Assembly: GCF_002688585.1 (NCBI RefSeq)
Contig: NZ_CP024034.1
Coordinates: 983,501 to 1,047,500 of the forward strand
Source of the DNA: Candidatus Fonsibacter ubiquis
GTDB taxonomy: Bacteria; Pseudomonadota; Alphaproteobacteria; Pelagibacterales; Pelagibacteraceae
Reading direction: 5' to 3'
Length of the DNA: 64,000 nucleotides
Below the pieces are notes generated by a model. It was not told the origin of the DNA. It did no database searches and worked only from the letters and a program-made list of their open reading frames with translations. The first letter of the stretch is position 1. Each line of letters starts with the position of its first letter. Positions 1-64,000 of this stretch are shown here, piece after piece. The position numbers and the translations under genes are program-made.

Positions 1-755
1 TTTACTGCTAAATTTTCAATATGCCCTTCAATATCTAGATAAAAACTTGCCTGCTTAAAAGAATTTCCAGTTGAAAAACTTTCAAGTTTTGTAAGATTAA
101 CTTTATTTTCAGCAAATCCTCCTAGTGCCTTGTATAGTGCTGACGGCACGCTTTTTAAGCGAAAAATACAAGAAGTAATATATTTTTTATTTTTTTTATA
201 TGTCTTTGGTCTTGCCGAAGCAGACATGATTAAAAATCTTGTCACATTGCCTTTTAAATCTTCAAAATTTTTCTTTAAAATCTTCAATCCGTAAATCTTT
301 GCAGCAAGGGCTGAGGCAATGGCAGACTCTGACTCCATTTGATATTCGGAAATATACTTTGCAGAACCAGCCGTATCAGCAGCAACAATTGGCTGCAGTT
401 TCAATTTATTAATATTCTTTTTGCATTGACCAATTGCTTGCGCATGGCTTCTTACAGTTTTTATTTGTTTAATAGAAACCTCTTTTAATCCCAATAAACA
501 GTGTTCAACTTTTTGAAAGTGTTCACCTTCTATTTTTAACTTTGAAGAAGATAACAAATAATGAATATCCGCAACCCGGCCTGCAATAGAATTCTCTATA
601 GGGATTAATAATTTACTATTCTTTATACTTTTAGTTTTTGCAAAAGCATCTTCGAAAGTTTTACAACATAACATTTCGGGTTTCTTAAAAATTTTGACTG
701 CCGCTAAATGTGAATAAGCGCCCTGTTCTCCTTGTATAATTATTTTATTACCCAT
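1..755 (-). CDS. pheA: prephenate dehydratase (3' end outside window)
   Basis: Converts prephenate to phenylpyruvate in phenylalanine synthesis. The reading frame starts at an ATG (revcomp 753-755), overlaps the kdsB stop by 8 bases and runs off the left edge, so the last residues are missing. The signature GNVTRFLIMS with the catalytic TRF motif is visible, followed by an ACT-type regulatory segment (VPSALYKALGGFAEN, then NLTKLES). The usual ESRP phenylalanine-binding motif reads ESFS here; alphaproteobacterial PheA proteins often deviate at this point (family knowledge). Stand-alone dehydratase without a chorismate mutase domain. It lies directly downstream of kdsB and is probably cotranscribed with it. 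Confidence 0.9.
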   Translation of the reverse strand, partial: MGNKIIIQGEQGAYSHLAAVKIFKKPEMLCCKTFEDAFAKTKSIKNSKLLIPIENSIAGRVADIHYLLSSSKLKIEGEHFQKVEHCLLGLKEVSIKQIKTVRSHAQAIGQCKKNINKLKLQPIVAADTAGSAKYISEYQMESESAIASALAAKIYGLKILKKNFEDLKGNVTRFLIMSASARPKTYKKNKKYITSCIFRLKSVPSALYKALGGFAENKVNLTKLESFSTGNSFKQASFYLDIEGHIENLAV

Positions 756-1485
756 TTTTCATAATATTTCTTATTTCTTCTAAATCTTCAATAGTATCTA
801 CGCCTAAAGGATAAGAATCTGTCAGTCCTACAATTAAAGAAATATTATTATCCATAGCGCGCATTTGTTCTAGGCTTCTAGCAATTTCATTATCGCTTCT
901 TTTTAAAGAAATAAATTTTTTTAATGTTTCATATTGATAGCCATAAATGCCAACATGGTGATAGTAAAAATTTTTTTGATTAATATCTTTCAATCTAAAA
1001 AAATCTAAAGCATTAGAAAAATTATTAATTTGCATTTCTTTTTTAGTTTCAACTTTAACAATATTTTTATTTTCTAAATCATTTTTAGAGTTTAGTTTTG
1101 TGGCAAGCGTTGCTATTTCATAAGAATTATTTTTAATAAATTTATCTAACAACTTTATTGCTAAAGGATCAATGTTGGGCATGTCTCCTTGGAGGTTAAT
1201 TATATTTTTTGGCTTTTTAGAAAAATTATTTTCTATAGCTTCATAAATTCTATCAGCGCCAGTTTTGTGCTCTTTGCTTGTCAAAATACTTTTGCCACCA
1301 ACCGCTGTTATAATTTTGGCAATCTCCTCGTCTGCAGTTGCAACGTATACATCTCCGACTTTACTTTCTACTGCTCGTTGCCAGCAATGAACGATCATAG
1401 GTTTATTGTTAATTAATAATAATGGTTTATTGGGTAATCTAGTTGCTCGTAAATGGCTTGGTATTAAAATAACTGTGTTGTCCAT
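748..1485 (-). CDS. kdsB: 3-deoxy-manno-octulosonate (KDO) cytidylyltransferase
   Basis: Activates KDO as CMP-KDO for the lipopolysaccharide inner core, in the cytoplasm. The 245-residue length is normal for the family. The N-terminus carries the nucleotide-binding start IPSHLRATRLPNKPLL, and NLQGDMPNIDP holds the conserved QGD metal/CTP region; the C-terminus has the PLGVDTIEDLE motif. The gene implies a Gram-negative envelope with KDO-containing LPS. It is first in a leftward pair with pheA and diverges from the cytochrome c gene. Confidence 0.95.
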   Translation of the reverse strand: MDNTVILIPSHLRATRLPNKPLLLINNKPMIVHCWQRAVESKVGDVYVATADEEIAKIITAVGGKSILTSKEHKTGADRIYEAIENNFSKKPKNIINLQGDMPNIDPLAIKLLDKFIKNNSYEIATLATKLNSKNDLENKNIVKVETKKEMQINNFSNALDFFRLKDINQKNFYYHHVGIYGYQYETLKKFISLKRSDNEIARSLEQMRAMDNNISLIVGLTDSYPLGVDTIEDLEEIRNIMKNG

Positions 1486-1493
1486 AATTAAAA

Positions 1494-1516
1494 TTATGCG
1501 ACCGTAAGACGCATAA
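1494..1516. repeat. 7-bp inverted repeat in the kdsB/cytochrome c divergent region
   Basis: TTATGCG (1494-1500) and CGCATAA (1510-1516) are perfect inverted repeats around a 9-base centre. They lie just upstream of the kdsB start, within its presumed 5' leader, and about 75 bases before the cytochrome c start. There is no T-run, so it is not a terminator; it may be an operator or a leader hairpin. Function unknown. Confidence 0.4.
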
Positions 1517-1591
1517 ATTAGATTTTAAAAAAAATTTTTTACTTTAAAGATTATGATGTTATACAATTTAGTTTATAAAAATCACTAGAAT

Positions 1592-2116
1592 ATGGATAGT
1601 TTTGAATTTAATAAAATTGCTGCAGCGGTACTAATTGTTGCTTTATTATTAATTGGTTTAAATCAAATTACAGATTTTATTTATCAGGTAAAAAAACCTC
1701 AAACTCCAGGCTACAAAGTTGAAGGAGTGGTTGAGGAGGCGAAAACTGCTAGCAAAGAAGAAAATAAAAAAGAAGAAAAACTTGCGGATATAAAAGTTTT
1801 ATTAGCTTCTGCAAATGTTGCCGCTGGAGAAAACACTTTTAAAAAATGTGCTGCTTGTCATACTAATGTAAGCGGTGGGGCTGTAAAAATTGGACCTCCA
1901 ATGTGGGGGATTGTCGGAAAAAAATCAGCTTCACATCCTGATTTTAAATATTCCTCTGCTTTAGTTGCTTTTGGAAAAACTTGGACAGTTGATGAACTTA
2001 ATGCATATCTTTACAAACCAGCTAGCTATATTAAAGGAACTAAAATGGCTTTTGCGGGTATTGCAAAAGATCAGGAAAGAGCAGATCTAATTGCTTATTT
2101 AAGTACTCTTAAATAG
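1592..2116 (+). CDS. membrane-anchored class I cytochrome c
   Basis: Electron carrier held on the periplasmic side of the inner membrane, resembling CycM/cytochrome c-552 of alphaproteobacteria, which links the bc1 complex to the terminal oxidase. An uncleaved hydrophobic segment at residues 9-31 is followed by a charged Lys/Glu-rich linker (about 45-68) and one haem domain. The haem site is C86-A-A-C89-H90 and the likely axial methionine is M152 in GTKMAFAG. Length 174. The anchor-linker-haem order is what supports the CycM-like assignment; the exact redox partner is inferred. Confidence 0.88.
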   Translation: MDSFEFNKIAAAVLIVALLLIGLNQITDFIYQVKKPQTPGYKVEGVVEEAKTASKEENKKEEKLADIKVLLASANVAAGENTFKKCAACHTNVSGGAVKIGPPMWGIVGKKSASHPDFKYSSALVAFGKTWTVDELNAYLYKPASYIKGTKMAFAGIAKDQERADLIAYLSTLK

Positions 2117-2158
2117 TTTTCTTTCTATCTTAGATAAAAAAAATAAAATTAATTTTTA

Positions 2159-3634
2159 ATGCCGCTCTCTTATTTGAGTCCACTTTTAAATCCCAATTCA
2201 CTAAGAATGTTTTTTTTAGGTTTTGCTGCTGGTCTTCCTATCCTTCTAGTTTTTTCTACATTGTCAGTTTGGTTATTTAAAGCAGGAGTGAATAGAGCAA
2301 CTATTACTTTATTTAGTTGGGTTGGTTTTGCTTACTCTTTTAAATTTATTTGGACACCGATTGTGGACAATTTAAAGATTCCAATATTAGGAAACTTAGG
2401 ACACAGAAGAAGCTGGTTAATATTATCTCAATTAATGATTATTTTTTCATTAATTTTTATTTCTTTTACCGATCCAAAAAATTCTTTAATCTTTACAATT
2501 ATTGGAGCAATATTTATTGCGTTCTCAAGTGCAACCCAAGATATTGTTTTGGATGCCTTCAGAATTGAGTCTGCGCCAAAAATTTTGCAAGGAGCACTAT
2601 CATCAATGTATTTAACGGGTTACCGAATAGGAATGATTGTTGCTGGTGCTGGAAGTCTTTGGATTGCATCATTCTTAGGAACTGAAATCTATGATCAAAA
2701 AGTATGGCAACAAGTTTATCAAATAATGGCCGTACTTATGTTATTTGGTGTAATAACTGTTTTTTATTCTTCCGAGCCAAAAATTAAAAGAGATATTGAA
2801 AAAAAATACAATCAAAAAATAAAATTCTTTTTTGCTTTTTTATTTTCTCTTGCTGGTTTTATTTTATGTTATTCTTATTTTAAAGATTTAATAAATAGTA
2901 AGGAACCTATAATAAATTTTATTAATGAATTTATTAAAATTACTTTTTGTTTTTTAATATTTTTCTTAATTATATATTTACTAATAAAAACAAATTTTAT
3001 TAATAAAGAATCTGCAAAAAATGCCTATGCAAAACCTGTTTTAGATTTTTTAAAAAGATACGGATCTAAAGCAACATCTATTCTGCTACTCATAGGCTTA
3101 TATAGAATTTCGGACGTAGTCTTAGGTGTAATGGCTAATGTTTTTTATATAGAAAAGGGTTTTTCAATTGCAGAAATTGCTACCTATTCCAAATTTTTTG
3201 GAACGATAGCAACAATTGTTGGTGGAATTATAGGTGGTCTTGCTTCAGTTCATTTAGGAGTAATGAGATCTTTGTTTATTGGCGCATTAATTTCAGCTTT
3301 AAGTAACTTATTATTTGCTTGGTTAGCAATCATTACAGCAGATGTTAAAATTTTAGCTTTTGTTATTACCGCTGATAATATTGCAAGTGGTTTTGCTGGG
3401 GCAACTTTTATAGTTTATCTCTCGGCCTTAACATCAATAAAATTTACAGCCACCCAATATGCTCTTTTTAGCTCGGCTATGTTATTTTTACCTAAACTTA
3501 TCGCAGGTTATGCTGGTAGTTTTGTAAACTTATTTGGATACCCAACATTCTTTGTTTTATCTGCAATCATTGGAGTTCCAGTTCTATTTCTAATTATCTG
3601 GATAAATAAAACTGTTAAAATTAGCAAAAGATGA
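2159..3634 (+). CDS. AmpG-like MFS permease
   Basis: Integral membrane protein of 491 residues with about 12 to 14 hydrophobic segments. It resembles the PAT/AmpG family of the major facilitator superfamily, which import muropeptides for peptidoglycan recycling. The N-terminal stretch FFLGFAAGLPILLVFSTLS and the later TQDIVLDAFRIE are typical of AmpG proteins. The predicted loop near residues 205-290 is long and AT-rich. Its TGA stop overlaps the next ATG (ATGA), so the EF-hand gene is probably translated with it. Substrate is inferred from the family only. Confidence 0.8.
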   Translation: MPLSYLSPLLNPNSLRMFFLGFAAGLPILLVFSTLSVWLFKAGVNRATITLFSWVGFAYSFKFIWTPIVDNLKIPILGNLGHRRSWLILSQLMIIFSLIFISFTDPKNSLIFTIIGAIFIAFSSATQDIVLDAFRIESAPKILQGALSSMYLTGYRIGMIVAGAGSLWIASFLGTEIYDQKVWQQVYQIMAVLMLFGVITVFYSSEPKIKRDIEKKYNQKIKFFFAFLFSLAGFILCYSYFKDLINSKEPIINFINEFIKITFCFLIFFLIIYLLIKTNFINKESAKNAYAKPVLDFLKRYGSKATSILLLIGLYRISDVVLGVMANVFYIEKGFSIAEIATYSKFFGTIATIVGGIIGGLASVHLGVMRSLFIGALISALSNLLFAWLAIITADVKILAFVITADNIASGFAGATFIVYLSALTSIKFTATQYALFSSAMLFLPKLIAGYAGSFVNLFGYPTFFVLSAIIGVPVLFLIIWINKTVKISKR

Positions 3635-4029
3635 TTTACAGAAATAATACTGAGGCATATACATCATTTGTGAAAAAAATATTATTATCTACAGTTTTAG
3701 TTTTACTCTGCAACTCAGTTTTCGCTCAGAATTCTCCTTTCCCACTGAAGAAAAAAGATTACATAGATTTTAATAAAAAAGAATTAGAAAATATTTTTAA
3801 TAATATTGATAAAAATAAAGATGGCATGATTTCAAAAGATGAATTTTTTGAAAACCCTATAAAAGAAGCTACGGCAAGATTTGATAATACAGATGCTAAT
3901 AAAGATGGAATCGTTACTTTAGATGAAGAAAATGCAGCTATAGCTAAATTAAAAAAATTAGAGGCGGATGCTAAAAAGAAACAGGCTGAGCAGAAAAAAA
4001 ACGTACCAGCACCAGCACCAAAGCAATAA
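3631..4029 (+). CDS. secreted EF-hand calcium-binding protein
   Basis: Small exported protein with two canonical EF-hand loops: DKNKDGMISKDE (residues 60-71) and DANKDGIVTLDE (88-99). A Lys/Ala/Pro-rich tail ends in PAPAPKQ. The N-terminal signal peptide is clearest if translation begins at the in-frame GTG at 3670 (VKKILLSTVLVLLCNSVFA, cleaved before Gln); the ATG at 3631 overlaps the stop of the preceding permease gene and adds 13 residues. Probably a periplasmic calcium-binding protein; no partner is known. Confidence 0.8.
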   Translation: MIYRNNTEAYTSFVKKILLSTVLVLLCNSVFAQNSPFPLKKKDYIDFNKKELENIFNNIDKNKDGMISKDEFFENPIKEATARFDNTDANKDGIVTLDEENAAIAKLKKLEADAKKKQAEQKKNVPAPAPKQ

Positions 4030-4092
4030 TTTAATATAAAAATTTTAGTTTTTAGTAAAAATTAAATAATACTTTTTGGTACGTATAAAGAA

Positions 4093-4842
4093 ATGTTACT
4101 TACAGTAAAAAATCCCGTAGCGAATATTTATAAAAAAAATAATAGAAATTCTGAAATTGTTACTCAAATTCTTTTAGGAGAAGATTTTAAATGCCAAAAA
4201 AAAATTGGTAATTTTTTCAAGGGATATAAAACTTACGATAAATATAAAGGTTTTATTAAAGCTAAAGATTTATACTTAGACAAAAATAAAAAAACTCATA
4301 AAATTATTTCTAGAGAATGTAATTTATATAAAAAACCAAATAAAAAATATAAGCTTAATAAAAAAATCTTTTTTAATTCAAAAATATCTATTTTTAATGA
4401 TAAAAATAACTTTATTCAAACCAATAATGGATGGGTTTTAAAAAAAAACATTAAACCTATTAATTTTAAAACAAATCACTTTCTCGATAATATAAAATTA
4501 TATTTAAATACAAAATATTTATGGGGTGGAAATAGCCCTCAAGGACTTGACTGTTCTGCTTTAGTGCAAGAACTATTAAAATTTAATAATATATATTGTC
4601 CTAGAGACTCTAAAGATCAAAAAAAATTTTTCAAAAGAAAAATTTCTATTCAAAATATTAAAAAAGGTGATTTATTGTTTTGGAAAGGACATGTCGCAAT
4701 TGCATTAAGTAATAAAAAATTAGTGCATGCTTTTGGTGCCAAAAAAAAAGTAGTTATCATGGGCATAAAAGAAACAATTAAAAAAATATATTCAAAATCA
4801 AAATTGCCACTATTGTGTGTTAAGCGTATTAAAAAATTGTAA
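4093..4842 (+). CDS. NlpC/P60-family cysteine peptidase with SH3-like N-terminus
   Basis: The C-terminal half is an NlpC/P60 domain, usually a cell-wall peptidase cutting gamma-D-Glu-diamino acid bonds. The nucleophile is C154 in GLDCSALVQ, followed by H200 in DLLFWKGHVAIA and H212 in LVHAF as the remaining catalytic histidines. The N-terminal half (about 1-125) is Lys-rich and fits two bacterial SH3-like repeats, the second ending in NNGWVLKKN. No signal peptide is visible, as in several alphaproteobacterial relatives, so export is unexplained. Length 249. Confidence 0.82.
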   Translation: MLLTVKNPVANIYKKNNRNSEIVTQILLGEDFKCQKKIGNFFKGYKTYDKYKGFIKAKDLYLDKNKKTHKIISRECNLYKKPNKKYKLNKKIFFNSKISIFNDKNNFIQTNNGWVLKKNIKPINFKTNHFLDNIKLYLNTKYLWGGNSPQGLDCSALVQELLKFNNIYCPRDSKDQKKFFKRKISIQNIKKGDLLFWKGHVAIALSNKKLVHAFGAKKKVVIMGIKETIKKIYSKSKLPLLCVKRIKKL

Positions 4843-4960
4843 TTAAAAAATATTTATTAAAATGAGAACATTTTTTTCAATGATTCGGTCATCTTTTATG
4901 CCTGCTTTGTTCTTAGCCAATAACAATAGGTAGTATCTTAAAAAAAATTTAATACTAAAA

Positions 4961-7462
4961 ATGTCTTTATTAGAAAAAAAAATTATCGCTGTTCTTGGAC
5001 CAACCAATACAGGCAAAACTCATTTTGCAATCGAAAGAATGTTGCAATTTGGCTCTGGAATTATTGGCTTTCCACTTCGATTACTAGCAAGAGAAGTTTA
5101 TGAAAAATGTATTCAAAAAATTGGTGTTGAAAAAGTTGCATTAATAACCGGAGAGGAAAAAATTATACCTCCTTATGCTGATTATTTTTTATGCACAGTG
5201 GAGTCGATGCCTTTAGATATAAATGCTGAATTTATTGCAATAGATGAAATTCAAATGTGCGCAGATCCTGAACGAGGTCACATATTCACCGATCGTTTAT
5301 TAAATATGCGTGGAGACAAATTAACAATGTTTCTTGGATCAAACATAATGCAAAATATAATTGAAAAATTTATTCCGGAAGTAGAATTTATATTTAAAGA
5401 AAGATTTTCTAAACTTTCGTACGCTGGTCATAAAAAAATATCAAGACTTCCTGGTCGTACAGCAATTATTGCTTTTTCAGTTGATGAAGTTTATGCCCTT
5501 GCAGAATTTGTTCGAAGACAAAGAGGTGGGGCGGCAATCGTAATGGGATCATTGAGTCCTAAAACAAGGAATGCTCAAGTTCAATTATATCAATCTGGCG
5601 ATGTAGATTTTCTTGTAGCAACTGATGCCATCGGAATGGGGATTAACATGGATATTGATAACATTAGTTTTAATAGTCTTAATAAATTTGATGGAAGACG
5701 AAATAGACATCTTCGTCTTACAGAAATAGGACAAATCGCTGGCCGTGCTGGCCGGTATATGAATGATGGTACATTTGGTATTACTGGAAAATGTAATGAA
5801 TTAAGTCCTGAACAAATAGAAAAATTAGAAAATCATAAATTTGATAGTGTCATTAATATTTATTGGAGAAATTCAAATTTAAATTTTTCAAATATTGAAA
5901 GTCTTTTAAATAGCCTTGATCAAAAACCTAACGATTATAGTCTTTTGCGAAATAAAGATTTGCTAGATGAAAATGTATTGAGGACTTTAATAGTTAAAAA
6001 TAATTATATTAAAACTGATTATAAAAATAATAATCTTTCAATTTTATGGGAATGTTGCCAAATACCAGATTTTACAAAGAGTTCTTATAACGAGCACATT
6101 GATATTGTAAAAAAAGTCTTCGAATTCTTAGTTTCTGACAAAGGAAAAATACCTAACGAGTGGATGCGCGCACAATTAAATGGTCTGGATAATGATTCTG
6201 GAAATATTGACGCTATTGCGAATAGAATCTCACATGTAAGAACATGGGCTTATGTTTCATATAAAAAAAATTGGGTCGAAAATAGTGATTATTGGATTGC
6301 TAAAACAAAAGATATTGAAGACAAACTTTCTGCAAAATTGCATGAGGAATTATCAAAAAGTTTTATTGATAGAAGAATAAGCATTCTCTCTAAACACTTA
6401 AAACAAGATGCAAAACTAGAAACTAAAATTTCAGAAAAAGATGAGGTAATTATTGATAAACAGTTTATTGGCACTATTAAAGGTTTGCGACTTAACTTAG
6501 ATTTTTCAAGCACGGCACTTCAATCAGACATCAAGTCTATGAAAAAAGCTGCTCGGCAAGGGGTCGCGGAAGAATTAAAAAAAAGAATTAATAATATAAT
6601 TAAAGAGGATATCGATACAGCAGCTCTTCAATTAAAACAGGATTTTAAAATATTCTGGAAAGAAAACCCTATTGCAACAATTGTGCCAGGAAAAGATTAT
6701 TTAAATCCTAGAATAAAATTATTAATTGATGATTCTTTAGATGTAGATGAACAGAGTGAATTAAAAAATTATTTGGAAAAATGGATTGATAAAGAGAAAA
6801 ATCTTCACCTAAATGATCTAATAAAAACCTCTAAAATTAATTTAGAGAATAGTTATGCTCGTGCCTTATGTTTTAGATTATTTGAAAATCATGGAGTATT
6901 AAAAAGATTAGATGCTGAAGATCTACTAAAAAACTTAGATAAAGAACAAAGAGCTAATATTAAAAAAATTGGGATCAAAATTGGAAGATACCACATCTAT
7001 CAACCGTTAATGATCAAACCCAAAGCTGTTAATTTAAAAATAATTTTCTGGAATTGTTTTAATAATAAAACTCAAAGAGAAAAGTGCCCTACCTTTGGAC
7101 TAAATTTTTTAAAAAATTTTGAAACAAAAAATAAAGAATTTTTACTTATATGTGGGTTTGAAAGCTTTGAAAATTATATAGTTAGAGTAGATATATTAGA
7201 AAAACTTTTTATCAAAATCATAAGCTCAACAAATAACAACCAATTTTCTGTATCCGCTGAGATGCTTAATCTACTAGGATGTGGAAAAGATGATTTTGAA
7301 AAATTGCTAAAATTAATGAATTATAAGAAAATAGATAAAGACAAAGACATATTTAGTTATGATTTTAAACGAAAAGTTAAGACAAAATTAAAAAACGATA
7401 GTATTAAAAAAAATATTAATAACCCATTTGCTACTCTAAAAAATTTATCTTTAAATAATTAA
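4961..7462 (+). CDS. Suv3-type ATP-dependent RNA helicase
   Basis: Superfamily 2 helicase of 833 residues resembling mitochondrial SUV3 and its alphaproteobacterial homologues, which act in RNA turnover. Walker A is GPTNTGKT (residues 13-20), motif II is DEIQ (95-98, the Suv3 form of DEAD) and motif VI is QIAGRAGRY. The C-terminal half is long and lysine-rich. In many alphaproteobacteria the same helicase sits with an S4-domain gene, fdxA and carD; here fdxA and carD follow but no S4 gene is present. RNA-decay role is inferred from the family. Confidence 0.88.
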   Translation: MSLLEKKIIAVLGPTNTGKTHFAIERMLQFGSGIIGFPLRLLAREVYEKCIQKIGVEKVALITGEEKIIPPYADYFLCTVESMPLDINAEFIAIDEIQMCADPERGHIFTDRLLNMRGDKLTMFLGSNIMQNIIEKFIPEVEFIFKERFSKLSYAGHKKISRLPGRTAIIAFSVDEVYALAEFVRRQRGGAAIVMGSLSPKTRNAQVQLYQSGDVDFLVATDAIGMGINMDIDNISFNSLNKFDGRRNRHLRLTEIGQIAGRAGRYMNDGTFGITGKCNELSPEQIEKLENHKFDSVINIYWRNSNLNFSNIESLLNSLDQKPNDYSLLRNKDLLDENVLRTLIVKNNYIKTDYKNNNLSILWECCQIPDFTKSSYNEHIDIVKKVFEFLVSDKGKIPNEWMRAQLNGLDNDSGNIDAIANRISHVRTWAYVSYKKNWVENSDYWIAKTKDIEDKLSAKLHEELSKSFIDRRISILSKHLKQDAKLETKISEKDEVIIDKQFIGTIKGLRLNLDFSSTALQSDIKSMKKAARQGVAEELKKRINNIIKEDIDTAALQLKQDFKIFWKENPIATIVPGKDYLNPRIKLLIDDSLDVDEQSELKNYLEKWIDKEKNLHLNDLIKTSKINLENSYARALCFRLFENHGVLKRLDAEDLLKNLDKEQRANIKKIGIKIGRYHIYQPLMIKPKAVNLKIIFWNCFNNKTQREKCPTFGLNFLKNFETKNKEFLLICGFESFENYIVRVDILEKLFIKIISSTNNNQFSVSAEMLNLLGCGKDDFEKLLKLMNYKKIDKDKDIFSYDFKRKVKTKLKNDSIKKNINNPFATLKNLSLNN

Positions 7463-7538
7463 ATAAAGATCTGTATTTTTAGAATAGATAATAATATTAT
7501 AAAAAAACTAAACTCTTAAAAGTTCATAAGAATTAAAC

Positions 7539-7880
7539 ATGACATACGTGGTAAATGAAAATTGTATTAAATGTAAATTAACTGATTGCGTTGAAGTTTG
7601 TCCCGTAGATTGTTTTTACGAAGGTGAAAACATGTTAGTAATTAATCCAGATGAATGTATTGATTGTGGTGTTTGTGAACCTGAATGTCCTATCAATGCG
7701 ATTGAGCCAGATACAAATAAAAATACTGAAAAATTAGTAATATTAAATAAAGAGATGTCAGCAAAATGGCCAAATATTAATAAAAAAAAAGACCCGCTGC
7801 CTGAAGCTGATCAATTTAAAAATGTGCCTAACAAACTTGAAAAATACTTTAGCGATAAACCAGGCGCTGGTAATAAATAA
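7539..7880 (+). CDS. fdxA: seven-iron ferredoxin FdxA
   Basis: Soluble low-potential electron carrier of 113 residues. Cysteines at 9, 12, 17, 21 ([13 protein letters not shown]) and 40, 43, 46, 50 ([11 protein letters not shown]) give the pattern of [3Fe-4S][4Fe-4S] ferredoxins of the Azotobacter FdI type. The C-terminal extension EMSAKWPNI is typical of proteobacterial FdxA. It stands between the helicase and carD with its own short upstream gaps (76 and 44 bases). Confidence 0.93.
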
Positions 7881-7924
7881 TCCTCTAAGCTTGTATTAAC
7901 TAACTAGATGCTATATTAAGCGCC

Positions 7925-8731
7925 ATGGAATTTTTGAAAAAAATAATTAAAAGTAAAAAATCAGAAAATAAAAAAAAAGAACCAACTATAAAAAAAAATA
8001 AAAAAATTAAATTAGAAAAAAAACCCTTAAAAAAAGAAATTCCTAAAAAAGAAAAGCCACCAATTGAAATCAAGCCTAAAGGAAAACGTGGAAGACCTAA
8101 AAACCCAGAAACAAAAAAGATTACCCAACAGCCTGCCGCCGAACAAAAACCATTAACTGCGTCTCAACAAAATGCAGCAGCTGAAATTGTAATTACCAAA
8201 GTTGCAAAACAAGAGTCTGATAAGAAAATTTATAAAATTAAAGATTACGTTATTTATCCAAAGCATGGTGTAGGTCAAATTGTTGCCATTGAAAACAGCG
8301 TCATAGCAGATATCGAAATGACTTATTACAAAATTCAAGTAACTAAAGATAAATTGATTTTAACAATTCCTGTTAATCAACAAGGCAACTTGAGACCTAT
8401 ATCAAGTGTCAATCAGATTAATAAAGCAATATCTATATTAAAAGGAAAACCAAAAATTAGAAGAACAATGTGGAGTAGAAGAGCACAAGAATATGACCAA
8501 AAAATTAACTCTGGGGAAATCTATCAAATTGCTGAAGTTGTAAGAGATTTAAATAAAAATACTGAAATTCCAGTTGATCAATCTTATAGTGAAAGACAAT
8601 TATTCGAAAAAGCATATGACCGTCTATTAGGTGAAGTGGCAATAGGAATGCAACTTAGTAATGAGGACGCTAAAAAGAAATTGGATAAGGCTCTAGGTAA
8701 AAAAGAAACTGTAACTGCAGAGCCTATATAA
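7925..8731 (+). CDS. carD: CarD/CdnL-family RNA polymerase-binding regulator with AT-hook-like N-terminus
   Basis: CarD/CdnL proteins bind the RNA polymerase beta subunit and stabilise open promoter complexes, often at rRNA and other strong promoters. Residues about 101-260 form the CarD domain, beginning IYKIKDYVIYPKHGVGQI. The first ~100 residues are extremely Lys/Pro-rich and include KRGRPKNP (54-61), which matches the GRP core of an AT-hook. Ordinary CdnL proteins are about 160-170 residues; this one is 268 because of that extension. A strong terminator follows the stop. Confidence 0.88.
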   Translation: MEFLKKIIKSKKSENKKKEPTIKKNKKIKLEKKPLKKEIPKKEKPPIEIKPKGKRGRPKNPETKKITQQPAAEQKPLTASQQNAAAEIVITKVAKQESDKKIYKIKDYVIYPKHGVGQIVAIENSVIADIEMTYYKIQVTKDKLILTIPVNQQGNLRPISSVNQINKAISILKGKPKIRRTMWSRRAQEYDQKINSGEIYQIAEVVRDLNKNTEIPVDQSYSERQLFEKAYDRLLGEVAIGMQLSNEDAKKKLDKALGKKETVTAEPI

Positions 8732-8768
8732 AAAAAACGCCCTTCAAAAAATTTGAAGAGCGTTTTTC
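8732..8768. terminator. bidirectional intrinsic terminator
   Basis: The inverted repeat AAACGC-C-CTTCAAA / TTTGAAG-A-GCGTTT encloses a three-base loop, with an A-run on the left and a T-run on the right. It can therefore end transcription of carD on the + strand and of the 31-codon basic gene (stop at 8785) on the - strand. This is one of the few clear intrinsic terminators in the window. Confidence 0.88.
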
Positions 8769-8784
8769 TTGAAAACTCAAAAAA

Positions 8785-8880
8785 CTATCTTCTTCTTTTT
8801 TTTGCTTTCTTTGCTGGCTTTCTTCTAGAAGCTTTTCTCTTCTTAGAAGTTTTCTTAGCTTTTTTTCTTTTTTTAGCCAT
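8785..8880 (-). CDS. 31-residue Lys/Arg-rich histone-like peptide
   Basis: An ORF of 31 codons begins with MAKKRKKAKK and ends with KKAKKRRR; 14 lysines and 7 arginines make up 21 of 31 residues, with Ala, Ser, Thr and a single Pro. A good ribosome-binding site (GGGAG, revcomp 8887-8891) lies 6 bases before the ATG, and a terminator lies just past the stop, so it is a complete small transcription unit. The composition resembles the tails of H1-like proteins and suggests nucleic-acid binding; this is inference. It is convergent with carD. Confidence 0.72.
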   Translation of the reverse strand: MAKKRKKAKKTSKKRKASRRKPAKKAKKRRR

Positions 8881-8903
8881 TTTTTTCTCCCGTTACGTTA
8901 ATG

Positions 8904-8926
8904 ATCACTTAAATAATTTAAGTGAT
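8904..8926. promoter_or_regulatory. 23-bp perfect palindrome upstream of the basic peptide gene
   Basis: ATCACTTAAAT and ATTTAAGTGAT are perfect 11-bp inverted repeats around one central base. The site ends 24 bases before the start codon of the 31-residue basic peptide. There is no T-run on either side, so it is not a terminator. It could be an operator for a dimeric regulator or a hairpin in the 5' leader of the mRNA. Confidence 0.5.
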
Positions 8927-9094
8927 TCGCATTATCAAATACTTAAAAACATATCGTTTACTAAGTCAAATTGTTATTTTTTCAAAAAAATTTTGAATTG
9001 AGTCTAAAATTTTTTTTTGATTCAAATTTTATTGGTTTACAATAGTTTTTTGATATTTTTTTTAAATTATAAATCATTTATATTTTACTAAATT

Positions 9095-9171
9095 GCACTC
9101 GTAGCTCAGCTGGATAGAGTACAAGTTTCCTAAACTTGGTGTCAGAAGTTCGAATCTTCTCGAGTGCACCA
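9095..9171 (+). tRNA. tRNA-Arg (anticodon CCT)
   Basis: Complete cloverleaf of 77 bases. The acceptor strands GCACTCG (9095-9101) and CGAGTGC (9161-9167) pair fully and the CCA end is encoded. The anticodon stem CAAGT/ACTTG holds the loop TTCCTAA, giving anticodon CCT, which reads AGG. The T-arm is AGAAG/CTTCT around TTCGAAT. It ends 3 bases from the convergent acyl-CoA synthetase stop. Confidence 0.95.
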
Positions 9172-9173
9172 AA

Positions 9174-10913
9174 TTAGAAATAAAGTTTTTCTAATTGTTC
9201 ACCAAAAACTTTTTTTATTTGATGTCTTCTTATTTTCATTGTCGGTGTTAACATTTGATTTTCGATAGTGAAAGGATCATCAATAATTATAAATTTTTTT
9301 ATTTTTTCAATGATACTAAGTTCTTGATTTACTTTATCAATTATAATTCTAATTTTATTTTTTCTATCTTCTAATTCTTTACTAACAACAATTAGAGCAA
9401 CTAAATAATTTTTTTTGTCTCCATAAATATAACTTTGAATAATTTCAGGATAATTTGCTAATAAATTTTCAATTTTACTTGGCGCTATATTGTCTCCTCC
9501 TGCATTAACAATGATATCTTTTTTCCTATCTGTAATTTTTAAGTAGCCCTCATTATCTATCTCCCCGATATCGCCGGTATATAACCAGCCATTTTTTATA
9601 ATTTTCTCAGTTTCTATTTGATTATTCCAATACCCTAACATTAGATTTTCGCCTTTAACTAAGATCTCCCCATCACTTGCAATATTTACAGAAACATCTT
9701 TAAAAATCTTTCCAACTGTATCTATTTTTATTTTGTTAATAGGATTGCAACTTACAACTGGCGATGCTTCGGTAAGGCCATAACCTTGTAAAGTTGGCAA
9801 CCCTAAAGAGTTCAAAAAAAGACCAACATTATAATCTAAAGGACCTCCTCCAGAGATAAATGCCTTAATCTTTCCACCAAATTGATTTTTAATTTTTTTT
9901 CTAACAATTAAATCTAAAATAAAATTAATAATTTTTTCAAAAAAGGACATCTGAATGCCCAGAACTTTTTTTTCACCTAATTGTAAGGTCTTTTGAAAAA
10001 TAATTTTTTTTAAATGACTTTGGTTTTGTAAATTAATTTTTATTTTATTTACAAGATTGGTATAAAATCTTGGAACTGCGGTCATTATTGTTGGTTTAGC
10101 AATTTTTAAATTGCTCATTAATTTATCTAAACTTTCTGAATAAAATATTTTAGCGCCTAAAGTTAATTGAACGAACTGAACTGTATGTTCGTATGAATGA
10201 GATAATGGCAACCAAGTTAAAAAAGTACTCCTTGAATTTTTTATAAAGTCTAAAAATTCTAAAGCACCTTCACAATTTTTTAATATACCACCATGCGATA
10301 GGATAACTCCTTTAGGTGTTCCTTGTGTTCCAGATGTATAAATAATGCATGCTGGATCGATCCTTAATAAGTCTTTATTTTTATCTTTAAAAAAAGATAA
10401 GACTACCTCTTCATCAATTGAATTTTTTTTTATATCGGAAAAATTAATAATATTTTGAGCTGCTTCAAATTTATTTTGATTTAAATATATTATAAAATTA
10501 AATTTATAATTTATTTTCTTACAAGCTTCTAAAACCGTATTTAATAATTGATCATTTGAAACTATTAGTCCAACTGGCTTACAATCATTAATCGTAAATG
10601 CAAAATCATTGATTGTATAAGTCGTATAATTAGGAACTGCGATTGCACCATTAAATAGTATCGCTAGATCAACTATTAGCCACTCTGGCCTATTCTCAGA
10701 AACAATTAAAACACGATCACCTTTATTAACATTTTTCTCATTTAAATATTTAGCAAGTTTTAAACTATAACTTCTAGTTTCACTCCAGGTGTATATTTCA
10801 AGTTTTTTTAAATTTGGGTTGTTAAAATAAAGATGTTCTTCTTTATTAAATTTTTGAAATTGAAAATAAGAAATTTCATTTAGATTTTTAAAATTTGAAA
10901 TTTTCATAGACAA
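9174..10913 (-). CDS. long-chain acyl-CoA synthetase (AMP-forming)
   Basis: Adenylate-forming enzyme of 579 residues that activates fatty acids to acyl-CoA, of the FAA1/COG1022 type. The phosphate-binding loop is IIYTSGTQGTPKG, the adenine region is LQGYGLTEASPVVS and the hinge region is GWLYTGDIGEIDNEG followed by DRKKD. The catalytic lysine expected near the C-terminus falls in the PTMKIRR region (LTPTMKIRR). Convergent with tRNA-Arg, divergent from the first YqaA-type gene. Substrate chain length cannot be read from the sequence. Confidence 0.88.
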   Translation of the reverse strand: MSMKISNFKNLNEISYFQFQKFNKEEHLYFNNPNLKKLEIYTWSETRSYSLKLAKYLNEKNVNKGDRVLIVSENRPEWLIVDLAILFNGAIAVPNYTTYTINDFAFTINDCKPVGLIVSNDQLLNTVLEACKKINYKFNFIIYLNQNKFEAAQNIINFSDIKKNSIDEEVVLSFFKDKNKDLLRIDPACIIYTSGTQGTPKGVILSHGGILKNCEGALEFLDFIKNSRSTFLTWLPLSHSYEHTVQFVQLTLGAKIFYSESLDKLMSNLKIAKPTIMTAVPRFYTNLVNKIKINLQNQSHLKKIIFQKTLQLGEKKVLGIQMSFFEKIINFILDLIVRKKIKNQFGGKIKAFISGGGPLDYNVGLFLNSLGLPTLQGYGLTEASPVVSCNPINKIKIDTVGKIFKDVSVNIASDGEILVKGENLMLGYWNNQIETEKIIKNGWLYTGDIGEIDNEGYLKITDRKKDIIVNAGGDNIAPSKIENLLANYPEIIQSYIYGDKKNYLVALIVVSKELEDRKNKIRIIIDKVNQELSIIEKIKKFIIIDDPFTIENQMLTPTMKIRRHQIKKVFGEQLEKLYF

Positions 10914-10994
10914 TATTCTACTTTTTTAAAAATTTTATTCTATATGAGTTATTTTAGATGCTAATAATAAAATTAAATATATAAGCTTTTTACA

Positions 10995-11576
10995 ATGAGA
11001 TCTTTATACAATAAAATTTTAGCGCTTTGCTTAAAGAAACAGTCTGAAAAAGTTTTATATTTTATTAGTTTTATTGAAAGTAGCGTTTTTCCAATTCCAA
11101 TAGTCTTTTTAATGATTCCAGTTCAGCTAGTCAAAAGACATAGAGCTATGATTATTGGTTTCTTAGTCACCGTCACTTCAGTACTAGGCGGCGCTTTAGG
11201 TTATTATTTAGGTTATTTTTTTTATGACACAATTGGCGCTAAAGTAATTAGCCTTTACGGTTATCAAGACTCTTTTTTAGAATTTACCAATTCAATAACA
11301 AAAGAAATGGAGTTTTGGTTCGTTTTCTTTTATGCATTTACGCCCTTTCCTTATAAACTATTAACTATTGGCAGTGGCTTTGTTCAATTTAATTTTTGGA
11401 TTTTTATAGTTGGTAGCTTCATTTCAAGAGCGATCAGATTTTTAACAATAAGTTTTTTAATTTGGAAATTTGGAGAAAGTATAAAAAATTTTATAGAAAA
11501 ATACTTAAACATTCTTACTTTATTAACCGCAATTTTATTAATTCTAATTTTTATCTTTGTGAAATATTATTTTTAA
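10995..11576 (+). CDS. YqaA/DedA-type (SNARE-associated) membrane protein, copy 1
   Basis: Integral membrane protein of 193 residues with about four to five hydrophobic segments. It has the family elements FIESSVFPIP near the N-terminus and FTPFPYKLLTIGSGF in the middle, where G/P-rich re-entrant segments are typical of the VTT/DedA fold. Such proteins are thought to handle lipid scrambling or membrane homeostasis. A second, diverged copy lies at 11894-12514 beyond tRNA-Leu. Confidence 0.78.
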   Translation: MRSLYNKILALCLKKQSEKVLYFISFIESSVFPIPIVFLMIPVQLVKRHRAMIIGFLVTVTSVLGGALGYYLGYFFYDTIGAKVISLYGYQDSFLEFTNSITKEMEFWFVFFYAFTPFPYKLLTIGSGFVQFNFWIFIVGSFISRAIRFLTISFLIWKFGESIKNFIEKYLNILTLLTAILLILIFIFVKYYF

Positions 11577-11577
11577 T

Positions 11578-11663
11578 TGGTGCGGAAGGAGGGATTTGAA
11601 CCCTCACACTCTTGCGAGCAATAGATTTTGAGTCTATCATGTCTACCGTTCCATCACTTCCGC
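11578..11663 (-). tRNA. tRNA-Leu (anticodon CAA)
   Basis: Class II tRNA of 86 bases including an encoded CCA. The acceptor stem pairs GCGGAAG (5', revcomp 11657-11663) with CTTCCGC. The anticodon stem ATAGA/TCTAT carries loop CTCAAAA, giving CAA, which reads TTG. A long variable arm (GCTCGCAAGAGT, self-pairing) confirms leucine identity. Its 3' end is 2 bases from the stop of the convergent YqaA-type gene. Confidence 0.95.
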
Positions 11664-11673
11664 AGTTAAAATA

Positions 11674-11855
11674 CTATTTACTACTAATACTCAATCTAAC
11701 TAAAATTGCTAAAAGTAACCAAATAATAAAAGCATCACCATGACTTATTTTATAAGTAGCTCCTGCAAGCTTAGCTATCCCAATAATAATATAAAAATTT
11801 CTGGAGATACAATCAATGATATCAATAGTTGTGTAATTTCAAATTTAAATTTCAT
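11674..11855 (-). pseudogene. frame-broken small membrane protein gene
   Basis: From ATG at 11855 the frame reads MKFKFEITQLLISLIVSPEIFILLLG and stops. In a neighbouring frame the sequence continues without a stop as IIIGIAKLAGATYKIS, then HGDAFIIWLLLAILVRL, ending at TAG (11674). The two halves together would give a protein of about 60 residues with two hydrophobic segments. The total length is one base short of a whole frame, consistent with a single deletion (or sequencing error) in the A/T-rich middle. No family recognised and no clear ribosome-binding site. Confidence 0.35.
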
Positions 11856-11893
11856 TTTTTAATTATTAAAATTCAAATATACATGACAAGTTA

Positions 11894-12514
11894 ATGTTAA
11901 AAAATATATTAAATAAACTGATAAAACTAGCAGGGCATAAATTTGCTAAGTATATTCTTGCTGGCTGGTGCTTTTTAGAAAATATTTTTTTTCCTTTTCC
12001 ATCGGATGCAATTGTTATCCCAATGTCCATTTCTAAACCAAAAAAATGGTTAGAAACTTTCTTTATCGCAACATTTTTCGCTTTTCTTGGAGCAATTGTA
12101 GCATATGGGATTGGTAGTTTTATGTTTTATAAAGTGGGAGTTCATATTTTTGAACTTTCTGGAGTAGATGATCCGCAAAAATTTTTATCAATTTTTTATA
12201 AAAAAAGTACAATGATAGCATTTATTGTCATACTATTTATCTCCGGATTTACTCCTTTACCTTTTAATTTATTGGCAATAGCAAGTGGTTTTGTTCATTT
12301 TAATATTATATTTTTTGCATTAACCGCGCTATTCACTAGGGGCACAAGATATTTTTTATTAACCTATTTATTTTCAAAGTATGGTCCTAAAATTCAAAAA
12401 CAAATTGAAACAAGATTTACTAATTTTATGTTGTGGGTAGTAGGTAGTTTTATATTTGTAATAGCGGGGATGTATTTATTTTATATTAAATTTCCACATT
12501 ATTTTGCTGCTTGA
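11894..12514 (+). CDS. YqaA/DedA-type (SNARE-associated) membrane protein, copy 2
   Basis: Integral membrane protein of 206 residues, paralogous to the product of 10995-11576: it shares the early FLENIFFPFPSDAIVIP (compare FIESSVFPIPIVF) and the central SGFTPLPFNLLAIASGFV. Presumed role in membrane lipid homeostasis from the VTT/DedA family. Its stop overlaps the TTG start of dsbB, and dsbB overlaps coq7, so the three form an operon. Confidence 0.8.
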   Translation: MLKNILNKLIKLAGHKFAKYILAGWCFLENIFFPFPSDAIVIPMSISKPKKWLETFFIATFFAFLGAIVAYGIGSFMFYKVGVHIFELSGVDDPQKFLSIFYKKSTMIAFIVILFISGFTPLPFNLLAIASGFVHFNIIFFALTALFTRGTRYFLLTYLFSKYGPKIQKQIETRFTNFMLWVVGSFIFVIAGMYLFYIKFPHYFAA

Positions 12515-12990
12515 ATAAATTTACTAATTATTTCATAGCAATTCTTTTAGTTAACATTTTAGTTATTTTATCTGCATTATTTATTGAATTTTTTTTAAAA
12601 ATTAAACCATGCATACTGTGTATTTACCAACGTTACCCTTATTATATAATTGCACTTCTTTCTTTAATTTATTTTTTGAAAAAAGATCTTAAAATTTTAT
12701 TAATTTTACTAATAATTTTAACTTCGCTAGCAAGTATAATATTATCTACTTACCATGTAGGAATAGAAACTGGTTTAATAGAAGAGACTACAAGCTGTAA
12801 GACATCATTGAATAATAATTTATCTAAAGATGCAATTTTAAAGCAACTAGAGAGTAATTTGGCCTCGTCTTGCAAAGAAGTAAGTTTTAAATTATTTGGT
12901 TTCTCGTTAGCCTCGATTAATATAATTTTATCTTTAATTTTAACCACTATTTACTATAAGATTTATTTATGGATGAAAAAAAACGCCTAA
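12511..12990 (+). CDS. dsbB: disulfide bond formation protein DsbB
   Basis: Inner-membrane quinone reductase that reoxidises the periplasmic thiol oxidase DsbA. Four hydrophobic segments surround two redox cysteine pairs: C34-I-L-C37 in KPCILCIYQRYPYY, and C96 with C121 in the second periplasmic loop. Length 159. The start is TTG at 12511, overlapping the preceding stop as TTGA; no ATG is available near the N-terminus. The 3' end overlaps coq7 by 22 bases. The quinone link fits the coq7 neighbour. Confidence 0.9.
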   Translation: MNKFTNYFIAILLVNILVILSALFIEFFLKIKPCILCIYQRYPYYIIALLSLIYFLKKDLKILLILLIILTSLASIILSTYHVGIETGLIEETTSCKTSLNNNLSKDAILKQLESNLASSCKEVSFKLFGFSLASINIILSLILTTIYYKIYLWMKKNA

Positions 12991-13508
12991 TAGATGAAAT
13001 GATAAGAGTGAACCACGCGGGGGAACGTGGAGCAATAAAAATTTATGAAGGACAATTAAAAGCCTTGCAACTTTTAAATAAAGATCCAGAACTTCAAGGT
13101 ATTATTAAAGAAATGCGTGATCATGAATTAGAGCATCTTAAATTCTTTGAAGAGCAAATTATTGAAAGACAGGTTCGGCCTACTGTTCTTCTTCCAATTT
13201 GGGATCTATTAGGAACAGCATTAGGTTTTGGTACAGCTTTACTAGGAAAAAAGGCCACAACATTATGCACATCTTCAGTGGAGGAAGTCATTGGCGGGCA
13301 TTATGGAGAACAAATTGATATTTTGTCTAAAAAATTTAAAGAAGAAAAAGAATTAAAAAAAAAATTTGAAAAATTTAGAGAAGAAGAACTAGAACACAAA
13401 GATAAAGCTGAGCAGCTAGGAGCTAATAATGATGGGTTGTATTCTTTATTAGATACTGTAATAAAAAATAGCTCTAAATTTGCAATAGCAATATCAAAAA
13501 GATATTAA
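12969..13508 (+). CDS. coq7: demethoxyubiquinone hydroxylase COQ7
   Basis: Di-iron monooxygenase for the penultimate hydroxylation in ubiquinone synthesis, peripherally bound to the inner membrane. Diiron ligands are visible in RVNHAGERGA (E19), HELEHLKFFE (E53xxH56), and the second-half EELEHKD (E140xxH143). Length 179, the short proteobacterial form. It starts inside dsbB and ends sharing a TTAA with the stop of the convergent HNH gene. Confidence 0.93.
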   Translation: MDEKKRLIDEMIRVNHAGERGAIKIYEGQLKALQLLNKDPELQGIIKEMRDHELEHLKFFEEQIIERQVRPTVLLPIWDLLGTALGFGTALLGKKATTLCTSSVEEVIGGHYGEQIDILSKKFKEEKELKKKFEKFREEELEHKDKAEQLGANNDGLYSLLDTVIKNSSKFAIAISKRY

Positions 13509-14074
13509 CTTTCTAATTTAACGTCCCAATATAGGTAATCTAACCAGCTTTGATGTAAGAAATTTGGGGGAAAAAATTTCCCATTATCGTGCAATTCTTC
13601 TACCGTAGGACGATAGGGTTTTACTTTAGGAATCATTCCACTCACGCTTGGCAGTTTACCACCTTTTTTTACATTACATGTGCAACAAGCAGAAACCACA
13701 TTTTCCCAACAGGTTATTCCTCCCCTTGATCTTGGTATCACGTGATCAAATGTTAAATTTTTATTGCTTCCACAATACTGGCAGGAAAATCTATCTCTTA
13801 AAAAAACATTAAATCTTGTAAAATTTGGAAATTCGGAAGGTTTGATATATTTTTTTAATGAAATTACACTCGGTAATTTCATCGAAAAAGAAGGGCTTCT
13901 AATTTCACGATCGTATTCGGATACTATAGTCACCCTATTTAAAAATACATCCCGAACAGCATCTTGCCAACACCATAATGATAAAGGGTAATAACTTAGT
14001 GGCCTATAGTCTGCATTCAGCACAAGAGCTGGACACTTATCTAGTGGTACTGAATTAATTTCTTTTATAATCAT
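13505..14074 (-). CDS. HNH endonuclease family protein
   Basis: Protein of 189 residues with a C-terminal HNH nuclease domain. CQYCGSNKNLTFDHVIPRS supplies the first zinc pair and the DH catalytic pair, and GGITCWENVVSACCTCNVKKG the Asn and the second cysteine pair. The N-terminal part (ALVLNADYRPLSYYPLSLW) is typical of the widely conserved alphaproteobacterial HNH proteins found beside housekeeping genes rather than of mobile elements. Target unknown. Confidence 0.85.
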   Translation of the reverse strand: MIIKEINSVPLDKCPALVLNADYRPLSYYPLSLWCWQDAVRDVFLNRVTIVSEYDREIRSPSFSMKLPSVISLKKYIKPSEFPNFTRFNVFLRDRFSCQYCGSNKNLTFDHVIPRSRGGITCWENVVSACCTCNVKKGGKLPSVSGMIPKVKPYRPTVEELHDNGKFFPPNFLHQSWLDYLYWDVKLES

Positions 14075-14118
14075 TTAATATCTAATTGATATATTAATTT
14101 TATTTTTAATCAAAATAT

Positions 14119-14784
14119 TTATTTTTTATTAATGTTAATAAATTCTAAACCTAAACTTAGTCCTTGAGTTGGTATAGAGTGACCACATCCTTTAAAAATT
14201 TTAGTTTTTAAATTTATCTTATTTTTAATTAAAAAATTTTTTGCTTCCATCATTTCCTCTAATGGAACAATATTATCATCATTACCGTGCATTAAAAAAA
14301 TTGGAGGTTTTGATTTTATATTCTTCTCTAATAAAATAGGATCATAAATTTTACCCGAATACCCAACGACCCCTCCAATTGTATTAGTATTTGTCAATGA
14401 GTAATGTAAAGACATCATTGTTCCTTGACTAAAACCCACAAGAAAAAGCTTTGAACAATCTAAAACTAGTGCTTTGAGTTTTGCATTAATAAATTCTGTT
14501 AATTTATGTATTGAATTTTCTAATTCAAAATTTATCTTTTTTTGATCCTGACTCATTAAATCAAACCACTCAAACCCCCCAGGGTTCACAGAACAAATAT
14601 TTGGGGCATTTGGTGAAGTAAAATAAAAATCTGGCAAAAACCTTTGCCAATAATTTCCAATATTAATTAAATCTTTACCATCAGCACCATATCCATGGCA
14701 AAAAACTACTAAATATTTTGCAACGGGGGATGTTTGTTGCAATGAGATTGTTTTTAAAAAGATATTTTCTTCAATTAATTTCAT
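14119..14784 (-). CDS. phospholipase/carboxylesterase family serine hydrolase
   Basis: Alpha/beta hydrolase of 221 residues, of the YpfH / acyl-protein thioesterase-like family. The oxyanion and first-strand motif is VVFCHGYGADG, the nucleophile is S119 in GFSQG, the acid lies in HGNDDNIVP and the histidine in GCGHSIP near residue 203. No signal peptide, so cytoplasmic. Natural substrate cannot be read from the sequence; short-chain esters are usual for the family. Confidence 0.82.
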   Translation of the reverse strand: MKLIEENIFLKTISLQQTSPVAKYLVVFCHGYGADGKDLINIGNYWQRFLPDFYFTSPNAPNICSVNPGGFEWFDLMSQDQKKINFELENSIHKLTEFINAKLKALVLDCSKLFLVGFSQGTMMSLHYSLTNTNTIGGVVGYSGKIYDPILLEKNIKSKPPIFLMHGNDDNIVPLEEMMEAKNFLIKNKINLKTKIFKGCGHSIPTQGLSLGLEFININKK

Positions 14785-14833
14785 TAAGATTTATTTTATA
14801 TAATTTAAATTGTTTTATGATAACTATTTATCA

Positions 14834-15034
14834 ATGTCAGATTTAAGTAGAATTATTGCTATAATTGCTTTGATAGTAGTAACTGTAATTCTTATACGTG
14901 GATTAAAATCCTTTTTCCTTGGAAGCAATATCGATGATAAAAGAAAAAGTAACAAATTAATGCAATTAAGAGTTATCGCTCAGTTTGTTGCCATAGTTAT
15001 TTTAATGACTTTATTTTATTTTTATAAGAACTAA
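14834..15034 (+). CDS. HIG1-domain small membrane protein
   Basis: Protein of 66 residues with two hydrophobic segments (about 4-24 and 46-63) separated by a basic loop. The loop has the HIG1 signature: GLKSFFLG followed by SNKLMQLRVIAQF. In mitochondria HIG1 proteins associate with respiratory supercomplexes, and alphaproteobacterial homologues exist. I use the ATG at 14834; an in-frame TTG at 14810 would add eight residues and cannot be excluded. Its stop overlaps that of the convergent tlpA-like gene. Confidence 0.75.
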   Translation: MSDLSRIIAIIALIVVTVILIRGLKSFFLGSNIDDKRKSNKLMQLRVIAQFVAIVILMTLFYFYKN

Positions 15035-15582
15035 TTCTGTAAATTTTTTAACCAAGAAACAAATTTTTCATCGGCAAAGTCTATTGATCCAATAACTCTT
15101 GCTAACTCTTTGCTATTTTGATCTATGATTAAAGTAGTCGGCAAACCCCGAAGTCCAATTCTATTCGCCAGAACATACTCTGGATCATAATAAGTTGAAA
15201 AATTTTTAATTTTCAAATCACTTAAAAACTTATCAGTTTTTTTTTTATTTATTTTCTCAAGATTAATTGCATATATTTTTATTTTATCTTTACCTAAAAT
15301 ATCTACTAATTTATCGATAGAAGGCATTTCTTCTTTGCAAGGAACGCACCAAGTTGCCCAAAAATTAACAAGAGTAATTTGATGATCAAATTTATTAAAT
15401 TTTAATTTTTTTCCAGAAAAATCTATAAATTCTTCGCCAGTAATTTCTTTTGGTATTTCATGAACGAGGATATTCTTGAAGGGAAGATCTTTAATTGGTT
15501 GTGGTAAAGAGTGATTAGTAATAAATAACAATAAGCTAATTGAGTAAACTAAATATTTAAAAAATTTACGCAAAAAAAACAT
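15031..15582 (-). CDS. TlpA-like periplasmic thiol:disulfide reductase
   Basis: Exported thioredoxin-fold protein of 183 residues. A signal peptide or anchor covers residues 1-28 and the active site is W78-C79-V-P-C82 in VNFWATWCVPCKEEMPS; the cis-proline motif is LRGLPTTLIID. TlpA/ResA-type proteins reduce periplasmic disulfides, commonly for cytochrome c or oxidase maturation. It diverges from argH; in many alphaproteobacteria tlpA and argH are adjacent in this orientation. Confidence 0.88.
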   Translation of the reverse strand: MFFLRKFFKYLVYSISLLLFITNHSLPQPIKDLPFKNILVHEIPKEITGEEFIDFSGKKLKFNKFDHQITLVNFWATWCVPCKEEMPSIDKLVDILGKDKIKIYAINLEKINKKKTDKFLSDLKIKNFSTYYDPEYVLANRIGLRGLPTTLIIDQNSKELARVIGSIDFADEKFVSWLKNLQN

Positions 15583-15609
15583 AGTTTAGCTTTATATATT
15601 ATTAAAGAT

Positions 15610-16998
15610 ATGACTAAAGAAAATAAAAATAAAGTGTGGGGCACAAGAGTTAAAAAACCTACATCAAAACTTTTACAATCTATAAATTCCTCAATTGATA
15701 TTGATAAAAGATTATTTAATGAAGATATTGATGCATCCATTGCACATTGTGAAATGCTATCAAAACAAAAAATTATTAAAAACGATTCTGCAAAAAAAAT
15801 TATTTATGGCCTAAAAAAAATTAAAATAGAAATTCAAAAAAATAAATTTCAATTTAAAAAAGAACATGAAGATATTCATCTTAATGTTGAAAAAAGATTA
15901 TTTGAAATTATAGGAGATCATGCTGGTTTTCTTCATACTGCAAGATCTAGAAATGACCAAGTTGTAACGGATTTTAAACTTTGGATAAAAAAATCTGCGC
16001 ATAACATTGATAAAAATTTAACTTTACTTATTAAAAGTTTTTTAAATAAAGCTAAAAAAAATATTGATGTAATTATGCCTGGATTTACACATCTTAAAAA
16101 CGCTCAACCAGTACTTTTTTCTCATTATTTATTAGCTTATGTAGAAATGTTTAAAAGAGATAAAAATAGAATTAAAAATTTTTTAGAAAATATTAATGAG
16201 AATCCTTTAGGATCGGCGGCTCTTGCTGGAACTTCATATAATATTGATAGACACTTTACCTCAAAGAAACTTGGATTTAAGAAACCAACTGATAACTCTA
16301 TTGATTCTGTCTCTGATAGAGATTTTGTTATTGAGTTTTTATTTATAGCCTCTTTATGCTCCGTTCATCTTTCAAGATTAGCTGAAGAGATTATTATTTG
16401 GAATTCAGATCTAGTTAATTTAATTACCCTAGAAGATAATTTATTAACAGGATCCTCAATTATGCCTCAAAAAAAGAATCCTGACTCTGCAGAATTAATT
16501 AGAGGAAAAACAGGAAGAATATTTGGTCAATTATCTTCTATGTTAACTACTATGAAGGGTCTGCCACTAGCATATTTCAAAGACATGCAAGAAGATAAAG
16601 AAAGTGTATTTGATGCATATGATAGTCTTTTGTTAAATATTCAACTTGCAACAGAGTTAGTAAACGGAATGAAGCCAAATAAAACCAAAATGCTAGCTGC
16701 GGCAAAACTAGGTTTTACCACTGCAACGGATTTTGCTGATTATTTAGTAAAAAAAGGAATGTCTTTTAGAGATGCTCATAAAAAATCTGCAACGCTTGTA
16801 AATATTGCTGAGAAAAATAATCTAACACTTGATGAATTAGATTTTTTAACGATTAAAAAAGTTGAAAAAAGTGTTGAAAAAGATGTCTTAAAAATATTTG
16901 ATTTAAAAAATTCAGTAAATTCAAAAAAATCTTATGGCGGGACATCACCATTTAATGTTAATAAAATGATTAACAAATATCAAAAAGAGCTTAAATGA
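15610..16998 (+). CDS. argH: argininosuccinate lyase
   Basis: Last step of arginine synthesis: argininosuccinate to arginine plus fumarate. It belongs to the aspartase/fumarase superfamily, with the signature GSSIMPQKKNPD containing the catalytic serine loop, and HTARSRNDQV and the GFTHLKNAQPV block around the catalytic histidine. Length 462, normal. The TGA stop overlaps the ATG of the small lipoprotein gene, forming an argH-lipoprotein-lysA-plsC operon. Confidence 0.95.
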   Translation: MTKENKNKVWGTRVKKPTSKLLQSINSSIDIDKRLFNEDIDASIAHCEMLSKQKIIKNDSAKKIIYGLKKIKIEIQKNKFQFKKEHEDIHLNVEKRLFEIIGDHAGFLHTARSRNDQVVTDFKLWIKKSAHNIDKNLTLLIKSFLNKAKKNIDVIMPGFTHLKNAQPVLFSHYLLAYVEMFKRDKNRIKNFLENINENPLGSAALAGTSYNIDRHFTSKKLGFKKPTDNSIDSVSDRDFVIEFLFIASLCSVHLSRLAEEIIIWNSDLVNLITLEDNLLTGSSIMPQKKNPDSAELIRGKTGRIFGQLSSMLTTMKGLPLAYFKDMQEDKESVFDAYDSLLLNIQLATELVNGMKPNKTKMLAAAKLGFTTATDFADYLVKKGMSFRDAHKKSATLVNIAEKNNLTLDELDFLTIKKVEKSVEKDVLKIFDLKNSVNSKKSYGGTSPFNVNKMINKYQKELK

Positions 16999-17132
16999 AT
17001 AGAGTTTTATTAATATTGCTAATTTTATTAACCGCATCTTGTGGTGTAAAAAATAACCCTGTTTATCAAACTTTTAATAGTAATTTTGAAAAACCATCTT
17101 TAGAAACTAAAATTGATATCAAAATTATTTAA
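16995..17132 (+). CDS. LptM-like small lipoprotein
   Basis: A 45-residue ORF starts at ATG overlapping the argH stop (ATGA) and ends in TAA overlapping the lysA ATG. It has a lipoprotein signal (MNRVLLILLILLTASC, lipobox LTAS-C) and the mature start CGVKNNPVY, close to the CGxKGPLY start of LptM/YifL lipoproteins. LptM assists maturation of the LPS translocon component LptD in E. coli, where its gene precedes dapF; in many proteobacteria such a gene precedes lysA. Assignment rests on context plus this motif. Confidence 0.8.
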   Translation: MNRVLLILLILLTASCGVKNNPVYQTFNSNFEKPSLETKIDIKII

Positions 17133-18367
17133 TGAATTTTCTAAAATTCAAAAATAAAAAATTATTTTATGAAAATATTGCTATCTCAAAATTAGCAAAT
17201 AAAATTAAAACTCCTTTTTATCTGTACTCCTTAGGCCAATTAAAATTTAATTTCAATAATTTCAAAAAAGTTTTTAAAAAAATAAGCCCAATTATTTGTT
17301 TTTCAGTAAAATCAAATTCAAATTTAAAACTAATTTCTGAATTAAAAAAACTTGGTTCTGGTGCAGATGTTGTTTCAATTGGTGAATTAAAAATTGCTTT
17401 AAAAGCAGGTATTTCACCAAAAAAAATAGTATTTTCTGGAGTTGGTAAAACAGAAGAGGAAATCGATTTCGCGATTAAAAAAAAAATTCTTTTAATTAAT
17501 GCAGAGTCCGAAGCTGAAATTATAAATATTAATAGAATTGCTAAAAAAAATAATAAAGTTGTTCCTGTGGGAATAAGAATTAATCCTAATATTTCTGGAA
17601 AAACTAATAAAAAAATATCCACTGGAAATAAAGATAACAAGTTCGGAGTTTCGATGAATACTTGTTTGCAAATATTCAATAATCAATATGATTATGAATT
17701 TATAAAATTTGAAGCCATTAGTGTACATATTGGCTCACAAATTATGGAGGTTAATCCTTTTAAAAAGGTTTTAAATGCACTTTCGGAATTTAATAAAAAA
17801 ATTAATCAAATTGGTATCAATCTTAAATATATTGATTTAGGAGGGGGAACTGGAATTCCTTACTCAGATGATGAGAAGAATTTTAATTTAGAAAAATACT
17901 CTGATCTTGTTTTTAATTTCAAAAAAATAAATAATGTGGAAATTATATTTGAACCTGGAAGATCTATTTGTGGAAATACTGGAATATTGGTTTCTAAAGT
18001 AATTTACCTAAAAGATACTTTAAAAAAGAAATTTGTAATTATTGATGCCGCAATGAATGATTTGATTAGACCTGCTTTATATGGTGCAAAACATCAAATT
18101 CATCCTTTATTAAAAAATAATTCAAATATTAATAAGTATACTGAATTTGTTGGTCCTGTCTGTGAAAGTTCTGATACATTTATTTCTTATAATAAATACC
18201 AAAAATTAAATGAGGGAGATTATGTTTGCATTAATAATATTGGAGCTTACGGAAGATCTTTAGCCTCAAATTATAATACAAGGCCCTATTGCGCAGAAAT
18301 TCTAATTAACAAAAATAAATATAAAGTCATTAGACCAAGGCAAAAATTAGAATCTTTGATTAATTAA
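17132..18367 (+). CDS. lysA: diaminopimelate decarboxylase
   Basis: PLP enzyme converting meso-diaminopimelate to lysine. The N-terminal barrel carries the PLP lysine K60 in ICFSVKSNSN, the glycine-rich phosphate motif is DLGGGTGIPY, FEPGRSICG is the fold-III decarboxylase motif, and GPVCESSDTF holds the cysteine contributed across the dimer. Length 411. The ATG overlaps the previous stop, and plsC starts one base after the TAA. Confidence 0.95.
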   Translation: MNFLKFKNKKLFYENIAISKLANKIKTPFYLYSLGQLKFNFNNFKKVFKKISPIICFSVKSNSNLKLISELKKLGSGADVVSIGELKIALKAGISPKKIVFSGVGKTEEEIDFAIKKKILLINAESEAEIININRIAKKNNKVVPVGIRINPNISGKTNKKISTGNKDNKFGVSMNTCLQIFNNQYDYEFIKFEAISVHIGSQIMEVNPFKKVLNALSEFNKKINQIGINLKYIDLGGGTGIPYSDDEKNFNLEKYSDLVFNFKKINNVEIIFEPGRSICGNTGILVSKVIYLKDTLKKKFVIIDAAMNDLIRPALYGAKHQIHPLLKNNSNINKYTEFVGPVCESSDTFISYNKYQKLNEGDYVCINNIGAYGRSLASNYNTRPYCAEILINKNKYKVIRPRQKLESLIN

Positions 18368-19057
18368 ATGCACTTTTTAAGGTCCTTGGTTTTCAATTTT
18401 GCAACCTATTGCGGATCCTTTTTTTCAACATTATTAGCTTTGCCTACTTTAGTGATGCCAAGGGCAGCAATGCAATATTTAGCTCGTATGCTTGGTTTCT
18501 ATATTATCTTTTGTGTAAGATTTATTATTAACACAAAAATAATATTTAAAGGATTAGACAATATTCCAAAAAATAGAAAATTTTTTATAGCATCTGCACA
18601 CCAATCTATTTGTGAAACTTTTGTTTTTAATGCTGTTCTTAATGCTCCGATTTTTATTGTTAAAGCTGAATTATTTAAAATACCTTTTTATGGATGGTGT
18701 ATAAAAAAATTAGGGTTTATTGGAATTCATAGAGAAAAGGTAACCAAAGATCACCTTGTCTTTTTAGAAAAAACTGCAGAAACTATTAACAAAGAAACAT
18801 CGCCTCTAATTATCTTTCCGCAAGGAACTCGAATTAAAAATAATGAAAGAGTCCCCTTAAAAAAAGGTGTTTCAAGAATTTATGAGAAAGCAAACGTAGC
18901 CTGTATACCTGTTAAATTAAATACAGGTGATGTTTGGCCAAAAGATAGTTTTTTTAGATTTCCTGGAGAAATTTGCATTGAATTTAAAAAGCCAATTGAG
19001 CCAGGTTTAAACTCTAATGATTTTATGAATAAACTTGAAAAAGAAATATATGATTAA
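18368..19057 (+). CDS. plsC: 1-acyl-sn-glycerol-3-phosphate acyltransferase
   Basis: Membrane-associated enzyme that makes phosphatidic acid. A hydrophobic N-terminus (about 1-55) precedes the acyltransferase domain. The catalytic HX4D motif is present as HQSICE, with Glu in place of Asp, and the glycerophosphate-binding motif is FPQGTR. Length 229. It is the last gene of the argH-lysA operon and shares a TTAA stop overlap with tyrA. Confidence 0.85.
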   Translation: MHFLRSLVFNFATYCGSFFSTLLALPTLVMPRAAMQYLARMLGFYIIFCVRFIINTKIIFKGLDNIPKNRKFFIASAHQSICETFVFNAVLNAPIFIVKAELFKIPFYGWCIKKLGFIGIHREKVTKDHLVFLEKTAETINKETSPLIIFPQGTRIKNNERVPLKKGVSRIYEKANVACIPVKLNTGDVWPKDSFFRFPGEICIEFKKPIEPGLNSNDFMNKLEKEIYD

Positions 19058-19956
19058 TTTTTTCTACCAAAATTAGGGGTGCTAATATCCTGTCCCGCTT
19101 TAACAATCGCCTGCCTAATCTTTCTAGTTTTAGAAAATAACTTAAATAATTTATTTTTATCTCTTCTTAAAATTGCCCCTTTTAAGTTTTTTAAATCAGA
19201 ATTAAATTTATCTAACATATGAAGAATTTGTTTACGATTATTTAGTGCGATATCTCTCCACATTATTGGATCTGATGATGCAATTCTGGTAAAGTCTCTA
19301 AATCCACTGGCGCTATACTTAATAACTTCTGACTTTGTATCCTTTTCAAGATTAGCTGCAGTGCCAACGATATTATATGCAATTAAATGTGGGATATGAC
19401 TAGTGATTGCCATAACTTTATCGTGATGTTCTGCTGACATATATTGAACCTTACATCCAATTCTCTTCCAAAATTTATTCAATTTTTTAATGTAGCTAGA
19501 ATTTTTTTTATTTGTTGGAGTAATAATGCACCATCTATTTTTAAATAAGTCAGCAAAACCTGCTCTAGGTCCACTCTGCTCAGTGCCTGCTATTGGGTGG
19601 GCTGGAATCCAAATTGTATTTCTATTAATTAACTTGCTGACAACTTGAGTAACATAAATTTTTGCAGAACCAACATCTGTTAAAATACACGTTTTTTTTA
19701 AATTATTTTTTATATTAGAGACAATATTTTTATAAGTCCCTAAGGGAGTGCAAATAATCACCAAGTCTGAATTCTCAACACTTTTTTTTACATTTTTTTC
19801 AATTTGATTTGCTATTTTAAGTTTTAAAACTGTCTTTAAAACCGACTCTGATTTATCGTGAGCAATTAAATTTTTGCATAAATTTTTTTTTTTAATTGCT
19901 CTTGCAATTGATGATCCTATTAAACCCAGGCCTATAATTGTTATTTTTTTAAACAT
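19054..19956 (-). CDS. tyrA: prephenate/arogenate dehydrogenase
   Basis: NAD(P)-dependent step of tyrosine synthesis. The Rossmann motif is GLGLIGSSIARAI near residue 9, followed by IICTPLGTYKN and the AHPIAGTEQSGP block with the catalytic histidine and substrate-binding residues; SHIPHLIAYNIV is also conserved. Length 300, without chorismate mutase or ACT domains. The start overlaps the hisC 3' end by 8 bases, the usual alphaproteobacterial hisC-tyrA pair. Confidence 0.93.
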   Translation of the reverse strand: MFKKITIIGLGLIGSSIARAIKKKNLCKNLIAHDKSESVLKTVLKLKIANQIEKNVKKSVENSDLVIICTPLGTYKNIVSNIKNNLKKTCILTDVGSAKIYVTQVVSKLINRNTIWIPAHPIAGTEQSGPRAGFADLFKNRWCIITPTNKKNSSYIKKLNKFWKRIGCKVQYMSAEHHDKVMAITSHIPHLIAYNIVGTAANLEKDTKSEVIKYSASGFRDFTRIASSDPIMWRDIALNNRKQILHMLDKFNSDLKNLKGAILRRDKNKLFKLFSKTRKIRQAIVKAGQDISTPNFGRKN

Positions 19957-21028
19957 CGAAAATTTTATTTAAAGTTTTTAAAAATAGATTATTTTCTGAA
20001 TTATTTCCAATAGTCACCCTTAATGAATTAGGCAACCCATAAGCTTTCATTTTTCTTAATATAATTTTAGATTTAATAAATTTATCAAATACCTGATCTG
20101 CAGTTATTTGCTTATTGTTAAAGTGCATTAAAAAAAAATTTGCAACAGGAACATTTGTTAGGATTCCTAAATTTACAAAATTTTCAAAAAAAATATCTGC
20201 CCATTTACGATTATGGTCTATATTTTTTTGTAACCATTTTTTATCGCGCAAAGCTTCTACGCCAGCTACTTGTGCTGCTGAATTAACGTTGAAGGGGGGT
20301 TTTATAAGTTTCATGCCTGAAATAATATTTTTTGGCCCATAACCCCAACCAAGTCTTAAGCTAGCAAGACCATGTATTTTAGAGAAAGATCGAGTAATAA
20401 GAACATTACTAAAATTTTTAAACAAATTTAAACCGGAAACATAATCGTTATTGATAACAAACTCAAAATAAGCATCATCTACAACTAATAAAATATTGCT
20501 ACGCAACTTCTTTCTTAATAACAACATCTCGTTTTTATCCAAATATGTTCCTGTTGGATTGTTTGGATTAGCTAAAAAAACAATTTTAGTTCGAGCGGTA
20601 ACCTTTGCTAAGATAGAATCTATATTTGCTTTAAAGTTATCCTCTGGTGCTGAAATCACTTTACCACCGTGTATTTTCGCATAAATCCTGTACATTAAAA
20701 AACTGTATTCTGTGACTATCACTTCATCATTTGGTTTTAAAAATAATTGACAAGCTAAGCTAATAATTTCATCAGAACCATTACCAATAATAATGTTATT
20801 TGGATTTAGTTTAAAATTTTTTGATATTGATTGAGTCAAAATATTTGAGTTACCGTCTGGATACCTAGATAACTTTTTACTATTTTTAACAAATGCAGAG
20901 ATAGCTTTTTTTGAGGGTCCTAAAGCAGATTCATTAGCGGATAATTTTATTGGATTTTTAATATTTTTAATTTGCGATAATCCACCTACATATTTTAAAT
21001 TGCTAAAATTTTTAAATCTTAAACTCAT
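19949..21028 (-). CDS. hisC: histidinol-phosphate aminotransferase
   Basis: PLP fold-type I aminotransferase of 359 residues. NPNNPTGTY and the lysine of TRSFSKIHGLASLRLGWG mark the cofactor site. In alphaproteobacteria the hisC-tyrA arrangement suggests that the enzyme also transaminates aromatic precursors (prephenate or phenylpyruvate) besides histidinol phosphate. It diverges from the metW transcription unit. Confidence 0.92.
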   Translation of the reverse strand: MSLRFKNFSNLKYVGGLSQIKNIKNPIKLSANESALGPSKKAISAFVKNSKKLSRYPDGNSNILTQSISKNFKLNPNNIIIGNGSDEIISLACQLFLKPNDEVIVTEYSFLMYRIYAKIHGGKVISAPEDNFKANIDSILAKVTARTKIVFLANPNNPTGTYLDKNEMLLLRKKLRSNILLVVDDAYFEFVINNDYVSGLNLFKNFSNVLITRSFSKIHGLASLRLGWGYGPKNIISGMKLIKPPFNVNSAAQVAGVEALRDKKWLQKNIDHNRKWADIFFENFVNLGILTNVPVANFFLMHFNNKQITADQVFDKFIKSKIILRKMKAYGLPNSLRVTIGNNSENNLFLKTLNKIFDV

Positions 21029-21132
21029 ATTTTTTAATTAACACAATGCTATTATGGTTGATACTATTTATAAAAATAAATCTTATTAAATTTTTAAAAC
21101 TAGCAAAAAGATCATTAACAAAACCGAATAAA

Positions 21133-21161
21133 TTGACAATAAATTATGCCTACGATAAAAA
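21133..21161 (+). promoter_or_regulatory. probable promoter of the SAM-II/metW unit
   Basis: A perfect -35 box TTGACA lies at 21133-21138. A weak -10 (TAAAAA, 21156-21161) follows at 17 bases, so transcription would start just before the riboswitch. The -35 is seen directly; the -10 is a best guess. Confidence 0.45.
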
Positions 21162-21166
21162 CCATT

Positions 21167-21216
21167 TGCGCTGATTTACCGAATTGCGAGCGCACATAAA
21201 CTGCTAAAGAGGTAAA
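21167..21216 (+). promoter_or_regulatory. SAM-II riboswitch
   Basis: S-adenosylmethionine-sensing pseudoknot. Stem P1 pairs TGCGCT (21167-21172) with AGCGCA (21189-21194). The P1 loop begins GATTTACC and its TTTACC (21175-21180) pairs with GGTAAA (21211-21216) to form the pseudoknot; the conserved core TGCTAAAGAGG lies between. This matches the known Sargasso Sea SAM-II aptamer in the TGATTTA-CCG, ATTGC-AGCGC and GCTAAA blocks. It should repress metW when SAM is abundant. Confidence 0.93.
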
Positions 21217-21239
21217 AAATCACTTAAAAGTGTTTTTTT
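21214..21239 (+). terminator. possible intrinsic terminator between SAM-II aptamer and metW
   Basis: CACTT (21221-21225) and AAGTG (21228-21232) form a short hairpin flanked by an A-run and followed by seven Ts (21233-21239), just past the pseudoknot strand. It lies before the metW ATG at 21247, so it could be the expression platform. The loop is only two bases in the longest pairing (four if one pair is dropped), so the hairpin is weak. Confidence 0.45.
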
Positions 21240-21246
21240 AATTTAG

Positions 21247-21849
21247 ATGAAATTAGAGTCAAAAATAGTAATAGATTTTATAAAACCATTCACAAAAGTT
21301 CTTGATGTTGGTTGTGGAGATGGAAGTATTCTTCTACATTTAAAAAAAGAAAAAAAAATTGATGCTCGAGGGATTGAGATTGATCACGAAAAGGTCAAAG
21401 AAAGCTTAAGTAAAGGTCTTTCTGTTGTAGAGGGAGATGCTGAAAAAGATTTAATTAACTATCCAGATCAATCTTTTGATTACGTAATTTTAACTCAAAC
21501 TTTACAAGCTTTTTATAAACCTAGAAAAGTTTTACATGAACTTTTGAGAATTGGCAAAAATGCAATTGTCTCTATTCCAAATTTTGGATATTGGAAAGTT
21601 AGACTTAGTTTACTGCTTAAAGGAAGAATGCCAGTTACAAAAACTTTACCTAACACATGGCATGACACACCTAATTTACATATGTGCACTATTAAAGATT
21701 TTTTTGATTTATGTAATTCTGACGAGATTGATATAATTAAATCAATTGCAGTTACACAAAATCGTTCTTCCAAAATTTCAAGCTTTAATTTAGAGATTAA
21801 AAATCTCTATTCTGAATTTGGTATTTTTTTAATTAGTAAAAAAAATTAA
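21247..21849 (+). CDS. metW: methionine biosynthesis protein MetW (methyltransferase fold)
   Basis: Class I SAM-dependent methyltransferase fold of 200 residues: motif I is VLDVGCGDGSILLHL, then DYVILTQTLQ, VSIPNFGYWKVR and NTWHDTPNLHMCTIKDF, all typical of MetW. In many proteobacteria MetW pairs with the homoserine acyltransferase MetX and the genes are adjacent. Here no metX is present: the SAM-II riboswitch leads directly to metW. No Shine-Dalgarno sequence is near the ATG; the only one (AGAGG) lies inside the riboswitch about 35 bases upstream. Confidence 0.9.
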   Translation: MKLESKIVIDFIKPFTKVLDVGCGDGSILLHLKKEKKIDARGIEIDHEKVKESLSKGLSVVEGDAEKDLINYPDQSFDYVILTQTLQAFYKPRKVLHELLRIGKNAIVSIPNFGYWKVRLSLLLKGRMPVTKTLPNTWHDTPNLHMCTIKDFFDLCNSDEIDIIKSIAVTQNRSSKISSFNLEIKNLYSEFGIFLISKKN

Positions 21850-21862
21850 TTTTTATTTAATT

Positions 21863-22624
21863 ATGGATATTCATATTATTCCATGCCTCAAAGATAATTA
21901 TGCATATATTGTGGAAAATAAAAAAACTAAAAATGCCTGTGTAATTGATCCGTCTGAAAGTGCGCCTATTAAAGATTTCTTAAATAAAAATAAATTAAAT
22001 CTAAAATTTATTTTAAATACGCACCATCATGCTGATCATGTAGGTGGTAACTTAGAACTTAAAAAAGAATTTAATTCAAAAATATTAGGTTTTGAAAAAG
22101 ATAAGGAGAGAATACCAGGAATTGATATTGTTTTAAAAAATAGACAAATTTGGAATTTTGAAAACTCTGATGTTTTAATAGAACATGTTCCTGGCCATAC
22201 CTCTGGTCATATATTTTATTATTTTAAAAATGAAGAGGCAGCATTTACTGGGGATACTTTATTTTCTTTTGGATGCGGAAGATTATTTGAAGGTTCTTAT
22301 TTAGAGATGGTAAATTCTTTAAAGAAAATTAAATCATTACCATCTAAAACTAAAATATTTTGTGGACATGAATATACAATGAGTAATTTAAAATTCTGTA
22401 TAGAAATAGATAAAAATAATGCTGAATTAAAAAAAAAGTATAATCAAATAAGTAATAATATAAAAAATAAATTACCTAGTGTGCCTTCTGATTTAAGTGA
22501 TGAAATGAATTTAAATATTTTTTTAAAATTTGATGATTATAAGTTTAAAAAGCAATTAGGATTTCAAGATCTTAATGAAGTAGATTTTTTCAAGAAGATT
22601 AGAGATTTAAAAGATAACTTCTAA
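21863..22624 (+). CDS. gloB: hydroxyacylglutathione hydrolase (glyoxalase II)
   Basis: Metallo-beta-lactamase-fold hydrolase of 253 residues that releases D-lactate from lactoylglutathione. Metal ligands are in THHHADHVG, HVPGHTSGH, FTGDTLFSFGCGRLFEG and CGHEYT; the C-terminal HAGH domain follows. It starts 14 bases after metW and probably shares its transcript. In alphaproteobacteria gloB is a common neighbour of metW/hisC. Confidence 0.93.
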   Translation: MDIHIIPCLKDNYAYIVENKKTKNACVIDPSESAPIKDFLNKNKLNLKFILNTHHHADHVGGNLELKKEFNSKILGFEKDKERIPGIDIVLKNRQIWNFENSDVLIEHVPGHTSGHIFYYFKNEEAAFTGDTLFSFGCGRLFEGSYLEMVNSLKKIKSLPSKTKIFCGHEYTMSNLKFCIEIDKNNAELKKKYNQISNNIKNKLPSVPSDLSDEMNLNIFLKFDDYKFKKQLGFQDLNEVDFFKKIRDLKDNF

Positions 22625-22654
22625 AAACCAATACCCTTAAGCATAATCACAATC

Positions 22655-22682
22655 TTGACAAGCTAAGGTGGCTATATATATT
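22655..22682 (+). promoter_or_regulatory. promoter of rplU-rpmA
   Basis: TTGACA (22655-22660) and TATATT (22677-22682) are spaced by 16 bases and lie immediately upstream of rplU in the only sizeable gap between gloB and rplU. Transcription would start near 22689, giving a short leader of about 18 bases. Confidence 0.62.
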
Positions 22683-22706
22683 GCCCAGACTTAAAAGAAA
22701 TTACAT

Positions 22707-23114
22707 ATGACCTTTGCAGTAATCAAAACCGGCGGCAAACAATATAAAGTGTCAGCTAACGATACTATTAGAATTGAGAAGCTAGATGATAAAGCTGGTA
22801 AAAAATTTGAATTCAAAGAAGTTCTTTTAACCACTGATAATACGACAACTGAAATAGGTTCTCCAATGATTGATGGAGCATATGTTGAGGCAGAACTTTT
22901 AAAACAAGCAAGAAATGACAAAGTTATAATTTTTAAAAAAAGAAGAAGACAAAATTCGAGAAGAAAACGTGGGCATAGACAACATGTTTCAATAGTGAAA
23001 ATTTTAAAAATTTATGGTAAAAGTGGTAAACTTTTAGCTGAGGCTAAAAATACAAATACTGAAACTAAAACTTTAGAAAAAAAAGTTGAAAATAAAACTA
23101 CGGCTAAAAAATAG
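22707..23114 (+). CDS. rplU: 50S ribosomal protein L21 with C-terminal tail
   Basis: Large-subunit protein binding 23S rRNA. It begins MTFAVIKTGGKQYKVSAND, with the conserved KKRRRQNSRRKRGHRQ basic block near residues 72-88. The core family ends near residue 103; this protein of 135 residues adds a Lys/Thr/Glu-rich low-complexity tail (ETKTLEKKVENKTTAKK). First gene of the rplU-rpmA unit. Confidence 0.95.
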   Translation: MTFAVIKTGGKQYKVSANDTIRIEKLDDKAGKKFEFKEVLLTTDNTTTEIGSPMIDGAYVEAELLKQARNDKVIIFKKRRRQNSRRKRGHRQHVSIVKILKIYGKSGKLLAEAKNTNTETKTLEKKVENKTTAKK

Positions 23115-23124
23115 ATAATAAAAA

Positions 23125-23379
23125 ATGGCAACAAAAAAAGCTGGTGGATCGACGAAAAACGGACGCGATAGCGCTGGTAGGCGATTAGGCGTTAAAAAAT
23201 TTGGTGGTCAATCTGTAATAGCAGGAAATATTATTATGAGACAGAGAGGAACAAAAATGTTCCCTGGTGATAATGTTGGTATGGGAAAAGATCATACCAT
23301 TTTTTCAAAAGTTAACGGCGTAGTAAAATTCGAGACGAAAAAACTCGGTAGAACTTACATTTCAGTAATCCCTCAATAA
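23125..23379 (+). CDS. rpmA: 50S ribosomal protein L27
   Basis: Peptidyl-transferase-proximal ribosomal protein of 84 residues. It starts [16 protein letters not shown] and continues with [16 protein letters not shown], fully typical. No cleavable N-terminal extension is present. A terminator follows directly after the stop. Confidence 0.96.
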
Positions 23380-23380
23380 A

Positions 23381-23408
23381 CTCAGTTTATTTTTAAACTG
23401 AGATTTTT
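23381..23408 (+). terminator. intrinsic terminator after rpmA
   Basis: CTCAGTTTA and TAAACTGAG form a 9-bp stem with a TTTT loop (23381-23402), followed by ATTTTTATT. It separates rplU-rpmA from obgE, although read-through may still feed the downstream genes. Confidence 0.78.
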
Positions 23409-23423
23409 ATTAATAATCAATAA

Positions 23424-24401
<978 letters not shown>

Positions 24402-25514
24402 ATGGATATTTTGAAATATAAAACAATTGTAATAAAAATAGGTTCGAGCCTGATTGTTGATGGAAAAAATAAAATAAAAAAAAATTGGTTCAATAAGTTA
24501 ATAGAGGATATCTATTTTTTAATAAAAAAAAATAAACAAGTTATTATTGTATCTTCTGGTGCAATAGCTCTTGGTTGTGATTTATTAAAAATAAATAAAA
24601 AAAATACAAAATTAAGCCAATTTCAAGCAATAGCTGCTATTGGTCAAATCGAATTAATTAACCTTTTTAAAAAAGGATTTGAAAAAAAAAAGATTAAAAT
24701 TTCTCAAATATTACTCACCTTAGAAGACACAGAAGAGAGAAGAAGATCATTAAATGCCAAAGAAACAATCAATAACTTATTAAGAATGTCTGTGATACCA
24801 ATTGTTAATGAGAACGATACAGTTGCAACTTCTGAGATAAGATACGGTGATAACGACAGACTAGCCGCTCGGGTTGCTCAAATATGTAATGCTGATTGCT
24901 TGATCATGCTTTCAGACATAGATGGACTTTATTCTGCAGACCCAAAAAAAAATAAAGATGCTAAAATAATTAAAAAAGTAACTTCTATTGATAAATCTAT
25001 TGAAGCACTTGCTTCTGAAAGTATAAGTTCTTATGGAACAGGTGGAATGATTACTAAAATTAAAGCTGCAAAAATTTGTATTCAATCTGGTTGTGATATG
25101 ATTTTAACAAGCGGGGTGATTAATAATCCAATAAAAAATCTTATAAAAAATAAAAATTTCACTTTATTTGAGTCTCAATCATCGACTCTAAGTGCAAAAA
25201 AACAATGGATATTAAATTCAATTTCTACCAAAGGATCAATTATGATTGATGATGGTGCGGAAAAAGCATTAAAAAATGGAAAAAGCCTTTTGCCAATAGG
25301 AGTAACAGCGGTAGAGGGGAATTTTAGCCGTGGTGATGCAGTTTATATTATAAATTCTAAGAATAAGCGTATTGCAACAGGTATTAGTGCTTATTCAAGT
25401 TTAGATGCTAAAAAAATTATTGGTTTTAAAACTGATAAAATTAAGGAAATATTAGGCTACGTTAGCCGGGGTGAAATGGTTCACATAGACAATTTAGTTT
25501 ATCAAGCTGAGTAA
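24402..25514 (+). CDS. proB: glutamate 5-kinase
   Basis: First step of proline synthesis. The amino acid kinase domain (1 to about 255) carries VIKIGSSL and VNENDTVAT; the C-terminal PUA domain (about 275-370) includes GVTAVEGNFSRGDAVYI. Length 370, normal for the two-domain form. The ATG directly follows the obgE stop and proA follows after 4 bases. Confidence 0.95.
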   Translation: MDILKYKTIVIKIGSSLIVDGKNKIKKNWFNKLIEDIYFLIKKNKQVIIVSSGAIALGCDLLKINKKNTKLSQFQAIAAIGQIELINLFKKGFEKKKIKISQILLTLEDTEERRRSLNAKETINNLLRMSVIPIVNENDTVATSEIRYGDNDRLAARVAQICNADCLIMLSDIDGLYSADPKKNKDAKIIKKVTSIDKSIEALASESISSYGTGGMITKIKAAKICIQSGCDMILTSGVINNPIKNLIKNKNFTLFESQSSTLSAKKQWILNSISTKGSIMIDDGAEKALKNGKSLLPIGVTAVEGNFSRGDAVYIINSKNKRIATGISAYSSLDAKKIIGFKTDKIKEILGYVSRGEMVHIDNLVYQAE

Positions 25515-25518
25515 ATTT

Positions 25519-26781
25519 ATGATTAATAATTATTTAAATACGATTGGTTTAAATGCCTTAAAGGCATCAAAAGATTTATCATTATTAAATGAAAAAAAGA
25601 AAAACAAGGTTCTTATAGATTTTTATAAAAATCTTAAATTAAAAAAAAAAGATATCTTAAAAGCAAATATATCTGATGTATCAAAAGCGAAAAAAAAGGG
25701 CCTTGGTAAAAATTTAATTGATCGACTTATTCTTAATGACAATAAAATTAATTATATAATTAGATCCATTCAGGAGGTTATTAAACTTAAAGACCCAACA
25801 CAAAAAATAATATCAAAATGGAAAAGACCTAATGGAATGATTATTAGTAAATACACGGTACCTATTGGTGTTATTGGAGTAATATATGAATCTAGACCTA
25901 ACGTGACTTCAGATATTGCAATTCTATGTTTTAAATCTGGAAATGCAGTGATTTTAAGAGGTGGTAGCGAAGCTATTCATACAAATAAAGTTATTTCTGA
26001 ATGTTTCAGAAAATCATTAAAGAAGAATAAAATTAATGAAAATTGTGTTCAATTAATTAATAATACAAATAGAAAATTAGTTGATTACATGCTTTCAAGT
26101 ATGGATAAATTTATTGATGTTATCATTCCAAGAGGAGGAAAAAACTTAGTAAAAAAAGTTCAAACCACCTCCAATGTTCCAACTATTGGTCATTTGGAAG
26201 GTTTATGTCATGTCTACATTGATAAATATGCTGATTTAAACATGGCAAAAAAAATTACCCTTAATGCTAAAATGAGAAATACTAGTATATGCGGGGCTGC
26301 AGAAACTTTATTAATTGATAAGGCATGTATAAAAACTCACTTAAATCCAATATTGCAATTATTGAGTATTAGTGGATGTAGAATTATTGGCGATAAAATT
26401 ACTAAAAAAAATTACATAGGTTCTAATATTGATCTAGCAACCGAAAAAGATTGGAAAACAGAGTACCTTGACTCTTTAATTTCAGTAAAAATTGTAAATG
26501 GAGTTGAAGAAGCAATCACTCACATTAATAAATACGGAACTCAACATACAGATACTATTGTGACAAATAATAAAAAAAATGCTTCATTATTTTTATCTAG
26601 TGTAAATAGTGCAATAGTTTTGCATAATGCTTCTACTCAATTTGCAGATGGGAATGAATTTGGCTTTGGCGCAGAAGTAGGAATATCCACCACCAAATTA
26701 CATCCTCGCGGACCAGTTGGACTTGAGCAACTAGTAACTTATAAATATCTAGTAAAAGGTAATGGACAAATTAGACCTTAA
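25519..26781 (+). CDS. proA: gamma-glutamyl phosphate reductase
   Basis: Second step of proline synthesis, giving glutamate semialdehyde. It has an aldehyde dehydrogenase-like fold with GVIGVIYESRPNVTSD, the catalytic cysteine in NTSICGAAETLL and the C-terminal HPRGPVGLEQLVTYK. Length 420. Translationally close to proB, as in most bacteria. Confidence 0.95.
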   Translation: MINNYLNTIGLNALKASKDLSLLNEKKKNKVLIDFYKNLKLKKKDILKANISDVSKAKKKGLGKNLIDRLILNDNKINYIIRSIQEVIKLKDPTQKIISKWKRPNGMIISKYTVPIGVIGVIYESRPNVTSDIAILCFKSGNAVILRGGSEAIHTNKVISECFRKSLKKNKINENCVQLINNTNRKLVDYMLSSMDKFIDVIIPRGGKNLVKKVQTTSNVPTIGHLEGLCHVYIDKYADLNMAKKITLNAKMRNTSICGAAETLLIDKACIKTHLNPILQLLSISGCRIIGDKITKKNYIGSNIDLATEKDWKTEYLDSLISVKIVNGVEEAITHINKYGTQHTDTIVTNNKKNASLFLSSVNSAIVLHNASTQFADGNEFGFGAEVGISTTKLHPRGPVGLEQLVTYKYLVKGNGQIRP

Positions 26782-26799
26782 CCTTTTTGTAAAATTATA

Positions 26800-27363
26800 A
26801 TGAAAATTGGTATTCTTGGTGGAACTTTTGATCCCCCCCATATTGGACATTTAAATATTTCCCTAGAGGCAATTAAAAGATTTCACTTAAATAAAGTTAT
26901 ATGGCTTATTACCAAAAAAAATCCTTTAAAAAAAAACAATTCATCAAACGATATTTTGCACAGAATAAAATTATGCAATGATTTTATAAAAAAAAATAAG
27001 AATGTAATTAAAGTTCAATATACTGAAGAAAAAACAGAATCTAATTTTTTATTTGATAATATAAACTATATAATCAACAAATCCTTTAATCATAAATATT
27101 ATTTTATAATGGGAGCTGATAGTTTTATTAAATTTAATCAATGGAAAAAATATAATGAGATTTTAAATAAGCTATCTATCATCATCATTAATAGGCCTGA
27201 ATTCTCAATAAAATCATTAAATTCAATAGCTGCAAAAAAGCTCGAAAAATATAAATCTTTAAACCTAATTTCAAAAGATAAACAACATAGATGGTATTTT
27301 TTAAGTACAAAAGGTATGAATGTTTCATCATCAAAAATAAAAAAAACAATTAATGCAAGTTAA
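26800..27363 (+). CDS. nadD: nicotinate-mononucleotide adenylyltransferase
   Basis: Adenylates nicotinate mononucleotide in NAD synthesis. The nucleotidyltransferase motif is GILGGTFDPPHIGHL at the N-terminus; the C-terminal motif is VSSSKIKKTI (ISSTxIR-like). Length 187. Overlaps rsfS by 11 bases. Confidence 0.93.
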   Translation: MKIGILGGTFDPPHIGHLNISLEAIKRFHLNKVIWLITKKNPLKKNNSSNDILHRIKLCNDFIKKNKNVIKVQYTEEKTESNFLFDNINYIINKSFNHKYYFIMGADSFIKFNQWKKYNEILNKLSIIIINRPEFSIKSLNSIAAKKLEKYKSLNLISKDKQHRWYFLSTKGMNVSSSKIKKTINAS

Positions 27364-27709
27364 AAAAAAAGAAGTCCTTCTCAAAGAAATAATTAAAATT
27401 CTTGATGATAATAAAGCAAAAAACATAGTAACTATTAATCTTGCAAATAAGAGTTCTATTGCTGACTATATGATTGTTGCGAGCGGAACGTCTTCTAGAC
27501 ACATTCAGTCTGTTTCTGAAAATACCATTGAAGAACTTAAAAAAATGGGAATTAAAGGTTGTAAAATAGAAGGAAAAGATAGTGACAACTGGAAACTAAT
27601 TGATGCAATAGATGTCATAATTCATATTTTTCACCAAGAGCAAAGAAAAAATTATGAATTAGAAAAAATGTGGGAAGATATTATTCCAAATCAAAAAATT
27701 TTTGTTTAA
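27353..27709 (+). CDS. rsfS: ribosome silencing factor RsfS
   Basis: Binds L14 of the 50S subunit and blocks subunit joining under starvation. The family motif ADYMIVASGTSSRHIQSVS is complete, followed by KIEGKDSDNWKLID and HIFHQEQRKNYELEKMW. Length 118. The TAA overlaps the rlmH ATG. Confidence 0.94.
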   Translation: MQVKKKEVLLKEIIKILDDNKAKNIVTINLANKSSIADYMIVASGTSSRHIQSVSENTIEELKKMGIKGCKIEGKDSDNWKLIDAIDVIIHIFHQEQRKNYELEKMWEDIIPNQKIFV

Positions 27710-28152
27710 TGAAAATAAAAATTCTTTGTTTAGGCAGATTAAACAAGAATGAGGAAAATGAGTTATGCAAAAGGTATGAGAGCAGACTTAAAACTTTAAA
27801 AAATAGCGGAATTACTAGTTTTGGAATTGAACATATATCTAAAAAAGAACTTGAAAATATAATTAAAGATAAAAAACAAAAAAAAATTATATTTCTTAGT
27901 GAAAATGGCCAAAATTTTAATACTGAAAATTTTTGTAAAAAACTTAGTAAATTAATCAGTTCTTCCATTAAGGAAACGCTATTTATTATTGGAGAGCCCG
28001 AAGGTTTTAAAAAAAATTTAAATAAAGAAAACTTTGAGGAAATATGCCTTAGTAAACTGACTTTTACACACTCTTTAGCCAGAGTAATCCTAACTGAACA
28101 AATTTACAGATCCGCTACAATTATGGTAAACCATCCTTACCACAGACAATAA
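27709..28152 (+). CDS. rlmH: 23S rRNA pseudouridine-1915 N3-methyltransferase RlmH
   Basis: SPOUT-family methyltransferase acting on the 70S ribosome. The knot motifs are IIGEPEGF and the C-terminal LARVILTEQIYRSATI ending in NHPYHR. The start is taken at the ATG (27709) overlapping the rsfS stop, giving 147 residues, beginning MKIKILCLGRL; an upstream in-frame start at 27670 would add 13 atypical residues inside rsfS. Confidence 0.93.
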   Translation: MKIKILCLGRLNKNEENELCKRYESRLKTLKNSGITSFGIEHISKKELENIIKDKKQKKIIFLSENGQNFNTENFCKKLSKLISSSIKETLFIIGEPEGFKKNLNKENFEEICLSKLTFTHSLARVILTEQIYRSATIMVNHPYHRQ

Positions 28153-28154
28153 TA

Positions 28155-29300
28155 ATGAAAAAAATTTCCATACTACTTACATTTTTATTTTTAAATATAT
28201 TTTCACATAACGCTTTTTCTCAAAAAAAAGATGCTCTCTATGAAAAATTAGATTTGTTTGGAGATATTCTTGAAACAATCAATAATGAATATTTTAAACA
28301 AATTAATGAAGGTGAAGTAATCGATGGAGCAATAAATGGGATGCTGCAGTCTCTAGATCCTTACTCTTCATATATGAGTCCTAAAACTTTTAAGAATATG
28401 AATACAGAAACCAAAGGTGAATTTGGTGGTCTTGGAATTGAAGTTACAATGGAAGGCGGGCTTGTTAAAGTAATAACTCCAATTGATGATACACCGGCTG
28501 ACAAAGCAGGAATAAAATCTGGAGATTACATTATTAAGTTAGACGATAAACAAGTCAAAGGCCTTACTTTGGACGAGGCAGTAAATACTATGCGTGGCAA
28601 AAGTGGAACTTCCATCACATTAACTATTAGAAGAATAAATGTTAGTGAACCAATAACTGTAAAGATAGTTAGAGAAATAATTAAAACTAAATCAGTTATT
28701 TCTGAAGTAAAAGAAAATATTGGTTATTTAAGGTTAAGATCTTTTAATGAAAAAAGTGGTGATGAATTAATAGATAAAATTAAAGAAATAAAACGAAATA
28801 ATACAAATATTGCTGGATACATTTTGGATTTAAGAAATAACCCTGGCGGTCTTCTATCGCAGGCAATTAAAATATCAGATGCATTTTTAGATAGTGGAGA
28901 AATTGTTTCTACAAAAGGAAGAGATCCTCGAGACATAAAAATTTATAATTCAAAAAAAGGTGATGAAACTAACGGAAAGCCTCTTATTGTTTTAATTAAC
29001 CAAGGTTCAGCTTCTGCATCAGAGATAGTTGCGGGTGCTTTAAAAGATCATAAGCGTGCAATTGTTATTGGTGAAAAATCTTTTGGCAAAGGTTCTGTGC
29101 AATCGATTATGCCTTTATCTAATGGAGGTGGATTGAGATTAACTACAGCTAAATACTATCTTCCAAGTGGTGAAACAATTGAGGAAATTGGTGTTCTTCC
29201 AGACATCAAAGTTGAACAACAGAAAGATAATTTTAAAATTAATGATCCCATCAACGATAATCAATTAATTTATGCTCTCAAGCTCTTAAAAGTTTCATGA
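28155..29300 (+). CDS. ctpA: carboxy-terminal processing protease (S41)
   Basis: Periplasmic serine protease of 381 residues. A signal peptide (1-22, ending NAFS) is followed by an N-terminal helical region, a PDZ domain (about 85-170, GGLGIEV to RRINV) and the S41 catalytic domain with the nucleophile in GSASASEIVAG and the general-base lysine in KSFGKGSVQ. Targets are C-terminal tails of envelope proteins, from family knowledge. Overlaps rppH by 4 bases. Confidence 0.93.
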   Translation: MKKISILLTFLFLNIFSHNAFSQKKDALYEKLDLFGDILETINNEYFKQINEGEVIDGAINGMLQSLDPYSSYMSPKTFKNMNTETKGEFGGLGIEVTMEGGLVKVITPIDDTPADKAGIKSGDYIIKLDDKQVKGLTLDEAVNTMRGKSGTSITLTIRRINVSEPITVKIVREIIKTKSVISEVKENIGYLRLRSFNEKSGDELIDKIKEIKRNNTNIAGYILDLRNNPGGLLSQAIKISDAFLDSGEIVSTKGRDPRDIKIYNSKKGDETNGKPLIVLINQGSASASEIVAGALKDHKRAIVIGEKSFGKGSVQSIMPLSNGGGLRLTTAKYYLPSGETIEEIGVLPDIKVEQQKDNFKINDPINDNQLIYALKLLKVS

Positions 29301-29764
29301 AAGGCTTAGAAAATCTTCCATACAGAAAAGGTGTAGGGATAATGTTACTTAATCAAGAAGCTAAGGTTTTTATTGGAAAAAGAATTGATAATACAAAAGC
29401 TTGGCAAATGCCTCAAGGTGGTGTTGACCATAAAGAAGATATAGAAAGTGCAGCTAAAAGAGAGCTTAAAGAAGAAACAGGAATTACATCAATAGAGATT
29501 ATTAAAAAATCAGAAAAAGAATTTATTTATGATTTGCCCAATGAACTGCTTGGAAAAATATGGGATGGGAAATATAAAGGACAGAAACAAACTTGGTTTC
29601 TTATAAAATTTACAGGGGATCAAAGTGAAATCAATATTAAGCAAAAAAAAGCAGAATTTTATGATTGGCGTTGGACTGATCCTTTGGAACTTCCTAAATT
29701 AATAGTTCCTTTTAAAAAAAAACTTTACGAACAAGTTATAGAAGAGTTTAAAACTTATCTTTAA
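29297..29764 (+). CDS. rppH: RNA pyrophosphohydrolase
   Basis: Nudix hydrolase that removes 5' pyrophosphate from mRNA and so starts decay. The Nudix box is complete from GGVDHKEDIESAAKREL to KEETGI, preceded by YRKGVGIML and AWQMPQG, typical of RppH. Length 155. Last gene of the obgE-rppH run; its stop overlaps that of convergent atpC in a TTAA. Confidence 0.93.
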   Translation: MKGLENLPYRKGVGIMLLNQEAKVFIGKRIDNTKAWQMPQGGVDHKEDIESAAKRELKEETGITSIEIIKKSEKEFIYDLPNELLGKIWDGKYKGQKQTWFLIKFTGDQSEINIKQKKAEFYDWRWTDPLELPKLIVPFKKKLYEQVIEEFKTYL

Positions 29765-30153
29765 GACTTCAGATTATTAATCTGTTCAATGATTTGATTA
29801 TTTAAGTAGACTTCCTCATCAGAAATTTCTTTATTATTTAATTTCTTTTCTGCATTTTGTTTTAACTTTTGCAGCTCTTCACTTTGAAATGCTGTGCTAT
29901 CAAAAAAATTATCTAATAAAATACTTAGTTTATTATTAGAAAATTCTACAGTACCCCCAGTTGAAAAAAATGTATCTGAGTCATTTCCACTCTTTGCGAT
30001 AATTTTTCCAGGTTTAAGAAAGGTTATTAAAGAAATATGATCTTTAAATATTTCCATATCCCCCTCTATTCCTGAAACAACAACGCTATCAACTGCTTTA
30101 GAATAGGCGACTTGCTTCGGGGTTACGATTTCTAAATGAATATTATCTGCCAT
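29761..30153 (-). CDS. atpC: ATP synthase epsilon subunit
   Basis: Central-stalk subunit of F1, 130 residues. The N-terminal beta-sandwich has LEIVTPKQVAYSKAVDSV and GDMEIFKDHISLIT; a short helical C-terminus follows. Last gene of the F1 operon atpHAGDC; the F0 genes are not in this window, as is usual in alphaproteobacteria. Confidence 0.94.
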   Translation of the reverse strand: MADNIHLEIVTPKQVAYSKAVDSVVVSGIEGDMEIFKDHISLITFLKPGKIIAKSGNDSDTFFSTGGTVEFSNNKLSILLDNFFDSTAFQSEELQKLKQNAEKKLNNKEISDEEVYLNNQIIEQINNLKS

Positions 30154-30158
30154 TTAAA

Positions 30159-32474
<2,316 letters not shown>

Positions 32475-32475
<1 letters not shown>

Positions 32476-34010
32476 TATTTTTGAAAACCTTTCTTAAATT
32501 CAGTAATAAATAATTTTAACTTCTCTTCATTAGATTCATCAATTTTTCCTGAAGATTTAATATTATTTAATATATCTGGAGCTTCTGATTTTATTTTTGA
32601 TAAAAGTTTTTTCTCAAAAGATTTAATTTGATTAAGCTCAACATCGTCTAAGAATCCTTTCACCCCTGAAAAAATTGAAACGACCTGCTCTTCTACCTTT
32701 AAAGGTGAGTACTGATCTTGTTTTAATAATTCAGTTAATTTTGATCCACGATTTAATAATTTTTGAGTGGCAAGATCTAAATCTGATCCGAACTGAGCAA
32801 ATGCGGCCATTTCACGATATTGGGCAAGCTCAAGTTTAATTGAACCAGAAACTTGTTTCATTGCTTTAATTTGCGCTGCAGATCCAACCCTAGAAACTGA
32901 TATACCGACATTAACTGCAGGTCTTACGCCCTTATAAAAAAGTTCTGTTTCTAAAAATATTTGTCCATCAGTAATAGAAATAACGTTTGTTGGAATATAA
33001 GCAGATACATCACTTGCTTGCGTTTCAATAATTGGTAATGCTGTAAGCGATCCTCCACCATATTTATCATTCAATTTTGCAGCTCTTTCAAGCAATCTAC
33101 TATGAAGATAAAAAACATCCCCTGGAAAAGCCTCTCGTCCTGGAGGTCTACGCAAAAGTAATGACATCTGTCTATAAGCAACTGCTTGTTTCGATAAATC
33201 ATCATACACGATAAGAGCGTGCATTCCGTTATCTCTGAAATATTCCCCCATTGTGCATCCTGTATATGGAGCTAAAAATTGTAATGGTGCTGGATCCGAT
33301 GCTGTTGCTGCAACAACGATTGTATATTCCATTGCTCCAGCCTCCTCCAATGTTTTTACGATTTGAGCAACACTTGATCTTTTTTGTCCAATAGCAACAT
33401 AAATACAGTAAAGTTTTTTACTTTCATCATTAGATTTATTAATTTCTTTTTGATTAATAATAGTATCGATTGCAATTGCCGTTTTTCCAGTTTGTCTGTC
33501 CCCAATAATTAATTCGCGTTGTCCTCTTCCAACAGGAATTAAACTATCAATAGCTTTTAGTCCTGTTTGCATCGGCTCATTTACTGATTTTCTTGGAATA
33601 ATGCCTGGCGCTTTGATCTCGACTCTTTTTCGCTCTGCATTTTTATCAATAGGGCCTTTTCCATCTATTGGATTTCCCAATCCATCAACTACTCGGCCTA
33701 ATAAAGATTTTCCAACTGCTACGTCAACGATCGAACCCGTTCTCTTAACTATATCGCCTTCTTTAATTTTTGAGTCATCTCCAAAAATAACTACCCCAAC
33801 ATTTTCAGTTTCAAGGTTTAAAGCCATTCCCTTTGTACCCTCAGAAAACTGAACCATCTCCCCAGCCTGTACGTTATCTAATCCATAAACTCTGGCTATT
33901 CCATCACCTACTGTTAAAACTTGACCAACTTCTGAAACCTCAACTTCAGTCCCAAAATTTTTGATTTGATCTTTTAAAATATTAGTAATTTCAGAAGGAT
34001 TAATTTTCAT
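32475..34010 (-). CDS. atpA: ATP synthase alpha subunit
   Basis: Non-catalytic nucleotide-binding subunit of F1, 511 residues. Walker A is GDRQTGKT (170-177) and the arginine finger falls in [11 protein letters not shown]. Starts 3 bases after the atpH stop. Confidence 0.98.
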
Positions 34011-34012
34011 TT

Positions 34013-34543
34013 TTATTTATTAAATAAATTATTTAATCTTGTTTTCGCAGAAGTATCAATCATTTTACTGCCAATTTGCAAAATTGAACCAACTAATAAA
34101 GACGGATCCACTGAGAAAGAAATATTGATTTTTTTTTTCAAAATATCGTCTAATTTTTTTGCTATATCAACTTTCTCACTATCTGAGATTGGATGAGATA
34201 ATTTAAGCGTAGCTAAAACTTCACCTCTTTCATTTAATAGTAAATCAAAAAAATTGTTTACTATTTTTTCTAAATAAAAAAATCTTCTATTTTTATTAAG
34301 GACTTTTAAAAATCTTGAGAATAAATCTGAAAAAGTAAAATGCTTGCTCAAAGCATCAATTACATTATTAATAACTGAATATTTATGTGTTGGGTTCTTA
34401 ATAAAATTTTTTAAATCTGAACTTTGATTTAATACTTCTTTTAACTTTAAAAAATCTTTTTCAAGAACATCTAAACTTTTAGCTTCATGAGCAAGTTTAT
34501 ATACTGCCTTAGCGTACCTTTGAGTTTCACTAAAAGTTTTCAT
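34013..34543 (-). CDS. atpH: ATP synthase delta subunit
   Basis: Peripheral-stalk (OSCP-like) subunit linking F1 to F0. The start is placed at the ATG at 34543 ([18 protein letters not shown]), because the usual family N-terminus begins there; an upstream in-frame start at 34582 adds 13 unusual residues. 176 residues. The C-terminal [19 protein letters not shown] is the family signature. First gene of the F1 operon, about 90 bases downstream of priA. Confidence 0.93.
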
Positions 34544-34634
34544 AGATTTCTTTACTATTAACTTTAAAAGAAAAAACGTCACGTAACATGCGAAATTACA
34601 CTAATCAAGTGTGATATTTTGCACTTTTTTAACT

Positions 34635-36602
34635 TTATTTAAAGTTTATTGGATCAACATCTACAGTTAGTGAAATATTTTTTTTAATTTTAATAGTTTT
34701 TAGCCAATCTTTTAAAAATTTTTGTGGGAATGCTTCTTGGGGGTATTTTAATAATAGTCTAGATCGATATTTTCCCTTTATAAGCGAAATAGAAGCGCTT
34801 ACAGGGCCTAACAATAAAACATCTTTCATGTTTGGAATTTTATTTTTTAAATTTCTTGCACACTCATCAACATCAAATCTATTTTTTCCTGAAATAATAA
34901 AAGCAATAAGCTTTGTAAATGGTGGAAGATTAGATCTTTCACGAAATTTAATTTCATTTTCATAAAAAGCCAAAATATTCTTATCGCAGATTGATTTTAA
35001 AGTTTGGTTTTCTGGTTCAAAAGTTTGAAGATATACTGTTGAATTTTTCACCTCCCTTCCTGCTCTACCACTAAGCTGATTCATTAATTGAAATGTTTTT
35101 TCGGAGCTGCGAATATCATTTCCTAAAAAACTCATATCAGAATTAACAATTACGATGCAATTTAATTTTGGAAAATGGAAACCTTTAGAAATTAACTGAG
35201 TTCCTACAATAATATCAATTCTACCATCCTGAATACTTTCAAAAATATTTTTTGTGGCATCGTCGTTATGAATAAAATCACTAGAGAATAATTCTATTCG
35301 TTTATTAGGAAAAATTTCTCTAACCTCCTCAAATATTTTTTCAACACCTAGTCCATAAAAAGAAAATTTACAATTATCTCCTTCCTTACATTTTCTTTCT
35401 AAAGAAGCTTCGTGATTACAATAGTGACAAATTAATTTATTAGTTTCTTTATGATAAATTAAAGAAACTGAACAATTGGGGCAGTTAAAACGATATCCAC
35501 ACTTTGTACAAATAACAAATGTTGAATATCCACGTCTATTTAAAAAAAATAAAATTTGATTACCTTTTTCTAAAATATTTTTAAGTTCTGTAATAATAGA
35601 CGGTGAAATAAATTTAGATTTAGGAGGGGGATTTTTTTTTAAATTTACAAATTTAACTTCTGGCAGCTGAGCGTCGCCATATCTTTTGTCTAGACTAATG
35701 TATGTAAATTTTTTGTTAATTGTATTGTAGTAGGTTTCAAGAGAAGGAGTGGCTGAAACTAAAATGACTGATATTTTTTTTATTGATGCCATTAAAACAG
35801 CCATGTCTCTAGCATTATAAATAACTTGATCTTCTTGTTTGTAAGACTGGTCATGCTCTTCATCTATGATAATTAATCCCAATTTTTTAAAAGGAAGAAA
35901 TAAAGATGATCTGGCACCTAAAACTAAATTAATTTTATGATTAACAATTCCATTCCAAATCAATCTTTTATTCTTTTCAGAAATATCTGAATGCCACAAT
36001 GCAGGATAATTTCCGAAATACTCCTTAAACCTTTCTTTAATTTGATTTGTTAATGCTATCTCCGGAAGCAATACTAAAACCTGATAACCTTTTTCCAGGA
36101 AATCTTTTATTTTTTGAAAATATATTAAAGTTTTACCTGAGCCTGTAATTCCATGGAGTAATACTGTTGAGAATTTATCAAAGGAAAGTTGATTATCCAG
36201 TATTTTAATAGCTTTCTTCTGACTCTCATCAAATTTAATATTTTTTTTTAATGAGTACTCGTAAGTTGATATATCTTTTTTTTTATTTGATAACTCTTTA
36301 AAAGCTTTTTTAAAAATAAATAATTTTAACGCTATTCCTAAATCAACTAAATTATATCGAGAAAATCTGTCTAAAAAAATTAAAGTTTCTTTGGATAAAG
36401 ATACAAAATCAAATTTTTTTTTAATATCTTTAATCTTAATTGAGCTCTTAATTGGACTACCTTTTCCCCAGACAACCCCAATAATATCTTTGTTTTGAAA
36501 GGGAACTAAAACAAAATCTCCGGCCTTTACATTAATATCTTTTGGTACATTATATGTGAAAGGATAATCAAATTTTAACGGTAACAATACATCTAAAGTC
36601 AT
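34635..36602 (-). CDS. priA: primosomal protein N' (replication restart helicase PriA)
   Basis: 3'-5' helicase that reloads the replisome at stalled forks. Walker A is GITGSGKT (about 150-157), motif II is DEEHD, and eight cysteines in the zinc region begin CTKCGYRFNCPNCS and continue CHYCNHE and CKEGDNCKF. Motif V-VI region GTQLISKGFHFP is present. At 655 residues it is somewhat shorter than E. coli PriA (about 730). Upstream of the F1-ATPase operon, as in other alphaproteobacteria. Confidence 0.93.
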   Translation of the reverse strand: MTLDVLLPLKFDYPFTYNVPKDINVKAGDFVLVPFQNKDIIGVVWGKGSPIKSSIKIKDIKKKFDFVSLSKETLIFLDRFSRYNLVDLGIALKLFIFKKAFKELSNKKKDISTYEYSLKKNIKFDESQKKAIKILDNQLSFDKFSTVLLHGITGSGKTLIYFQKIKDFLEKGYQVLVLLPEIALTNQIKERFKEYFGNYPALWHSDISEKNKRLIWNGIVNHKINLVLGARSSLFLPFKKLGLIIIDEEHDQSYKQEDQVIYNARDMAVLMASIKKISVILVSATPSLETYYNTINKKFTYISLDKRYGDAQLPEVKFVNLKKNPPPKSKFISPSIITELKNILEKGNQILFFLNRRGYSTFVICTKCGYRFNCPNCSVSLIYHKETNKLICHYCNHEASLERKCKEGDNCKFSFYGLGVEKIFEEVREIFPNKRIELFSSDFIHNDDATKNIFESIQDGRIDIIVGTQLISKGFHFPKLNCIVIVNSDMSFLGNDIRSSEKTFQLMNQLSGRAGREVKNSTVYLQTFEPENQTLKSICDKNILAFYENEIKFRERSNLPPFTKLIAFIISGKNRFDVDECARNLKNKIPNMKDVLLLGPVSASISLIKGKYRSRLLLKYPQEAFPQKFLKDWLKTIKIKKNISLTVDVDPINFK

Positions 36603-36618
36603 AAAAAAATTCTATTAT

Positions 36619-36648
36619 TTGTTTATTTCTTACTATAAATTTTATAAT
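36619..36648 (+). promoter_or_regulatory. probable promoter of the transaldolase gene
   Basis: A perfect -10 box TATAAT lies at 36643-36648, with TTGTTT 18 bases upstream at 36619-36624. The expected start falls about at the ATG (36657), so the mRNA would have almost no leader. Confidence 0.5.
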
Positions 36649-36656
36649 CTAAATCC

Positions 36657-37310
36657 ATGGAAATTTTTCTAGACTCATCGGATATTAAAGAAATTAGAGG
36701 ATTAAACAAAGCTAATTTAATAGATGGTGTTACGACGAATCCTTCTTTGCTAGCAAGCGCAGGTACAGATTTTAAAATTTTGTTAAAAGAAATTTGTCAT
36801 GAAATAAAAGGGCCTGTAAGTGCTGAGGTTACAGCGCCCGATGTTCCTTCAATGCTTAAAGAAGCAGATGTATTAAGAAAAATTGCAAAAAATATTGTAA
36901 TAAAAGTTCCATTAACTTGGAATGGTTTGCAAGCATGCAATATACTTTCTGTAAAAAAAATTAAAGTAAATGTTACTTTATGTTTTTCGGCCTCACAGGC
37001 TTTGCTAGCTGCAAAGGCTGGCGCTACCTATATTTCACCATTCATTGGAAGATTAGATGATATCGGAGAGAATGGTATACAACTTATAGAAGATATTAAA
37101 AAAATTTTTAATAATTATAAAAATATAAAAACAAAAATTTTATCAGCATCTATTAGATCCGTTGATCATTTCAACGCAGTCGCAAGTATTGGATCAGATG
37201 TGGCGACAGTTCCAGTTAAAATTTTTAAAGAACTTTATAAACATCATCTTACTGATAAAGGCGTTGATATTTTTACCGCTGATTGGAAAAAATCAGGAAT
37301 GAAAATTTAA
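36657..37310 (+). CDS. transaldolase, small fructose-6-phosphate aldolase-like type
   Basis: Single-domain TIM-barrel enzyme of 217 residues, of the MipB/TalC/FSA family. The Schiff-base lysine is K83 in NIVIKVPLTWNG; VTTNPSLL and FIGRLDDIGENG are conserved. Probable transaldolase of the non-oxidative pentose phosphate pathway; related enzymes act as fructose-6-phosphate aldolases and sequence alone does not fully separate them. Convergent with lpd, stops one base apart. Confidence 0.88.
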   Translation: MEIFLDSSDIKEIRGLNKANLIDGVTTNPSLLASAGTDFKILLKEICHEIKGPVSAEVTAPDVPSMLKEADVLRKIAKNIVIKVPLTWNGLQACNILSVKKIKVNVTLCFSASQALLAAKAGATYISPFIGRLDDIGENGIQLIEDIKKIFNNYKNIKTKILSASIRSVDHFNAVASIGSDVATVPVKIFKELYKHHLTDKGVDIFTADWKKSGMKI

Positions 37311-37311
37311 T

Positions 37312-38709
37312 TTAAAAGTGTATTGCTCTTTTATCAACTGCTAAAGCAGCCTCTTTAATTGCTTCAGCCAAAGTAGGATGAGCGTGGCATGTTCTTGCAA
37401 TATCCTCTGAACTTGCGCCAAACTCCATAGCCAAGCACATTTCCCCGATCATGTTACCAACATCGGGTCCAATCATATGCACTCCTAAAACCCTATCTGT
37501 TTTTTCATCAGATAAAATTTTAACAAATCCATCTCCTTCATCATTAACTTTCGCTCTAGCATTTGCAGCAAAAGGAAATTTACCAACTTTATAAGATATT
37601 TTTTGCTCTTTTAATTGCTCTTCTGTTTTACCAACCGAAGCTACTTCTGGAGCTGTATAAATAACTCCTGGAATTACATCATAATTTACGTGTCCATATT
37701 TTCCGCTAAGAAACTCAGCGACTGCAATTCCCTCTTCTTCAGCTTTATGTGCTAACATTGGACCTGCAATTACATCTCCAATTGCATAAATATTATCTAA
37801 ATTGGTTTTATATTGATGATTTGTTTCAACTCTTCCTTTTGAGTCTAATTTTACTCCAATTTTATCAAGATTTAATCCTGCGGTATTTGGCTTTCTTCCA
37901 ACTGACATTAGAACAACATCGCAATCAATATCACTTTTAGTTCCATTTTTTTCAACTGAAACAGTCGCTCCTTTTTTATTTTTTGTAACACCAATTACTT
38001 TTGTTGATAAATTAAATTGCATACCCTGCTTTTGTAATATCTTTAAGAAAGCATCTGATACCTCTCTATCCATCCCTGGCGTTATATAATCTAAATATTC
38101 TACAACTTGTACTTCTGAACCTAATCTTAGCCACACGGATCCCATCTCCAACCCAATATAACCAGCCCCAATAACTACTAGTTTTTTAGGTACAGAGTTT
38201 AAATTTAATGCTCCTGTTGAAGATACAACTATTTTTTCGTCAATTTCTATATTGGGAAGAGAAACCGGTACAGAACCAGTTGCTATAATTGCATTTTTAA
38301 ATTTATAATCTTTTTTATTATTAGCATCATCAGTGACTGATATTGTATTCTTATCTTTAAAGGCTCCAAAACCTTTGATGTAAGTAACCTTGTTTTTTTT
38401 AAATAAAAATTCTATTCCCTTTGTGAGTCCCTCTACGCCTTTTGCTTTATGGCCCATCATTTTCGAAAGGTCTAATGATGGTTCATTAATATTAATTCCA
38501 ATATTTTTAAATTCAGTTTTTGCTTTTTTATAAAGATGAGAGGAATGTAATAAAGCTTTAGATGGTATGCATCCAACATTGAGACAAGTGCCACCCAGCG
38601 TTCCTCTAGACTCAATACATGCAGTTTTTAATCCTAGTTGTGCGGCTCTAATTGCTCCAACATAACCGCCTGGTCCGCCCCCTATAACTAAAAAATCAAA
38701 TTCTTCCAT
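37312..38709 (-). CDS. lpd: dihydrolipoamide dehydrogenase (E3)
   Basis: FAD enzyme that reoxidises lipoamide in the 2-oxoglutarate dehydrogenase complex and possibly others. FAD motif GGGPGGYVGA at the N-terminus, redox disulfide C42/C47 in GGTCLNVGCIPSK, NAD motif GAGYIGLEMGSV and the C-terminal HAHPTLAEA with the catalytic histidine. Length 465. Last gene of the mdh-sucCDAB-lpd series. Confidence 0.96.
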   Translation of the reverse strand: MEEFDFLVIGGGPGGYVGAIRAAQLGLKTACIESRGTLGGTCLNVGCIPSKALLHSSHLYKKAKTEFKNIGININEPSLDLSKMMGHKAKGVEGLTKGIEFLFKKNKVTYIKGFGAFKDKNTISVTDDANNKKDYKFKNAIIATGSVPVSLPNIEIDEKIVVSSTGALNLNSVPKKLVVIGAGYIGLEMGSVWLRLGSEVQVVEYLDYITPGMDREVSDAFLKILQKQGMQFNLSTKVIGVTKNKKGATVSVEKNGTKSDIDCDVVLMSVGRKPNTAGLNLDKIGVKLDSKGRVETNHQYKTNLDNIYAIGDVIAGPMLAHKAEEEGIAVAEFLSGKYGHVNYDVIPGVIYTAPEVASVGKTEEQLKEQKISYKVGKFPFAANARAKVNDEGDGFVKILSDEKTDRVLGVHMIGPDVGNMIGEMCLAMEFGASSEDIARTCHAHPTLAEAIKEAALAVDKRAIHF

Positions 38710-38712
38710 TAA

Positions 38713-39888
38713 TTATAAATTCAAAAAAAGTCTTCTTGGATCTTCTAAATATTCTTTTACTCTAACTAAGAATGATACTGCATCTTTTCCGTCAATAATT
38801 CTATGATCATAGGATAAGGCCAAATACATAATAGGTCTAACCTCAACTTTTCCATCAACGACAACGGCTCGCTGAACTATATTATGCATACCCAAAACTC
38901 CTGATTGCGGAGGATTTAATATTGGAGTTGATAACATCGATCCGTAAATCCCACCATTTGTAATTGTAAAAGTTCCACCCTGAAGTTCTTCTATAGATAA
39001 TTGCCCTGTCTTTGCTTTTTCACCTAGAGCAATAATTTGTTTTTCAATATCAGCAAATGAAAGTTCATCTGCGTCTCTAACTACTGGTACTACCAGACCC
39101 TTTTCTGTACCAACAGCAACTCCGATATTGTAGTAATTTTTATAAACAATTTCATCTTGCTGAATTTCTGCATTTATAATTGGAAAAGCTTTTAAAGCTT
39201 CCACACAAGATCTTACAAAAAATGACATAAACCCTAATTTCACGCCATATCTTTTCTGAAAACCTTCTTTATATTCAGCTCGCATTTCAATAATTCTCGA
39301 CATATCAATCTCATTAAATGTTGTCAGCATCGCTGCATTATTTTGGGCTTCTTTTAATCTTTTTGCGATAGTTGATCTTAAACGAGTCATTTTAACTCTC
39401 TCTTCATCACCTTTGGTCAATCTCGCTGAAGATGGAGTAGAAGGTAAGCCCATAGATTCTAATAAATCTCCTTTTAAAATTCTTCCATCTCGGCCTGATC
39501 CACTAATTGTGCTAATATCAATTCTTTTTTCTTCAACAATTCTTTTAACAGCTGGAGATAATATTTCTTTTTTATTTATAGGAGCCTCCACAATTTTTGG
39601 TTTTAAGGGTTCTATTGTTTTAACGGCTTCTTTTTTTAGAACTGCAGCGCTGCCTGATCCAATAGAACCAAGCACTGTTCCTACGTTAACTGTTTTGCCG
39701 GCTTGAATTTTAATTTCGGATAAAACACCTGTTTCTGGAGATGGTACGGATACACTAACCTTATCTGTTTCTAATTCAACAACTGGTTCATCTGCTTTCA
39801 CTGAGTCACCAACTTGTTTTAGCCACTTAGAAACTGTTGCTTCAGTTACTGACTCTCCAAGAGTTGGTACAACTAAATCTTTTGCCAT
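38713..39888 (-). CDS. sucB: 2-oxoglutarate dehydrogenase E2, dihydrolipoyl succinyltransferase
   Basis: Core of the 2-oxoglutarate dehydrogenase complex. One N-terminal lipoyl domain with lipoylated K43 in [11 protein letters not shown], a proline/lysine linker, a peripheral subunit-binding domain ([15 protein letters not shown], about 110-145) and the catalytic domain ending in [15 protein letters not shown]. Length 391. Four bases from sucA and 3 from lpd. Confidence 0.96.
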
Positions 39889-39892
39889 TATT

Positions 39893-42835
39893 CTATAAAA
39901 GTACTTTTGATATTATTTCGTCCTGCTGTTGTACATGTTTTTTCAAATAACCGGTAGCCGTTGAAGCTGAGGGTTTTCTACCAACATACTGTACTTTTTT
40001 AGATTTTGCGTCGATTAAATCTAATGTCCAATTGATATATTTTTCAACAAAACTCCAAGCCCCCATATTTTCAGGTTCTTCCTGACACCAAATAAATTCA
40101 TTAGCGTTTTTAAATCTTTTTAAAAAACTAGCTAATTTTTTAACTGGAAATGGATATAACTGCTCAATCCTTAATAATTGAACTTTAGGGTTTCTTATAG
40201 TTTCTCTTTTTTCAGAAATATCAAAATAAACTTTTCCAGAACAAAGAACGACACGTTTAATTTCTTCATCTCTTACTAATTTAATCAAATTATATTCTGG
40301 AAAATCTGCATGATCCGGTAATATTCTATGAAAAGAATTCTCAGGTAAAAAATCTTCAATTTCAGAGACACATTTCTTATGTCTCAACAATGATTTTGGA
40401 GAAAATACTATAAGTGGCTTTCTAAAAGTTCTATGAATTTGTCTTCTCAATAAATGAAAATAATTTGCTGGAGTAGTACAATTGACAACTTGTAAATTTT
40501 CCTGTGCACATGATTGTAAATATCTTTCAATTCTAGCTGAGGAATGTTCTGGGCCTTGTCCCTCATATCCATGAGGAAGAAGCATTACTAGACCACTTGC
40601 TCTAGTCCATTTTTTTTCACCTGATGTTATAAACTGATCAATAATAATTTGAGCGCCATTTGCAAAATCTCCAAACTGCGCCTCCCATAAAACTAGGGTT
40701 TCTGGAGATGATAATGAATAACCATATTCAAATCCTAAAACGCCAAATTCTGATAGAAAACTATCAATAATTTCAAATTGGGCTTGTTTTGTACTAAGAT
40801 TTTTTAAAGGATAATATTTTTCACCTGTTTCTTGATCAAGCACACTAGCATGTCTCTGACTAAAAGTTCCTCGTGATGAATCTTGTCCTACAAATCTTAC
40901 TGGATATCCCTCTAGTAACAATGTTGCAAACGCTAAACTTTCAGCAGTTGCCCAATCAAAACCCTTTCCAGTTTCAAACATTTTTTTCTTTGCTTCAAAA
41001 AGTCTTTTTATTGTAGAATGAAAATTTAAATTATCTGGAAGTTTACAAATTTTTTCTCCTGCCTCATGAATTAAATCTAAATCAACACCTGTGACTCCTC
41101 TACGATCAGAGCCAATTTCGGTTGTAAACTTAGACCAACTTCCTGTAAACCAATCTACTTGATTTGGAATATAATTCTTTGATGTTTCAAATTCTGAGTC
41201 TAAAAATTTTTTAAAATTATCTTTCTCTTCTTGAAACTCCTCATTTCTTAAAACACCTTCCTGAACAAGCTGATTTCCATAAATTGTTAGTGTTGAAGCA
41301 TGATTTCTAATCTTTTTATACATGATGGGCTGAGTAAATGAAGGTTCGTCTCCCTCATTATGACCAAATCTTCGGTAACAAATAATATCTATAACGACAT
41401 CTCGCTTAAATTTTTGTCTGTATTCTGTTGCAATTCTCGCACAATAAACAACAGATTCTGGATCATCTCCGTTTACATGAAATATTGGAGCCTGAACCAT
41501 TTTAGCGACTTCTGAAGGATAAGGAGAAGATCTTGCAAAAGAAGGACTAGTTGTAAAACCAATCTGATTATTTACAATAATATGAATTGTTCCACCTGTA
41601 TTATGTCCTTTTAAACCCGACATAGCAAAACATTCTGCAACAATTCCTTGCCCTGCAAATGCGGCATCACCATGTAAAAGAATTGGGATTACTTTTATTC
41701 TTTCTGGATCATTATGAAAAAATTGTTTAGCTCTGGTTTGTCCTAATACTACAGGATTTACAGCTTCTAAATGAGAGGGATTTGCAGTTAAACTCACATG
41801 AACATTGTTACCATTAAAATCTCTGTCTGCTGATGCTCCTAAATGGTACTTAACATCTCCAGAAACACCCGCTGCTTCAGGACCTGGGTCTCCAGAAAAT
41901 TCTTTGAATATTTTTTTAAAAGGTTTTTGAATGACATTTGCAAGAATATTTAATCTGCCCCTATGAGGCATTCCAATCTTAACCTCTTTTACCCCTAAAT
42001 TTCCTCCAACTTTGATTATTTGTTCTAGTGCTGGAATTAAAGACTCACAACCATCTAAGCCAAATCTTTTTGTTCCTACAAATTTAGTGTGACAATAATT
42101 TTCAAATCCTTCTGCCTCAACTAATTTTCTTAAAATTGCTTTTTTACCTTCAAAAGTAAAATTTGCTTCTTTACCTTTACCTTCAATTCTTTCTTGGATC
42201 CATTTTTTTTCTTCTGGATCCGACATATGCATAAATTCTATACCAATCTTTGCACAATAGGTTTTTAATAAAATTTCTAAAATTTCATTTACAGTTGCAT
42301 ATTCAAGGCCAAGAACTTTATCTAAAAATATTTTTCTATTTCTATCCTCTTTTTTAAAACCGTAAGTTTCTGGATTTAGTTCAGGATGATAATTCTTTTC
42401 CTGTAATTGTAATGGATCTAAATCAGCAATTAAATGTCCTCTAATTCTATATGCCCTAATCATCATGATGGCTCGTATAGAATCAATAGTAGATCTTTCT
42501 ACATCTAGTCTTTCATCATTTGATAAGGTCTTATTTTTTTCTATTATTTTTTCTTTTATGGAATTTCCATTTAAATTTTTAGGAAGATATTTTTCATAAA
42601 TATCTAAGTCTCCATTAGAGATATGTTTAATATTTGATGGCGCCCAACTAGGTCCTTGATTTTCTATAATATTATTTTTTTGATCACCCAAACCATCAAA
42701 AAATTGTCTCCAGCTATCTGGGATACTGGAAGGATTCTCCACATATTTAGCATAAAGCTTTTCAATATAAGAGGAGTTAGTTCCTGATAAAAAAGATGTT
42801 TTTTGAAAAATAATATTATTTTCTTGTGACGACAT
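39893..42835 (-). CDS. sucA: 2-oxoglutarate dehydrogenase E1
   Basis: Thiamine diphosphate-dependent decarboxylase of 980 residues. The N-terminal binding segment [21 protein letters not shown] is represented by [15 protein letters not shown], followed by GMPHRGRLN, the TPP motif GDAAFAGQG and [10 protein letters not shown]. Full-length, consistent with a complete oxidative TCA cycle. Confidence 0.97.
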
Positions 42836-42860
42836 ATAATTTTATAATCGTAATAAAATA

Positions 42861-43736
42861 TTAAGTCTTAAGTTTGTCAAATAAAGTTTTGCCAATATCA
42901 GCTGGTGAATTTGCAACTGTTATACCGCAAGATTTCATTGTTTCTATCTTGTCTTTAGCAAGACCTTTGCCACCAGAAATAATTGCCCCCGCGTGTCCCA
43001 TCCTTCTTCCTGGGGGTGCTGTTACTCCTGCGATAAATCCAACAATTGGTTTTTTAATTTTTGAAGATTTAATAAATTCAGCTCCTTCTTCTTCAGCGCT
43101 GCCACCTATTTCTCCTATCATGATGATTGATTTAGTTTCTTCATCTTTTAAAAATAAATCTAAACAATCAATAAAATTGGTTCCATTGATTGGATCTCCG
43201 CCAATTCCAATGCAAGTAGACTGTCCCAATCCCAATGCTGTGGTTTGGGCTACAGCTTCATAGGTTAATGTTCCTGATCTTGATACAATTCCTACTGATC
43301 CTTTTTTATGAATGTGTCCAGGCATAATTCCAATCTTACATTCGTCAGGGGTAATAATTCCTGGACAATTTGGTCCTATTAATCTGCTTTTTGATTTAAT
43401 TAATTTTTCTTTTACCTTCACCATATCTAAAACTGGAATGCCCTCTGTAATACAAACAATTAATGGAATTTTACTGTCTAATGCTTCAATAATAGCTGCC
43501 GCTGCATAGGGAGCTGGAACATAAATCATAGTTGCGTCAGGTTTTACCTTATCGACTGCTTCTGCAACCGTGTTAAAAACTGGAAGACCCAAATGAGTTT
43601 GTCCACCTTTTTTAGGTGTAATTCCTCCAACTAAATTTGTTCCATACGCAAGTGCTTGCTCAGAATGAAATGTTCCATGTTTTCCTGTGAAGCCCTGACA
43701 AATAACTTTTGTTTTTTTATTAACTAAAACTGACAT
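42861..43736 (-). CDS. sucD: succinyl-CoA synthetase alpha subunit
   Basis: CoA-binding and phosphohistidine subunit, 291 residues. CoA site [15 protein letters not shown] at the N-terminus, [10 protein letters not shown] in the middle and the active histidine in [11 protein letters not shown]. Overlap-free and 1 base from sucC. Confidence 0.97.
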
Positions 43737-43737
43737 G

Positions 43738-44898
43738 CTATTTTGTTGCCTCTACAATTTTTTTTGCTGCATCGGATAAATTATCGGCAGAAATAATTGT
43801 TAATCCTGATTTTTTTAAAATCTCTTTCCCTTCATCGACTTTTGTTCCTGCCAATCTAACTACAAGAGGAACTTTAAGGTCAACTTCTTTTGCGGCCTCA
43901 ATAACACCTTGTGCAATAATATCGCAACGCATAATTCCACCAAAAATATTTATTAAAATACCTTCAACATTTTTATCTGATAAAATAATTTTAAATGCTG
44001 CAGAGACTTTTTCTTTTGTTGCTCCACCACCTACATCTAAAAAATTTGCAGGCTCTGAACCGTAAAGTTTTATGATATCCATGGTTGCCATTGCAAGACC
44101 TGCGCCATTAACCATGCAACCAATTTTTCCATCTAATTTAATATAAGCCAGCTCATATTTGCTAGCCTCAATTTCCATTGGGTCTTCTTCATTCAAGTCT
44201 CTAAGTTCTTTAATTTCTGGATGCCTAAAAAGTGCATTATCATCAAAACTTATTTTTGCATCCAAGCATTTAACTTGATCCTCAGTTGTAAGAATTAGTG
44301 GATTAATCTCAATTAGACTTGCATCAGTGTTTACTAAAGTATCGTATAGAGCTTGTGCAACTTTTTTTGCCTGATTTTTTTGTTCTCCACTTAAATTGTA
44401 AGGTTTTACAATTGAATCTAAATCTTCCTCTCTTAATTTTGCTGATAATGAAACACGTGTTGTAATTATTTTTTCAGGAGTTTTGTCAGCAACTTCTTCA
44501 ACATCCATTCCTCCCTCGGCACTAGAAATAAATGCAATCTTTGAAGATGCCCTATCGACTAAACATGATAAATAAAATTCTTTTTTAATATCTGAGGCTT
44601 CCTCTATATATAATCTTTTAACTTCTCTTCCTTGTGATCCGGTTTGATGGGTTACAAGAACTTTTCCAAGTAAATCTTTGCATTTTTGTTTCAATTCATC
44701 GATACTTTTAACTAATTTTACGCCTCCAGCTTTTCCTCTGCCTCCTGCATGTATTTGGGCTTTAACTACATACATTTTACTAGTTAACTGTTTAATTTTT
44801 TCATCAATTTCATTTAAATTAAAAATAACAACTCCCTTTGAAACGGGCGCGCCAAATTTTTTTATTAAGTCTTTTGCCTGATGTTCGTGAATATTCAT
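43738..44898 (-). CDS. sucC: succinyl-CoA synthetase beta subunit
   Basis: ATP-grasp subunit of 386 residues. [16 protein letters not shown] at the N-terminus, [16 protein letters not shown] for nucleotide binding, EINPLI, and GGGATKEKV plus [10 protein letters not shown] at the C-terminus. Directly downstream of mdh. Confidence 0.97.
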
Positions 44899-44904
44899 TA
44901 AAAA

Positions 44905-47392
<2,488 letters not shown>

Positions 47393-47405
47393 TTAAATTA
47401 ATATG

Positions 47406-47434
47406 AAAATATAAGGATAAAATTAAGCTGTCAA
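47406..47434 (-). promoter_or_regulatory. probable promoter of mmsA-mdh-sucCDAB-lpd
   Basis: On the - strand TTGACA (47434-47429) precedes TATTTT (47411-47406) by 17 bases, or TATATT by 15. This is the only gap of note (59 bases) in the TCA run. The expected start would lie about 7 bases from the mmsA ATG, so the leader would be very short. Confidence 0.5.
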
Positions 47435-47451
47435 ATAATGAAGTAAAAAAA

Positions 47452-48243
47452 TTATAGATCTTTGCTATGCTGGACTAGCATTTTTTTTATGGAGCCAATT
47501 GCCTTTGCTGGATTTAATCCCTTAGGACATGCATTAGTACAGTTCATAATTGTATGACATCTAAAAAGTTTAAGTTCATCTGCAACTTTCTTTAACCTTT
47601 TAACTCTTTCCTGATCTCTACTATCAATAATCCATCGGTAAGCTTGTAACAAAACAGCTGGCCCTAAATATTTCTCACCATTCCACCAATAACTTGGGCA
47701 TGATGTTGAACAGCATGCACACATTATACACTCGTAAAGCCCATCTAATTTTTCTCTATCTTGTTTTGATTGATATATCTCTTTGTCACTTCCATTACTT
47801 TTTTTTTCAACTTGCAACCAAGGTTCGATAGATTGATATTGTTTATAAAGTTGATTTAAATTTGGAACTAAATCTTTAATTACTGGCATATGAGGAAGGG
47901 GATAAACTTTTATTTCATCTTTAATGTCTACTGCTGATTTTGTGCAAGCAAGGCCATTAACCCCATCAATATTCATGGCACAAGAACCACAAACACCTTC
48001 TCTACATGATCTTCTAAAAGTTAATGTAGTATCAATTTCGTTTTTAATTTTAATAAGGGCATCAAGAACCATTGGCCCACACTCATCCATATTAACTTCA
48101 TAAGTATCTAGTCTTGGATTTTCTTTTGTCTCAGGATCCCATCGGTAAACTTTTATTTTTTTTAAATTTTTACCATTAGTTTTGTCTTTAAAATATTTAC
48201 CCTCAACAATTTTAGAGTCTTTGGGTAAAGCAAACTGAACCAT
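47452..48243 (-). CDS. sdhB: succinate dehydrogenase iron-sulfur subunit
   Basis: Carries electrons from SdhA to ubiquinone. The [2Fe-2S] site is [15 protein letters not shown]; the [4Fe-4S] and [3Fe-4S] sites are [13 protein letters not shown] and [17 protein letters not shown]. Length 263, normal. One-base overlap with sdhA. Confidence 0.97.
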
Positions 48244-50024
48244 TAATATACTCTCGCTTTCGGAGGAAAATACTGCACTTCATTAGATAAGGTAAAATTA
48301 TGAACATTTCGATAATCTATTTTTACTTTTTCGCCGTCTTGCCAAGCAAGTGTATGCTTCATCCAATTATCGTCGTCTCTTTCCTTAAAATCTTCTCTAG
48401 AGTGTGCTCCTCTGCTTTCTTTTCTATTTTCAGCGGAAGCCATTGTAACGAGTGATTGTCTTATTAGGTTATCAAACTCTAATGTTTCAATTAAATCTGT
48501 ATTAAAAATTAAAGATTTATCGGAAACTGAAATATCATCCATTCCTATCCATGGTTTTCTTATTTCTTCCATTCCTTCTTTTAAAATTTTAGCATCTCTG
48601 AAAACTGCGCAGTTTTTTTGCATTGTTCGTTGCATTTTATCTCTAAGTACAGAAGTTGGTGTACCACCATTTGAATTTCTTAATTTATCAAATCTTGAAA
48701 TTGATTTTTGGGTTTCGCTTTCTGGAATTGTTTCATGTTTTGAATTTGGTTTTACTATTGTTGCAGCTCGCATTGCGGCAGCTCTGCCAAATACCACAAG
48801 ATCAATCAATGAATTAGATCCTAATCTATTTGCTCCATGTACAGAAACGCAGGCTGCTTCACCCACTGCCATTAAACCAGGCACAATAATATCTTTGTCA
48901 TTTTCAGTTTTTGAAATTACTTCACCATAATAATTAGTTGGAATACCTCCCATGTTATAGTGAACTGTAGGTACAACTGGTATTGGTTCTTTTGTTACAT
49001 CTACTCCAGCAAAAATTTTTGCAGATTCAGAAATTCCAGGAAGTCTTTCATGTAAAACTTTTGGATCTAAATGATTTAAATGAAGATAGATATGATCTTT
49101 ATTTTTACCAACTCCCCGACCTTCATTAATTTCAATTGTCATAGATCTTGAAACCACATCTCTTGATGCAAGATCTTTTGCTGAAGGAGCATATCTTTCC
49201 ATAAATCTTTCCCCCTCAGAATTAACTAAAAATCCCCCCTCGCCTCTAGAACCTTCAGTAATTAAACATCCAGCGCCATAAATACCTGTTGGATGAAATT
49301 GAATAAATTCCATATCTTGTAATGGTAAACCTGCTCTTAAGACCATTGCATTTCCATCTCCTGTGCAAGTGTGTGCGGAAGTTGCTGAAAAATATGCTCT
49401 TCCATAACCACCCGTTGCAAGAATTGTCATATTAGCTCTGAAACGATGAATGGTACCATCTTGTAAATTCCAAGCAGTAACTCCATGACACTTTCCGTCA
49501 TGCATTAATAAATCTAACGCGAAATACTCTATAAAAAATTCAGTATTTTTTTTAAGTGCTTGTCCGTAAAGTGTATGTAGAATTGCATGTCCCGTTCTAT
49601 CAGCAGCAGCACAAGTTCTTTGTGCAATGCCATTTCCATAATTTGCAGTCATCCCTCCAAATGGTCTTTGATAAATTTTTCCCTCTTCTGTTCTACTAAA
49701 AGGAACGCCATATTTCTCGAGCTCAATAACTGCCCTAGGAGCTTCTTTACATAAATATTCAATAGCATCTTGATCGCCTAACCAATCAGCTCCCTTTACC
49801 GTATCATACATATGCCAACGCCAATCATCCTCTGACATGTTTCCTAATGCAGCCGAAATTCCACCTTGCGCCGCAGCGGTATGACTTCTGGTTGGAAATA
49901 CTTTTGAAATACATGCTGTTTTAAGTCCAGCTTCAGCTAAACCTACGGCCGCTCTTAATCCTGAGCCACCAGCCCCCACAACGATAACGTCATATTCGTG
50001 ATCTATAATTGGATAAGTGCTCAT
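48243..50024 (-). CDS. sdhA: succinate dehydrogenase flavoprotein subunit
   Basis: Oxidises succinate to fumarate at covalent FAD. FAD motif [14 protein letters not shown], covalent histidine in [20 protein letters not shown] and RGEGGFLVN at the active site. Length 593. Four-base overlap with sdhD. Confidence 0.97.
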
Positions 50025-50365
50025 AAAATAATTATTATTAATGATACAATGCCAACAAGAGGAAGTATAGCCGAGGTTAACATTATAATTTTTTTTAAAA
50101 TACCCTTCATACTTTCATTTTGAATGTAATCTTCGATAATTTCACCTAAGCCTAATTTTAAATGAGTGCCAGCAAATATTAAAAATAAAATAAAAATAGC
50201 TATTGATAAGTGGCTATCAAAAAAATCTAGCGCACCTGTGTAGTCTTGATTAACTAAATCTACTAGGGAATATAATAAAAATAATAATAAAGGTATTAAT
50301 ACAATTGCACTAAGCCTTTGTAATACCCATTTATTTAAAGCATGATTTTTCATTAAATAATCCAA
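50021..50365 (-). CDS. sdhD: succinate dehydrogenase membrane anchor SdhD
   Basis: 114 residues with three hydrophobic segments; [14 protein letters not shown] and the haem-ligand-like [15 protein letters not shown] are characteristic of the SdhD subunit. Overlaps sdhC by 13 bases. Confidence 0.9.
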
Positions 50366-50724
50366 ATAAAAAATGTTATTAAAATAGATGAAAGTAAAAC
50401 CACTACTCCAGAAAGATTTGCAGTTTTAATTTCATAACCATAACCAAAATCCCAAGCAAGATGTCTAATACCATTCAACATGTGATAAACAAATGACCAG
50501 GTAAATCCGACTAAAATAAATTTTCCCAATAAGCTTCTTAGAAATTTTTGATAAAAATTATAATATTCAGGTCCTATTGCTAAAAATAAAACCCATAAAA
50601 TAATTAAAAAAAACCCAGCAACGTTAAATACGCCTGTCATTCTATGTGTGATTGAGAGCAAAGAAGAAAACTGCCACTTATAAATCTGGATATGTGGGGA
50701 TAACGGACCAGAGTTTTTTTCCAT
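50353..50724 (-). CDS. sdhC: succinate dehydrogenase cytochrome b556 subunit SdhC
   Basis: 123 residues with three hydrophobic segments. RPLSPHLQIY-type start is present as GPLSPHIQIYKWQ, followed by SITHRMTG (quinone/haem region) and HMLNGIRHLAWDFG. First gene of sdhCDAB, 9 bases downstream of asd. Confidence 0.93.
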   Translation of the reverse strand: MEKNSGPLSPHIQIYKWQFSSLLSITHRMTGVFNVAGFFLIILWVLFLAIGPEYYNFYQKFLRSLLGKFILVGFTWSFVYHMLNGIRHLAWDFGYGYEIKTANLSGVVVLLSSILITFFIWII

Positions 50725-50733
50725 AAAAAATAT

Positions 50734-51747
50734 TTAATTATTTTTTATATACTTTTTAACTAAAACCTCCGCTATTTGCACTCCATTAAAGGCCGCACCT
50801 TTTAATAAATTATCCGAAACTATCCATAAATTAATCGCATTTTTTGTAGGATCCTTTCTGATTCTAGAAATGTAAGTTAAAAAACTACCAGCACACTCTG
50901 CGGGAGTGGCATAGCCCCCATTTTTATGCTCATCAATAACCTTGCAACCAGCAGCTTTTGATAAAATAGATCTAATTTGCTTTATATTAAATCTTTTTTT
51001 TAGCTCAATATTTACTGATTCAGAATGTGAAATAAGTACCGGAACGCGAACGCAGGTTGCTGTTACTTTAATATTTTTATCTAGGATTTTTTTAGTTTCA
51101 TTTTCCATTTTCCATTCTTCTTTTGTAGAACCATCTTTCATAAAAACATCAATATGGGGAATAACATTAAATGCTATTTGTTTGGTAAATTTTACGGGCT
51201 TAATCTTTTTCTTGGCCAAATAATCTTTTGTTTGAGAAATAAGCTCATCCATTGAAGCTTTTCCTGCTCCAGATACGGACTGATAAGTTGAGGTAACCAC
51301 TCGAATTACTTTAAATTTATCGTGAAGAGGCTTGAGAGCTAAAACCAGTTGCGTTGTAGAACAATTTGGATTTGAAATAATATTTTTTTTTTTATAATTT
51401 TTAAGTGCATATTCGTTAACTTCTGGAATTACCAAAGGAATATCTTTTAACATTCTAAAATGTTTAGAATGTTCTATTACCGTTGAATATTTTGCAATTT
51501 TAGGAGCTAAAATTTTTGCAAGCTTTGACCCTGCGCAAAAGAAAGTAATATGGGCTTTTTTAAAATCGAAATTTTCTAAATTTTCAACTCTAATTTTTTT
51601 ATTTCTGAATTTGATAAAACTACCAGCGCTTCGTTTTGATGATAATAAATATAAATTATTAACTGGAAATTTTCTTCTCTCTAAAGCTTCAACAGTTTTT
51701 CTTCCAACGTTACCTGTGCTTCCTACTATCGCTATATTAATTTTCAT
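50734..51747 (-). CDS. asd: aspartate-semialdehyde dehydrogenase
   Basis: Second common step to lysine, threonine and methionine. NADP-binding GSTGNVGRK, catalytic cysteine C129 in SNPNCSTTQLV, and RVPVLISHSESVN. Length 337. The usual NSSxFRM motif reads HSKHFRM, a deviation near the active site that leaves the Arg intact. One base from leuB. Confidence 0.93.
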   Translation of the reverse strand: MKINIAIVGSTGNVGRKTVEALERRKFPVNNLYLLSSKRSAGSFIKFRNKKIRVENLENFDFKKAHITFFCAGSKLAKILAPKIAKYSTVIEHSKHFRMLKDIPLVIPEVNEYALKNYKKKNIISNPNCSTTQLVLALKPLHDKFKVIRVVTSTYQSVSGAGKASMDELISQTKDYLAKKKIKPVKFTKQIAFNVIPHIDVFMKDGSTKEEWKMENETKKILDKNIKVTATCVRVPVLISHSESVNIELKKRFNIKQIRSILSKAAGCKVIDEHKNGGYATPAECAGSFLTYISRIRKDPTKNAINLWIVSDNLLKGAAFNGVQIAEVLVKKYIKNN

Positions 51748-52842
51748 TTATTTTAATTTGGTAATTACCAAATCTCCCATTTGAGAAGTTGAAACTTTAT
51801 TTTTACCCGACTCCATAATATCTGCTGTTCGATGTCCGTCACTTAGAACATCTTTAACTGCATTATCAAGCATGTCAGCGTCCTTATCCATATTAAATGA
51901 ATAACGTAGAGCCATAGAAAAACTTAATATTGATGCAAGTGGATTTGCAATATTTTTACCTGCTATATCAGGTGCAGAACCGTGACAAGGTTCATACATT
52001 GATTTAAATTTTCCAGCTTTATTTTTGCCACTTAATGAGGCTGAGGGTAACATTCCAAGAGAACCCGTTAACATTCCAGCTTCATCTGAAAGCATATCGC
52101 CAAATAAATTATCAGTTACAATCACGTCAAATTGTTTAGGATTTCTAACTAATTGCATAGCACAATTATCCGCCAGCATGTGACTTAGTTCTACATCTTT
52201 AAATTCGTTCTTGTGTAATTCTTCTACCACTTCTCTCCACAACAAACCTGCTTCCATAACGTTAGATTTTTCGCACGAAGTAACTTTATTATTTCTTTTC
52301 CTTGCGAGTTCAAAAGCAACTCTGGCAACTCTTTGAATTTCACTTGTTGTATAAGTGTGTGTATTTATTCCTTTTTTTTCACCATTAGATAATTTTTCAA
52401 CTCCTCTTGGACTACCAAAATAAATTCCTCCTGTAAGTTCACGGACAATCATAATATCTAAATCAGAGACAATCTCAGGCTTTAAAGTTGATGCATTGGC
52501 AAGTTCCTTAAAACAAATTGCAGGTCTTAAATTTGCAAATAACTCCAAATCCTTTCTAAGTCTTAGCAAAGCTCTTTCTGGTTTTTTAGAAAATTCTAAT
52601 TTATCCCATTTTGGACCACCAACAGCTCCAAGCAAAACTGCATCGCTCTCTAAGGCTATTTTCATTACTTTGTCAGTAATTGGCTCGCCATGTTTATCAA
52701 AGGAAATTCCTCCTGCTAATTCTTCAGTAATCTCAAAGTCGGCAGATTTTTTTTTATTAAACCAAACAATAATTTTTTTAACCTCATTCATTACCTCCGG
52801 TCCTATTCCATCACCCGCAAGGATAAGAAGTTTTTTTTTCAT
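51748..52842 (-). CDS. leuB: 3-isopropylmalate dehydrogenase
   Basis: Oxidative decarboxylation in leucine synthesis. [17 protein letters not shown] at the start, [10 protein letters not shown] in the middle, and [14 protein letters not shown] with the catalytic aspartates. I place the start at ATG 52842, which overlaps the leuD stop; an in-frame TTG at 52854 would add four residues. 364 residues. Confidence 0.95.
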
Positions 52843-53444
52843 TAATATAACCAAGGAGTTAGATTTTTTTTTCTTTGCTCAAAACTATTAATTTTAGAGT
52901 CTTTTTTTAAAGTTAGAGCAATATCATCGTAACCATTTAACAAACACTCTTTTCTAAATGACTCAATTTCAAAGTCAAAAGGTCTATTATCTCCCTTATG
53001 AATTTTTTGATCAATCAAATCTATTTCTATTTCTTTATTTTTTTTTGCAGCCTCAGATAATTCCTTAACTTGGTTTTCAGGAAGAATAATTGGCAAAATT
53101 CCATTTTTAAAACAATTGTTGTAAAAAATATCTGCAAAACTTTCTGCAATAATACATCGAATACCAAAATCCAGTAATGCCCATGGAGCATGCTCTCTTG
53201 ATGAACCACAACCAAAATTTTTTCCTGAAATTAAAATTTTCGCTTTATTATAAGGAACATTATTCAAGATAAAATTTTTAATTTCTTTACCTTTTTCATC
53301 ATATCGCATTTCATAAAATAAAGCAGAGCCAAGACCGGTTCTTTTTATGGTTTTTAAAAATTGTTTAGGAATAATCATATCCGTATCAATATTTGAAATT
53401 TGAAGATCGGCTGCAATACTTTTAAGTTTTGTAAATTTTTCCAT
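52842..53444 (-). CDS. leuD: isopropylmalate isomerase small subunit
   Basis: Swivelling subunit of LeuCD, 200 residues. [14 protein letters not shown] at the N-terminus and the signature [17 protein letters not shown] are complete. One-base overlaps with both leuC and leuB. Confidence 0.95.
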
Positions 53445-54844
53445 TAAATAATTTTTCTAATATCTACAAATTTACCTTCAATTGCAGCTGCTGCTGCCAT
53501 TACCGGACTCACTAAATGTGTTCTTCCACCCCGTCCTTGTCGTCCTTCAAAATTTCTATTCGAAGTCGAAGCACATCTTTCTTTTGGTTTTAATTGGTCT
53601 GGATTCATGCCAAGACACATTGAACATCCAGGCTCTCTCCAATCAAATCCCGAATCTTTAAATATTTTATCTAAACCCTCTTTTTCAGCTTGTAATTTTA
53701 CAAGTCCAGAACCTGGAACAACAATTGCATCAACACTTTTATTTACTTTTTTTCCTTTAACTATTTTTGCAACTTCTCTTAAATCCTCAATTCTTCCATT
53801 GGTGCAAGAGCCTATAAAAACCTTATCAATTTTAATATCTTGAATAGCAGTATTGGGTTCTAAACCCATATAATCTAACGATCTAAGTATAGATTTTTTT
53901 CTATCCTCATTTTTTTCTAAATTAGGATCAGGAACTTTACCGTTAATTGATGCTGTATCTTGAGGGCTTGTTCCCCAGGTAACCGTTGGCTCAATATCTT
54001 TTCCTTGTAAATAAAGTTCTCTGTCAAATTTTGCATCCTTGTCGGTGTATAAAGTGCTCCAATATTTTAGGGCTTTTTCCCAATTTTCTCCCTTTGGAGC
54101 TAGAGGTCTACCTTTAATATAATCAAAAGTTTTTTGATCTGGAGCAACAAGTCCGGCTCTAGCGCCTGCTTCAATGCTCATATTGCAAACGGTCATTCTT
54201 TCTTCCATAGAAAAATTTCTAAAAACTTCTCCACAGTATTCAATAACGTAACCTGTTCCACCAGCTGTTCCGATATTTCCAATAATAGATAAGATCACAT
54301 CTTTAGCAGTAACTCCTAATGGCAATTTTCCATCAACACTAATTTTGAAATTTTTTGCTCTACTTTGAATCAAAGTTTGTGTTGCAAGCACATGTTCTAC
54401 TTCTGAAGTTCCAATTCCAAAAGCTAATGCGCCAAAGGCACCGTGTGTTGAAGTATGGCTATCGCCACAAACGATCGTCATTCCTGGCTGAGTAAATCCT
54501 TGTTCAGGACCAATTACGTGAACAATTCCTTGTCTTTTATCTGTTAAACCAAAAAATTCTATACCAAAATCTTTGCAATTTTTAGAAAGTGTCTCAACTT
54601 GAATTGCAGACTCTTTATCGGCAATTCCTTTTGATCTGTCAGTTGTTGGAACATTATGATCAACAACAGCTAATGTTGAGCCTGGTAATTTTACTTTTCT
54701 ATTGGATAAACGTAATCCTTCAAATGCTTGTGGACTTGTAACTTCATGAACTAAATGTCGATCAATATATAAAAGTGATGTTCCATCACTTTGTTCATCA
54801 ACTAAATGACTCTCCCATATTTTGTCGTAAAGTGTCTTTGCCAT
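53444..54844 (-). CDS. leuC: isopropylmalate isomerase large subunit
   Basis: Aconitase-family hydratase with a [4Fe-4S] cluster; ligands in [11 protein letters not shown] and [24 protein letters not shown] carries the substrate-binding histidine. Start chosen at ATG 54844 ([15 protein letters not shown]), the typical family N-terminus; an upstream frame into rplS adds 23 Arg/Lys-rich residues and is rejected. 466 residues. Confidence 0.95.
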
Positions 54845-54860
54845 TAAATAAAAACTAGTA

Positions 54861-55379
54861 TTACTTCTTTTTATTCTGAGCTTCTGTCTTTGGCGCTGAA
54901 GCTTTTTCCGCATTTTTTGGAGCCTGCTCAGCAGCTAAATCTGCTTGGGCTTCAATATTTTGGACTGCCTCTTTTTTTGGTAAAGGTTGAATAATATCTA
55001 CACCTATTTTTTTTCTAATTTTTTCAGTAATTCTAGCTGATTTACCTGTTCTTTCTCTTAAGTAATAAAGTTTTACTCGTCTTACTTTTCCGCTTCTTAT
55101 AACTTCAACGGACTCCACGTTTGGACTATGAACTGGAAATAATCTTTCAACACCCTCTCCAAAAGAAATTTTTCTAACTGTAAAAGTAGAGTTAATTCCT
55201 CGATTTTTTTTAGCAATACAAACTCCTTCGTAAGCTTGTATTCTTTGTCTTTTTCCTTCAATAATTCTCACGTTTACTTTTAAAGTATCTCCTGGAGAAA
55301 ATTCTGGTAACTTTTTTTCACCGATTTTCTTTATATGAAGTTTATCTAATTCGTCTATTCTCATTGTAGAAATTTGCAT
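54861..55379 (-). CDS. rplS: 50S ribosomal protein L19 with C-terminal tail
   Basis: Located at the 30S-50S interface. Core residues about 1-125: [20 protein letters not shown], here cut as [16 protein letters not shown], and [14 protein letters not shown]. Typical L19 is about 115-130 residues; this one is 172 because of an Ala/Glu/Lys-rich tail ([16 protein letters not shown]). Follows trmD by 10 bases. Confidence 0.95.
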
Positions 55380-55389
55380 TAAAATTTTG

Positions 55390-56076
55390 TTATTTATGAT
55401 ATTTTTCCCATAAGTCTTGTCTCTGGCGACGTGTTATATCCTCGGATTGTGCTAAGCGCCAGTCCTTAATTTTAGCATGATTTCCAGATAAAAGTACTTC
55501 CGGAACAGCTCTTCCTTTCCACTCTTGAGGTTTTGTATATTGAGGATATTCCAATAAATTATTTTCAAAACTCTCTTCATTTAAAGAGGAAGAATTACCA
55601 AGAACGCCTGGCAATAATCTAAGTATGGAGTCTAAAAAAACAAACGCTGCTGTTTCACCTCCGGATAAAATAAAATCACCAATGCTTATTTCTCTGATCT
55701 TTCTTTCTTCTATAACTCTCTGATCAATTCCTTCAAAGTGTCCACAAATAAGATCTACTCCATTTTTTTTTGATAATTGCTTTGCAATTTTTTGGGTTAA
55801 TAATTCGCCTCTAGGACTTAAATAAATAAGTTCATTTTTAGAGTTTTTTGTATTTTTATCCAAACAATTATCTATTACGTCTGCACGCATTACCATTCCA
55901 CTTCCTCCACCAAAAGGAGAATCATCTACACTCCGATGCTTATCCAAAGCATAGTCTCTGATGTTTATGACATCGAGAGACCAGATTTTATTTTCTCTAG
56001 CTCTTTTATAAAGCCCGATATCTAAAATCCCTGGAAAAAATTCAGGATATAGAGTGAATATTTTTGCAGACCACAT
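55390..56076 (-). CDS. trmD: tRNA (guanine-37-N1)-methyltransferase
   Basis: SPOUT methyltransferase that protects reading frame. [12 protein letters not shown] at the N-terminus, GGGSGMVMR, knot residues [12 protein letters not shown] and [10 protein letters not shown], the last a family signature. Length 228. Part of the classical rpsP-trmD-rplS operon (no rimM is present between rpsP and trmD). Confidence 0.95.
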
Positions 56077-56081
56077 AATAA

Positions 56082-56534
56082 TTAGTTAGCTTTTGGCGCC
56101 TCCGCTTCTGGTGCTTTTTCTTCAGTCTTTGGAGCTTCTACTGGAGCTGGTTCAGCTGCTGGGGCTGCTGCTTCTGTCGCTGGAGCTGCTGCTGGCGCCT
56201 CTTTTGGAGCTTGTGCAGCTTTTAATCTTTCTTGTGCTTTCTTTTTAGGCAATCCTTTAATCGGATTATTTCTTTTTTCAGGAACTGGAGCAAGATTTGC
56301 TGCACCTAAAAATTTTGCAACTCTTAAAGTAGGTTTAGCCCCCATTTTAATCCAATGAGTTATTCTTTCTGACTCTAAGCTTAATCTTTCTGGTTTACTT
56401 TTTGGTAACAACGGATTGAAGTATCCAAGTTTTTCAATAAATTTTCCATCTCTTGGATTTCTAGAATCTGCAACTACGATTTGATAAAAGGGTCTTTTTT
56501 TAGTTCCCCCTCTAGATAGTCTTATTTTTAACAT
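56082..56534 (-). CDS. rpsP: 30S ribosomal protein S16 with C-terminal tail
   Basis: Small-subunit assembly protein. Core about 1-100: [20 protein letters not shown] and [12 protein letters not shown], the former cut as [15 protein letters not shown]. The 150-residue length comes from an Ala/Pro/Glu-rich low-complexity tail starting near residue 108. Lies 10 bases after ffh. Confidence 0.95.
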
Positions 56535-56544
56535 TTTTTCCTTT

Positions 56545-57906
56545 CTATTTTAGATTATTAAATAACTCTGGAGGTATTCCATCTAAACCACCAAAATTTC
56601 TTCCGCCACCTTGAGACATTCTTTTCATTATTCCTGTCATCATTTTATGTTGTTTTAGAAGCTTGTTTACAAAAGCGATGTCAGTACCTGAACCATTCGC
56701 TATTCTTTTTTTTCTAGATCCATCAATAATCTTAGGATTATCTCTTTCTTTGGGAGTCATTGATAAAATAATTGCTTCTTGCTTACCAATAAGTCCCTCA
56801 TCAATATTAGCCTCGTCTATTTGTTTTTTTATTTTTGAAATACCAGGGATCATTCCTAAGACTTTCCCCATACCACCAATTTTTTTCATTTGTCTAATCT
56901 GTTTTAAATAATCATTAAAAGTAAATTGTCCTTTCTTAAAATTCTCTTCTAACTCTTCAACTTCCTCTTTTTTTAGATTTTCAGATACTTTTTCAACAAG
57001 AGATACCACATCTCCCATTCCTAAAATTCTATTTGCAATTCTTTCTGGATGAAATATTTCAAAATCATCTATTTTTTCACCAACCCCTAAAAATTTTATA
57101 GGACAATTTGCAACCGACTTCATACTAAGAGCGGCCCCACCTTTTCCATCCCCATCTATTCTTGTTAATATTATTCCAGTCAAATCTACTGTTTTTTTAA
57201 ATTCACTTGCTATATTTACGGCATCTTGTCCCGTTAGAGAGTCAGCTACTAGAAAAGTCTCAATGGGCTTAATTATATTTTTAAGATTATTTAATTCACT
57301 CATCATGACACTATCAATTTGCGTGCGTCCTGCAGTATCAAAGATAATGACATCTGAACCCGATAGAGATGCAGCTGCTAAAGTTCTTTGCGTAATTTCT
57401 GTAGGGAGTTGTCCTTCTATAATTGGAATAGTTTGAATATTATTTTGACTGCCAAGTAACTCTAATTGTTTTTGAGCTGCAGGACGATAAACGTCTAAGC
57501 TTGATAGCATTACTTTTTTATTAAAATTCTTTTCAATAAATTTTGCAATTTTTGCTGAAGTTGTTGTTTTTCCTGAACCCTGTAAACCTACTACTAATAT
57601 CTTTGCTGGCGGAACTGTATTGAGATTAATTTCTGATTTTTCACTACCTAAAATTTTAACGAGTTCATCATATACAATTTTAACAAGCAATTGTCCTGGG
57701 GTTATAGATTTAAGAACTTCCTGCCCAATAGCTTTAGGCTTAACATTTGCAATAAATTCTTTAGCAACAGAAAGAGCTACATCGGACTCAAGAAGAGCCT
57801 GACGAATTTTTCTTAACCCTTCATCAACTTGTTTTTCATCTAATTGAGTGCTTTTACTAAAAAAAGAAAAAGCAGACTCAATTTTACTTGTTAAATTTTC
57901 AAACAT
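56545..57906 (-). CDS. ffh: signal recognition particle protein Ffh
   Basis: GTPase that targets membrane proteins with 4.5S RNA and FtsY. N domain (1-95), G domain with Walker A GLQGSGKT (107-114), FDTAGR and the [14 protein letters not shown] motif, and a methionine-rich M domain from about 320 ([27 protein letters not shown]). Length 453. Preceded by a structured leader (see 57929-58006) and a promoter near 58021-58047. Confidence 0.96.
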
Positions 57907-57928
57907 TTTTTTTCTCCAGCAGCAATCG

Positions 57929-58006
57929 CACTAGTGGGCGAATATCGCTGACTAGTGTTGATCTCCTTCATTAGAAGGACACCACAAAACCTGCTTATTT
58001 TTGTGG
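57929..58006 (-). promoter_or_regulatory. structured 5' leader of ffh with three hairpins
   Basis: Read on the - strand, the region between the promoter and ffh holds three hairpins in a row: CCACAAAA/TTTTGTGG (57982-58006), TCCTTC/GAAGGA with a 4-base loop (57964-57979), and CACTAGT/ACTAGTG with an inner GCGA/TCGC helix (57929-57957). None is followed by a T-run. The density of perfect pairing in an otherwise very short-leader genome suggests a regulatory RNA or ribosomal-type autoregulation. It lacks the SRP RNA core, so it is not 4.5S RNA. Confidence 0.6.
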
Positions 58007-58020
58007 AAAATTTTATTAAA

Positions 58021-58047
58021 AGTATATTTTACTATTTTAAAAGTCAA
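58021..58047 (-). promoter_or_regulatory. probable promoter of the ffh-rpsP-trmD-rplS operon
   Basis: On the - strand TTGACT (58047-58042) is followed by TATACT (58026-58021), a 15-base spacer, or by TACTTT at 17. Transcription would start near 58014, producing a leader of about 108 bases that contains the three hairpins. Confidence 0.5.
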
Positions 58048-58084
58048 TAATTGAGAATATTTGTAAGATACAACAGCGAAACAG

Positions 58085-58909
58085 ATGATCGAAATACAAG
58101 CTTATAAAATGGATGGCCTCGGCAATGACTTTATCATCATTGATAGAAGAAAAGAAAAAATTGATATCTCAAAACAACAAATCATAAATATTGCAAATAG
58201 AAAACAAGGCCCAGGTTGTGATCAAGTTATTCTTATAGATAAAGATAAAGAAAAAAAAACAAACGCTAAAATAACTTTTTATAATTCTGACGGTGGGGAA
58301 ACAGGGGCATGCGGAAATGGCTCTAGATGTATTTCTTACTTCTTAATGAATGAAAAAAAATTAAATAAATCAAAAATTAACACTGAAAGCGGAATTTTAA
58401 ATGCAAAACTTACGGGAAAAACTGAAGTATCTGTTGATATGGGAATGCCCAATTTTGATTGGAAAAAAATTCCTTTAGCAAAAAAAATGAATCACGCAAA
58501 AGTTATGATTAAAACTAAAACTTTTGGAATTTTATCAGGATATACATTGAGTATTGGGAATCCCCATATTATTTTTTTTAAAAATATAACATTTGAACTG
58601 CTAAAAAAAATTGGTCCGCAGATTGAACATCATGAATTTTTTCCACAAAGATGTAATGTCACTTTTGCTGAGGTTATGAATAAAAAAAATATAGCAGTAA
58701 AAGTTTGGGAAAGGGGTGCAGGATTAACTTTAGCTTGCGGTACTGCTGCTTGCGCTACGGCAGTAGCTGCAAATAAATTAGGACTTACTGGAAAAAAAGT
58801 TAATATTCATTTTAAAAATGGAACTCTTCAAATTGAATGGGCTAAAAATAAACATATTATAATGACCGGATCTGTTTCAAATATTAATAACATAAGCCTT
58901 AAAATATAA
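58085..58909 (+). CDS. dapF: diaminopimelate epimerase
   Basis: Interconverts LL- and meso-diaminopimelate for lysine and peptidoglycan. Cofactor-independent catalysis by two cysteines: C76 in GACGNGSRC and C218 in LACGTAACA, both present. Length 274. Followed after 6 bases by ftsY. Confidence 0.95.
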   Translation: MIEIQAYKMDGLGNDFIIIDRRKEKIDISKQQIINIANRKQGPGCDQVILIDKDKEKKTNAKITFYNSDGGETGACGNGSRCISYFLMNEKKLNKSKINTESGILNAKLTGKTEVSVDMGMPNFDWKKIPLAKKMNHAKVMIKTKTFGILSGYTLSIGNPHIIFFKNITFELLKKIGPQIEHHEFFPQRCNVTFAEVMNKKNIAVKVWERGAGLTLACGTAACATAVAANKLGLTGKKVNIHFKNGTLQIEWAKNKHIIMTGSVSNINNISLKI

Positions 58910-58915
58910 TTCTTA

Positions 58916-59830
58916 ATGAATTTTTTTAAAAAGCTTAAAGAAAGTCTAAAAAAAACTTCAGAAAAATTTACAAAGGGAATTGATGAAGTTTTTAATAAAT
59001 CTAAACCGCAAGCAGAAATTCTTCAGGATATTGAAGATATTCTCATTCAAGCAGATGTTGGGATTAATTTTGTAGAAGAGTTTAGAAAAAATATAGCTAA
59101 TAAAAAATATAGCAAAGAAGAATTAACAAAAGAAAATTTCTTTCAAGCAATCGCACAAGAAATAGAGGAGATTTTAATACCTTTACAAAAAGATTTTTTT
59201 TCAACAAAGCATAATAAGCCAACCGTCGTATTAATTTGCGGTGTGAATGGAGTTGGAAAAACAACCACTATTGGAAAATTATGTAAAAAACTCAAAGATC
59301 AAGGTAATAAAATTATCGTAGGAGCTGCTGATACTTTTAGGGCTGCGGCCATCGATCAATTAGAACTTTGGTGCCAAAAGATTAGTGTTGAAATAGTAAA
59401 GTCAGATATTGGCTCCGATCCAGCCTCTGTTGCATTTAAAAGTTTTGAATATGCAAAAAAAAATAATGCTGATTATTGTGTGATTGATACAGCGGGGCGA
59501 CTACAAAATAAAAAAAATTTAATGGAAGAGTTCTCTAAAATTATTAGAGTTTTAAAAAAAATTGATAATGATGCACCTCATGAGACTATTTTAGTTCTTG
59601 ATGCAACAACCGGACAAAATGCGATTAATCAAATTGAAGAATTTAAAAAAATTACTCCAATCACTGGAATTATTATGACTAAATTAGATGGGACAGCAAA
59701 AGGAGGAATTCTCGTTGCTATTGCAAAACAATTTAAAATCCCAATTTATGCAATCGGAATAGGTGAGAAAGAGGAAGACTTAGATAACTTTATTGCAAAA
59801 GACTTTGTGCAAGCTTTTATTAAAAATTAA
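58916..59830 (+). CDS. ftsY: signal recognition particle receptor FtsY
   Basis: Docks SRP-ribosome complexes at the membrane. NG domain only: Walker A GVNGVGKT (109-116), DTFRAAAIDQL, DTAGRL and TKLDGTAKGG. At 304 residues it lacks the long acidic N-terminal domain of E. coli FtsY, as in many alphaproteobacteria. Divergent from ffh across dapF; its stop overlaps that of the hydrolase gene. Confidence 0.95.
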   Translation: MNFFKKLKESLKKTSEKFTKGIDEVFNKSKPQAEILQDIEDILIQADVGINFVEEFRKNIANKKYSKEELTKENFFQAIAQEIEEILIPLQKDFFSTKHNKPTVVLICGVNGVGKTTTIGKLCKKLKDQGNKIIVGAADTFRAAAIDQLELWCQKISVEIVKSDIGSDPASVAFKSFEYAKKNNADYCVIDTAGRLQNKKNLMEEFSKIIRVLKKIDNDAPHETILVLDATTGQNAINQIEEFKKITPITGIIMTKLDGTAKGGILVAIAKQFKIPIYAIGIGEKEEDLDNFIAKDFVQAFIKN

Positions 59831-60639
59831 TTTAAAGTTTTTATAAACTTATCTAGTTCAGTTTTTAATTCAAAATTATAAGTCATCATGTGACGATCAA
59901 ATTTAGGAAAATATCCATATTTTTTTGATTGAATTTCATCAAATAATTTTTTTCCCATGGCAATAGGTATTATTCTATCAGCCCCTCCATGCATAACTAG
60001 GACAGGCGAGGTAATGTTTTTAATTTTTTTTAAACTTAAGTATTTATCTTTTAATATAAAATCCACTGGTAAATAAGGATAATAAATCTTAGCTGCATCA
60101 ACGATGGAGGTATAGGGAGACTCTAAAATTATTCCTGCAAATTTTTGATTTTGCGCAACCTCAATAGCAACACCAGTTCCTAAGGACTCTCCGTACAAAA
60201 TTATTTTATTCTTTAAAATATTATTCTTCTCCAACCAGTCTATTGCACTTCGTGCATCACTATACAATCCTTGTTCTGTTGGACTGCCCCTATTACCGCT
60301 AAATCCTCTCCAAGAAATAATTAAATAATTTAAATTTAAATTTTTTAACTCGTTTAATTTATAAATCCTATTTCCTAATTCGCCAGCATTTCCATGAAAA
60401 AATAATACCGTATATGTATTTTTAGGATTTTTATAAAACCATGATTTTAAAATTATACCCTCTGTAGATGGTACAAATACTTCTTTGACCTCTGGATTTA
60501 ATTTTTCTCCACGTAAATAATTATTTTGATAGGGATGATATAAAAAATTTCTTTGAAAAATGTACATATACGTACAAACAGAAATATAAAGAATACTAAA
60601 AGATAAAAAGACGTATAAGAAAATTCGTCTTAATTTCAT
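59827..60639 (-). CDS. alpha/beta hydrolase, BEM46/ABHD13-like
   Basis: Membrane-anchored serine hydrolase of 270 residues: one N-terminal hydrophobic segment (about 6-26) then the hydrolase domain. Oxyanion motif FFHGNAGELG, nucleophile in YGESLGTGVA, acid in HGGADRIIP and histidine in FDRHMMTY. Members act on lipids or esters at the envelope; substrate unknown. Confidence 0.8.
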   Translation of the reverse strand: MKLRRIFLYVFLSFSILYISVCTYMYIFQRNFLYHPYQNNYLRGEKLNPEVKEVFVPSTEGIILKSWFYKNPKNTYTVLFFHGNAGELGNRIYKLNELKNLNLNYLIISWRGFSGNRGSPTEQGLYSDARSAIDWLEKNNILKNKIILYGESLGTGVAIEVAQNQKFAGIILESPYTSIVDAAKIYYPYLPVDFILKDKYLSLKKIKNITSPVLVMHGGADRIIPIAMGKKLFDEIQSKKYGYFPKFDRHMMTYNFELKTELDKFIKTLN

Positions 60640-61514
60640 TATCTTCTTAAAGCTTTTATAAATAAATACAAAGCACTATGATCCAAATTTGCTCTTCCAG
60701 ATTTTACAGTCTTTGCATAGAGTTCTTGGACTTTTTTAGCAATTGGTAAATTTAATTTATATTTTTTTGCAGTACTAATGATGTTGTTCATATCCTTAAG
60801 CTGGGTTGATGCTTTTCCGCCTGGTTTAAAGTTTTTGGTTAATATTCTTAAACCATGATTTTTAAGAATTGGACCGCCTGCAAATCCTTGTAACATAATT
60901 TCTCTCACAGCTTTTGGATCTGCTCCTGCTGCCTCTGCTAAAATTAATGCTTCTGAAACAGCTCCGATACTAATTCCTACAATTGTTTGATTTGCTAATT
61001 TTGCAACTTGGCCACATCCAGTTTTACCAACATAAATTGCAGTACCCATACTTTTAAATAATGGCATCACGACATTAAATATTTTTTTATCTCCTCCTAC
61101 CATAATAGCTAAATTTCCTTTTTCAGCGCCTATAGTGCCTCCAGAAACAGGGGCATCTAAAAAAAATACTTTCTTTTTTTTTAAAGCATTACCAATTTGT
61201 AAAGCTGTGGTTTGAGTTGTTGAACTCATATCAATTACAATCTGTCCTTTTTTTAAGTAGGGTTGAATCTTTTTTATAAGAACTGTTTTACAAACATCAT
61301 CATTTGCTAGCATTGAAACTATAACTTTAGAATTTTGAACTAAATCTTTTATATCAGAAAAAACTTTTGCTCCTTTTTTTTTTAACTCTAAAGTTTTTCC
61401 GGAAGTTCGATTCCAAACATTTAATTTAAATTTTTTTGCTAAAATATTTTTGGCCATAGGCAGACCCATTAAGCCAGTGCCAATAAATCCTACAGTTTTG
61501 ATTGAATGGGTCAT
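60639..61514 (-). CDS. beta-hydroxyacid dehydrogenase (3-hydroxyisobutyrate / tartronate semialdehyde reductase type)
   Basis: NAD(P)-dependent oxidoreductase of 291 residues. N-terminal GFIGTGLMGLPMAKN cofactor loop, DAPVSGGTIGAEKGNLAI substrate motif and catalytic lysine in GCGQVAKLANQ. Candidate activities are 3-hydroxyisobutyrate dehydrogenase (which would supply MmsA's substrate) and tartronate semialdehyde reductase; sequence does not settle which. One-base overlap with the hydrolase gene. Confidence 0.8.
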   Translation of the reverse strand: MTHSIKTVGFIGTGLMGLPMAKNILAKKFKLNVWNRTSGKTLELKKKGAKVFSDIKDLVQNSKVIVSMLANDDVCKTVLIKKIQPYLKKGQIVIDMSSTTQTTALQIGNALKKKKVFFLDAPVSGGTIGAEKGNLAIMVGGDKKIFNVVMPLFKSMGTAIYVGKTGCGQVAKLANQTIVGISIGAVSEALILAEAAGADPKAVREIMLQGFAGGPILKNHGLRILTKNFKPGGKASTQLKDMNNIISTAKKYKLNLPIAKKVQELYAKTVKSGRANLDHSALYLFIKALRR

Positions 61515-62416
61515 CGAAGTTTAAATAAATTTTTATTTGCTAAAAATATTCCTATAAAAACAAAAAATCCACCAAACCAGTGAAAATTATATAATTTTTC
61601 ATTAAATAAAAAATAACCATAAAGTGCACTATAAATTGGCATCATATAAACTGTAAGGCCAGTGAGGCTAGCGCCTAGATATTTTTGTAATTTTGCATAC
61701 ATTTGGAATGCAATAATTCCTGGAAAAACAGCAGCAACTATTACCCAAAAATAGAAATCTTTATTAAACTCAGTTGTATAAAAATATTTTTCCTCAATAT
61801 AATACATTGGGGCAAGAAAAATAGTTCCTGCTAAGGCCATCAATGTAAATTTAGTAAATAAATCAAACTTACTTTTCCAATGCATTAAATACACAGAATA
61901 TACAGCCCAGCTTATCATTGCCCCTAAAATCCACAAATCACCCTTAGTAAATGATAAATTAATTAAATTTCTAAATTGACCATTACAAACAATTATAAGA
62001 ACTCCAAGTAAGCAACATAAAGTTCCAAATAATTGAAGTTTGGTAATTTTTTCGCGATAAAATATTACTGAAATTAGAATTATAAATATGGGTGATGCCG
62101 AATAAATGATACCCATATTAATTACAGTTGTCGTAAGTCCACTTATATAAGGAAATGCACCGCAGAAAGTAAATCCTGTAAGACCTAGTATTAAAAGCTT
62201 TGGCGCCTCAGATATTAAATCTTTAAAATTTTTTCTAATTGATGGAAAAACAAATGGAAGGAAAATTAAAAACGCAAGTAACCACCTCCAAAAAGCAAGG
62301 GATACTGGAGGAATAAAACCTGATGCACCTCTTGCAATAGCTAAATTGCTAGTCATAAAAATTGGTTGAGCAAATAATAAAAAGAAAGCAAAAATCGAAA
62401 CTTCTTTTTTTTTCAA
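61511..62416 (-). CDS. DMT-superfamily (EamA) transporter
   Basis: 301 residues with ten hydrophobic segments arranged as two EamA repeats, typical of drug/metabolite exporters. PPVSLAFWRWLLAF marks the first repeat and GASLTGLTVYMMPIYSALYGY the second, the latter shown as LTGLTVYMMPIYSALYGY. Overlaps the dehydrogenase gene by 4 bases. Substrate unknown. Confidence 0.82.
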   Translation of the reverse strand: MKKKEVSIFAFFLLFAQPIFMTSNLAIARGASGFIPPVSLAFWRWLLAFLIFLPFVFPSIRKNFKDLISEAPKLLILGLTGFTFCGAFPYISGLTTTVINMGIIYSASPIFIILISVIFYREKITKLQLFGTLCCLLGVLIIVCNGQFRNLINLSFTKGDLWILGAMISWAVYSVYLMHWKSKFDLFTKFTLMALAGTIFLAPMYYIEEKYFYTTEFNKDFYFWVIVAAVFPGIIAFQMYAKLQKYLGASLTGLTVYMMPIYSALYGYFLFNEKLYNFHWFGGFFVFIGIFLANKNLFKLR

Positions 62417-62434
62417 AGATATTTAAAGAAAAAT

Positions 62435-62626
62435 TTATTTTTTTATTTTTTTGATATGATCATAAGCATCATATAAAAAAAAACCTAAACTTAAAATTAG
62501 AACTAACCAAACTGGAACTGATGCTGAAAAAGTAATAATGGGTGACTTAGTTATGCTCGTTGCTATTTGATAAAAAAACCAAGAAACAGAAACTATACCG
62601 ATAATGATACTTAAAGTTCTAATCAT
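62435..62626 (-). CDS. small two-segment membrane protein, unknown
   Basis: 63 residues, with hydrophobic segments at about 4-24 and 35-52 and a basic end (KKIKK). It overlaps the amidase stop by 4 bases and lies 18 bases before the DMT transporter, so it belongs to the same operon. I recognise no family. Confidence 0.6.
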   Translation of the reverse strand: MIRTLSIIIGIVSVSWFFYQIATSITKSPIITFSASVPVWLVLILSLGFFLYDAYDHIKKIKK

Positions 62627-63951
62627 TTTTTTTTATTTTTTTTCAAAAGCCAATTAGCAGTTTGTAATAATCTAACATCATCTAGTTTCTCACCAACTAA
62701 CTGAACTCCTAATGGTAATTTACCAGAACCCTCAATTAATGGCAATGTAATTGCTGGCATTCCTAAATAAGTCCATGTTGTGCAAAACTCTGGGCTACCG
62801 GTATACGAAAGTCCCTTTGGTGCATAACCTGTGGTTGCGGGAGTAATGATCGCGTGATAGTGATGAAAGGCTTCTTTAAAAGTATCATAAATAATTGCTA
62901 TTTGATCAACGGCCTCTGCATAATCCTTTGCTTTATAAGAAAGACCTCTTTCAATAGCTTCGATCATTTTTTTTCCTATTTTTTTTTTATGCTTTTCATA
63001 AGTAGATAAAAAATTATAAGCCATGTCTGTTTCATGAATTATTTTATGATAATCAAAAATCTTTTCAAAGTAACTAGGATTTGAATAAACTGTTACTTGT
63101 TTATCAATTTTTTTTAAAAACTTTTCGAAATCTTTTTTTGCATCTTCGTCTAAATTTTTCCATTTAGAAGTTGCAATAAAAATCAATTGTGGCTCAAAAA
63201 AAGGCTTTGCTTGAACTCGGTTTAAAAAATCTTCTGTTGGATAAGAGATGGTAGATTTATCCTGAAGGTCTTTTTTGATAATCACTGATGAACAAAGTGC
63301 AACATCCTCAACATTTCTTGCAATCACACCCACTTGATCTAGAAGAAAAGATTGTGCTAGGGCCCCATCTCTTGAAACTAAACCATAAGTCGGTTTATAA
63401 CCTACAACACCACAGTAAGAAGCAGGACGTATGGTTGAGCCGTTAGTTTGTGAGCCTATTGCAATTGGGGCCATAAAAGAGGCAACAGCTGCTGCTGAAC
63501 CACTAGAAGAACCCCCTGGAGTTCTTGAATAGTCATGAGGATTAGTAGTTTTTCCAGGATCAAAATATGCAAGTTCAGTGGTTACGGTTTTACCCATAAT
63601 AATTGCTCCCGCAGACCTTAAAATGCTTACAACTTTTGCATCATCCCTTGATTGATAATTTTCTCTAATAGGTGTGCCATACTGTGTTGGCATATCTTCG
63701 GTTTTAAAAATATCTTTTATAGCTACGGGAAGTCCATGCAGAGGTCCTAGGGGTTTTCCTGAAAGGCGCCATTCATCTTTTTCTTGAGCCTTTTCTAAAA
63801 AGAATTTTTTATCAAAGAAAGCCCAAGCTTTTATTTTGTTTTCAAATTTTTCAATTCTATCAATAAAACTTTTAGCAACTTCAACAGATGAAATTTCACC
63901 TTTTTTTGTTTTTTCAATTATTTCCAAAGCGGAAAGAAAACATAAATCCAT
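62623..63951 (-). CDS. amidase-signature hydrolase
   Basis: 442 residues with the Ser-cisSer-Lys triad: K79 in LPVAIKDIF, cis-Ser in PGGSSSGSAA (about S148) and nucleophile about S172 in SQTNGSTIRPAS. Similar to GatA in fold, but there are no gatB/gatC neighbours and the length is shorter, so it is more likely a stand-alone amidase acting on small amides. Operon with the small membrane protein and DMT transporter. Confidence 0.82.
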   Translation of the reverse strand: MDLCFLSALEIIEKTKKGEISSVEVAKSFIDRIEKFENKIKAWAFFDKKFFLEKAQEKDEWRLSGKPLGPLHGLPVAIKDIFKTEDMPTQYGTPIRENYQSRDDAKVVSILRSAGAIIMGKTVTTELAYFDPGKTTNPHDYSRTPGGSSSGSAAAVASFMAPIAIGSQTNGSTIRPASYCGVVGYKPTYGLVSRDGALAQSFLLDQVGVIARNVEDVALCSSVIIKKDLQDKSTISYPTEDFLNRVQAKPFFEPQLIFIATSKWKNLDEDAKKDFEKFLKKIDKQVTVYSNPSYFEKIFDYHKIIHETDMAYNFLSTYEKHKKKIGKKMIEAIERGLSYKAKDYAEAVDQIAIIYDTFKEAFHHYHAIITPATTGYAPKGLSYTGSPEFCTTWTYLGMPAITLPLIEGSGKLPLGVQLVGEKLDDVRLLQTANWLLKKNKKK

Positions 63952-63967
63952 AATTTAATTTGAAAGA

Positions 63968-64000
63968 TTATCTTTTGGTCTCAGCACCAAATAATACATC
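63968..64000 (-). CDS. possible 3' end of a leftward gene cut by the window edge
   Basis: On the - strand the last 33 bases read DVLFGAETKR and then a TAA stop, 17 bases upstream of the amidase ATG. The position suits the end of a preceding operon gene, but ten codons are too few to identify it or to prove it is coding. Confidence 0.3.
   Translation of the reverse strand, partial: DVLFGAETKR

Follow-up and report, generated by a model that had tools for sequence, protein, structure and literature searches.

We identified, in a 64,000-nucleotide stretch of the Candidatus Fonsibacter ubiquis genome (the window; the host genome is a single contig of 1,160,202 bases), a gene for a 31-residue lysine- and arginine-rich protein that, judged from genome sequences, is a single-copy gene at one place in essentially every SAR11 genome examined. 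Comparison of its orthologues confirms that the ORF is a selected protein-coding gene, with conservation far beyond chance; we read its product, with slightly better than an even chance, as an H1/protamine-like polycation that probably belongs to the nucleoid and is expressed from a strong, perhaps methylation-sensitive, promoter. SAR11 bacteria, of which Ca. Fonsibacter is a freshwater member, rank with the most abundant cells on Earth, and their genomes are highly streamlined; they nevertheless keep this single-copy gene order-wide at one place, with a product that is recognised by no model of Pfam or NCBIfam. A polycation that is universal and probably expressed at a high level would bear on DNA packing or ribosome building in very small cells, and the invariant GANTC-plus-hairpin leader of the gene is a concrete lead on CcrM/GcrA control in SAR11.

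The features of the locus are collected in Table 1. The ORF begins with ATG (8880-8878) and stops with TAG (8787-8785), and is exactly the 31-codon gene with 21 Lys/Arg residues that a preliminary description of this DNA had proposed; the GGGAG ribosome-binding site at six bases and the shared terminator were also as described there, the latter being a near-perfect inverted repeat with T runs in both directions. The conserved promoter, the GANTC site and the hairpin are new relative to that description, which covered the ORF, the ribosome-binding site and the terminator. After the initial Met, the product (MAKKRKKAKKTSKKRKASRRKPAKKAKKRRR; Lys/Arg at 21 of 31 residues) is composed of K, R, A, S, T and P. 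The 31-residue protein has no domain and no Pfam or NCBIfam family match, and short and long (sister-family) forms alike gave no match to these models above cut-off; a phmmer search of PDB chains, which scores low-complexity queries poorly, returned no sequence match at E<=10. AlphaFold2 predicted helices at residues 2-19 and 24-30 (mean pLDDT 76, pTM 0.30), a model that says little past helix tendency.

Table 1. Features of the basic-protein locus (window positions).
Feature	Position	Strand	Basis
Lys/Arg-rich protein gene, product MAKKRKKAKKTSKKRKASRRKPAKKAKKRRR	8785..8880	minus	ORF; orthologues; dN/dS
Shine-Dalgarno GGGAG, 6 nt before ATG	8887..8891	minus	sequence; conserved in relatives
5' leader hairpin ATCACTTAAA-TTA-TTTAAGTGAT	8904..8926	minus	inverted repeat, 100% complementary
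CGAATCA element containing CcrM site GAATC (GANTC)	8923..8929	minus	conserved across loci
Inferred -10 region TTAAGT	8941..8946	minus	17-nt spacing to TTGAC; column conservation
-35-like TTGAC	8965..8969	minus	conserved across loci
carD (CdnL/CarD family, 268 aa), convergent neighbour, synteny anchor	7925..8731	plus	Pfam
Bidirectional terminator common to basic-protein gene and carD	8730..8770	both	inverted repeat, orthologous stems
tRNA-Arg (CCT), divergent upstream neighbour	9095..9171	plus	ARAGORN, Rfam

We utilized carD as a synteny anchor and sought basic ORFs beside it in the collected Pelagibacteraceae loci, to which the sister family was added. An orthologue in the same position, convergent with carD, was found at 112 distinct Pelagibacterales loci with full flanks, from two families, and no carD locus of the order with sufficient flanking sequence was without one. 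Loci that gave no match either were truncated, the contig ending inside the ORF or no more than ~135 bases from the carD match, or had a GTG start (L009 and L039) or a MATRRK reading (L027 and L048). The orthologues at the 112 loci are 20-99 aa long; their start is near-fixed (M-A/P-K-K/R-R-K-K-A-K-K) and their end rich in K/R. Those of the sister family (L150-L161) are longer, at 40-99 aa, and H1-like, with AAPKK repeats (for example, MEELKVIFAKARKKAKKKAAPKKK...). Beside carD in 28 other alphaproteobacterial loci, no equivalent gene was seen.

Synteny and patterns were used because low-complexity queries fail in peptide search: a direct search of 142 alphaproteobacteria had one SAR11 relative as its sole match and missed the window's own copy. 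Two whole-genome pattern searches, both independent of carD, matched in 87 and 109 of 297 genomes, with at most one copy per genome and no match for the reversed-pattern controls. We also checked 20 extra carD-adjacent regions: 14 where the genome had given no pattern match, one where it had, and five belonging to genera or genomes outside the samples searched. The gene is intact in 19 of the 20. Apparent absence from many genomes is ruled out, since all 14 unmatched genomes checked at carD have an intact copy; the patterns missed them because their copies start with MPK or MATK and the patterns required MAK. The sole frame break seen is in L264 (G006; minus strand, 186-121), which has an A8 run near the end and the conserved RRRR-stop put out of frame; with a genome completeness of 83%, the break may be an assembly error. 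Frame-breaking changes in relatives, the observation that the preliminary description had set against its own proposal, thus come to this one case, and the frame is kept in more than 130 copies.

For the codon analysis we took 75 distinct short-type coding sequences, which together have about 1,970 codons (1,026 Lys, 485 Arg and 342 Ala among them) and not a single one for Asp or Glu. Base use follows the reading frame, with C making up 22% of second, 2% of first and 0.4% of third positions, and T 19.5% of third positions and at most 1% elsewhere. Among the commonest differences between orthologues are K-R exchanges and, at codons for Lys, Arg and Ala, synonymous changes; Ala-Lys differences are likewise common. 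Pooled pairwise dN/dS in frame is 0.32 (also 0.32 within the Fonsibacter relatives), whereas the two shifted frames give a nonsynonymous/synonymous ratio of 1.02 and of 0.44; these values are descriptive rather than independent tests, because pairs share ancestry. Codon periodicity, the lack of Asp/Glu codons and the dN/dS value therefore indicate a translated gene. A GGAG-containing site precedes the ATG in 111 of the 112 loci, mostly as (A)GGGAG at 5-8 nt. Two of the checks suggested in the preliminary description, dN/dS and conservation of the Shine-Dalgarno site, hence came out on the side of the gene, the former as purifying selection, and its claim of a real small basic gene is strongly supported by the order-wide frame, the Shine-Dalgarno site and the terminator, with no Pfam or NCBIfam family to its name. 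A chance reading frame arising from purine-rich DNA, or a non-coding or antisense RNA as the conserved item, has a probability close to nil: the coding strand is A/G-rich and one frameshifted copy exists (L264), but the frame kept in all those other copies, the strong codon-position asymmetry without acidic codons, the dN/dS of 0.32 and a Shine-Dalgarno site at a near-fixed distance argue against it.

The gene has no partner gene in its own transcript. The two arms of the terminator (8730-8748 and 8752-8770) are 89% complementary with T runs both ways, and orthologous loci have a similar stem; the structure was missing from a simple scanner's output and was found as an inverted repeat. A leader or stalling peptide for a downstream gene was considered and ruled out: the ORF ends at the terminator that it has in common with the convergent carD, and such a role is unlikely because nothing lies downstream of the ORF before it. 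The carD product matches CarD_C (1.2e-20) and CarD_TRCF_RID (3.8e-12) in Pfam, and carries a Lys-rich N-terminal tail of ~95 residues (window 7925-8210) before the CarD domains. The tRNA-Arg (CCT) gene is found upstream in some related loci and is missing from others.

Upstream of the gene, TTGAC is followed by CGAATC 37-42 nt later in 112 of 112 loci (39-41 in 109 of them), and both TTGAC and CGAATCA are invariant in all 50 non-redundant leaders, whose adjoining columns vary; one CGAATCG variant occurs among the 20 extra regions. The putative transcription start was placed upstream of CGAATC because of the position of the -35 element, and would lie a few bases before it. CGAATC begins or borders the hairpin, which folds better than its dinucleotide shuffles (z -4.75 in the window), as do all 50 non-redundant leaders (mean z -4.65). 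Across the clade III leaders, 95.4% of cells pair, compared with 25-39% in slid versions, and both-sided changes in the hairpin number six, where shuffles average 2.1; this comparison is not a probability because the rows are related. In other clades the pairing register is shifted to CGAATC/GATTYG. Some clade III leaders (L014, L015, L021 and L022) carry CTCC upstream of the GGAG Shine-Dalgarno site (for example, CTCCAAAAACAAAAAGGAG), with which it could pair; a translational switch of this kind is possible there, and is absent from the window's own leader. Some clade I leaders (L055, L079 and L093 among them) contain a second GAATC directly after TTGAC (TTGACATGAATC), between -35 and -10, a feature of some relatives and not all. 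The leader element as a regulon-wide operator was rejected: there is no other clear copy in the host genome, where matches with one or two mismatches are not above the reversed control. A search of 240 alphaproteobacterial genomes gave three scattered matches only.

CGAATC contains GANTC, the CcrM site, at 112 of 112 loci, and this genome encodes both CcrM (L214; NCBIfam NF050803 at 7.2e-172, below the model's strict cut-off, with a RAMA domain) and GcrA (L194; Pfam PF07750 at 6.5e-36); a CcrM homologue is present in SAR11 genomes (PMC3973325). GANTC occurs 108 times in the window versus 168 expected, and some other palindromes are also below expectation. At 48 loci compared over 5 kb to each side, no GANTC but that of the leader occurs throughout (48/48); the next most conserved, ~1.9 kb off and in 98% of loci, coincides with the position of a tRNA-Leu gene. 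In Caulobacter, the promoters that are switched on at 40-60 minutes carry GANTC between -35 and -10 (PMC4287350). The extended motif YGAKTCG is reported in a comparative study for GcrA-activated promoters of Caulobacter, and reported as missing from Brevundimonas (PMC7987155); read as its reverse complement, this motif accommodates CGAATCA. Like the Caulobacter GcrA/CcrM promoters, the SAR11 leader combines GANTC, here invariant, with a putative sigma70-type promoter (PMC7987155, PMC4287350); unlike them, it has the GANTC past the inferred -10 and as part of a hairpin, not between -35 and -10 as in the 40-60 minute group. With GANTC in this downstream position, activation by GcrA as in Caulobacter cannot be taken as given. 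The comparative study found few conserved SAR11 genes with a high probability of GcrA regulation (PMC7987155).

Alternatively, and with somewhat less than an even chance, CGAATCA and the hairpin act in the mRNA, as a 5' stabiliser or a site of autoregulation by the peptide, and not as a CcrM/GcrA DNA site; this concerns regulation only and is compatible with any protein function proposed here. The hairpin loop varies in length with the pairing kept, G-U pairs are used (the GATTTG arm), T-A/A-T swaps are compensated, the element sits at the inferred 5' end of the transcript, and the clade III CTCC could pair with the Shine-Dalgarno site. However, pairing alone does not explain CGAATC, because it does not vary even in clade III, where its first bases are unpaired, or where its partner arm varies. 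The variable loop with kept pairing points to an RNA role as well, and DNA-site and RNA roles may both apply.

The conserved property of the protein is dense positive charge between the near-fixed start and the K/R-rich end, and its sequence suggests that it most likely coats DNA or RNA. The peptide would be a minimal member of a family whose longer, sister-family forms resemble histone-H1 tails; it would neutralise charge, bind DNA electrostatically and help nucleoid compaction. Transcription would be driven by a strong promoter of the sigma70 type, with a GANTC open to CcrM methylation in its start region and possible coupling to replication via GcrA, and the mRNA would begin with a protective or regulatory hairpin. 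The large length change at one locus and the AAPKK repeats of the sister family favour a disordered H1-like binder over a fitted ribosomal part; a nucleoid role is favoured, at about an even chance, with a ribosome or rRNA role second. Of the two functions offered in the preliminary description, the H1-like nucleoid peptide is thus the one favoured by the repeats and by the tolerance of 20-99 residues, and the rRNA-binding peptide becomes its main rival.

Tiny basic ribosomal proteins such as eL41, bTHX and bS22/mS38 have near-fixed length and sequence; the SAR11 peptide is like them in size, charge and predicted helix, and unlike them in that its length and sequence drift widely. It is rather unlikely that the peptide is a small ribosomal or rRNA-binding protein of this sort, acting as a short basic helix that threads into rRNA in the manner of eL41, bTHX or mycobacterial bS22. 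Most Pelagibacteraceae copies do have 20-31 residues and an Arg-rich end, helix 2-19 is predicted (mean pLDDT 76), the single strong promoter is constitutive in appearance, and the neighbour carD, which activates rRNA transcription, would offer a thematic link, CdnL affecting rRNA transcription in Caulobacter (PMC5324124), although convergent neighbours need not have a common function. The near-constant length and residues expected of a small basic ribosomal protein were not found, since copies at a single locus span 20-99 aa, about a fivefold range, and contain low-complexity repeats, and no PDB chain matched in sequence, though phmmer is weak on such sequences.

Bacterial histone-H1-like proteins include chlamydial Hc1 and Hc2, and the H1-like traits of Lys/Ala/Pro-rich low complexity and variable repeats are seen in the sister family (40-99 aa); against the nucleoid reading, the short forms are without the proline-containing repeats of H1 tails. 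Protamines are very short, roughly 65-85% Lys/Arg, and without acidic residues, and so are the short SAR11 forms; unlike protamines, the SAR11 protein is bacterial, Lys-dominated and in growing cells, and no sequence relationship is claimed. Lys/Arg-rich peptides bind RNA and polyphosphate besides DNA. With Pseudomonas AlgP/AlgR3 and PhaF the SAR11 protein has in common a low-complexity Lys/Ala(/Pro) composition, and the AAPKK repeats and length variation of the sister family resemble the KPAA repeats of AlgP; it differs from the H1-like proteins in having no folded domain, in its 20-41 residues in most SAR11, in being more Arg-rich, and in being recognised by no Pfam or NCBIfam model. AlgP and similar lysine/alanine-rich H1-like tails bind DNA, and AlgP is also found on polyphosphate granules (PMC9239181). 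The latter association, together with charge being the main conserved property, would suit a peptide whose charge serves to neutralise a different polyanion (polyphosphate, for instance) or to stand in partly for polyamines, with no specific nucleoid organising; we consider this very unlikely, since no polyphosphate or polyamine metabolism gene is at the locus and AlgP has a folded N-terminal domain, which the SAR11 protein is without.

Taking the nucleoid reading further, SAR11 might share one dedicated protamine-like nucleoid protein, kept universally, whose synthesis is tied to replication through a hemimethylation-sensitive GANTC at the transcript start; we regard this as quite unlikely, but if true, a minimal free-living cell would make a charge-neutralising chromatin protein as each chromosome copy passes. 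No earlier description of the protein was found in the open-licence papers searched, which included the main table of a 2009 survey of SAR11 structured RNAs. One SAR11 structured RNA described in 2009, the ffh sRNA motif (RF01793), lies elsewhere in the window (57921-57972, minus strand), above its gathering score.
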